From a bacterium (lineage in GTDB: Bacteria > Patescibacteriota > Minisyncoccia > Minisyncoccales > UBA10102): 35,211 nt of DNA. The stretch is from positions 1-35,211 of the forward strand of contig JAUYMI010000001.1 of NCBI GenBank assembly GCA_030698665.1, given 5' to 3'. Of this stretch, positions 1 through 35,211 are shown piece by piece. The notes beneath the pieces were generated by a model. The model was not told the DNA's origin and did no database searches. It saw nothing but the letters and a program-made list of their open reading frames with translations. The position numbers and the translations under genes were made by a program. Within the stretch, counting starts at the first letter, position 1, and each line of letters opens with the position of its first letter.

Positions 1-20
1 ATTGCCGCACAATAGGGGGT

Positions 21-536
21 ATGAAGACATTCCTCATCGCCGCCCTGACTGCCGACGGGTTCATTGCCCGCAGTTCAGATCACCTAGCTGACTGGACGAG
101 CAAGGAGGACAAGGTATTCTTCACAAAGCGGACAAAGCAGGCAGGAGTGGTGGTAATGGGCCTCAATACCTACAAGACCATTGGGAGGCCCCTTGGAGGG
201 CGTCTCAACGTCGTGTACGCTCCGGCCACAGAGCGTCTCATTGGGGTTGAGCTTACCCAGAGAGAACCAGCTGACCTCTTGAGGCATTTGGAGTCCCGGG
301 GATACAAAGAGGTTGCCATTATCGGTGGGAGCACCATCTACACCCTGTTTATGAAGGCAGGACTCATTGACACCGTGTACCTGACCGTGGAGCCCCTGTT
401 CTTTGGGGAGGGCCTCACCCTGTTCGCTGACTCTCTTGATGCCAGGTTGAAGCTCAGGAAGGTGAAAAAGATGCGTGAGGATGCTATCCTTTTGGAATAC
501 CAGGTAAAGAAAGAAACCAATGACACTCGGGATTGA
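21..536 (+). CDS. Dihydrofolate reductase family protein (RibD C-terminal/DHFR-like)
   Basis: MKTFLIAALTADGFIAR N-terminus, VVMGLNTYKTIGRPL, and IIGGSTIYTLFMKAGLIDTVYLTVEP match the DHFR/RibD-C fold. Confidence 0.85.
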   Translation: MKTFLIAALTADGFIARSSDHLADWTSKEDKVFFTKRTKQAGVVVMGLNTYKTIGRPLGGRLNVVYAPATERLIGVELTQREPADLLRHLESRGYKEVAIIGGSTIYTLFMKAGLIDTVYLTVEPLFFGEGLTLFADSLDARLKLRKVKKMREDAILLEYQVKKETNDTRD

Positions 537-1053
537 AGAACTGCACAGACTCGTGAAAGAGCATAAGCTCGTTGAAGGACTGGCAGAGCGAGAGCTCACG
601 GAGCCCGAAGGAGCCGGTTTTGACCTGAGGGCGGGGGAGCTGTATGAGATTTCAGGCGCCGGATTCTTGGGAGTGAGCGAGCGGGAAACACCCGAGGTGA
701 AGCTTGTCGCCTCTTTTGAGAAGGGGGACAAGGTCAAGCTCCAGCCCCGCACGTATTACCTGGTCAAGACGGCAGAGTCGGTCAATATGCCAGACGACCT
801 TCTGGCCCTCATGACCCCGCGCTCCACGCTGTTTCGCTCGGGCCTATTCTGTTTTGGCGGCCAGGTGCCCCCAGGATACCACGGAGGTCTCAGCATGGGC
901 CTGTACAACTTCAGAGATACGGCCTTTGAGCTTGAGATGGGAGCGAGGATAGTTCACATCATGTTTTTTGAGGTACGGGGGAAGGGGAACGCATACCGCG
1001 GTCAGTGGCAGGGGGGCCGGGTGACAACAGAGAAAAGGGAGAAACAGGTATGA
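520..1053 (+). CDS. dCTP deaminase / dUTPase superfamily protein
   Basis: GAGFDLR, LMTPRSTLFRSGL, VPPGYHGGLSMGLYN motifs of the dUTPase/dCTP deaminase superfamily. Confidence 0.75.
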   Translation: MTLGIEELHRLVKEHKLVEGLAERELTEPEGAGFDLRAGELYEISGAGFLGVSERETPEVKLVASFEKGDKVKLQPRTYYLVKTAESVNMPDDLLALMTPRSTLFRSGLFCFGGQVPPGYHGGLSMGLYNFRDTAFELEMGARIVHIMFFEVRGKGNAYRGQWQGGRVTTEKREKQV

Positions 1054-1667
1054 AGACAAGTTCCTATCCCGGCAGGTTTATCGCGTTTGACGGACTGGAC
1101 GGGTCAGGTCAGTCCACGCAGGTGGCTCTCCTGCGCGATTTTCTTTCAGGCAAGGGCATAGAGGTAATCACAACCAAGGAGCCAACATCGGATTCTTCGG
1201 TCGCAGGACGCATCAGGATTGTGCTTGATGGAGAAGAGGCGCTTGATTCCCTTGAGCTTCAGCGTCTCTTTGCCAAAGACAGAGAAGAGCATCTCATCTC
1301 AATTGTCATTCCGGCCTTGGAGAAGGGAATTTGGGTAATCACGGACCGCTATGCCCTCACCTCCTTTGCATTCTCTGAGGCAGGAGGGCTTAACCTCAAA
1401 GAGGTTGTGGGATGGCATGAGGATGTGTTGTCGCCCGACATCACATTTTTCCTCAGAGTTTCTCCTGTGGTTGCTGTTCGCCGCTTGGAAGCAAGAGGGA
1501 GGAAGAGAACGCTCTTTGAGGTTCAAGGGCGCATGGAGAAGAATGCTGAAGGGTTCTTGCGAGTCGCAGAGGAGTTTGCGAACATCGTTGCCATCGACGG
1601 AGAGCAGAGTATTGAGAAGGTCGCAGAGGATATCCGCGTTTCCGTGGCAGAGCGCTTTTCCATATGA
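1050..1667 (+). CDS. tmk: Thymidylate kinase
   Basis: FIAFDGLDGSGQSTQ P-loop-like motif, DRYALTSFAF, LRVSPVVAVRRLEARGRKRTLFE; ATG at 1050 overlaps the previous stop (ATGA). Confidence 0.85.
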   Translation: MKTSSYPGRFIAFDGLDGSGQSTQVALLRDFLSGKGIEVITTKEPTSDSSVAGRIRIVLDGEEALDSLELQRLFAKDREEHLISIVIPALEKGIWVITDRYALTSFAFSEAGGLNLKEVVGWHEDVLSPDITFFLRVSPVVAVRRLEARGRKRTLFEVQGRMEKNAEGFLRVAEEFANIVAIDGEQSIEKVAEDIRVSVAERFSI

Positions 1668-3106
1668 AGTACGAACCCGTCATCGGTCTTGAGATTCATG
1701 CCGAGCTCGCAACGAAGAGCAAGATGTTTTGCACGTGCAGGAATGATCCTGAGGAAACAAAGGCAAATGTAAATGTTTGCCCTATCTGTCTTGGGCATCC
1801 AGGAACCCTGCCCGTGCCCAATAAGGCCGCAATCAACGAGGTGATCAAGGTTGGTTTGGCGTTGGGGTGCCAGATTGCCTTGAGGTCAAAGTTTGACCGC
1901 AAGAACTACTTTTATCCGGATCTTCCAAAGGGGTATCAGATTAGCCAGTACGATCTCCCTCTGTGCGAGGCAGGGAAGCTCACGGTAGACGGAAGAGATA
2001 TCAGGGTGACAAGGGTGCACTTAGAGGAGGATACGGCCCGCCTCCAGCACGACAGCAAGGGTTCGTTGGTAGACTTCAATCGGGCCGGGGTTCCGCTCCT
2101 GGAGCTTGTTACGGAGCCCGATATCACTTCTGCCGCACAAGCCAAGCGTTTTGCCGAAGAACTCCAACTCATTCTCCGCTATGTTGGTGCTTCTTCAGCC
2201 GACATGGAAAAGGGACTCATGCGCATTGAAGCAAATGTTTCAGTGCGGGAAGAAGGAGCAAAGAAGCTGGGAACCAAGGTGGAGGTGAAGAACCTCAACT
2301 CGTTCAAGACGGTTGAACGTGCCTCAGAGTATGAGGTTAGACGGCAGAGTGAGGCCTTGGCGCATGGAGGGAAGATCGCGCAGGAAACTCGAGGGTGGGA
2401 CGAGGCGGGTCAGAAAACGGTTTCCCAGAGGAGTAAGGAAGAGGCTCAGGAGTATAGGTACTTTCCCGAGCCGGACATTCCCATTTTGATATTTGAGTCC
2501 CAGGATATTGAAAACCTGAAAGCCCAGCTCCCTGAGCTTCCCCAGGATCGGAGGGCTCGCTTGAGAAGGGAATACGAGCTTGGAGGTGAAGCTGCGGATC
2601 TGTTGGTCAGAGACAAGGCGTTGGGGGAGTACTTTGAGCATGCCGTTTCAGAACTGGGAGAGGACCTGAGTCCCGAGGCGCTCAATCTGCGCATTCAGCT
2701 CACTTCAAATTATCTCACCTCAGACCTCTTGGGCCTTATTCAGTCATCTTCCTTTAGCATAGAGGATGTAAAGATCACGCCAGAGAACTTTGCCGAGCTC
2801 ATCTCAATGATTGCCGAAAAGAAAATCTCAACCCCGGCCGCCAAGACGGTTCTCAAAGAGATGTTTGGTACGGGAGCTGATCCATCTCACATTGTTGAGG
2901 AGCGCGGATTGGCTCAGATGTCAGATGAACAGGGGATTCGCGTCATTCTCCAGCAGGTTATCAGAGACAATGAGAAGGCAGTGTCTGAGGTGCGTGCCGG
3001 GAAAGAAAAGGCCGTGAAGTTCCTGGTGGGTCAGGCGATGGCTCAAAGCAAAGGCGCTCTTGACCCTGAGAGGGCGGAAGAGCTTCTGCGCCAGCTTCTT
3101 TCTTGA
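1664..3106 (+). CDS. gatB: Asp/Glu-tRNA amidotransferase subunit B
   Basis: YEPVIGLEIHAELATKSKMFC..., CPICLGHPGTLPV, KNYFYPDLPKGYQISQYD, YRYFPEPDIP are GatB signatures. Confidence 0.97.
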   Translation: MKYEPVIGLEIHAELATKSKMFCTCRNDPEETKANVNVCPICLGHPGTLPVPNKAAINEVIKVGLALGCQIALRSKFDRKNYFYPDLPKGYQISQYDLPLCEAGKLTVDGRDIRVTRVHLEEDTARLQHDSKGSLVDFNRAGVPLLELVTEPDITSAAQAKRFAEELQLILRYVGASSADMEKGLMRIEANVSVREEGAKKLGTKVEVKNLNSFKTVERASEYEVRRQSEALAHGGKIAQETRGWDEAGQKTVSQRSKEEAQEYRYFPEPDIPILIFESQDIENLKAQLPELPQDRRARLRREYELGGEAADLLVRDKALGEYFEHAVSELGEDLSPEALNLRIQLTSNYLTSDLLGLIQSSSFSIEDVKITPENFAELISMIAEKKISTPAAKTVLKEMFGTGADPSHIVEERGLAQMSDEQGIRVILQQVIRDNEKAVSEVRAGKEKAVKFLVGQAMAQSKGALDPERAEELLRQLLS

Positions 3107-3131
3107 CAACTGCTGTATTGTATGGCATAAG
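3103..3131 (+). promoter_or_regulatory. Putative promoter TTGACA-N17-CATAAG
   Basis: Consensus -35 overlapping the gatB TGA stop; 17-nt spacer; 4/6 match to -10. Confidence 0.5.
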
Positions 3132-3155
3132 GTACTTAGAAAGGAGGGCATCAGC

Positions 3156-3338
3156 GTGGAAACTCCCATTGTTGAGGAATGGACCTCAAGAGACGGCTTC
3201 CTTGCGTACCGCATCAGGCACCCGAGCGGAAAACGCGAGTTGATGGTCACCACACACGACCTGTCACTTCCGCCAGACCGCCTGACGAGCATCAAGAACC
3301 GCATTGAGCGGGAAGTCATGGGCATCGCCATCAGCTGA
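3156..3338 (+). CDS. Small hypothetical protein (60 aa)
   Basis: GTG start 9 nt after AAGGAGG Shine-Dalgarno (3141-3147); own promoter upstream. Confidence 0.6.
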   Translation: METPIVEEWTSRDGFLAYRIRHPSGKRELMVTTHDLSLPPDRLTSIKNRIEREVMGIAIS

Positions 3339-3340
3339 TT

Positions 3341-4288
3341 TCAACCGAAGGGCTTCTCGCAAGAGGAGCTCTTCTGCTTGAGAAAGTCGGCTACGAGGCG
3401 CTCGGCCTCTTTTTTTGTTCGTACCCATCTGATCCTTTTGTCTTTTGCGAACCACTTGAGCTGAAGTTTTGCCAGGCGCAGGCTGTCGCGCACAATCTTT
3501 TCTTGCATCTCCTCTTTTGATATTTTTCCTTGGAGGTATTGAGCGACGTGCCGATACTCAAGGCCGAAGGACTCCAGGCGCTTGAACGAGAGTCCGAAGT
3601 CATGGAGTTTTCGTACTTCAGACACCATGCCCTGCTTGAGACGTTTTGCAAGACGCTTTGTGATATTCTCTTTCAGTTTCTGCTCTTGTATTGCGATTCC
3701 AAGGAGGAGAACGTCTTCTCTCATGCGAGGCGTTCGCATTTCAGGGACGACTTTTCCGGTGCGCAGAACAATCTCAATGGCGCGAATAAGGCGCCGTTTG
3801 TTGTTGGCATCAATATGGCGTGCGCGCCTGGGGTCAAGCTTTTTGAGTTGAGAGAAGAGAGCCGCAGGAGTCTTTTTTTCCAGCTGGCCCCGGAGTTTCG
3901 TGTCAGGCCGTACTTCCGGAAATGATGTGTTCTTGAGGATGCTGTCTATGTATAGGCGGGAGCCTCCAACCAAAAAAGGAAGATGGTTTCTTTTCAGGAT
4001 GCCAGAGATAGTCCTCGTCGCCTGTTTCTGGAACTGAGCAACGGTGAACCTTCTGCGCGGCGAGGCTAGAGAGAGGAGGTGATGGGGGACACCCCGCATC
4101 TCCTCTGTCGTTATCTTGCCCGAGCCAAGATCAAGTCCGACATACACCTGGCGGGAGTCAGCTGAGACCACCTCTCCTGAAAACTTCTTGGCGAGCCGTA
4201 CTCCCAGAGCTGACTTGCCTGATGCCGTCGGCCCGACGAGGACGACTAGTGGATCTCCTCCTTTTTTTCTTTGAGAAACGCTCTCCAC
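3341..4288 (-). CDS. miaA: tRNA dimethylallyltransferase
   Basis: VVLVGPTASGKSALGVRLA, VSADSRQVYVGLDLGSGK, LVGGSRLYIDSIL, NNKRRLIRAIEI. Confidence 0.95.
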   Translation of the reverse strand: MESVSQRKKGGDPLVVLVGPTASGKSALGVRLAKKFSGEVVSADSRQVYVGLDLGSGKITTEEMRGVPHHLLSLASPRRRFTVAQFQKQATRTISGILKRNHLPFLVGGSRLYIDSILKNTSFPEVRPDTKLRGQLEKKTPAALFSQLKKLDPRRARHIDANNKRRLIRAIEIVLRTGKVVPEMRTPRMREDVLLLGIAIQEQKLKENITKRLAKRLKQGMVSEVRKLHDFGLSFKRLESFGLEYRHVAQYLQGKISKEEMQEKIVRDSLRLAKLQLKWFAKDKRIRWVRTKKEAERLVADFLKQKSSSCEKPFG

Positions 4289-5835
4289 TGCTCAATGAAC
4301 TCAATGAATATCTGGAGCGGGATTTCCAAAAAAACGTTAAAGAACATGCTCACGGCGTTGTATCTCATGAGACTGCGGGAGAGCCACTTGCCAGCTCTCA
4401 CGATCGGAAGAAAGAAGAGGTCAAAAAGTCCGAAGAAAAAACCCTCCTTTAGCTCCGTCACTTGGAGTTCCTTTGCGCGCTGCCGAATAACTGTTCCCGC
4501 AAAAGCGACAAGGGAGACAAAGAAGAGAAAGATGAGCATGGAGGGAACCGTGAATCCCAGTCTGTTGAGTATCCAAATGAGTGCCCCAAAGGATACGAGG
4601 AAGCTTGAGAGATATGCTAAGGAAACCATGGCTCGCACGAATCCCCCTCTGCGCTTTGGAAGGCGAATCTCATGGGGAGGTCCGGGCTCTTTTTCATAGA
4701 AGAGGGCCATGGTTTCCAGGAGGAGGCGCTGGAAGTTTTCCTCAGAGGAGGGCCGCGTGCCCATCACGAGAAAGAACATGAGCAAGGGGGGGATACTCAC
4801 GCTCAAAGCGAGCGGCAGGAGGCTCGGGTGTTGTACAAGGTAGCGGTCAAGAGGAACCTCAATGGCAACGGCAAGGACCACTTTGCTGACGAATATGGAA
4901 AGCGTGCTGTATATCCCGGCTCTCCTCAGTTTCTTTTTCAGCTTTTGCAGTCTCGCTTCATAGGCTTCCCGCACAAGGCCTTCCGTGGCCGCAGGATCCA
5001 GGGTTAGATCCAGAACCTCTTCTCTGTGCTGCTCTACAATGTCTCCGAGCAGGAGGTAGGGCGTGTCGTGCTTTTCAACATAGCGGTAGACGTATTCTGC
5101 CAATGGGTGATGGAAGAGATCCTCTATTTGTTTTCTGATGTTCCAGATGCGCTCTGATACTGCCAGAAGGGTTTGATGGGAAGGGTGATCCCAATCAGGG
5201 ATGAATTTGAAGAGCAGGTGCTGGTTCAAGGTTGTGTCATCAATCTGAAAGAGCGCCCGTTCCACCGCGATGAGGATGAGGAAGTTGAATTCACTCTCTG
5301 GAAGATCGGCTGTAATACGGCTTTGCATTCTGAGTGCCGCAAACTCTCGGAGCGCGAGTTCTTTGAGGGGAGGAGAGAGAGTCTCTTCAATTTCGGAAGC
5401 CGCAATGCCGAGCAGCCAGGACTCCAGGGAGCGCGGGTCTTTTATCTTTGTTTCTCCGCCCGCCTCTTTTTTCGCGTGCTCTATGAGAAAAAGATACTTT
5501 GTGATGATTTCCTGGACCGCGGGGATGGCGGAGGTCGGGATGCGCCCATTCGGGAAGTGCCCGCCGCGTACGAGCTCGGAGAGAAGGGGTTCTGCCACTT
5601 CTTCTGGTTTTCTGGTCATGAGGAGCCTTCGCTTGAGCATGCGCTCAATAGCGGTCTTGCGCAGGAGGTGTTCCTCTCGCCAGTCCACCACGCCGCGAAT
5701 CTTTTCATAGAAGGCGGCCACTTTTGAGGCGACCTCGTCCACCTCAATGGTGTTTTCCACGGTCTTGGCTTCCTTGCTCACCACCCAGTTCCGGTACTTG
5801 GTTATGAGCTGTTGGGTGCTAGGGGATAGCTCCAT
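4246..5835 (-). CDS. Hypothetical protein with several C-terminal-half transmembrane segments
   Basis: 529-aa ORF in the thrS-miaA interval; hydrophobic segments LLPLALSVSIPPLLMFFLVMG, AMVSLAYLSSFLVSFGALIWIL, SMLIFLFFVSLVAFAGTVI; no family recognised. Confidence 0.85.
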   Translation of the reverse strand: MELSPSTQQLITKYRNWVVSKEAKTVENTIEVDEVASKVAAFYEKIRGVVDWREEHLLRKTAIERMLKRRLLMTRKPEEVAEPLLSELVRGGHFPNGRIPTSAIPAVQEIITKYLFLIEHAKKEAGGETKIKDPRSLESWLLGIAASEIEETLSPPLKELALREFAALRMQSRITADLPESEFNFLILIAVERALFQIDDTTLNQHLLFKFIPDWDHPSHQTLLAVSERIWNIRKQIEDLFHHPLAEYVYRYVEKHDTPYLLLGDIVEQHREEVLDLTLDPAATEGLVREAYEARLQKLKKKLRRAGIYSTLSIFVSKVVLAVAIEVPLDRYLVQHPSLLPLALSVSIPPLLMFFLVMGTRPSSEENFQRLLLETMALFYEKEPGPPHEIRLPKRRGGFVRAMVSLAYLSSFLVSFGALIWILNRLGFTVPSMLIFLFFVSLVAFAGTVIRQRAKELQVTELKEGFFFGLFDLFFLPIVRAGKWLSRSLMRYNAVSMFFNVFLEIPLQIFIEFIEQWRAFLKEKKEEIH

Positions 5836-5836
5836 G

Positions 5837-7567
5837 TTACTTTAGTAGATCCAGTTCTTTTGAGAGGCGGGCGGCAAAGACCTCAAGTTTCATGGTTCCA
5901 AGGTCTCCCTTTCCTCGCTTTCTCACGCTCACGGTTTTGGCCTTTTTTTCTTCTGAACCGAGGATGAGAAGGTATGGAATCTTCTGCACCTCTCCCTCCC
6001 GTATCTTTTTGCCAAGGGTTTCGTCATTTTCTCGTACTGAAACGCGGATACCGGGAACCAGGGCGGAGAGTTCTTGTGCGGTCTTCGCGGCCAGCGAGTT
6101 GAACTTCGCTGAGACGGACAGGATCCAGACCTGCTCTGGGGAGAGCCACAGAGGGAAGGCGCCCGCGAAATGCTCAATGAGCACTCCGAGGAACCGTTCA
6201 ATGGAGCCAAGAAAGGCCGAGTGAATCATGACGGGGCGCAGTTCCTCTCCCTTAGCTCCCGTGTAGGTGAGGGAAAAGCGCTCGGGAAGATTCAGGTCCA
6301 GCTGAATGGTTGATATCTGTACCTCACGGCCCAGGGAGTCCTTGGCGAGGAAATCCATCTTGGGGCCGTAGAAGGCGGCCTCTCCCTCCGCTCGAACGTA
6401 CGGAATCTTGTTGCGCTTGAGAATCCGCTCCATCTCCGTCTGAGCCTTCTTCCAGGTTGCCTTGTCTCCCAGGTAGGAGGAGGGGTTCTTCTCGTCCCGC
6501 AGGGAGAGCCGGATGCGGTACTCCGTGAGCTGGAATGCTTTCACAAACTTCTGAATCTGCTTGAGGATGCGCTCAAAGAGCTCCTCTGTTTGCTCTGGCG
6601 CGAGAAAGGCATGGGAGTCGTCCTGGGTGATAGAGCGGACTCTTGTGAGCCCGGCGAGTTCTCCGGCCCGCTCGTCCCGGTAGACGGTCGTGGTTTCATA
6701 TATGTTGAACGGAAGTTCTCGGTAGCTGCGAGGACGAGAGGCATATATCTGGATGTGGTGCGGGCAGTTCATGGGTTTTAAGACAAACTCAGAGTCCTTG
6801 CCCTTCACGGTGAAAATGTCTTCCCCGAACTTTTCTAAATGTCCGGAGACCCGGTACAGGTCCTTTTTTGCGATATGGGGAATGTGAACCTCGTGAAACC
6901 CGATATCTTCTTTCAGGCGCTCAGAGAACTTCTGAAGTTCGCGAAAGATGCGTGTCCCCTTGGGGGTAAACAAAGGGAGGCCTGGCCCGACAAGGTCCGA
7001 GAAGGCAAAGAGCCCAAGTTCGCGGCCCAGTCGGCGGTGGTCGCGAAGTTCTGCCTCCTTCATCTGAGCAAGGTAGGCGCTGTGTTCTTCTTTTGAGGCA
7101 AAGGCGACTCCATAGACGCGGGTAAGCTGGGGGCGTTTTTCATCTCCCTTCCAGTATGCCCCGGCCACCCTGGTGAGGGAGAACGCCTTGAGGGGAAGCT
7201 CATTCGTGTTCTTCACGTGTCCTCCCCGGCAGAGGTCGGAGAAGGCCTTGCCCGTGTGGACGATGCCAACCTTGCCTGCGGGAAGATCGGAAATGAGTTC
7301 CAGCTTGAAGGGCTGATCTTTGAAGAATCGTTTTGCCTTGGCTTTGTCCCAGAGTTCTTTTTTAAAGGCGAGGTGCTGGGATGCCAAAGAGCGCACCTCC
7401 TGTTCAATGGTCTTTATATCCTTTTCTGATATCTCAACCCCCTCAAAGTCGTAGTAGAATCCGTTTTCAATAACAGGACCCATACCAAGCTTGGCTTCCG
7501 GGCGAAGCTTCAATACTGCTGCTGCCAGCAGATGAGCAAAGGAGTGCCTGATGTATTCAATATTCAT
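5837..7567 (-). CDS. thrS: Threonyl-tRNA synthetase lacking N-terminal TGS domain
   Basis: HSFAHLLAAAV and DLCRGGHV editing-domain motifs; FVLKPMNCPHHIQIY, PYRDERAGE-like, class II motifs. Confidence 0.96.
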   Translation of the reverse strand: MNIEYIRHSFAHLLAAAVLKLRPEAKLGMGPVIENGFYYDFEGVEISEKDIKTIEQEVRSLASQHLAFKKELWDKAKAKRFFKDQPFKLELISDLPAGKVGIVHTGKAFSDLCRGGHVKNTNELPLKAFSLTRVAGAYWKGDEKRPQLTRVYGVAFASKEEHSAYLAQMKEAELRDHRRLGRELGLFAFSDLVGPGLPLFTPKGTRIFRELQKFSERLKEDIGFHEVHIPHIAKKDLYRVSGHLEKFGEDIFTVKGKDSEFVLKPMNCPHHIQIYASRPRSYRELPFNIYETTTVYRDERAGELAGLTRVRSITQDDSHAFLAPEQTEELFERILKQIQKFVKAFQLTEYRIRLSLRDEKNPSSYLGDKATWKKAQTEMERILKRNKIPYVRAEGEAAFYGPKMDFLAKDSLGREVQISTIQLDLNLPERFSLTYTGAKGEELRPVMIHSAFLGSIERFLGVLIEHFAGAFPLWLSPEQVWILSVSAKFNSLAAKTAQELSALVPGIRVSVRENDETLGKKIREGEVQKIPYLLILGSEEKKAKTVSVRKRGKGDLGTMKLEVFAARLSKELDLLK

Positions 7568-10500
7568 GGGGTTGTTTCAACGAGGGGTTCAATTGCCTCA
7601 GCTATGAATTTGCGCTCCCCGTTCCTCCTGTCTAGGTGTCCCGTCACAAAGACAATGGCGTTTTCCTGGAAGGCTGAGGAGTATCGCTCAATGACCGAGG
7701 GGAAGACCACGACTTCTATTTTGTCCGTGAGATCTTCAAGGTTCAAAAACAGCATGGGTTTGCCGGTCTTGGTCATGATCTTCTTCATGGAGGAGATGAT
7801 GCCGGCAATCCTTGTGCGCTGTGCCTCTGGGGTGAAGTTGCGAAAGGGGGTTGCAGGATCCAGCTTGCTGATGGCAAGAGCCCTCTTTGTAATGATGTTC
7901 TCCACGCGTTTTAAGGGGTGAGAAGAGACGTAGAGTCCGAGGAGCTCTTTTTCCCAAGCGAGGCATTCCTGCTCTGAGGCCGGTTCAGCCACCTCTAGTT
8001 GCAGGGTGTCGGGCCTTTGAAGCTGGGTTCCCTCAAAGAGGCCCTTCTGGCCAGCCTCCTTTAGTGTATGATGTTCTCGGGAAATTTCCAACAGGCGGTC
8101 AATATTGTTCAACAGTTGCCTGCGCTCCCCAAGGCCGTCAAAGACCCCTGCTTTAATAAGGCACTCCGTGGCTTTGCGGTTGAGGTCGCGGGAGGAGACG
8201 CGCTCCACGAAGTTCTGCATGGAGGTGAAGGAGCCCTTCGCCTTGCGCTCTTCAATGATGGCGTCCACAGCTCCCTCACCCATGTTCTTAATGGCCAGGA
8301 GGCCAAAGCGAATCTCTTTTCTGTTGGGAACCACGGAGAAGTGGCTGAAGCTTTCGTTGATGTCCGGCCTCAGAACCTCAATGCCCATCTTGCGGGTCTC
8401 TGAGATGAGGAAGGCGACGCGCTCAATATCATTTCTCTCCCCGGTCATTAAAGCCGACATGAACTCAACGGGATAGTTTGCCTTGAGCCAGGCCGTTTCA
8501 TAGGCGATGGTGGCGTAGGCGGCCGAGTGGGAGCGGTTGAATCCGTACCTGGCGAAGGGCAACATCCACTCCCATATCTGAGCGGCGCTCCTTTGGTCAA
8601 TGCCGTTTTTGATCATGCCCTGCACCATCTTCTCTTTCTGCTCAAGCAGGAGGGACTCAATCTTTTTCCCGACTGCCTTGCGCAGTACGTCAGCCTCAGA
8701 GAGAGAGAAGCCGGCGAGGTCCTGGGCAATGCGCATGAGCTGTTCTTGGTAGATACAGATGCCCTGGGTGTTCTGGAGGATATCCTTGAGCTTCGGGTGC
8801 AGGTACTCAATTTCCTTTCTTCCGTGCTTTCTGGCGATGTACTCTGGGATGAGCTCCATGGGGCCCGGACGATACAAGGCGACCATGGCGATGATGTCCT
8901 CAAACTCGGTGGGCTTGAGCTGTTTGAGGTACCGTCGCATACCATCACTTTCAAGCTGAAAGACCCCTGTGGTATCTCCCTTCTGCAAGAGCTTGTAGAC
9001 CTTCTTGTCGTCTTGGGGAATGTTCTCAATATCCACGCTCACTCCGTGAACGGCATAGATGCGCTGGAGGGTTTCTTCAATGGTGCTGAGGTTCTTGAGA
9101 CCCAAAAAGTCCATCTTCAGGTGTCCCAGGTCTTCTACTCCGTGCATCTCATACTGCGTCACGATCGTGTGTTCATTCTGCGTCGGGTGCTGGAGAGGAA
9201 CGGATTCATCCAGGGGCTCAGCTGAAATCACTACTCCGCAGGCATGCGTGGAGGCGTGGCGCGCCACCCCCTCCAGTTTTTTAGCAAGATCAATGAGGCG
9301 CTCTGCCCGCTCATCGCTTCTATAGAGCTCTGAGAATTCCTCTGTTTTGTCCAGGGCGTCGCTCAGGGTATAGCCGAAGGGAATCATCTTGGCCACTCTG
9401 TCGCAGTACCCATACTCATAGGAAAGAGCCCTCCCGACGTCCCGGATGGCAGCCCTGGCCGCCATGGTCCCAAAGGTGATGATCTGGGCAACCCGGTCTC
9501 GCCCATACTTTTCAGCGACGTACTCTATGACCTCGTCCCGCCTATGGTCCGCAAAGTCCAGGTCAATGTCGGGCATGGAGATGCGGTCCGGGGTAAGGAA
9601 ACGCTCAAAGAGGAGATTGTACTTAATCGGGTCAATGTTCGTGATTCCGAGAACGTATGCCACGAGAGATCCTCCAACCGACCCGCGTCCGGGACCAACG
9701 ATGATGTGTTTTTCCTTGGCCCAGTTCACGAAGTCCTGGACGATGAGGAAGTATGGAGCAAAGCCGGTCTGCTTGATGACGAGGAGCTCGTGCTCAAGGC
9801 GCTCTGCGGCTTCTTTGGAGTTTGCGTACTGGGGCTTTTTCACCATCCGTTCTGAGCACAGCTCTCTGAGGTACTCGTCTGCCGTTTTGCCTTCAGGCAG
9901 GGGATAGGGAGGAAGCTTGTTGGTTCCGAGCTCAAACTCAAAGTCGCATGAGTCGGCAATCACGGACGTGTTCTCAACGGCTTGAGGAATGTCGGAGAAT
10001 AGCTCTGCCATGTCCTCTGAGCTTTTCAAAGAGAAGTCGTCTGACTTTAACGTGAGGCGCTCTGGGTCCTCTGACTTTGCTCCCGCATTGATGGCCATTA
10101 AGATGTCCTGGGCCTCAGCATCCTCGGGTCTGAGGTAGTGGGAGTCGGCCGTGGCAACAATGGGAAGACCCGTCTTTTCAGCTATTGTGAGAAGCCCTGC
10201 GTTTACCTTTTCCTGATCTGGGATATTCGGGTGACGCTGGAGTTCAAGGTAGAAGTTGCCTTTCTGAAACATGGCAGCGTACCTAAGTGCTGTTTGTTCA
10301 GCCTCTTTGGGGTTGCCCGCCAGAATGTGTTTTGAGATTCTTCCGCTCAGGCAGGCAGAAAGAGCGATGAGTCCTTCAGCGTGCGCGGAGAGAAACTCCT
10401 CGTCCACTCTTGGTTTATAATAGAAGCCTTGCAAGTGGGCTGCCGTCAGGATTTTTACGAGGTTGCGGTATCCCTTCTCGTTCTTCACTAAAAGGATGAG

Positions 10501-10764
10501 GTGGTATCTCTTGTCATCTATTCCGGGTCTCTGCTGCTCCATGCCTTCAAAGGCAAGGTAGATCTCAGCTCCCAAGATGGCTTTAATCCCTTGTTTTTTT
10601 GCCTCTTTGTAAAACTCCACGGCTCCATACAGGTTTCCGTGGTCTGTGATCGCAATAGCATCCATGCCGAGCTCCTTTGTGCGACTCACGAGCTCAGGGA
10701 TTTTAGAGAGTCCGTCTAGGAGGGAGTAGTGGGAATGGACGTGCAGGTGCGTGAAGCGCGACAT
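7564..10764 (-). CDS. dnaE: DNA polymerase III subunit alpha
   Basis: PHP domain HVHSHYSLLDG/ITDHGNLYGAVEF; polymerase motifs PDIDLDFADHRRDEVIEY, GPGRGSVGGSLVAYVLGIT. Confidence 0.97.
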   Translation of the reverse strand: MSRFTHLHVHSHYSLLDGLSKIPELVSRTKELGMDAIAITDHGNLYGAVEFYKEAKKQGIKAILGAEIYLAFEGMEQQRPGIDDKRYHLILLVKNEKGYRNLVKILTAAHLQGFYYKPRVDEEFLSAHAEGLIALSACLSGRISKHILAGNPKEAEQTALRYAAMFQKGNFYLELQRHPNIPDQEKVNAGLLTIAEKTGLPIVATADSHYLRPEDAEAQDILMAINAGAKSEDPERLTLKSDDFSLKSSEDMAELFSDIPQAVENTSVIADSCDFEFELGTNKLPPYPLPEGKTADEYLRELCSERMVKKPQYANSKEAAERLEHELLVIKQTGFAPYFLIVQDFVNWAKEKHIIVGPGRGSVGGSLVAYVLGITNIDPIKYNLLFERFLTPDRISMPDIDLDFADHRRDEVIEYVAEKYGRDRVAQIITFGTMAARAAIRDVGRALSYEYGYCDRVAKMIPFGYTLSDALDKTEEFSELYRSDERAERLIDLAKKLEGVARHASTHACGVVISAEPLDESVPLQHPTQNEHTIVTQYEMHGVEDLGHLKMDFLGLKNLSTIEETLQRIYAVHGVSVDIENIPQDDKKVYKLLQKGDTTGVFQLESDGMRRYLKQLKPTEFEDIIAMVALYRPGPMELIPEYIARKHGRKEIEYLHPKLKDILQNTQGICIYQEQLMRIAQDLAGFSLSEADVLRKAVGKKIESLLLEQKEKMVQGMIKNGIDQRSAAQIWEWMLPFARYGFNRSHSAAYATIAYETAWLKANYPVEFMSALMTGERNDIERVAFLISETRKMGIEVLRPDINESFSHFSVVPNRKEIRFGLLAIKNMGEGAVDAIIEERKAKGSFTSMQNFVERVSSRDLNRKATECLIKAGVFDGLGERRQLLNNIDRLLEISREHHTLKEAGQKGLFEGTQLQRPDTLQLEVAEPASEQECLAWEKELLGLYVSSHPLKRVENIITKRALAISKLDPATPFRNFTPEAQRTRIAGIISSMKKIMTKTGKPMLFLNLEDLTDKIEVVVFPSVIERYSSAFQENAIVFVTGHLDRRNGERKFIAEAIEPLVETTP

Positions 10765-10770
10765 GGGGGT

Positions 10771-10798
10771 ATTGTAGCTGAAAATGGGTGTGTTGCAA
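10771..10798 (-). promoter_or_regulatory. dnaE promoter TTGCAA-N16-TACAAT, 6 nt from the ATG
   Basis: Reverse strand reads TTGCAACACACCCATTTTCAGCTACAATACCCCCATG. Confidence 0.55.
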
Positions 10799-10826
10799 AG
10801 ACAGGGACCGATATATACTTGAAGGA

Positions 10827-11396
10827 ATGAGAAGGTGCATTGCTTTTACTGACGAAGCAGGGAGGGGGCCCTTGGCTGGCCCCGTGGTTGCCGCGGTGGT
10901 TGTGGTTCAAGGTGCCCGCGCTCTCCCCGCGGTTAAGGATTCAAAGCAACTCAGTGAGTCCAAGCGGGAAGCGATTTTTGAGGAGCTCATTTCTCATTCT
11001 GGAATCGTGTGGGCAACAGGAATGGTTTCAGAACGGGTAATTGACCGCATCAACATTTTTGAGGCAACCAAGCTCGCCATGAAGCGGGCATTTTTTAGGC
11101 TGCCTTTTTCTCCTGAACTCCTGGTCATTGACGGCAATTTCTTCCTTGACCTTCCTGTTTCCCAGCAGGCGGTCGTGAAGGCCGACGAAACAATCTTCGG
11201 GTGCCAGGCAGCCTCCATCATCGCCAAGGTTACGCGAGACAGGATGATGAGAAGGTATGATGCAAGATTCCCCGGCTATGGATTTGCCCGGCACAAGGGA
11301 TATGGCACGGTTTTCCACAGAGAGAAGATTCAGGAGCTTGGCCCTTGTCCGATTCACCGCATGAGCTTTGCACCCTTGCGGGAAAGAGGGGAATAG
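10827..11396 (+). CDS. rnhB: Ribonuclease HII
   Basis: FTDEAGRGPLAGPVVAA, VKADETIFGCQAASIIAKVTRD, HKGYGT. Confidence 0.96.
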   Translation: MRRCIAFTDEAGRGPLAGPVVAAVVVVQGARALPAVKDSKQLSESKREAIFEELISHSGIVWATGMVSERVIDRINIFEATKLAMKRAFFRLPFSPELLVIDGNFFLDLPVSQQAVVKADETIFGCQAASIIAKVTRDRMMRRYDARFPGYGFARHKGYGTVFHREKIQELGPCPIHRMSFAPLRERGE

Positions 11397-11411
11397 GGTA
11401 AGGTACGGGGT

Positions 11412-11681
11412 ATGGCTGTACCAAAACAACATCGTTCAAAGTCCAGACAGGGCCAAAGGCGTCAGCACCTTTTCATCAAGGCGTCCCGCACGGTTTCGTG
11501 TGGAAAGTGCGCAAAACCCGTTTTGCCTCACACCATGTGCGCAAACTGCGGCACCTACCGAGGCCGGGAGATGGTGGACGTTTTTGCCAAGCTTTCAAAG
11601 AAAGAACAGAAGGTAAAAGCAAAGGACATTGCTGAAGGGAACAAGGGCGAGTTGAGTCTAGAGAAACTTTCTCAAAAGTAG
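11412..11681 (+). CDS. rpmF: 50S ribosomal protein L32
   Basis: [17 protein letters not shown] with zinc ribbon CGKC...[15 protein letters not shown]. Confidence 0.95.
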
Positions 11682-11683
11682 GG

Positions 11684-12115
11684 ATGGCGTCCCGGCACCT
11701 TTCTCGGTCCATCGCGATGCAGTCCCTCTACGAGTGGGACTTTCACTCTCGCACCCCCGACTTGGACCAGATTGTGGAGCGGAACATTACGGAGTTTGGC
11801 CCGGGGCTGGAAGAGAAGGGGCAGTTTGTGCGCGATCTGGTAAAGGGCGTTCTAGACCACCTTCCTCAGTTAGATCAGATAATAAGCAAGGCGGCTCCCG
11901 AGTGGCCCATAGAGCAGATCACGATTGTGGACAGGAATGTTCTCAGGATTGGTCTCTACGAGCTTCTGTATGCTGACCGAGAGGCCGTGCCTCCGAAGGT
12001 CGCCATCAATGAAGCCATCGAGCTGGCCAAGAACTTTTCAGGGGAGTCCTCGGGGAAGTTCATCAATGGCGTCATGGGGACCGTGTACCGGGAGTTGGAA
12101 GAAACGAAGAAATGA
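11684..12115 (+). CDS. nusB: Transcription antitermination factor NusB
   Basis: [58 protein letters not shown]. Confidence 0.95.
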
Positions 12116-12807
12116 GCAAGGATATATTGTCATTGGAAAAGAAGTTTGGTATAGAGTTTAGGGATAAGGATCTCCTGCAGCAGGCGTTTGTCCACCGCTC
12201 GTATCTCAACGAGAACCCGGAATTCAAGCTCTCAAACAACGAGCGCTTGGAGTTCCTGGGAGACGCCGTGCTGGAACTGGTGACCACGCGTGAGCTCTTT
12301 TTAAAGTATCCCGATAAGACCGAGGGCGAACTCACGAGCTGGCGGGCGGCCCTCGTGAACTCCCGCATGCTCTCTCAGGTGGCTCAGGAGCTGGGTCTCG
12401 ACGACTACCTCCTGCTCTCACGAGGAGAGACGAGGGAGACGGGCAAGGCGAGAAACTATATCCTTGCCAACACGGTAGAGGCCTTCATCGGAGCCTTGTA
12501 CCTGGACCAGGGACTGGAAGCCGCAGACACCTTTCTCAAGGCGCATATTCTTTCCAAGCTGGACTACGTGCTTTCCCACAAGCTCTTTGAGGATGCCAAG
12601 TCGCGCTTCCAAGAGGCAGCTCAAGCGGAAGCCGCTATCACTCCCGTGTACAAGGTGATTTCAGAGTCGGGTCCCGATCATGCAAAGCGCTTCCTCATCG
12701 GAGCCTACCTGGGGGAGGATTTGGCAGGGGAAGGAGAAGGGGATTCAAAACAGGAAGCTGAAGAACAGGCGGCCAAGCACGCACTGCAGAATAAAGGATG
12801 GGAATAA
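12112..12807 (+). CDS. rnc: Ribonuclease III
   Basis: [18 protein letters not shown] catalytic motif; [13 protein letters not shown]-terminal dsRBD. Confidence 0.96.
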
Positions 12808-12816
12808 CATACATAC

Positions 12817-13329
12817 ATGCTCGTCATTCGACTTAGAAGAACAGGAAGAAAAAATCAGCCGTCATTCAGAATTGTCGTCACGGACAAGCGAAGAGCGGCT
12901 GGCAAGGGAGTCCCGGTTGAGGAGGTTGGCTTTTATAACCCTCTCACCAAAGAACGCATTTTCAAGAAAGAGCGCATTTTGTATTGGATCTCCATGGGGG
13001 CCAAACCCTCAGACACCGTGCATAATATGCTGGTGGCAGAGAAGGTGATTGAAGGAAGCAAGGTGGCAAAGCACAGCAAGTCAAAGAAGCCGGTTGAGGA
13101 AGGAAAACCGACCGAGGTGGTAAAGGCAGAAGAAAAGCCCGCTGAGGAGGTTGTCTCAGAGCCGGAAGGGAAGGTGGAAGAAGCTCCGGCACAAGAGCAG
13201 AAGTCCGAGGAGACACCGATCGTAGAGCCAGAAGAGAAGACAGAGCAGGAGCAAGAACAGAAGCCAGAAGAGGAGAAAAAGGAAGACGCAGCACCTTCAA
13301 GCGAGGAGGGCGAGGCAAAAGAGGCGTAG
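12817..13329 (+). CDS. rpsP: 30S ribosomal protein S16 with long Glu/Lys/Pro/Ala-rich C-terminal extension
   Basis: MLVIRLRRTGRKNQPSFRIVVTDKR...EEVGFYNP core; about 80-aa low-complexity tail. Confidence 0.95.
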   Translation: MLVIRLRRTGRKNQPSFRIVVTDKRRAAGKGVPVEEVGFYNPLTKERIFKKERILYWISMGAKPSDTVHNMLVAEKVIEGSKVAKHSKSKKPVEEGKPTEVVKAEEKPAEEVVSEPEGKVEEAPAQEQKSEETPIVEPEEKTEQEQEQKPEEEKKEDAAPSSEEGEAKEA

Positions 13330-13332
13330 ATT

Positions 13333-13378
13333 CCGTCCGCTTTTGTAAGCAAGGGCGCTTGTTCGCAAAAGCGGGCGG
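13333..13378 (+). other. Long hairpin downstream of rpsP
   Basis: CCGTCCGCTTTTG pairs with CAAAAGCGGGCGG (13 bp, one T-G wobble), with an inner AGCAAG/CTTGTT stem; no U-tract. Confidence 0.6.
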
Positions 13379-13399
13379 GATAGCGCGGAGGAGGGTAGG

Positions 13400-13594
13400 T
13401 TGCCAAAGCCCACCAAGCATCAGGGACTAGACGGGGAACCCCCGGGGAAAGAGGAGAGGCCAGCTGAGCCAGTTGTCTACGGGGTTGACTCCAATGGGAC
13501 GGTCGTGAGCGGCCCTACCATTGAGGAGGCTCATAGGAAGATGAACCTCGCGTGTGACGATGGGGGTTGGCACTCCAAGAGAGCGTCGGGGTAG
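13400..13594 (+). CDS. Small hypothetical protein (64 aa)
   Basis: TTG start after a GGAGGAGGG Shine-Dalgarno-like run; no recognised family. Confidence 0.45.
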   Translation: MPKPTKHQGLDGEPPGKEERPAEPVVYGVDSNGTVVSGPTIEEAHRKMNLACDDGGWHSKRASG

Positions 13595-13718
13595 CCCCTC
13601 TAGGCGGAACCAGGTCCCAGGAAGAGGAGACGAGCTGAAGGAATCCCGTGAGGGAGCCTGCCAGCTTGTCTCCCTCACCCCCGAGCACGGTTGCAAAAGT
13701 GTGTTCAGGGGTGAGAAC

Positions 13719-13746
13719 TTGACAGGGCATCTTCCTCACGTACAAT
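13719..13746 (+). promoter_or_regulatory. khpA promoter TTGACA-N16-TACAAT
   Basis: Perfect -35 and 5/6 -10 about 70 bp upstream of khpA. Confidence 0.7.
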
Positions 13747-13816
13747 GCAGGAGCAGGTTTGAAATCTTCCTGAATATATTTCCTGAAAGGTCGCGCAGTA
13801 ACATCCCAAAGCAATC

Positions 13817-14161
13817 ATGGCAGAAGAGACATACGGAGATCAGGAACTTTTAGAGTACATCGTTAAGGCCTTGGTCGACCATCCAGAAGATGTGAAGATT
13901 GAGCGCAAGGTGGACGAGATGGGGGTTCTCCTCATCCTGAGGGTGCACGCTGACGACATGGGTCAGCTCATTGGAAAGGAGGGGTCCACGGCGCGGGCCA
14001 TCCGCACGCTCATCCGCATCCAGGGCCTAAAGAACCACGCGAGAGTGAACCTCAAGATTGAGGAGCCCGAAGGCGGAAGGAGGGTGAGGGAAGTTGAAGA
14101 AACACCCGCAGCTCCCGCCACAGAGGAGAAGAAGGATTCCTTAGACGGCCTTGATCTGTAG
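13817..14161 (+). CDS. khpA: KH-domain RNA-binding protein, KhpA family
   Basis: LLEYIVKALVDHPEDVKIERKVDE...LRVHADDMGQLIGKEGSTARAIRTLI (GxxG KH loop). Confidence 0.88.
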   Translation: MAEETYGDQELLEYIVKALVDHPEDVKIERKVDEMGVLLILRVHADDMGQLIGKEGSTARAIRTLIRIQGLKNHARVNLKIEEPEGGRRVREVEETPAAPATEEKKDSLDGLDL

Positions 14162-14181
14162 ATCAATTGAGATTTGAGGAG

Positions 14182-14213
14182 AACGATGCTACTCTGGTAG
14201 CGTCGTTTTCTTT
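14182..14213 (+). terminator. Intrinsic terminator after khpA
   Basis: AACGATGCTAC-TCTG-GTAGCGTCGTT (11-bp stem) followed by TTCTTT. Confidence 0.8.
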
Positions 14214-14218
14214 AACAC

Positions 14219-14899
14219 ATGAGATGTGACGTTGTCACCATATTCCCGGAGCTCTTCGACCCATTTTTTTCTGAGTCGCTGATTAAGCGCGCCTCCAGAA
14301 AGAAGCTCCTTTCTTTCAAGGCTCACGACCTGAGAAAGTGGGTAAAGGACAAGCACCGCACCGTGGACGATCGTCCCTTCGGAGGAGGGTTGGGCCAGGT
14401 ATTTAAACTGGAGCCCTTGTCCCGGGCGGTACAGGCTTTAAAGAAGGAGAAGAAGACAAAGGTTATTCTGCTGAGCCCGAGGGGCAAGAAGTTCACCCAG
14501 ACCGTAGCGGCAGAGCTTGCACAGGAGGATCAGCTCATTTTTCTCTGCGGCAGGTACGAGGGGGTGGACGAACGGGTTGCACAGCACATAGCTGACCTTA
14601 ACCTTTCTTTGGGGGACTTTGTGCTCATGGGAGGCGAGGTTGCTGCCATGGCGATTATTGAGACCGTAGCTCGTTTGGTCCCCGGCGTTGTGGGCAAAGA
14701 AGAGTTTCTCAAAGAGCGTGTGCCAGGACGCTCAAAAAGAAACACTCAAGGGTTTTGGGAGTTTCCCCAGTATACGAGGCCCGAGGTGTTTGAGGCAAAG
14801 GGAGGTGAGAAGTGGAGGGTTCCCAGAGTGCTCATGTCCGGGAACCACAAGGAGATTGCAAAGTGGAGGGCGAGGCATGGAAAGGTTATTGGCAGGTAG
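14219..14899 (+). CDS. trmD: tRNA (guanine-37-N1)-methyltransferase
   Basis: MRCDVVTIFPELFDPFFSESLIKRA, DRPFGGGLG, CGRYEGVDERV, SLGDFVLMGGE. Confidence 0.97.
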   Translation: MRCDVVTIFPELFDPFFSESLIKRASRKKLLSFKAHDLRKWVKDKHRTVDDRPFGGGLGQVFKLEPLSRAVQALKKEKKTKVILLSPRGKKFTQTVAAELAQEDQLIFLCGRYEGVDERVAQHIADLNLSLGDFVLMGGEVAAMAIIETVARLVPGVVGKEEFLKERVPGRSKRNTQGFWEFPQYTRPEVFEAKGGEKWRVPRVLMSGNHKEIAKWRARHGKVIGR

Positions 14900-14917
14900 G
14901 AGATTTTGTGGTACGAT
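14889..14917 (+). promoter_or_regulatory. tRNA-Tyr promoter TTGGCA-N17-TACGAT
   Basis: Located at the trmD 3' end just upstream of the tRNA. Confidence 0.5.
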
Positions 14918-14927
14918 GGCTCAGCTC

Positions 14928-15012
14928 GGGTCGGTACCGAAGTGGTCAAACGGGCGTGGCTGTAAACCACGTGGCTCTGCCTTCGGGGGTTCGAATCCCT
15001 CCCGGCCCACCA
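14928..15012 (+). tRNA. tRNA-Tyr (GUA)
   Basis: GGGTCGG/CCGGCCC acceptor, CGTGG-CTGTAAA-CCACG anticodon arm, long variable arm, T-arm GGGGGTTCGAATCCCTC, encoded CCA. Confidence 0.93.
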
Positions 15013-15014
15013 TT

Positions 15015-15085
15015 GCCGATGTAGTTCAACGGCAGAACGGATCCTTGGTAAGGATCAGAAGGGAGTTCGATTCTCCCCATCGGCT
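15015..15085 (+). tRNA. tRNA-Thr (GGU)
   Basis: GCCGATG/CATCGGC acceptor; GATCC-TTGGTAA-GGATC anticodon arm; no encoded CCA. Confidence 0.92.
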
Positions 15086-15111
15086 CAGAGTGAATCAATA
15101 ACACAACGAAC

Positions 15112-15282
15112 ATGGCAGCAAAGAGAAAGACATACGCAAAGTTTCAGTGTACGGAGTGCAAGGAGATCAACTACACCGTGCACAAGGCAAGGCCCAAAGT
15201 AGAGGGCGGCGCGAAACTTGAGTTAAAGAAGCACTGCAAGACGTGCCGCAAGCACACCTTGCACAAGGAAGGGAAGAAGTAG
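15112..15282 (+). CDS. rpmG: 50S ribosomal protein L33 (56 aa, absent from the supplied ORF track)
   Basis: Translated directly: MAAKRKTYAKFQCTECKEINYTVHKARPKVEGGAKLELKKHCKTCRKHTLHKEGKK*; CxxC zinc ribbon. Confidence 0.9.
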   Translation: MAAKRKTYAKFQCTECKEINYTVHKARPKVEGGAKLELKKHCKTCRKHTLHKEGKK

Positions 15283-15286
15283 TAGA

Positions 15287-15357
15287 GGGGGTGTGGTGAA
15301 GTGGTATCACGGAGGTCTCCAAAACCTTCGTCGGGGGTTCGATTCCCTCCACCCCTG
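15287..15357 (+). tRNA. tRNA-Trp (CCA)
   Basis: GGGGGTG/CACCCCT acceptor; anticodon loop CTCCAAA; T-arm GGGGGTTCGATTCCCTC. Confidence 0.9.
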
Positions 15358-15376
15358 CCGATAAGTGCCACTACTC

Positions 15377-15405
15377 TTGACAACTATATTGGTTGTTGAT
15401 AAAGT
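15377..15405 (+). promoter_or_regulatory. Toxin-antitoxin promoter TTGACA-N17-TAAAGT containing palindrome ACAAC-N7-GTTGT
   Basis: Consensus -35; inverted repeat 15380-15396 lies across the -35 end and the spacer. Confidence 0.6.
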
Positions 15406-15412
15406 AATGGTA

Positions 15413-15658
15413 ATGGAAAAAATAGTTTCTATAACCAAACAGGGACAGCTCACCATTCCAAGGAAATTCTTGGTGGATCTTAATATTCGCGGCGCTACAA
15501 AAGCTGTGGTGCGCAAGCTAGGCGACACTATTGTCGTACAACCGAAACATGACTTTTGGTCTCTTTCTGGTTCTCTGAAATCCAAAATTTCTCTGACCGA
15601 TAAAGAACTGCGCACAGCAAGAGAATCTTTTGGCAGAAGCTGGCCTCAGAAGTCATGA
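15413..15658 (+). CDS. AbrB/SpoVT (MazE/VapB-like) antitoxin
   Basis: MEKIVSITKQGQLTIPRKFLVDLNIRGATKAVVRKLGDTIVVQP is a swapped-hairpin AbrB domain; a start at 15407 is also possible. Confidence 0.85.
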   Translation: MEKIVSITKQGQLTIPRKFLVDLNIRGATKAVVRKLGDTIVVQPKHDFWSLSGSLKSKISLTDKELRTARESFGRSWPQKS

Positions 15659-16038
15659 AGAAACAAATTCTTGATACGAATGTCCTCCTCCGTTTTCTGG
15701 TAGGTGATAACGAAAAACAGCAGAAAGAGGCTCATCGTTGGTTTCAAGAAGCGGAACAACGCAAACGAAAAATTGTAGTTGTTCCGCTGGTCGTTGCAGA
15801 AACGTGTTTTGTGCTAGAAAGCTTCTACAAAAAGCAACGAGAAGAGATAGCGGAAACCCTGGAAGTTTTCCTTGCTCAACGGTGGCTTGAGGTAGAAGAG
15901 CGAAACGTGCTTCTTTCGCTTTGGTTTTGGTATCGCAAGGGATTTCATTTTGTTGATAGCTTTCTCCTCGCATGGACGCAAACGTACGCGGGAGATATCC
16001 TTACGTTTGACCGCGCGCTTTCCAAAAAAGCAAGCTAA
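15655..16038 (+). CDS. PIN-domain ribonuclease toxin (VapC-like)
   Basis: ILDTNVLLRFL, VVAETCFVL, FVDSFLLAW, DILTFDRAL acidic residues of PIN; 4-nt overlap with antitoxin. Confidence 0.88.
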   Translation: MKKQILDTNVLLRFLVGDNEKQQKEAHRWFQEAEQRKRKIVVVPLVVAETCFVLESFYKKQREEIAETLEVFLAQRWLEVEERNVLLSLWFWYRKGFHFVDSFLLAWTQTYAGDILTFDRALSKKAS

Positions 16039-16128
16039 CGCCAAAAAGAAGAGGGCAAAGGAGAGCGAGTATGTTCAACTTGGGCTTGGCGGACAATTTT
16101 GACATTCTTCGCGAGTCCCTGCCAAATC

Positions 16129-16153
16129 AAAAACACCCCGAGAGGGTGTTTTT
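16129..16153. terminator. Bidirectional intrinsic terminator
   Basis: AAAAACACCC-CGAGA-GGGTGTTTTT perfect 10-bp stem between convergent genes. Confidence 0.9.
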
Positions 16154-16164
16154 GTCTGCATAAC

Positions 16165-16482
16165 TTACATCTTCTCTGATCCCGGCAATGGGAGTCCGAG
16201 GCGGTGAAGGTTGCGGAAGATGGAAGCTCCCACGGCTACCGCAATCAGCAGGAAGGCTGCTGGCACGAGGAATCCGAGAGACGGAATGGCCGTGCCAACC
16301 ATGCGCACAACGGCAAACCCAAAGACGTAGGCGAGGATGGGTTTTTTCATGAACTGGGCCACCTTGCCAAACCGGAATTCCTTTTTGGCTATGGAAGCCA
16401 GGATGCCGGCAACCACGTCCAAGGCAATGAGAATGACAATGATCTGAACCTGGGTGCCAGCGAATGCGTCTAAAAGAGTCAT
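16165..16482 (-). CDS. Phage holin family-like small membrane protein
   Basis: LDVVAGILASIAKKEFRFGKVAQFMKKPILAY resembles the phage_holin_4 pattern; multiple TM segments. Confidence 0.6.
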   Translation of the reverse strand: MTLLDAFAGTQVQIIVILIALDVVAGILASIAKKEFRFGKVAQFMKKPILAYVFGFAVVRMVGTAIPSLGFLVPAAFLLIAVAVGASIFRNLHRLGLPLPGSEKM

Positions 16483-16575
16483 GGCTGTAGCTGAGTATTT
16501 ATGATATAGTTTTCTTGACCTTTTGAGTCAGTATAGCTGAGAGAAAAGAGCCAGGACAACGAGTTATCCACACCC

Positions 16576-17061
16576 ATGAAGGTAACATTGTATCCGTCTA
16601 GGATTCTGTTCCGGGAGGCAAAACCCGTTTTTGAGTTTGGGGACGCATTAAAAAAGCTGGCCGGAGATATGGCACAGACCATGAAGGAATATGACGGCGT
16701 CGGTCTCGCGGGGCCTCAAGCCAATCAGGATGCAAAGATCATCATCGTCCACACGCCAGAGGGCGATCATACCTTTGTGAATCCGCAGATTATCCAGAAG
16801 AGCAGGGAAACCGCCGAGGAGGAAGAAGGGTGCCTGAGTCTGCCGGGCCTTTTTGTCAACGTGAAGCGGGCTGAGGAGGTTGAGGTTGCGTGTCAGACGC
16901 TGGAAGGGGAAACAGTGAAGCTGAAAGTGTCGGGCCTCACCTCGCGTATCTTTCAGCACGAGATTGACCACGTTGAGGGTCGGCTCATCATTCACAGAAC
17001 TCCGTTTCTTAAGCGTATGAGATTGAGAAAGAAGCTCAGGGAGATAGCTAACCTGTCATGA
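16576..17061 (+). CDS. def: Peptide deformylase
   Basis: GVGLAGPQ, EEGCLSLPG, QHEIDHVEG metal-binding motifs. Confidence 0.95.
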   Translation: MKVTLYPSRILFREAKPVFEFGDALKKLAGDMAQTMKEYDGVGLAGPQANQDAKIIIVHTPEGDHTFVNPQIIQKSRETAEEEEGCLSLPGLFVNVKRAEEVEVACQTLEGETVKLKVSGLTSRIFQHEIDHVEGRLIIHRTPFLKRMRLRKKLREIANLS

Positions 17062-18071
17062 GAAGGGTTGTTCTTGCGGTTCTCGCTCTTTTTTTGTTCT
17101 CTCTGGTTGCGGGGAGTTTTATCCCGCGGCTCCCCGGATCTGATCGTCAGCAGGTCTTTGTCGTTGCAAAAGGGGAGGGGAGTCGGGAGATTGCCTATGA
17201 GCTTGAGAAGGAGGGCATCATCTCTCTGGCTGCTTTCTTCCGTCTCTATGTGGCGAGTACGGGTATTGCGGCCAAGCTTCAGGCGGGAGAGTATCTCCTT
17301 TCTCCCTCAATGTCAGTCGTCCAGATTGCTGGTGAGATGAGGCAGGGAAGGGTCATTCAAGAAGAGCTGACCATCATTGAAGGATGGAACCTGAGGGACA
17401 TTGGGTATTATTTGGAAAACAGGGGATTGTTCCAGGCAGAAGAGCTTCACGAAGTGGCGGGGTTTCCCGCCGTGGACTACGCCAAAGCCACAGACCTTCC
17501 ACGGCCCAAGGACTTTTCCTCGCAGTTTCCTTTTTTACAAGACAAGCCAGGTGCAGTAGGGCTTGAAGGGTACTTGTTCCCAGACACCTACTATCTCCGG
17601 TCGGGGGATGGAGTGGAGGGCTTGGTGGTCTCACAGCTCAAGAACTTTCAAGACAAGACATCTGGGCTTGATCTCAAAGGGAAAAACCTCTTTGAGGTTG
17701 TGACCATAGCATCCATGTTGGAAAAGGAGGTGAGAACATACGAAGACAAGCGCATGGTTGCTGGCATCCTGTACAAGCGTCTGGAGCACGGCATCCCTCT
17801 CCAGGTAGACGCCACCGTTGCCTATGCGGTTGGCAAGCGGGGAGAAGCCATCACCAAGCAGGACCTTCAAGCAGACTCTCCTTTCAACACGTACAAGTAT
17901 CCCGGGCTTCCCCTGGGACCTATCGCGAACCCGGGGATTGAGAGCATCAGGGCAGCCCTCAATCCTCAGGACTCCCCGTATCTCTACTACCTTTCAACCC
18001 CGGATGGGGAGACGATATTCTCTGAGACCCTAGAGGAGCACAACCGGGCTGTGGGCCAGCATCTGAGGTAG
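17058..18071 (+). CDS. mltG: Endolytic murein transglycosylase MltG (YceG-like)
   Basis: N-terminal TM, EGYLFPDTYYL, ASMLEKEV, LQVDATVAYAVG, NTYKYPGLPLGPIANPGIESIRAALNP. Confidence 0.95.
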   Translation: MRRVVLAVLALFLFSLVAGSFIPRLPGSDRQQVFVVAKGEGSREIAYELEKEGIISLAAFFRLYVASTGIAAKLQAGEYLLSPSMSVVQIAGEMRQGRVIQEELTIIEGWNLRDIGYYLENRGLFQAEELHEVAGFPAVDYAKATDLPRPKDFSSQFPFLQDKPGAVGLEGYLFPDTYYLRSGDGVEGLVVSQLKNFQDKTSGLDLKGKNLFEVVTIASMLEKEVRTYEDKRMVAGILYKRLEHGIPLQVDATVAYAVGKRGEAITKQDLQADSPFNTYKYPGLPLGPIANPGIESIRAALNPQDSPYLYYLSTPDGETIFSETLEEHNRAVGQHLR

Positions 18072-18074
18072 GGC

Positions 18075-18102
18075 TTGACATTCGGGGAGAGGTGGGTAGA
18101 AT
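18075..18102 (+). promoter_or_regulatory. rplJL promoter TTGACA-N16-TAGAAT
   Basis: Perfect -35 and 5/6 -10 upstream of the L10 leader. Confidence 0.75.
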
Positions 18103-18108
18103 GGGACT

Positions 18109-18240
18109 TGTACCGCAGACAGCAGGCGACCATAAGAACCATTGCTTCGCAAGAACCTTGGTTCTCATGGAACTAAGACCTGCCGAGGAAACACATTGAG
18201 ATGTTTTTGTCTGCGGATCCCCGCAGATTATTTATTTTCA
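18109..18240 (+). ncRNA. Ribosomal protein L10 leader with attenuator
   Basis: Conserved GCAGACAGCAGGCG...ACCTGCCGAGGA core; CCGCAGAC (18113-18120) complementary to GTCTGCGG (18209-18216); terminator at 3' end. Confidence 0.85.
18210..18238 (+). terminator. Attenuator terminator in L10 leader
   Basis: TCTGCGG-ATCC-CCGCAGA then TTATTTATTTT. Confidence 0.8.
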
Positions 18241-18246
18241 TACTTG

Positions 18247-18771
18247 ATGCCAAAGACAAAAGCTCAAAAAGAAGAGATCGTCTCCAAGCTCACGCAAGAC
18301 ATGGGTGCTCAAAAGTCCATGGTTTTCGTGGATTTTGCCGGACTCAGCGTGAAGAATATGGAAAAACTGAGGAATGAGCTCAAGGATTTGGGGGCTCGCC
18401 TGACTGTTTCAAAAAAGACCTTGTTTGCGAGGGCTGCTGTAAAGAAGGGGATTTCAGCTGACTTTGTCGGACTTGAGGGGCAGATTGGCACGGTCTTTGC
18501 TTTTGAAGATGAGGTGCTCCCCATGAAGACCCTGTACAAGGCCTCAAAGGAGATGGAGGGACTCAAGATTCTCGGAGGGTATGTGGAACAGGAGGCAAGA
18601 GGAGCTGAATACGTTGAGGCGTTAGCAAAGCTTCCCGGACGTGAGGTATTACTTGGACAGCTGGTTGGGACGATTGCGAACCCGCTTGCGGGCTTTGTGA
18701 GAGTTCTTGAGGGGAACATTAAAGGTCTCGTGGTGGCGATGAACGCCATAGTAGAAAAACGTAACGCATAA
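18247..18771 (+). CDS. rplJ: 50S ribosomal protein L10
   Basis: MPKTKAQKEEIVSKLTQDMGAQKSMVFVDFAGLSVKNMEKLRNELKDLGARLTVSKKTL. Confidence 0.95.
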   Translation: MPKTKAQKEEIVSKLTQDMGAQKSMVFVDFAGLSVKNMEKLRNELKDLGARLTVSKKTLFARAAVKKGISADFVGLEGQIGTVFAFEDEVLPMKTLYKASKEMEGLKILGGYVEQEARGAEYVEALAKLPGREVLLGQLVGTIANPLAGFVRVLEGNIKGLVVAMNAIVEKRNA

Positions 18772-18778
18772 TATCAAC

Positions 18779-19204
18779 ATGACTGACGAGGTACAAACAG
18801 AAGAGAAGGTTGAGGTTCCAGCGAAGTTCAAGTCCTTGGTGGAGGGGATTGAACAGCTCTCGGTTGTTGACTTAGCTGAATTGGTCAAGCTTTTAGAAAA
18901 GAAGTTTGGTGTATCAGCTGCAGCTCCAGTTTCCGTGGTAGCGGCCCCCGTGGGAGGCGAAGCCGGGGAAGCGGTGGAGGAAAAGAGCGCCTTCACCATT
19001 GAGCTGACTGGCGTTGGTGGTCAGAAGATTGAAGTCATCAAGGTGGTGCGCGACGCGACGGGCAAGGGCCTCAAAGAGGCCAAGGACCTCGTGGACGCAG
19101 CGGCATCTTCTCCTCAGGTCGTAGCTGAGGGCGTCAAGAAAGAGGACGCGGAAGCTCTCAAAAAGCGCTTTGTGGATGCTGGAGCTACGGTTGAGTTAAA
19201 GTAG
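18779..19204 (+). CDS. rplL: 50S ribosomal protein L7/L12
   Basis: EKSAFTIELTGVGGQKIEVIKVVRDATGKGLKEAKDLVDAA...VKKEDAEALKKRFVDAGATVELK. Confidence 0.97.
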   Translation: MTDEVQTEEKVEVPAKFKSLVEGIEQLSVVDLAELVKLLEKKFGVSAAAPVSVVAAPVGGEAGEAVEEKSAFTIELTGVGGQKIEVIKVVRDATGKGLKEAKDLVDAAASSPQVVAEGVKKEDAEALKKRFVDAGATVELK

Positions 19205-21065
19205 CGGGAATACGGTAGACCTCAGATCCCGACAGGAGATAGAGAGAGGAACCGTCGGGTGAAACGGCAAAGTCAGTGATTGAGTCAGGGCCCGTGATGC
19301 GATACTGTTTCACAACCTCTCCGAACTTGGTGAGCAGAATTACCCGCCGCCCAGATGGATCCAGAAGGTAGAGGTAGGGGAGTTGGGGAGAGGTGCGAAT
19401 CTTTGTGATTCCGTCCAGAAAAGGGAAGATCAGGGGTTCAAGGTTTTCCTTGAATACTCCCGCAAAGTATCTCTGGATTTCCTTGCCGTTCGTGATAATC
19501 CATAGGTTTCCGTCGATTGCCAGGGAGGCGCCAGCTAAGGTGCTCCCTGGTTTTCGTTTTGTTTCTGATTCTAGCCAAATGGTTGGCTGCAGGGATCCTG
19601 CGGAAAAGTCGGGATTCGCATACTTTATGATTTCTTTCGCTTCAGAGTCAAAGAAGTAGAGGCTGTCAGTGAAGGATGCAACGGCCGCAAAGCCGGGGTC
19701 TTCATAGGGGAAGCGAAGCGGAATCTCCTGCCATGTGTCGTCCGGGAGAAGGTGCAAGAGAATCCCCGGGTCAGCGTAGAAGACGGCAGTTCCTCCAAAC
19801 GGGGCCGCTATTCTCACGGGCTTGGGAGCTGAGAGGATTGTCGTTTCTCCTGTTTCAATGTTCACAACGCTCACGTCGGAGGTGAAGGGAGCTGAGAGAT
19901 AGAGCCGGTTCCCTGACAGGATGATCTGTTTTGCCGTGTTTTTAGAGGAGGTGTGCGCTATGGCTTGCCCGGCGTCAACCTCCTCCACCATGTTCAAGGG
20001 GTAGAGAGATGACTCAATCTCGGCCACAAGACGCTGAAACTCAGATGACCTGGGTTTGCCGGGTTTCGCTTGGGGAGCGGCTTGCCGCCATGCCTCTTGA
20101 AGGAGCTTGTTGCTCTGCGTTGCGTCCCGTAAGCTCTCAGCTTGTATTTGGAGAGAGGTCACCCGCTCCTCTATGGCCAGGGCTTCTGCGAGCTGTGCCT
20201 CCCGCTCCCCTTTAAAGAACAGGAAGCCGACCCCGAGGAGAAGGAAGAAGGTGGTTACAAGGCCGACTTTCCAGTAGGGGAGCGCTAAGGGAAGATGAGG
20301 GCTCGGAACACGAATGACGGGAATCCGGAGGGAGGGGAACGAAAGAGTGGGCATGTTTCTCGTCTTTTTCCGTTTCGCTTTCACGGGCTCAACCTTCTCT
20401 TCTTCTATCATCAGGCCATAGAGAAGGCCCGAGACCTCTGAGAGTTCATTTTTCTTCGCCTCAAAGAGCTTTTGGAGCTGTTTTTCGGAACTCAGAAAGG
20501 TGAGATCTGAGAGAAGTTTTTCTTTCTCAAAGACGTCAAAGAGATCTCTTGTAAGGCAGAGCACCTTGTCTCCGGGCACGACTTGGCCTGAGATGATGTT
20601 GGAGAACATTTTTACCCCGGAGCTTTCCAGCTTGGAGTTCTTCACCTCCTGATCCACGTCACGGAGTTTTCCCGATCTGGACACGAGAACCTTCATGTTC
20701 CCGGCCTTGGCGACCGTGAGCATCTGCTTTCCTTTTCGGTCCACCCTGAGGTTCAGGGCCGAGAGATGAAGGTTTCCCAGCCAGCTGACATTCCCTTTCT
20801 TAGTTTCCTCTCGAAGCTTTGCGTTGATCTGGCGCACAGCTGTTTGGAGTTCGTGCTCTTTGCTTGCTCTGGGAGCCTGAGCGAAGAGATCAAGGAGGTC
20901 GGAGAGCACCTTTTTGAGGAACGGGGCCTGATGGGGGAGCGCGTGCTGGAGCTCGCCTATGAGGTAGAGTCTACCGAGGCGAGGAGGGAGGGATTCTTCA
21001 GTAAGCGTCTTGAAGAAGCGATCTCCTTTGGCTTTTGGATTGAAGTAGAACTCAAGAATTTTCAT
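19185..21065 (-). CDS. Degenerate PP2C-like domain / single TM / beta-propeller-like protein
   Basis: N-terminal LSALNLRVDRKGKQMLTVAKAGNMKVLV...PGDKVLCLTRDLFDVF resembles PP2C; TM PYWKVGLVTTFFLLLGVGFLFF; C-terminal repeated beta-rich blades. Confidence 0.6.
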   Translation of the reverse strand: MKILEFYFNPKAKGDRFFKTLTEESLPPRLGRLYLIGELQHALPHQAPFLKKVLSDLLDLFAQAPRASKEHELQTAVRQINAKLREETKKGNVSWLGNLHLSALNLRVDRKGKQMLTVAKAGNMKVLVSRSGKLRDVDQEVKNSKLESSGVKMFSNIISGQVVPGDKVLCLTRDLFDVFEKEKLLSDLTFLSSEKQLQKLFEAKKNELSEVSGLLYGLMIEEEKVEPVKAKRKKTRNMPTLSFPSLRIPVIRVPSPHLPLALPYWKVGLVTTFFLLLGVGFLFFKGEREAQLAEALAIEERVTSLQIQAESLRDATQSNKLLQEAWRQAAPQAKPGKPRSSEFQRLVAEIESSLYPLNMVEEVDAGQAIAHTSSKNTAKQIILSGNRLYLSAPFTSDVSVVNIETGETTILSAPKPVRIAAPFGGTAVFYADPGILLHLLPDDTWQEIPLRFPYEDPGFAAVASFTDSLYFFDSEAKEIIKYANPDFSAGSLQPTIWLESETKRKPGSTLAGASLAIDGNLWIITNGKEIQRYFAGVFKENLEPLIFPFLDGITKIRTSPQLPYLYLLDPSGRRVILLTKFGEVVKQYRITGPDSITDFAVSPDGSSLYLLSGSEVYRIPATLTQP

Positions 21066-21088
21066 ATGTTGCCTCAGTATACCAGAAC

Positions 21089-21117
21089 TTGAGGTTTTCT
21101 GGAAAATCAGATAGCAT
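21089..21117 (+). promoter_or_regulatory. tRNA promoter TTGAGG-N17-TAGCAT
   Basis: Immediately upstream of the tRNA-Pro remnant and tRNA-Val. Confidence 0.5.
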
Positions 21118-21125
21118 GCGTTTGC

Positions 21126-21187
21126 GGGCGCGTAGCTCAGCTGGCCAGAGCGGTCGCTTGGGGTACAGGTCCCATGTATTATACCTA
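21126..21187 (+). pseudogene. tRNA-Pro (GGG) 5'-half remnant
   Basis: GGGCGCG acceptor strand, TAGCTCAGCTGGCCAGAGC D-arm, GGTCGC-TTGGGGT anticodon arm/loop; no matching 3' anticodon stem, T-arm or acceptor strand follows. Confidence 0.65.
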
Positions 21188-21262
21188 GGGCATTTAGCTC
21201 AGCGGTAGAGCGCTTCGTTCACATCGAAGAGGTGACAGGTTCGACACCTGTAATGCCCACCA
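21188..21262 (+). tRNA. tRNA-Val (CAC)
   Basis: GGGCATT/AATGCCC acceptor, CTTCG-TTCACAT-CGAAG anticodon arm, T-arm ACAGGTTCGACACCTGT, encoded CCA. Confidence 0.92.
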
Positions 21263-21292
21263 TATCTGGTTTTCCTCTCAGAATTTGCGTGG

Positions 21293-21298
21293 TACAAT
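21293..21298 (+). promoter_or_regulatory. -10 element TACAAT 6 nt before ATG
   Basis: TACAAT-GCCCTC-ATG; -35 weak. Confidence 0.45.
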
Positions 21299-21304
21299 GC
21301 CCTC

Positions 21305-21688
21305 ATGAGAGACAACCTCATTGTCTGGTATCTCAAGTGGCATTTTTTGGTCGTTCCTCTCGGGATTCTTTCAGCGTGGCGGAATGTCCTGCTCTTTAAT
21401 CTTGATTACTTCTCCGTGCCCCAGCTGTCGCGAACCCTGTTTGCGCCCTGGAGGAGGAACGAATGGTCGTACGGCAAGGGGTTCAATCCTCAGGTGTGGG
21501 CTGAGGCCCTTGCATCCAATCTGATTTCAAGGACCCTCGGGGCCATTATCAGAAGCTTTGTGATTGCAGCCGGTCTCGCTACGGAGGTTGTACTGGTGCT
21601 GAGCGGTCCTCCTGTCGTGGTAGCTTGGCTTCTTTTGCCTGGTATAACTGGAGCTGGAATCTTCTATGGAATCACGGCCCTCTTCTAG
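21305..21688 (+). CDS. Small integral membrane protein
   Basis: Hydrophobic helices; overlaps the downstream Clp gene by 23 nt. Confidence 0.8.
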   Translation: MRDNLIVWYLKWHFLVVPLGILSAWRNVLLFNLDYFSVPQLSRTLFAPWRRNEWSYGKGFNPQVWAEALASNLISRTLGAIIRSFVIAAGLATEVVLVLSGPPVVVAWLLLPGITGAGIFYGITALF

Positions 21689-24098
21689 CATCACTCAGGT
21701 TCTCGGGTTAGAGAAACTCGGCCTCAGGCAGGTTTTGAGAACTGAAGTTGTTTCAAAATGGATTGCCATAGCTTCCTGGAGCGTCTTTGCTATAGGGTTT
21801 TTTGGCGGTGCCTTCTCTCACGGCACCCTTTCCCAGCTCCTGGGGATTGCCTTGATTTCTTTTGGTTTTTGGCTTTTCCTTTTTCAGATTCGCCACTTTG
21901 TCGGCTTTTTAGAGTCAAAGGGTAAGGAGAGTTTTCTCGTGCTTGCTGTTAAAGCCCAGGCGCGGAAGTTTGCCGGGGGAAAGGATCCCACGCCCTCCAT
22001 GCTCCTGTGGTTCTTCTTTAAGCGCTATGCGTACACGGCGCCCTTGTTTTCCCGTCTCCTGTTGAATCGTTCCAGTGTTCTCTCAACCCTTGAAGCGGCG
22101 GCGGCCACGGATCGTAGGAACGGGATCTCCGGAGGGGCAGAGGACATCATGTCGCAGACCGCTACAGCAGAGTTCCTGGAGGCTTTAGGTAAGGTCCATG
22201 AAGGGATGCGTCAGATACTCATATCAGCCAATCTTGAGGCCAAGGACCTCAAGGATGTCGCCGTATGGTTTGACCACGCATTCAGGGAGATTTCAGAGAG
22301 CTCGCACTTTTGGAGTATGGAAAATCTGAGAAAGCGGGGGAGTTTTGGGAAGGCCTGGGCTTCGGGTTTCACCTCGACTCTGGACCGATTTTCCATTGAG
22401 CTCACGGACGCAGTAAAGGCTGCCGGATTTCCCAAGGCGGTCGGGCACGCTCAGGAGATTGCCGCTGTGGAGCGCATTTTGAGCCGTCAGTCGCTCAATA
22501 ATACGCTTTTGGTGGGGGAACCTGGTTCCGGGAGGCGCACCATCGTGCTGGATCTGGCATCCCGGGCCGTGCTCGGGGAGAGCGCCGGGGGGATTCGCCA
22601 CAAGCGCATCATGGAGCTTGATGTCTCCTCTCTGCTTGCGCATACCAAAAGCATGAGGGAGGCTGAGGCGCTGCTGGATGCCATGTTCCAGGAAGTGGTG
22701 CGGGCGGGAAACGTCATATTGCTCATAGATGAGTTTCACAACTATGTGGGGGAGCGGGGGCAGGGAGCTCTGGGGGTCGCTGACATTACGGGTATCATTG
22801 CAAGGTACCTGAAACTTCCGCGCTTCCAGTTGATTGCCCTTACCACGTACGCCGGTCTTCATCGGCATATCGAGCAGTCCCCAGGACTCCTCACGCTCTT
22901 TGAGAAGGTTGAGGTAACCCCTATTCAAAAAGAACAGGCGCTTGTGATACTAGAGCGCCTCGTTCCAGCACTTGAGCGCAAGTACCGGCGCTTTGTCTCG
23001 TGGCAGGCGCTCTCCTCGGTCATTGAATACTCTGACCGGTATATTGAGTCAGATCCCTTTCCCAGGAAAGCCATTGATTTGCTGGATGAGGCTCTGGTCT
23101 ATCTTTCCACAAGCAAGGAGCAGGTTCTCTTGTCAAAGCACGTTGAAAAGGTGGTGGAAGAACGCACGCAGATTCCGATCGGGCAGATGGAGTCGCAAGA
23201 ACGCACCACTCTCCTGAACCTGGAGAGTTTGATTCACGAGCGCATCATTAACCAGGAGGAGGCGGTGAACGAGGTTGCCTCGGCCCTCAGGCGAGCGCGA
23301 TCTGAGGTGACAAGCCGCAAGGGTCCCATGGGAGGGTTCCTCTTTTTGGGCCCCACAGGCGTGGGAAAGACGGAGACCGCAAAGGCCTTGGCCGCAATAT
23401 ACTTTGGCTCTGAGTCCCGGATGATCCGGCTGGACATGTCCGAGTTTCAGGAGATCAAAGATATTGCCCGGCTTCTGGGAAGCGCGACACAGGACGGACT
23501 CCTCACCACTCCGGTGCGGGAAAATCCTTTTTCCCTCGTTTTATTAGACGAGCTGGAGAAGGCGCACCCGAACATCCTCAACCTCTTTTTGCAGGTGCTG
23601 GACGAGGGTTCTGTCACGGACGGGCTCGGGCGCAAGGTGAGTTTTAACAACACCATCATCATTGCAACATCAAACGCCGGCTACCAGATCATTCTCAGGA
23701 CGATCAAGGAGAAAAAGGCGATGTCTGAGATCAAGGAAGAGCTTTTAGACCAGCTCTTCGCTGAGGGGGTATTCCGTCCGGAGTTCATCAACCGCTTTGA
23801 CTCGGTTGTGATCTTCCAGTCCCTGAGTCAAGAACATCTGCTGGCCATAGCGGGACTCATGCTCAAAAAGCTCCAGCGAGGGCTGGAGGAAAAGGGGATT
23901 CGATTCGTCCTCACCGACGAGCTCAAGGCAAAGATGGCCGAGCTGGGGTACGACCCGACCTTTGGAGCCCGCAACATGAAGCGTGTCATCCAAGACAAGG
24001 TGGAGAATGCTCTAGCTGAGGCTCTGCTGGCTGAGACGATAAAGCCGGGAGATACGGTTTCAGTGAATCCAGAGACCTTCCTGCCTGAAAAGATATGA
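21666..24098 (+). CDS. Membrane-anchored double-AAA+ Clp ATPase (ClpA/C-like)
   Basis: Two N-terminal TM segments; D1 NNTLLVGEPGSGRRT and VILLIDEFHNYVG; D2 GFLFLGPTGVGKTETAKALA and SLVLLDELEKAHPNILNLFLQVLDEG; C-terminal YDPTFGARNMKRVIQDKVENALAEALL. Confidence 0.9.
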   Translation: MESRPSSSITQVLGLEKLGLRQVLRTEVVSKWIAIASWSVFAIGFFGGAFSHGTLSQLLGIALISFGFWLFLFQIRHFVGFLESKGKESFLVLAVKAQARKFAGGKDPTPSMLLWFFFKRYAYTAPLFSRLLLNRSSVLSTLEAAAATDRRNGISGGAEDIMSQTATAEFLEALGKVHEGMRQILISANLEAKDLKDVAVWFDHAFREISESSHFWSMENLRKRGSFGKAWASGFTSTLDRFSIELTDAVKAAGFPKAVGHAQEIAAVERILSRQSLNNTLLVGEPGSGRRTIVLDLASRAVLGESAGGIRHKRIMELDVSSLLAHTKSMREAEALLDAMFQEVVRAGNVILLIDEFHNYVGERGQGALGVADITGIIARYLKLPRFQLIALTTYAGLHRHIEQSPGLLTLFEKVEVTPIQKEQALVILERLVPALERKYRRFVSWQALSSVIEYSDRYIESDPFPRKAIDLLDEALVYLSTSKEQVLLSKHVEKVVEERTQIPIGQMESQERTTLLNLESLIHERIINQEEAVNEVASALRRARSEVTSRKGPMGGFLFLGPTGVGKTETAKALAAIYFGSESRMIRLDMSEFQEIKDIARLLGSATQDGLLTTPVRENPFSLVLLDELEKAHPNILNLFLQVLDEGSVTDGLGRKVSFNNTIIIATSNAGYQIILRTIKEKKAMSEIKEELLDQLFAEGVFRPEFINRFDSVVIFQSLSQEHLLAIAGLMLKKLQRGLEEKGIRFVLTDELKAKMAELGYDPTFGARNMKRVIQDKVENALAEALLAETIKPGDTVSVNPETFLPEKI

Positions 24099-24886
24099 GG
24101 CGGGGATTCACCCTCATTGAGCTTCTTGTTGTTATAGCGGTCATAGGGCTTCTGGCCTCCATTGTATTGGTTAACCTTCAAGGGACGCGCGGACGAGGAA
24201 GGATTGCAGCAGGTAAGCAGTTCGCTTCCTCCCTAGAGCACGCATTAGGGATTGAGGCTGTTGGCATTTGGAGATTTAACGAGGGGTCAGGCACCACGGC
24301 ATATGACAACGCCGGATACTCAAACAACGGAACGCTTTCAGGGGCAACTTGGCAGACCGAGGCTCAGTGCGGATTGGGATTGGGAACCTGCTTGTTGTTT
24401 GACGGGGTGAATGATTATGTTTCAGCTGGCACGACCATTGGGAATGGATATACGAGCATTACCGCTTCAGCATGGATTTATCCAACCTCAACCGCCACAG
24501 GCCCCATTGTTATTAAAAACGGGCCCTTCTATCTGTATCACGGCTCGCAATTCCTTCGAGGGGGAATCTACGATGGTTCCTGGACGTATGCGGTCGGGAG
24601 TACGAAGCTTCGCATGAACGAATGGTCCCATGTAGTCATGACCTATGATGGATCCAGCATACGCGTGTACGTGAATGGGGCGCTGGATGGATCTGCCGCA
24701 AAGACGGGAACGCTCGCTACCACAGGAGCGCTTGTTCTTATCGGAGCTGATACGAACCCGGGGGTGAATACGTACTTTACGGGGATGATTGATAACGCGC
24801 ATGTCTTTTCAAACTCGTTGACCACGGTGGAGGTTGAACAAATGTATGCTCAAGGGAAGCCGCTTCACCCCCTAGCAAAGGAATAG
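24095..24886 (+). CDS. Type IV prepilin-like protein with LamG/concanavalin-like domain
   Basis: RRGFTLIELLVVIAVIGLLASIVLVNL prepilin signal; ITASAWIYPTS, WSHVVMTYDGSSIRVYVNGALDGS, IDNAHVFSNSLTTVEVEQMYAQG typical LamG_3. Confidence 0.9.
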   Translation: MRRGFTLIELLVVIAVIGLLASIVLVNLQGTRGRGRIAAGKQFASSLEHALGIEAVGIWRFNEGSGTTAYDNAGYSNNGTLSGATWQTEAQCGLGLGTCLLFDGVNDYVSAGTTIGNGYTSITASAWIYPTSTATGPIVIKNGPFYLYHGSQFLRGGIYDGSWTYAVGSTKLRMNEWSHVVMTYDGSSIRVYVNGALDGSAAKTGTLATTGALVLIGADTNPGVNTYFTGMIDNAHVFSNSLTTVEVEQMYAQGKPLHPLAKE

Positions 24887-24921
24887 GGAGGGTTCTTGGT
24901 GGGGAAAACATGGGGATAAGG

Positions 24922-24944
24922 TTCCGATTTGTTCGGGATTTTTT
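24922..24944 (+). terminator. Intrinsic terminator after prepilin gene
   Basis: TTCCGA-TTTGT-TCGGGA stem then TTTTTT. Confidence 0.6.
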
Positions 24945-24960
24945 GTTTGGGTCAAAGTGG

Positions 24961-24990
24961 TTGACTGGGGTATGATGTGGAAGATATGAT
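24961..24990 (+). promoter_or_regulatory. mraZ promoter TTGACT-N18-TATGAT
   Basis: Near-consensus hexamers upstream of mraZ. Confidence 0.6.
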
Positions 24991-24998
24991 GTAAGCAA

Positions 24999-25023
24999 TG
25001 GGGGATTGTGGATAAAAGTGGGA
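24999..25023 (+). promoter_or_regulatory. MraZ-box array (TGGGG, TGGAT, TGGGA at 10-bp period)
   Basis: TGGGGGATTG TGGATAAAAG TGGGA: three TGGNN repeats starting at 24999, 25009, 25019. Confidence 0.75.
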
Positions 25024-25048
25024 TAACGCTTCAAGTCTGGGGATAACT

Positions 25049-25480
25049 ATGTTCATCGGTGAATACACATACTCAATAGACGACAAAAAGCGGCTCTCAC
25101 TTCCTCCGAAGTTTCGCAAGCTCCTTGGCAAAACAGCGGTGGTCACACGAGGACTGGATCAGTGTCTCTTTCTGTATCCGGCCAAAGAGTGGGAGAAGAT
25201 GGCAGAGCGCCTGAGTAAGCTGCCTGTCACGCAGGCTGACGCGAGAGGATTTGCCCGTCTCATGTTGGCTGGCGCCATGGAGGTCAGTATTGATGCCTTG
25301 GGCAGGATCCTCCTTCCCGAGTACCTCAAGGGATACGCCAGCCTTTCAAAGAAGATCGTGGTGACCGGGATGTACAACAGAGTTGAGATCTGGGATGAGA
25401 AATCCTGGAACTCATACAAGCTCAAGGCGGAAAACGAGGTGGGGGATATGGCAGAGAGGCTAAAAGAGCTCGGGCTATGA
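25049..25480 (+). CDS. mraZ: Transcriptional regulator MraZ
   Basis: MFIGEYTYSIDDKKRLSLPPKFRKLLG; second half DALGRILLPEYLKGYA. Confidence 0.95.
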   Translation: MFIGEYTYSIDDKKRLSLPPKFRKLLGKTAVVTRGLDQCLFLYPAKEWEKMAERLSKLPVTQADARGFARLMLAGAMEVSIDALGRILLPEYLKGYASLSKKIVVTGMYNRVEIWDEKSWNSYKLKAENEVGDMAERLKELGL

Positions 25481-26343
25481 CGCACATTCCCGTTCTTTCA
25501 AAAGAAGTGATCTCCCTTCTGCGCCTGGGGCCCAACCAGAACTTCATTGACTGTACTCTTGGAACGGCGGGGCACACGCTCCAGCTCTTACAAGAAACCC
25601 GGCCCAACGGACGGACTCTGGGTATCGAGCGGGATCCAGAGCAGGCAAAGAAGGCCAGAGAGGTTATCTCCAAGGCGGGATTCGCCTCCCGGGTTACCAT
25701 CGCGCAGGACACCTTCGCCAACATAGCTGAGATCGCGAGAAGGGAACGTTTCCGTGCGGTGCACGCTATCCTCTTTGATCTCGGGTTTTCCTCAGAGCAG
25801 CTGGGATCTGGGCGCGGACTCTCCTTTTCAAAGTCAGAGCCTCTGGACATGAGGTATGATCCTTCAACCCAGACCACGGCCGCAAAGATTCTCAACTACC
25901 AGAGCCGCCATGAGCTAGAGCGCATCCTCAAAGAGTACGGGGAAGAGCGCTATGCCAGGCAGATAGCCGAGGCAATCGTCAAAGCTCGCCCTTTGCACAC
26001 TACCTTCCAGCTGAGAGAACTCATTGAGAAGACAGTGCCCGGAAAACACCAGCCGATCCATCCTGCGACAAGAACCTTCCAGGCCTTACGGATCGCGGTG
26101 AACGAAGAACTTGATCATCTGAGAGCGGCCCTCCCCCAGGCGGCAGAGACCCTGGCTCCTGGAGGAAGGCTCGCTGTCATTTCCTTCCATTCGCTGGAAG
26201 ACCGGATCGTGAAAGAGTTTTTCCGAGACGAGGAAACCCTGAACATAGTTACCAAGAAGCCCGTTACCGCAAGCGTCCAAGAAATACAAACCAACAGAAG
26301 CTCGCGCTCAGCAAAACTGCGTGTCGCTGAAAAGACATTATGA
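25477..26343 (+). CDS. rsmH: 16S rRNA (cytosine1402-N4)-methyltransferase
   Basis: HIPVLSKEVISLL, DCTLGTAGHT, LFDLGFSSEQL, QALRIAVNEELD, VISFHSLEDRIVKEFF. Confidence 0.97.
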   Translation: MTHIPVLSKEVISLLRLGPNQNFIDCTLGTAGHTLQLLQETRPNGRTLGIERDPEQAKKAREVISKAGFASRVTIAQDTFANIAEIARRERFRAVHAILFDLGFSSEQLGSGRGLSFSKSEPLDMRYDPSTQTTAAKILNYQSRHELERILKEYGEERYARQIAEAIVKARPLHTTFQLRELIEKTVPGKHQPIHPATRTFQALRIAVNEELDHLRAALPQAAETLAPGGRLAVISFHSLEDRIVKEFFRDEETLNIVTKKPVTASVQEIQTNRSSRSAKLRVAEKTL

Positions 26344-26645
26344 ATCTCAGCATACAGAAAGTCGCCAACCCATACCTGATCCTTGGAGCAGGAGCATTCC
26401 TGGCCTCGCTTCTCTTTGGCTGGTATCTGTTTCAGCTTCAGGGGCTCACGGAAACCGCGTACCGCGTTTCGGTTTTGGAAGCTCACGCGCAAGAGCTCCA
26501 ACGATCTCTTTCCACCATGCGTTCTGTCTCAGGGGCATCCTCAACAGCTTCCTTGGAGGGGTTGGCCGGTCAGCTAGGATTTGAGCGCGCTAAAACAATC
26601 CAGTATATTAGAATATTGGAACCTGCTGTGGCACAGAACAGATAA
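26340..26645 (+). CDS. FtsL-like small bitopic membrane protein
   Basis: Position between rsmH and ftsI; single TM then coiled-coil-like segment. Confidence 0.65.
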   Translation: MNLSIQKVANPYLILGAGAFLASLLFGWYLFQLQGLTETAYRVSVLEAHAQELQRSLSTMRSVSGASSTASLEGLAGQLGFERAKTIQYIRILEPAVAQNR

Positions 26646-28327
26646 TGAAAGACTGGAGAATTCTCCTCAGCTTTGCTTTCCTGTTTGCATTTGGAGCGGC
26701 CATCACCGGCCGCTTAGCCGTTCTGCAGATCGTGAATCATGGCTTCTACGGCGCCTTGGCTCAAGGCCAGCAGAATCTCACTGAGCCACAGTGGGGAGAA
26801 AGGGGAAGTATCTTCCTCCAGGGGAGGAGAGGAGAGCTTGTTCCTGTTGCCACAACCAGGGAAACAGCACTCGTTTTCCTCTCACCTCCCGAGGTTGAGA
26901 ATCCTGAGGAGACGGCCCAGGTGTTAGCTGGCATCCTGAACATCAGCCCGCAAGAGATTCTTAGCCGAGCCCTGAGAGAAAATAGCTTGTTTGAGGTATT
27001 GAAAAAGGACATACCCGCAGATACGGCTTTTCTTGTTGAAAACCTCAAGCTTCCTGGCGTGTACGTGGAGTTTGAGGGGGTGAGAGTGTATCCCGAGGGC
27101 GAGTTTGCCGCCCAGATGCTGGGATTCACCAATGCGGATCGGCAAGGGCAGTACGGCGTGGAGGAGGCATATAATAGGGAGCTGGCGGGAAAAGAGGGGT
27201 TCGTGCGCCTGGCAGCAAATCCCGGTACATACCTGAGACCTTCTGGCTTGTCTGAGCCCGAGGACGGGCAAGACCTCGTTTTAACGATAGATTACAACAT
27301 TCAAAGGGAGGCTGAGCGTTTGCTGGGGGCGGCGAGAGAAGATTTGAACTTTGAATCAGGGTCTGCTTTGGTCGTGGAACCGAGTTCGGGAAAGGTCCTG
27401 GCGATGGCCACTGTTCCAAGCTTTGACCCGAACCAGTACGGCAAGGTTTCTGACCTCTCGGTTTTCCAGAACCCCATTACTCAAGGACTTTTTGAGCCGG
27501 GTTCCATCTTCAAGCCCATTACCATGGCTTCCGCGATTGAAGAGGGCAGGGTGCTTCCCACTACGACCTATATGGATACGGGCAGGGTGCAGATCGGAGG
27601 TGCGAGCATTGAGAACTATGACCAGCGGATGTGGGGGGAACGCACCATGACCGAGGTGCTGGAGTACTCCATCAACACGGGGGCGGTCTTTGCCGAGCGT
27701 CAGCTCGGAAACAAGAGCTTCCTCTCGTACATTGAGCGTTTCGGGTTTCTTCGTCCGACCGGAATTGATCTTCCGGGAGAGGCCTTCTCTGAGAACCGGG
27801 AATTCAGAAAAGGATATGAGATCAACTTTGTCACGGCTGCTTTCGGACAGGGCATTGAGATGACGCCTCTGCAGATAGCTCGCGCCTTCACCGCTTTGGC
27901 GAACAATGGGGTCATGACGACCCCTTATGTCGCTGAGCTTGCGGGGGACAGGGCATTGGGACCACAAGAGGATCCTCAGCGCGTCATCTCAGCTAAAACG
28001 GCTTCCCAGATTACCTCTATGCTCGTGTCGGTCACGGAACACGGGTACGCAAAGTCAGCCCGCGTGCCCGGGTACTACGTGGCCGGCAAAACGGGAACAG
28101 CCCAGATATCATATTCTGCCCTAGGTATTCCTAAAGCAGGGTATTCTGAGAAAACAAATCAGTCCTTCATCGGGTATGCTCCAGCTTTCAACCCGAGGTT
28201 TCTCGTTCTCATCAAACTCCAGAACCCTGAGACCAACACGGCCGAGTATTCAGCTGTCCCCATCTTTCAAAACTTGGCAAAGTACATCATTGACTACTAC
28301 GAAATTCCCCCGGACTACGAACCTTGA
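26645..28327 (+). CDS. ftsI: Peptidoglycan D,D-transpeptidase FtsI/PBP2-like
   Basis: SxxK in EPGSIFKPIT, SINTGAV, KTGTAQISY. Confidence 0.93.
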   Translation: MKDWRILLSFAFLFAFGAAITGRLAVLQIVNHGFYGALAQGQQNLTEPQWGERGSIFLQGRRGELVPVATTRETALVFLSPPEVENPEETAQVLAGILNISPQEILSRALRENSLFEVLKKDIPADTAFLVENLKLPGVYVEFEGVRVYPEGEFAAQMLGFTNADRQGQYGVEEAYNRELAGKEGFVRLAANPGTYLRPSGLSEPEDGQDLVLTIDYNIQREAERLLGAAREDLNFESGSALVVEPSSGKVLAMATVPSFDPNQYGKVSDLSVFQNPITQGLFEPGSIFKPITMASAIEEGRVLPTTTYMDTGRVQIGGASIENYDQRMWGERTMTEVLEYSINTGAVFAERQLGNKSFLSYIERFGFLRPTGIDLPGEAFSENREFRKGYEINFVTAAFGQGIEMTPLQIARAFTALANNGVMTTPYVAELAGDRALGPQEDPQRVISAKTASQITSMLVSVTEHGYAKSARVPGYYVAGKTGTAQISYSALGIPKAGYSEKTNQSFIGYAPAFNPRFLVLIKLQNPETNTAEYSAVPIFQNLAKYIIDYYEIPPDYEP

Positions 28328-28409
28328 GAAGGGGGGTAGGGTATGGTAGGGTCGGAGTAGAGTAGGCGGACGGCACCTCCTAATCTTTCTCTCTGAGAAC
28401 GGAGGGAGC

Positions 28410-28715
28410 ATGGTGGTAGAGGATCGTCTCAAGATACTGTTGGAGCTGAGGCCCCGGCTGAATAGGCCCACTCTCTTGCTCGAGTACGCTGAAGCAGTGA
28501 TCGCCCATCGGCGAGAACTACAGCGGGAGCTCCGGAAAGAGGGCGGGAACAGCGGCCGGACGTTTACTGAGGTCAACACGATCGCAAGGCGGCTGTCGGA
28601 CGCGGGGGCTCACAAGGAGGACATCACCCGCGTCACCACTTTCATCTCGCAAGAGGACAGCGCTGGGAGGTTTGATCTCGATGAGGTCAGGAAGATCTTG
28701 CTGGAGGGGAAGTAA
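28410..28715 (+). CDS. Hypothetical protein (101 aa)
   Basis: GGAGGGAGC Shine-Dalgarno immediately upstream of ATG; charged helical protein. Confidence 0.6.
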   Translation: MVVEDRLKILLELRPRLNRPTLLLEYAEAVIAHRRELQRELRKEGGNSGRTFTEVNTIARRLSDAGAHKEDITRVTTFISQEDSAGRFDLDEVRKILLEGK

Positions 28716-28742
28716 GGGAAGTTGCCGTCCGCCCCTCCACCA

Positions 28743-28815
28743 GGTCCCATCGTCTAGTGGCCCAGGACGCCAGGTTCTCATCCTGGTAACAGGGGTTCGA
28801 CTCCCCTTGGGACCG
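28743..28815 (+). tRNA. tRNA-Glu (CUC)
   Basis: GGTCCCA/TGGGACC acceptor, CCAGG-TTCTCAT-CCTGG anticodon arm, T-arm AGGGGTTCGACTCCCCT. Confidence 0.92.
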
Positions 28816-28858
28816 CAAAGCACTCTGACCCACTGCTTAAGTCGCCTTGGGGTTTTTG

Positions 28859-28999
28859 CGTCGCTTCGTTACGCTCACTCCTATTTTTCCACCACGGAGT
28901 GATTTGTGGAGTCGAACCCTAAGAGAGGGGACGGGAGAGAAGAATTCTTTCCCGTGGCGGAAATATTAAAACCGAGGGGTTTTAAAGAGCGAAGCGACG
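28859..28999. repeat. Imperfect inverted repeat with nested hairpins
   Basis: CGTCGCTTCG (28859-28868) vs CGAAGCGACG (28990-28999); ATTTTTCCACCACGG (28883-28897) vs CCGTGGCGGAAATAT (28952-28966). Confidence 0.75.
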
Positions 29000-29023
29000 G
29001 GTTCCACTCCCCTTAGACCGCCA
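28999..29023 (+). repeat. Duplicated tRNA-Glu 3'-end-like sequence
   Basis: GGGTTCCACTCCCCTTAGACCGCCA resembles tRNA-Glu end GGGTTCGACTCCCCTTGGGACCGCA. Confidence 0.75.
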
Positions 29024-29062
29024 CGTTATTAAAAACTGCCGGAGTTTGATACAATGTATTCC

Positions 29063-31648
29063 ATGGAACAGCAGCCATGGCACTCGCTCACGGCAGAAAA
29101 AACAGCCGAGCTTCTCAGTACGGATATTGAAACCGGACTCTCCTTACAAGAGGTTGTCTTGAGACGAAAAGAGTTTGGGGAGAACAGGCTTCCCGAAGAG
29201 AAGGCTCCTTCGCGCCTCCTCATTTTCGCAAAGCAGTTCCGCAGCCCTCTCATCCTCATCCTTGTCGCCGCTGGCGCGGTGACGCTCGTGCTCGGAGAGC
29301 ATACGGACAGCGCCGTTATCTTCGGGGCGGTCGTGCTCAACACCTTCATAGGGTACTTCCAGGAGAACAAGGCAAGTCAGACGCTCGCGGCCCTCAAGAA
29401 GGTCCTCAGGGTGCGGGCTTTGGTTTTTCGGGGAGGCAAAGAACACGAGGTCGCTGAGGCAGATCTTGTCCCGGGAGATCTCGTCAAGCTCGCGCCGGGC
29501 AGCAAGGCCCCGGCAGACGGGAGGGTCGTGGCGAGCTCGGGACTCGAGATCAACGAGGCCGTGCTGACAGGGGAGTGGATTTCCTCTGTGAAGAGTGCAG
29601 AACCCATTTCGCAGGATACCCCGTTAGCTGATCGCGATAGCATGGCATACCAGGGAAGCGTGGTTACGGAAGGGGAGGGCATGATGCTTGTGACCGCCAC
29701 TGGAGCGACAACGGAACTCGGAACCATTGCACAGCTTGTACAGAGAGCAAAAGAGGAGGAGACGCCGTACCAGGCGCGCCTCAAGCGCTTCTCGTGGTTA
29801 ATCGGTGGAATCGTCGGCATCCTGGCCATCCTCATCTTTGCCATTGGCATTGTGAAGGGAGGGGACTTTCTTGAGATGTTCACAACCGCTGTTGCCGTGG
29901 CCGTTGCAGCGGTACCAGAAGGCCTTCCCGTTGCCATCACCGTGGTCTTGGCCATTGGCATGCGCCGCATTTTAGCTGAGCGGGGACTGGTCCGCCACCT
30001 CACCTCAGCTGAAACCCTTGGGAGTACCTCTGTAATCGCAACAGACAAGACCCTCACCCTTACTGAGGGAAAGATGCGCATGGAAGAACTTGAGCTTGGC
30101 TCAGGAGTAGCCAGAGACGAAGCCCTGAGTGTCGCAGCGCTCGCAAATGAGGCCTTTGCAGAAGAGGTCAAGGGAAGCGTCATACTCCGTGGCAGGCCGA
30201 CTGACAAGGCGCTTTTAGAAACTGCCATGGAGGAGGGAATCGTGCCAGAGGAACTCATTCTGGACTTTCCGCTTCTCAGGCGCGTACCCTTTAATACGAA
30301 GAATAAGTACGTGGCGTCATTTCACCAGCACGGCAAGAACATCCTTCTGGCGGTCGCAGGAGCTCCTGAGTCCGTCATCGCCGCCTCTCGTCTTACGAAG
30401 CTGGAGGCAGAGGAGGCGCACAAGCGCCTTGAGGCAATGGCAGGCAGGGGACTCAGAGTCGTTGCGCTCGCCAAGCGTGAGATCAGAGGCAAGACCCTGG
30501 ATCCCAGCCAAGAAATCTCCCGCCTGACCCTCTTGGGGTTTGCCGGGTTCAAAGACCCTCTTCGTCCTGGAGTCAAAGAAGCCATCCTGGCCGCGCGACT
30601 GGCTGGTGTGAGGACGGTGATTGTCACGGGAGACCACGCTCTTACGGCAAAGAGCGTCGCTCTGGAACTCGGCATGGAGGTTGAGGATGGTGGTCTCATG
30701 GAGGGCAGGGAGCTGGATACCGTCTCAGATGAAGACCTGGATATGAGGCTTGAGCGTGTCGTTGTCTTTGCCCGCGTGGAACCGGCCCACAAGCTGAGGA
30801 TCATTGAGGCGTGGCAGAGGAAAGGGGAGGTCATTGCGATGACCGGAGACGGGGTCAATGACGCCCCCGCCCTCAAGAGGGCGGATATCGGAATCGCCCT
30901 GGGTTCCGCTACCGATGTGGCAAAAGAGTCCTCGGACCTCGTGCTTTTAGACGACAACTTTCAGGTTATCTCATCTGCCATCCGAGAGGGCAGGGTCATT
31001 TTAGACAACGCCCAGAAAGCCATCACCTTTCTCCTCTCAGGTTCCTTTTCTGAAACGCTCCTCATTGGTTCAGCCCTGTTCTTCGGACTTCCCCTCCCGG
31101 TTACTGCCATTCAGATTCTCTGGATCAACATCGTTGAGTCAGGACTCCCGGGCATAGCCCTTACCTTTGAGAAAATGGAAGGAGATGTGATGTCTCGCCC
31201 GCCGCAGAAAAAGGATGGGGAGCTTCTGAATCCTGAGATGAAGGTCATTATTTTTGCCGTCAGCATATTCACGGATATCCTTCTCATTCTGGTCTTTCTC
31301 GGACTTCTCTCCACGACCTACTCCATTGAGCACATCAGAACCTTTCTCTTTGCTGCGCTCGCCACGGACTCCCTCCTCTATGCTTTCTCCTGCAAGAGCC
31401 TGCGCCGCAACATCTGGGAGTATTCCCTATTTTCCAACAGGTATTTGAACATGGCGCTCGCGGGAAGCTTCGCTCTCCTGCTAGGCACAATATACCTGCC
31501 GTTCTTCCAGAATCTCTTTCATACGGTTGCCCTGAACGCGATTGATTGGGGGGTACTGGCTCTCATCGCGTTTCTCAATGTCCTTCTCATTGAAGGTGCA
31601 AAGTGGTACTTTATTAAAAAGCGTGCGCCATCACTCTCCGGGTCATGA
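29063..31648 (+). CDS. P-type cation ATPase (Ca2+-ATPase-like) with DKTLT in place of DKTGT; upstream in-frame ATG at 29054
   Basis: PEGLPVAITVVLAIGMRRIL, ATDKTLTLTEGKM, TGDGVNDAPALKRADIGIALG, VARVEP-like VFARVEPAHKLRII. Confidence 0.93.
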   Translation: MEQQPWHSLTAEKTAELLSTDIETGLSLQEVVLRRKEFGENRLPEEKAPSRLLIFAKQFRSPLILILVAAGAVTLVLGEHTDSAVIFGAVVLNTFIGYFQENKASQTLAALKKVLRVRALVFRGGKEHEVAEADLVPGDLVKLAPGSKAPADGRVVASSGLEINEAVLTGEWISSVKSAEPISQDTPLADRDSMAYQGSVVTEGEGMMLVTATGATTELGTIAQLVQRAKEEETPYQARLKRFSWLIGGIVGILAILIFAIGIVKGGDFLEMFTTAVAVAVAAVPEGLPVAITVVLAIGMRRILAERGLVRHLTSAETLGSTSVIATDKTLTLTEGKMRMEELELGSGVARDEALSVAALANEAFAEEVKGSVILRGRPTDKALLETAMEEGIVPEELILDFPLLRRVPFNTKNKYVASFHQHGKNILLAVAGAPESVIAASRLTKLEAEEAHKRLEAMAGRGLRVVALAKREIRGKTLDPSQEISRLTLLGFAGFKDPLRPGVKEAILAARLAGVRTVIVTGDHALTAKSVALELGMEVEDGGLMEGRELDTVSDEDLDMRLERVVVFARVEPAHKLRIIEAWQRKGEVIAMTGDGVNDAPALKRADIGIALGSATDVAKESSDLVLLDDNFQVISSAIREGRVILDNAQKAITFLLSGSFSETLLIGSALFFGLPLPVTAIQILWINIVESGLPGIALTFEKMEGDVMSRPPQKKDGELLNPEMKVIIFAVSIFTDILLILVFLGLLSTTYSIEHIRTFLFAALATDSLLYAFSCKSLRRNIWEYSLFSNRYLNMALAGSFALLLGTIYLPFFQNLFHTVALNAIDWGVLALIAFLNVLLIEGAKWYFIKKRAPSLSGS

Positions 31649-32628
31649 TATTCCATATCCTTTTAGTTCTCGCTTCGGGATTCCTGCTCTTTAAGTCAGC
31701 TGACCTTTTGGTATCCGGGGTGACGAAAGTTGCCCGCTATCTGGGATGGAAGGAGTTTGTCATCGCCTTTTTCTTCATGGCCATCGCAAGCTCAATCCCA
31801 AACCTCTTTGTCGGCATCTCTTCCGTGCTCCACGGCATTCCAGAACTCTCCTTTGGAGACGTCGTTGGCAACAGCGTAGTTGACCTTACCCTGGTAGCCG
31901 CCTTGGCCGGACTCATTGGAGGCCAGATTTCCTCAGGCGGGCGCCTCATTCAAACATCGGTCCTCTTTGCCATTGGGGTGGCATTCTTGCCGCTTCTCTT
32001 GATCCTGGACGGAACCCTGGAGCGCGGGGACGGGGTGGTTCTCATCCTCGTCTTTCTCTTGTACTCAGCGTGGCTTCTGGCCCGCCGCAAAGAATTCACG
32101 CAGGTCTACAACCATGGGGGACAGGTACCAGAACCCGTGAGGCATTTTCGCACCTTCTTTGTCAGCTTGGGGGCCATCGCACTCAGTGCCGCCATGCTTC
32201 TGCTCTCAGCTGAGGGAATCGTCAGGTCCGCCACGTTCTTTGCTGGGGCCCTGGGTATCCCTATTTCCATGATCGGGATTCTGGGTGTGGGCCTTGGATC
32301 GGCTCTCCCTGAGCTGTACTTTGCCGTTGCGGCCGCCAGACGGGGAAACAGCAAGATCATTCTGGGGCAGCTGCTCGGGTCAGTCATCGTGCTGGCCACA
32401 CTTGTCATTGGGATCGTGGCTCTCCTACACCCGATTGAGATTCAGGACTTCTCGCCCTTCTCCATCGGCCGCTTCTTCCTCGTCATCTCAGCCTTCTTCT
32501 TCCTGCTCTTCACGAGGACCGATAGGAAGATTACGAGAAAGGAGGCAGGATTTCTCCTCTTTCTGTACCTTGCCTTTGTGGTCACGGAGATTGCTAGCAA
32601 GGCGATAATGGGAGGGGCATTCCGTTGA
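31645..32628 (+). CDS. Sodium/calcium exchanger (CaCA) family protein
   Basis: alpha-repeats FFFMAIASSIPNLFVGISSVLHG...DVVGNSVVDLTLVAAL and LGVGLGSALPELYFAVAAARRG...LGQLLGSVIVLATLV. Confidence 0.88.
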   Translation: MIFHILLVLASGFLLFKSADLLVSGVTKVARYLGWKEFVIAFFFMAIASSIPNLFVGISSVLHGIPELSFGDVVGNSVVDLTLVAALAGLIGGQISSGGRLIQTSVLFAIGVAFLPLLLILDGTLERGDGVVLILVFLLYSAWLLARRKEFTQVYNHGGQVPEPVRHFRTFFVSLGAIALSAAMLLLSAEGIVRSATFFAGALGIPISMIGILGVGLGSALPELYFAVAAARRGNSKIILGQLLGSVIVLATLVIGIVALLHPIEIQDFSPFSIGRFFLVISAFFFLLFTRTDRKITRKEAGFLLFLYLAFVVTEIASKAIMGGAFR

Positions 32629-32653
32629 ACGGAATGAGGGAGAATGATATTGT
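32625..32653 (+). promoter_or_regulatory. rmuC promoter TTGAAC-N17-TATTGT, 6 nt before ATG
   Basis: -35 overlaps the upstream TGA stop; -10 followed by GGGTAT-ATG. Confidence 0.55.
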
Positions 32654-32659
32654 GGGTAT

Positions 32660-33697
32660 ATGTCAGCTGTCATCATTGCGGTTCTGGCGCTTCTCGTGGT
32701 TCTTTTGAGCGCCCTTGCCATATCTCTCTTTGTGCTTGGCAGAAAGCGTCCTGAAAGCTCGTCTTTGCTTTTGATCCAGAACCAGCTGGCCGAGCTCAGG
32801 GGAACCCTGGACTCCAAGCTCGGAGACACCAACAAGATGGCCCAGGAGCAGTACCGAGCATCAACCTCCGTGATTCGCGACATCACAGAGAAGCTTGCCC
32901 GACTGGATGAAACAAACCGACAGGTGATGGGTTTTGCCGATCAGTTACGGTCGCTTCAAGACACCCTCCAGAACCCAAAGCAGAGGGGGGTGTTCGGCGA
33001 GTACTATTTAGAGACCCTGCTCAAGAACGCCTTCCATCCAAAGCAGTATGCAATGCAGTATAAGTTCCCAGACGGGGAGATTGTGGATGCCGTTCTATTC
33101 ATGGGAGACAAGATGATTCCCATTGACTCCAAGTTCTCTTTGGAAAACTACAACCGGTTATCAGAAGAACAGGACAGCAACCGGAGGGCCGAACTGGAGA
33201 AGATGTTTCTCTCCGACCTCAAGAACAGAATAGAGGAGACCTCAAAGTACATCCGGCCCCAGAATGGGACCACCGAGTATGCCTTCATGTTTATTCCCGC
33301 TGAAGGAATATACTACGATCTCCTGGTCAACAAGGTGGGGGCGGTGAAGAGCAACACGAGGGATCTGTTGGAGTACGCGAGGAACGAGAAGAAGGTGCAC
33401 ATTGTTTCCCCAACCACCTTCTACGTCACGCTGCAGGCTCTGTGGCAGGGGATGAGGGCGTACCAGATTCAGGAGTCCACCAAGGACATACTAAAGAACG
33501 TGGGCCTGCTCCAGCGCCACATGAAGGCATACCAGGAGTATCACGGGAAGCTCGGGGGGCACCTGGGGACCGTGGTCAACGCGTACAACAGGTCCTCAAA
33601 GGAGTTCCGGAAGATAGACAAGGACATTCTCAAGCTCACAGGGGATTCCAACGAAGTTGATCTCGCAGAGCTTCAGGCTCCTGAGCAAGAGGAATAA
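32660..33697 (+). CDS. rmuC: DNA recombination protein RmuC homolog
   Basis: N-terminal TM and coiled coil; RGVFGEYYLETLLKNAF, IDSKFSLENYNRL, FMFIPAEGIYYDLL, SPTTFYVTLQAL. Confidence 0.93.
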   Translation: MSAVIIAVLALLVVLLSALAISLFVLGRKRPESSSLLLIQNQLAELRGTLDSKLGDTNKMAQEQYRASTSVIRDITEKLARLDETNRQVMGFADQLRSLQDTLQNPKQRGVFGEYYLETLLKNAFHPKQYAMQYKFPDGEIVDAVLFMGDKMIPIDSKFSLENYNRLSEEQDSNRRAELEKMFLSDLKNRIEETSKYIRPQNGTTEYAFMFIPAEGIYYDLLVNKVGAVKSNTRDLLEYARNEKKVHIVSPTTFYVTLQALWQGMRAYQIQESTKDILKNVGLLQRHMKAYQEYHGKLGGHLGTVVNAYNRSSKEFRKIDKDILKLTGDSNEVDLAELQAPEQEE

Positions 33698-33758
33698 CTT
33701 CGCGGTACTTGTTTTCCGTATCCTCGTTTGTTCTCTCATTAACTGTCTTTTATCCGTA

Positions 33759-33776
33759 AATATTTGTTCTTTAGAG
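33759..33776 (+). repeat. 18-nt direct repeat copy 1 AATATTTGTTCTTTAGAG
   Basis: Identical to 33961-33978. Confidence 0.9.
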
Positions 33777-33921
33777 CAAGTATTTTCTTTTACGGGTACT
33801 TGCTTTCAAGGAAATTGCAGGATCGCCTCTTTTCCAGCAAAGATTTTGCTTGATTCTGATGGCTCAGATCCATGATGTTGACATCCTTTTGGCCTGTTTG
33901 GAACGCTAATTTGAAATACAC

Positions 33922-33954
33922 GAGGGTTATCCCATAGCGTATGGCATAACCCTC
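33922..33954. promoter_or_regulatory. Near-perfect palindrome abutting the -35
   Basis: GAGGGTTAT...ATAACCCTC, 9-bp arms plus inner CCATAG/TATGG arms. Confidence 0.7.
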
Positions 33955-33983
33955 TTGACGAATATTTGTTCTTTAGAGATAAT
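33955..33983 (+). promoter_or_regulatory. Promoter TTGACG-N17-GATAAT
   Basis: Two 5/6 hexamers, 17-nt spacer made of the 18-nt repeat. Confidence 0.65.
33961..33978 (+). repeat. 18-nt direct repeat copy 2 AATATTTGTTCTTTAGAG
   Basis: Identical to 33759-33776. Confidence 0.9.
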
Positions 33984-34206
33984 AGAGTAATGCCTGGTAG
34001 GGCATTGGAGTATCAGCGGTACTATATGGAAGACAGCTGGTTTGGAAAGATTCTGCATCAGCTGTAAACGAAAACCCCGTCTGAAGCTCGTATCATAACA
34101 TGAGTGGCGCTCACAACAACACGATTTTCATTTGGAGTGCGATGCACTCTCGGGGTTTTCAATTTGATTATATGGGGAATGTGAAGAGGTGTCAAGGCCT
34201 TGCGCA

Positions 34207-35211
34207 ATGAAGATGAAACCGACACGCTACATCTCCCTTAAGGAAGCAAGTAGGGTCTGTGGGTATTCGCAGAAGTATTTGAACCTGCGAGCACGACAGG
34301 GAAAACTGAAAGCAGAAAAGGTTGGAAGAAACTGGGTAACCACGAAGGAGTGGCTGGATGATTATATCCGGGGTGTGGAAAACTTTCGTGAGGCCCAGAG
34401 CCGATCTGCCGTAGCCGCAAACCTGCCCGTTCAAGAAGCGGGCGTTCTGCTTGAAAGAGAGAGGGTTTCCTTGCCGCTCAAGGGAGCTTTGGTTCTTGTT
34501 GTTGCCGCTGCCATTGTCTTTATTGGGATTACGTCAGGAGAGCAAGGAATGCAAAAGGGGGTAGCAGCTGTAACAGAAGTTCTCGCTCAAACAGAGAGGA
34601 CGGGAAAGCAAGTAGTGCTCGGGGCACAAGATCTTCCAGAAGATCTCAACAAACTCAGTCAAAATGTTGGTAGAGGAGTGAAGTACGCCGTAGAATCTCC
34701 AAGCGAATTTGCTTACACATACGCAGATTGGCTTGCAAGGGGTGCAACCTCTCTCACAAAAGGCATTGGCAAGGCATACGTGCAAGCCGACCAGGCGCTC
34801 AGCCATGGCATTCGCTCTGACCTCTCTGGTATTGCTGCTGGGTACCGCAGCTTCAATGACACAGTGGACTCCCTGTTTACCAAGGCCAGTGGCTTTAAGT
34901 TCTTTGCCAAGGGAGAACCGGCAGGGGAGCAGCCGCCCCAGCAAGAGGAGCCCCTAGCAACTCCAGGAGAACCTGCCCCAGAGCAGGGTCCCACCGTCAT
35001 TGTGCAGCAACCCGTGCGCGAGGTTGTCCGCGAGGTTTTGGACTCTTCCGCCCTTGAGGAGCTGAGAGCCCAAGTGGCAGATCTCCTCACTCTGCAGGGT
35101 GACCTTCAGTCCCTCCGCGCGCTCGCAGAACGCATCCAGTCCCACCCTCCTGACATCGTGAACCCCGTGGCCCCCGTGTACATTGGTTCTTCTGGCATCC
35201 AGGTTGGGGGA
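34207..35211 (+). CDS. HTH (excisionase/MerR-like) - TM - extracytoplasmic domain protein, 3' truncated by window end
   Basis: Open frame read to window end: MKMKPTRYISLKEASRVCGYSQKYLNLRARQGKLKAEKVGRNWVTTKEWLDDYI...LPLKGALVLVVAAAIVFIGITSG...; not in the ORF track because no stop. Confidence 0.85.
   Translation, partial: MKMKPTRYISLKEASRVCGYSQKYLNLRARQGKLKAEKVGRNWVTTKEWLDDYIRGVENFREAQSRSAVAANLPVQEAGVLLERERVSLPLKGALVLVVAAAIVFIGITSGEQGMQKGVAAVTEVLAQTERTGKQVVLGAQDLPEDLNKLSQNVGRGVKYAVESPSEFAYTYADWLARGATSLTKGIGKAYVQADQALSHGIRSDLSGIAAGYRSFNDTVDSLFTKASGFKFFAKGEPAGEQPPQQEEPLATPGEPAPEQGPTVIVQQPVREVVREVLDSSALEELRAQVADLLTLQGDLQSLRALAERIQSHPPDIVNPVAPVYIGSSGIQVGG

Follow-up and report, generated by a model that had tools for sequence, protein, structure and literature searches.

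The window analysed here, a 35,211-nt stretch from a genome assembly of 572 kb, carries a tRNA-Glu gene whose 3' end recurs downstream, and the question is what lies between the two ends: the scar of tRNA-targeted integration, a small mobile repeat, or a stable RNA of the locus. The duplication described in the sequence-only reading is real, as GGGTTCGACTCCCCTT (28793-28808) is repeated as GGGTTCCACTCCCCTT (28999-29014) with 15 of 16 positions identical. The inverted arms between the tRNA ends are present as well, with CGTCGCTTCG/CGAAGCGACG confirmed at 28859-28868 and 28990-28999 and ATTTTTCCACCACGG/CCGTGGCGGAAATAT forming an imperfect pair in the spacer. A T-arm piece in reverse had been placed at 28905-28916; it exists as a perfect inverted 12-mer, and its position is 28908-28919. 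The picture of a single ~200-bp inverted-repeat spacer has to be replaced. Comparison with relatives indicates that the spacer is two related elements in opposite orientation, named the A form (minus strand) and the B form (plus strand), and the inverted arms arise because the two share motifs in opposite orientation. The features of the locus are as follows.

28743-28816, plus strand: tRNA-Glu(CTC), the functional target gene, with the restored copy as its 3' end (ARAGORN; Rfam RF00005, 60.3 bits)
28793-28804, plus strand: target arm a in its intact copy, T-arm GGGTTCGACTCC
28817-28905, minus strand: A-form element with its core on the minus strand, assigned from A-form relatives (L013, L014, L034, L036 and others)
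28817-28825 and 28896-28905, minus strand: closing stem of the A form, AAAGCACTC and GGAGTGATTT
Within 28817-28905, minus strand: further A-form parts, motif GTGGTGGAAAAATAGGAG and a variable hairpin with CGAAGCGAC
About 28908-29023, plus strand: B-form element
28908-28919, plus strand: a-prime GGAGTCGAACCC, perfect reverse complement of the T-arm target
28920-28930, plus strand: purine strand TAAGAGAGGGG, mirror of the P1 5' arm, with mirror covariation in the family
28933-28953, plus strand: hairpin P1, GGGAGAGAA / TTCTTTCCC
28954-28965, plus strand: conserved unpaired motif GTGGCGGAAATA (family form GTGNNGGAAA)
28966-28985, plus strand: hairpin P2, TTAAAACC-GAGG-GGTTTTAA
28987-28998, plus strand: right end motif GAGCGAAGCGAC (variable hairpin P3), followed by the insertion junction
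28999-29023, plus strand: second, non-functional tRNA-Glu 3' end GGGTTCCACTCCCCTTAGACCGCCA, equal to the right copy of related insertions
29054-31648, plus strand: next downstream gene, an 864-codon ORF from the ORF list, given for context only

The 219-nt spacer folds better than its dinucleotide shuffles (z -2.4, or -2.8 with the tRNA included) and the same arrangement is found at unrelated places, so it goes beyond chance. An Rfam search returned only tRNAs in the window and no match on the elements of 11 element loci.

The check that had been proposed, a search for copies in relatives, was positive. Searched alone, the spacer has matches in 21 of 60 related genomes, counting the window's own, as separate blocks A and B and at up to 13 places per genome. 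Family copies were detected by simple sequence patterns, which proved sufficiently specific, and the strict B pattern, GGGTCGGG-N-CCCGTNNNGGAA, occurs in 62 of the 247 genomes of the order with up to 15 matches per genome; the reversed-pattern control gave zero matches in the same 247. The B pattern was also found in more than 100 contigs, nearly all from Patescibacteria, with labels including Yonath-, Taylor-, Jorgensen-, Wolfe-, Colwell-, Staskawicz- and Liptonbacteria; the family contigs outside the window's genome are labelled Parcubacteria-type Patescibacteria. One typical B element with flanking repeat (L065) sits on a contig labelled Bacteriovorax and binned outside Patescibacteria, which is probably misbinned. 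A match at G000:C16:14538 (L003) inside an intein-like ORF was taken as chance, and pattern scans of IMG/VR for phage carriage gave one match, which was not convincing. No description of the family was found in the open-access literature (preprints were not covered, and a prior description is possible). The mobile repeat is widespread in the streamlined genomes of Patescibacteria and, so far, apparently undescribed.

The window's own genome holds one further copy, of a third, C form (C10:6476). The subfamily of the window, recognised by a P1 with apex GAAGNATTC, recurs in other genera at fusA and rpsI in G002, gyrB in G003 and tRNA-Lys in G001; the cores of these copies are nearly identical and the targets unrelated. 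Two different cores are stacked at the single rpsI site. Copies with identical cores and tandem units in G043 suggest recent activity there. A tandem array of identical units with a period of 163 bp lies at a tRNA gene of the same genome (L171, G043:C2, about 26330-26660), and the G003 gyrB locus (L008) has an ORF with intein-like sequence.

The anatomy of the B copies was then compared across the family. A direct repeat scoring at least 13 surrounds the core in 120 of 204 B copies, versus 1% for shuffled flanks, with a median offset of 180 bp and a median length of 29 bp. The unit between the repeats measures 94-317 bp in these 120 copies, and the duplicated target spans 14-100 bp in the B copies, with varying targets. 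No direct repeat was found in 75 of 194 copies, so some are decayed or were inserted otherwise. Between the first repeat and the core, 79% of copies carry the reverse complement of their own target, while the targets of other copies match in 4%. This a-prime segment has a median length of 15.5 nt and is a closer match to the left, intact copy than to the remnant on the right, and the inverted pair a-prime/a flanks the folded core. The duplicated part is a same-strand tRNA 3' part in 55 copies, where the repeat most commonly (18/55) starts in the T-loop, at a distance of 18 nt from the 3' end of the tRNA. Another 27 copies duplicate the 3' terminus of an ORF on the same strand and about 22 the start of one on the opposite strand, both by automatic call with a few misassigned. 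Among ten targets, EF-Tu-type GTPases, GyrB, S9, RNase H, PGK, S10, GAPDH, L14 and IMS polymerase were confirmed with Pfam; the conserved genes used as targets include pgk, gyrB, EF-G, GAPDH, rnhA and those of ribosomal proteins.

The suspicion of a mobile repeat tied to tRNA ends agrees well with these dispersed copies and their flanking target duplications, while its supposed derivation from a tRNA does not, as the identical core type also lies at protein-gene ends. Nor does anything indicate that a larger integrase element left the locus behind as a scar. The 120 two-flank copies are all small, no version with genes was found, and the copies without a near repeat showed no convincing distant one in the sequence covered, up to 7 kb upstream, so a remnant of a larger island was rejected. 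Like the tRNA islands of integrase type (prophages, ICEs), the elements have a T-loop crossover, a restored tRNA and a 3' fragment left behind; unlike them, they are about 100-300 bp long, lack genes and a dedicated integrase, and use many targets. Partial 3' duplications of another type occur at two further tRNA-Glu genes (L389 in G003 and L372 in G013), the former with a two-hairpin insert in the T-loop of a tRNA-Glu fragment, between GTTCG and AATCC.

Empty sites indicate the direction of insertion. In congeners of G220, pgk runs straight into the next gene with no insert. The right remnant of the G220 pgk and its downstream gene align with several of these congeners (73-75% across some 200 nt), which makes the left part the insert, a 187-bp unit composed of a gene end, S*, followed by a-prime and the core, E. 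The inserted end encodes GEKLPGINALG and the remnant encodes GEELPGIEALNKNE. The differences between S* and the remnant in rnhA, fusA, GAPDH and the EF-G 3' end are largely synonymous or conservative, so S* derives from another functional gene. At the locus of the window, relatives have tRNA-Glu(CTC) genes with up to 96% identity, and what follows these genes is different sequence that lacks the element, against the conservation in all relatives that a stable element would show. A C copy of G024 is likewise absent at the matching place in G022, as judged by eye from the two sequences. Movement is deduced from such comparisons, and no excised form was seen among them. On this evidence, the elements very probably constitute a mobile family that restores its target gene.

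The B mobile unit consists of S*, a-prime and E, with E comprising P1 with its mirror purine strand, the conserved unpaired motif, P2, P3 and an end in ...GCGAC. It very probably enters at the end of a conserved gene, in the window within the T-loop of tRNA-Glu; S* then completes the target gene and the host's own end stays on the right as a remnant. How such a unit might move is a matter of greater doubt. In the mechanism that we propose, the non-autonomous unit may act as folded single-stranded DNA, with pairing of a-prime to the target guiding the insertion and an enzyme supplied in trans cutting and joining. Taken alone, this guided single-strand mechanism is a tentative proposal, and for the target-restoring family and the mechanism weighed together we put the probability at about 0.55. 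In different species the element changes how essential proteins and tRNAs end and, if a-prime is indeed a guide, nature would here provide an example of insertion that is guided by DNA, can be reprogrammed and needs an element of only some 180 bp. Known guide-directed transposition offers no explanation for how a-prime comes to match a new target perfectly; a new matching arm might arise when the template is switched between imperfect inverted repeats. The full scheme, in which gene-less DNA homes to the same gene end across species by a triplex-bearing core and a ~15-nt complementary arm, swaps in foreign gene ends and retargets by copying the target into the arm, is doubtful as a whole.

The strongest alternative holds that a rare primary insertion was followed by spread between species through natural transformation and recombination, whether homologous or by short homology, in which no dedicated enzyme takes part, the gene body serving as left homology and the duplicated end as right homology. 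Patescibacteria are described as competent and many have recombination genes (PMC12455944), S* looks foreign and the right copy native, and no candidate enzyme is common to the element-rich genomes. However, the block shared in most tRNA cases is ~15-25 nt, short for RecA-type recombination, the different cores stacked at the G002 rpsI site are less simply explained, and the origin of the inverted target copy and of the first duplication is not accounted for. We regard this spread as rather unlikely and favour guided single-strand insertion, because of an arrangement like the ends of integron cassettes and a guide like that of IS608. The first likeness lies in a folded body, here putatively single-stranded, between two cores in inverted orientation, the direct core being present at each end of the cassette; in attC sites, structure outweighs sequence (PMC2727003). 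The differences are also clear, as no integron integrase was found, the core is not GTTRRRY but follows each target (e.g. pgk, gyrB), there is no fixed platform, and the cassette is a gene end instead of a whole gene.

The likeness to IS608, which picks its target by base-pairing with a guide located 5' of the hairpin (PMC5934647), also underlies the next alternative, kinship with REP/IS200-IS605 elements and movement by Y1 (TnpA-REP) transposases. Small folded single-strand ends and a guide 5' of a hairpin are points of resemblance to this family, and REPs, which are believed to be mobilised in trans (PMC8266576), are likewise non-coding. Y1 (PF01797) is common, being present in 132 of the 247 genomes of the order (41 of 62 element-positive and 91 of 185 negative), a weak excess with an odds ratio of 2.0 (p 0.027). 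Against this, Y1 was not found in 5 of 16 element-rich genomes (G040, G043, G071, G072 and G194, with 7-15 copies each), and no Y1 gene accompanies the element. Inspection of 20 Y1 genes located a core within a few kb of two and directly flanking none, and several are flanked by short palindromes of their own. The putative guide is longer here, ~12-16 nt or more, and IS608-type insertion occurs 3' of a fixed short target without duplication, whereas insertion here leaves two copies of the target end and a complete gene. Movement by Y1 transposases is thus quite improbable, the association being weak. Among the Patescibacterial TnpA-REP-type Y1 genes with their own palindromes are L392, L393, L395, L396 and L401, e.g. 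with GTTAGACCTCCGAGGTCTAAC.

Other enzymes were searched for in the element-rich genomes. A resolvase is present in 3 of 12 of them, with none common to all, and was rejected. Tyrosine recombinases (PF00589) occur as a rule once per genome, with no dedicated integrase in the element-rich genomes, and the single copy is presumably the host Xer. A dedicated tyrosine recombinase was therefore also discarded as mobiliser. The only candidate present nearly everywhere would be the host Xer.

Features of the fold suggest which strand and which nucleic acid is active in guided insertion. Mismatches in P1 are G-T in 14 cases and A-C in 2, an excess that identifies the folded strand of B as plus. The bases to the left of TC mirror the P1 5' arm, with G.G, A.A or T.A matches and several pair types at variable mirror positions. 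Under a triplex code of G.GC, A.AT and T.AT, 6.2 of 8 triplets agree versus 5.1 for shuffled pairing, with a z of 16.6 that is inflated by the common ancestry of the copies. As far as the code goes, the 5' third strand mirrors the purine arm as in class I intrastrand triplexes, and the purine strand at 28920-28930 is a possible third strand of a purine-motif triplex. BoxC and other triplex motif repeats (PMC4666352) share this class I order of third strand, purine arm and pyrimidine arm; here, in Patescibacteria, the motif is embedded in a larger unit that has several hairpins and duplicates its target. Class I purine-motif intrastrand triplexes cannot form in RNA (PMC4666352) and insertions occur on the opposite strand, from which we infer that DNA rather than RNA is the active form. 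With such a covariation-conserved signature, it would become possible to test directly whether intrastrand DNA triplexes have a biological role.

These two points also bear on a retro-element of RNA, in which a structured RNA would be read together with the host gene end and reverse transcribed into the target. A structured core and target duplications would suit it, and the guide-like a-prime resembles the guide pairing of introns. Yet reverse transcriptase (PF00078) shows no association with the element (odds ratio 1.04), is absent from 13 of 16 element-rich genomes and was rejected as a resident mobiliser. In the about 22 opposite-strand insertions at gene starts, a gene transcript would carry S* antisense, and the mirror strand obeys a code that RNA cannot form (PMC4666352). 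A retro-element is accordingly very improbable. Judged by the tested features, the family does not qualify as a member of IS200/IS605, the integrons, the integrase islands or the retroelements.

The A and C forms possess the motifs of B in a permuted order, with P1 as the closing stem. They are usually preceded by a variable AT-rich hairpin, and the C form is then followed by GTGTGAYCGT; G024 holds 20 A/C-form copies and G001 holds 15. C-form copies are often situated immediately before a start codon, which, together with the strong predicted fold, would suit a stable RNA with a regulatory or processing role in the tRNA operon, a hardly credible reading that is already contradicted for the B form by the missing element at the tRNA-Glu loci of relatives, one core type at unrelated genes on either strand and the lack of any Rfam match. 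MITEs and Rickettsia palindromic elements are short, dispersed and non-autonomous, as are the elements here, which differ in having no terminal inverted repeats of a known transposon and in inserting at gene ends with a target-matched arm. In two species (L025 and L045, in G022 and G024), a C-form copy is in frame at the N-terminus of a ribonuclease HII-like ORF (rnhB 5' region), and in this respect it resembles a Rickettsia palindromic element.
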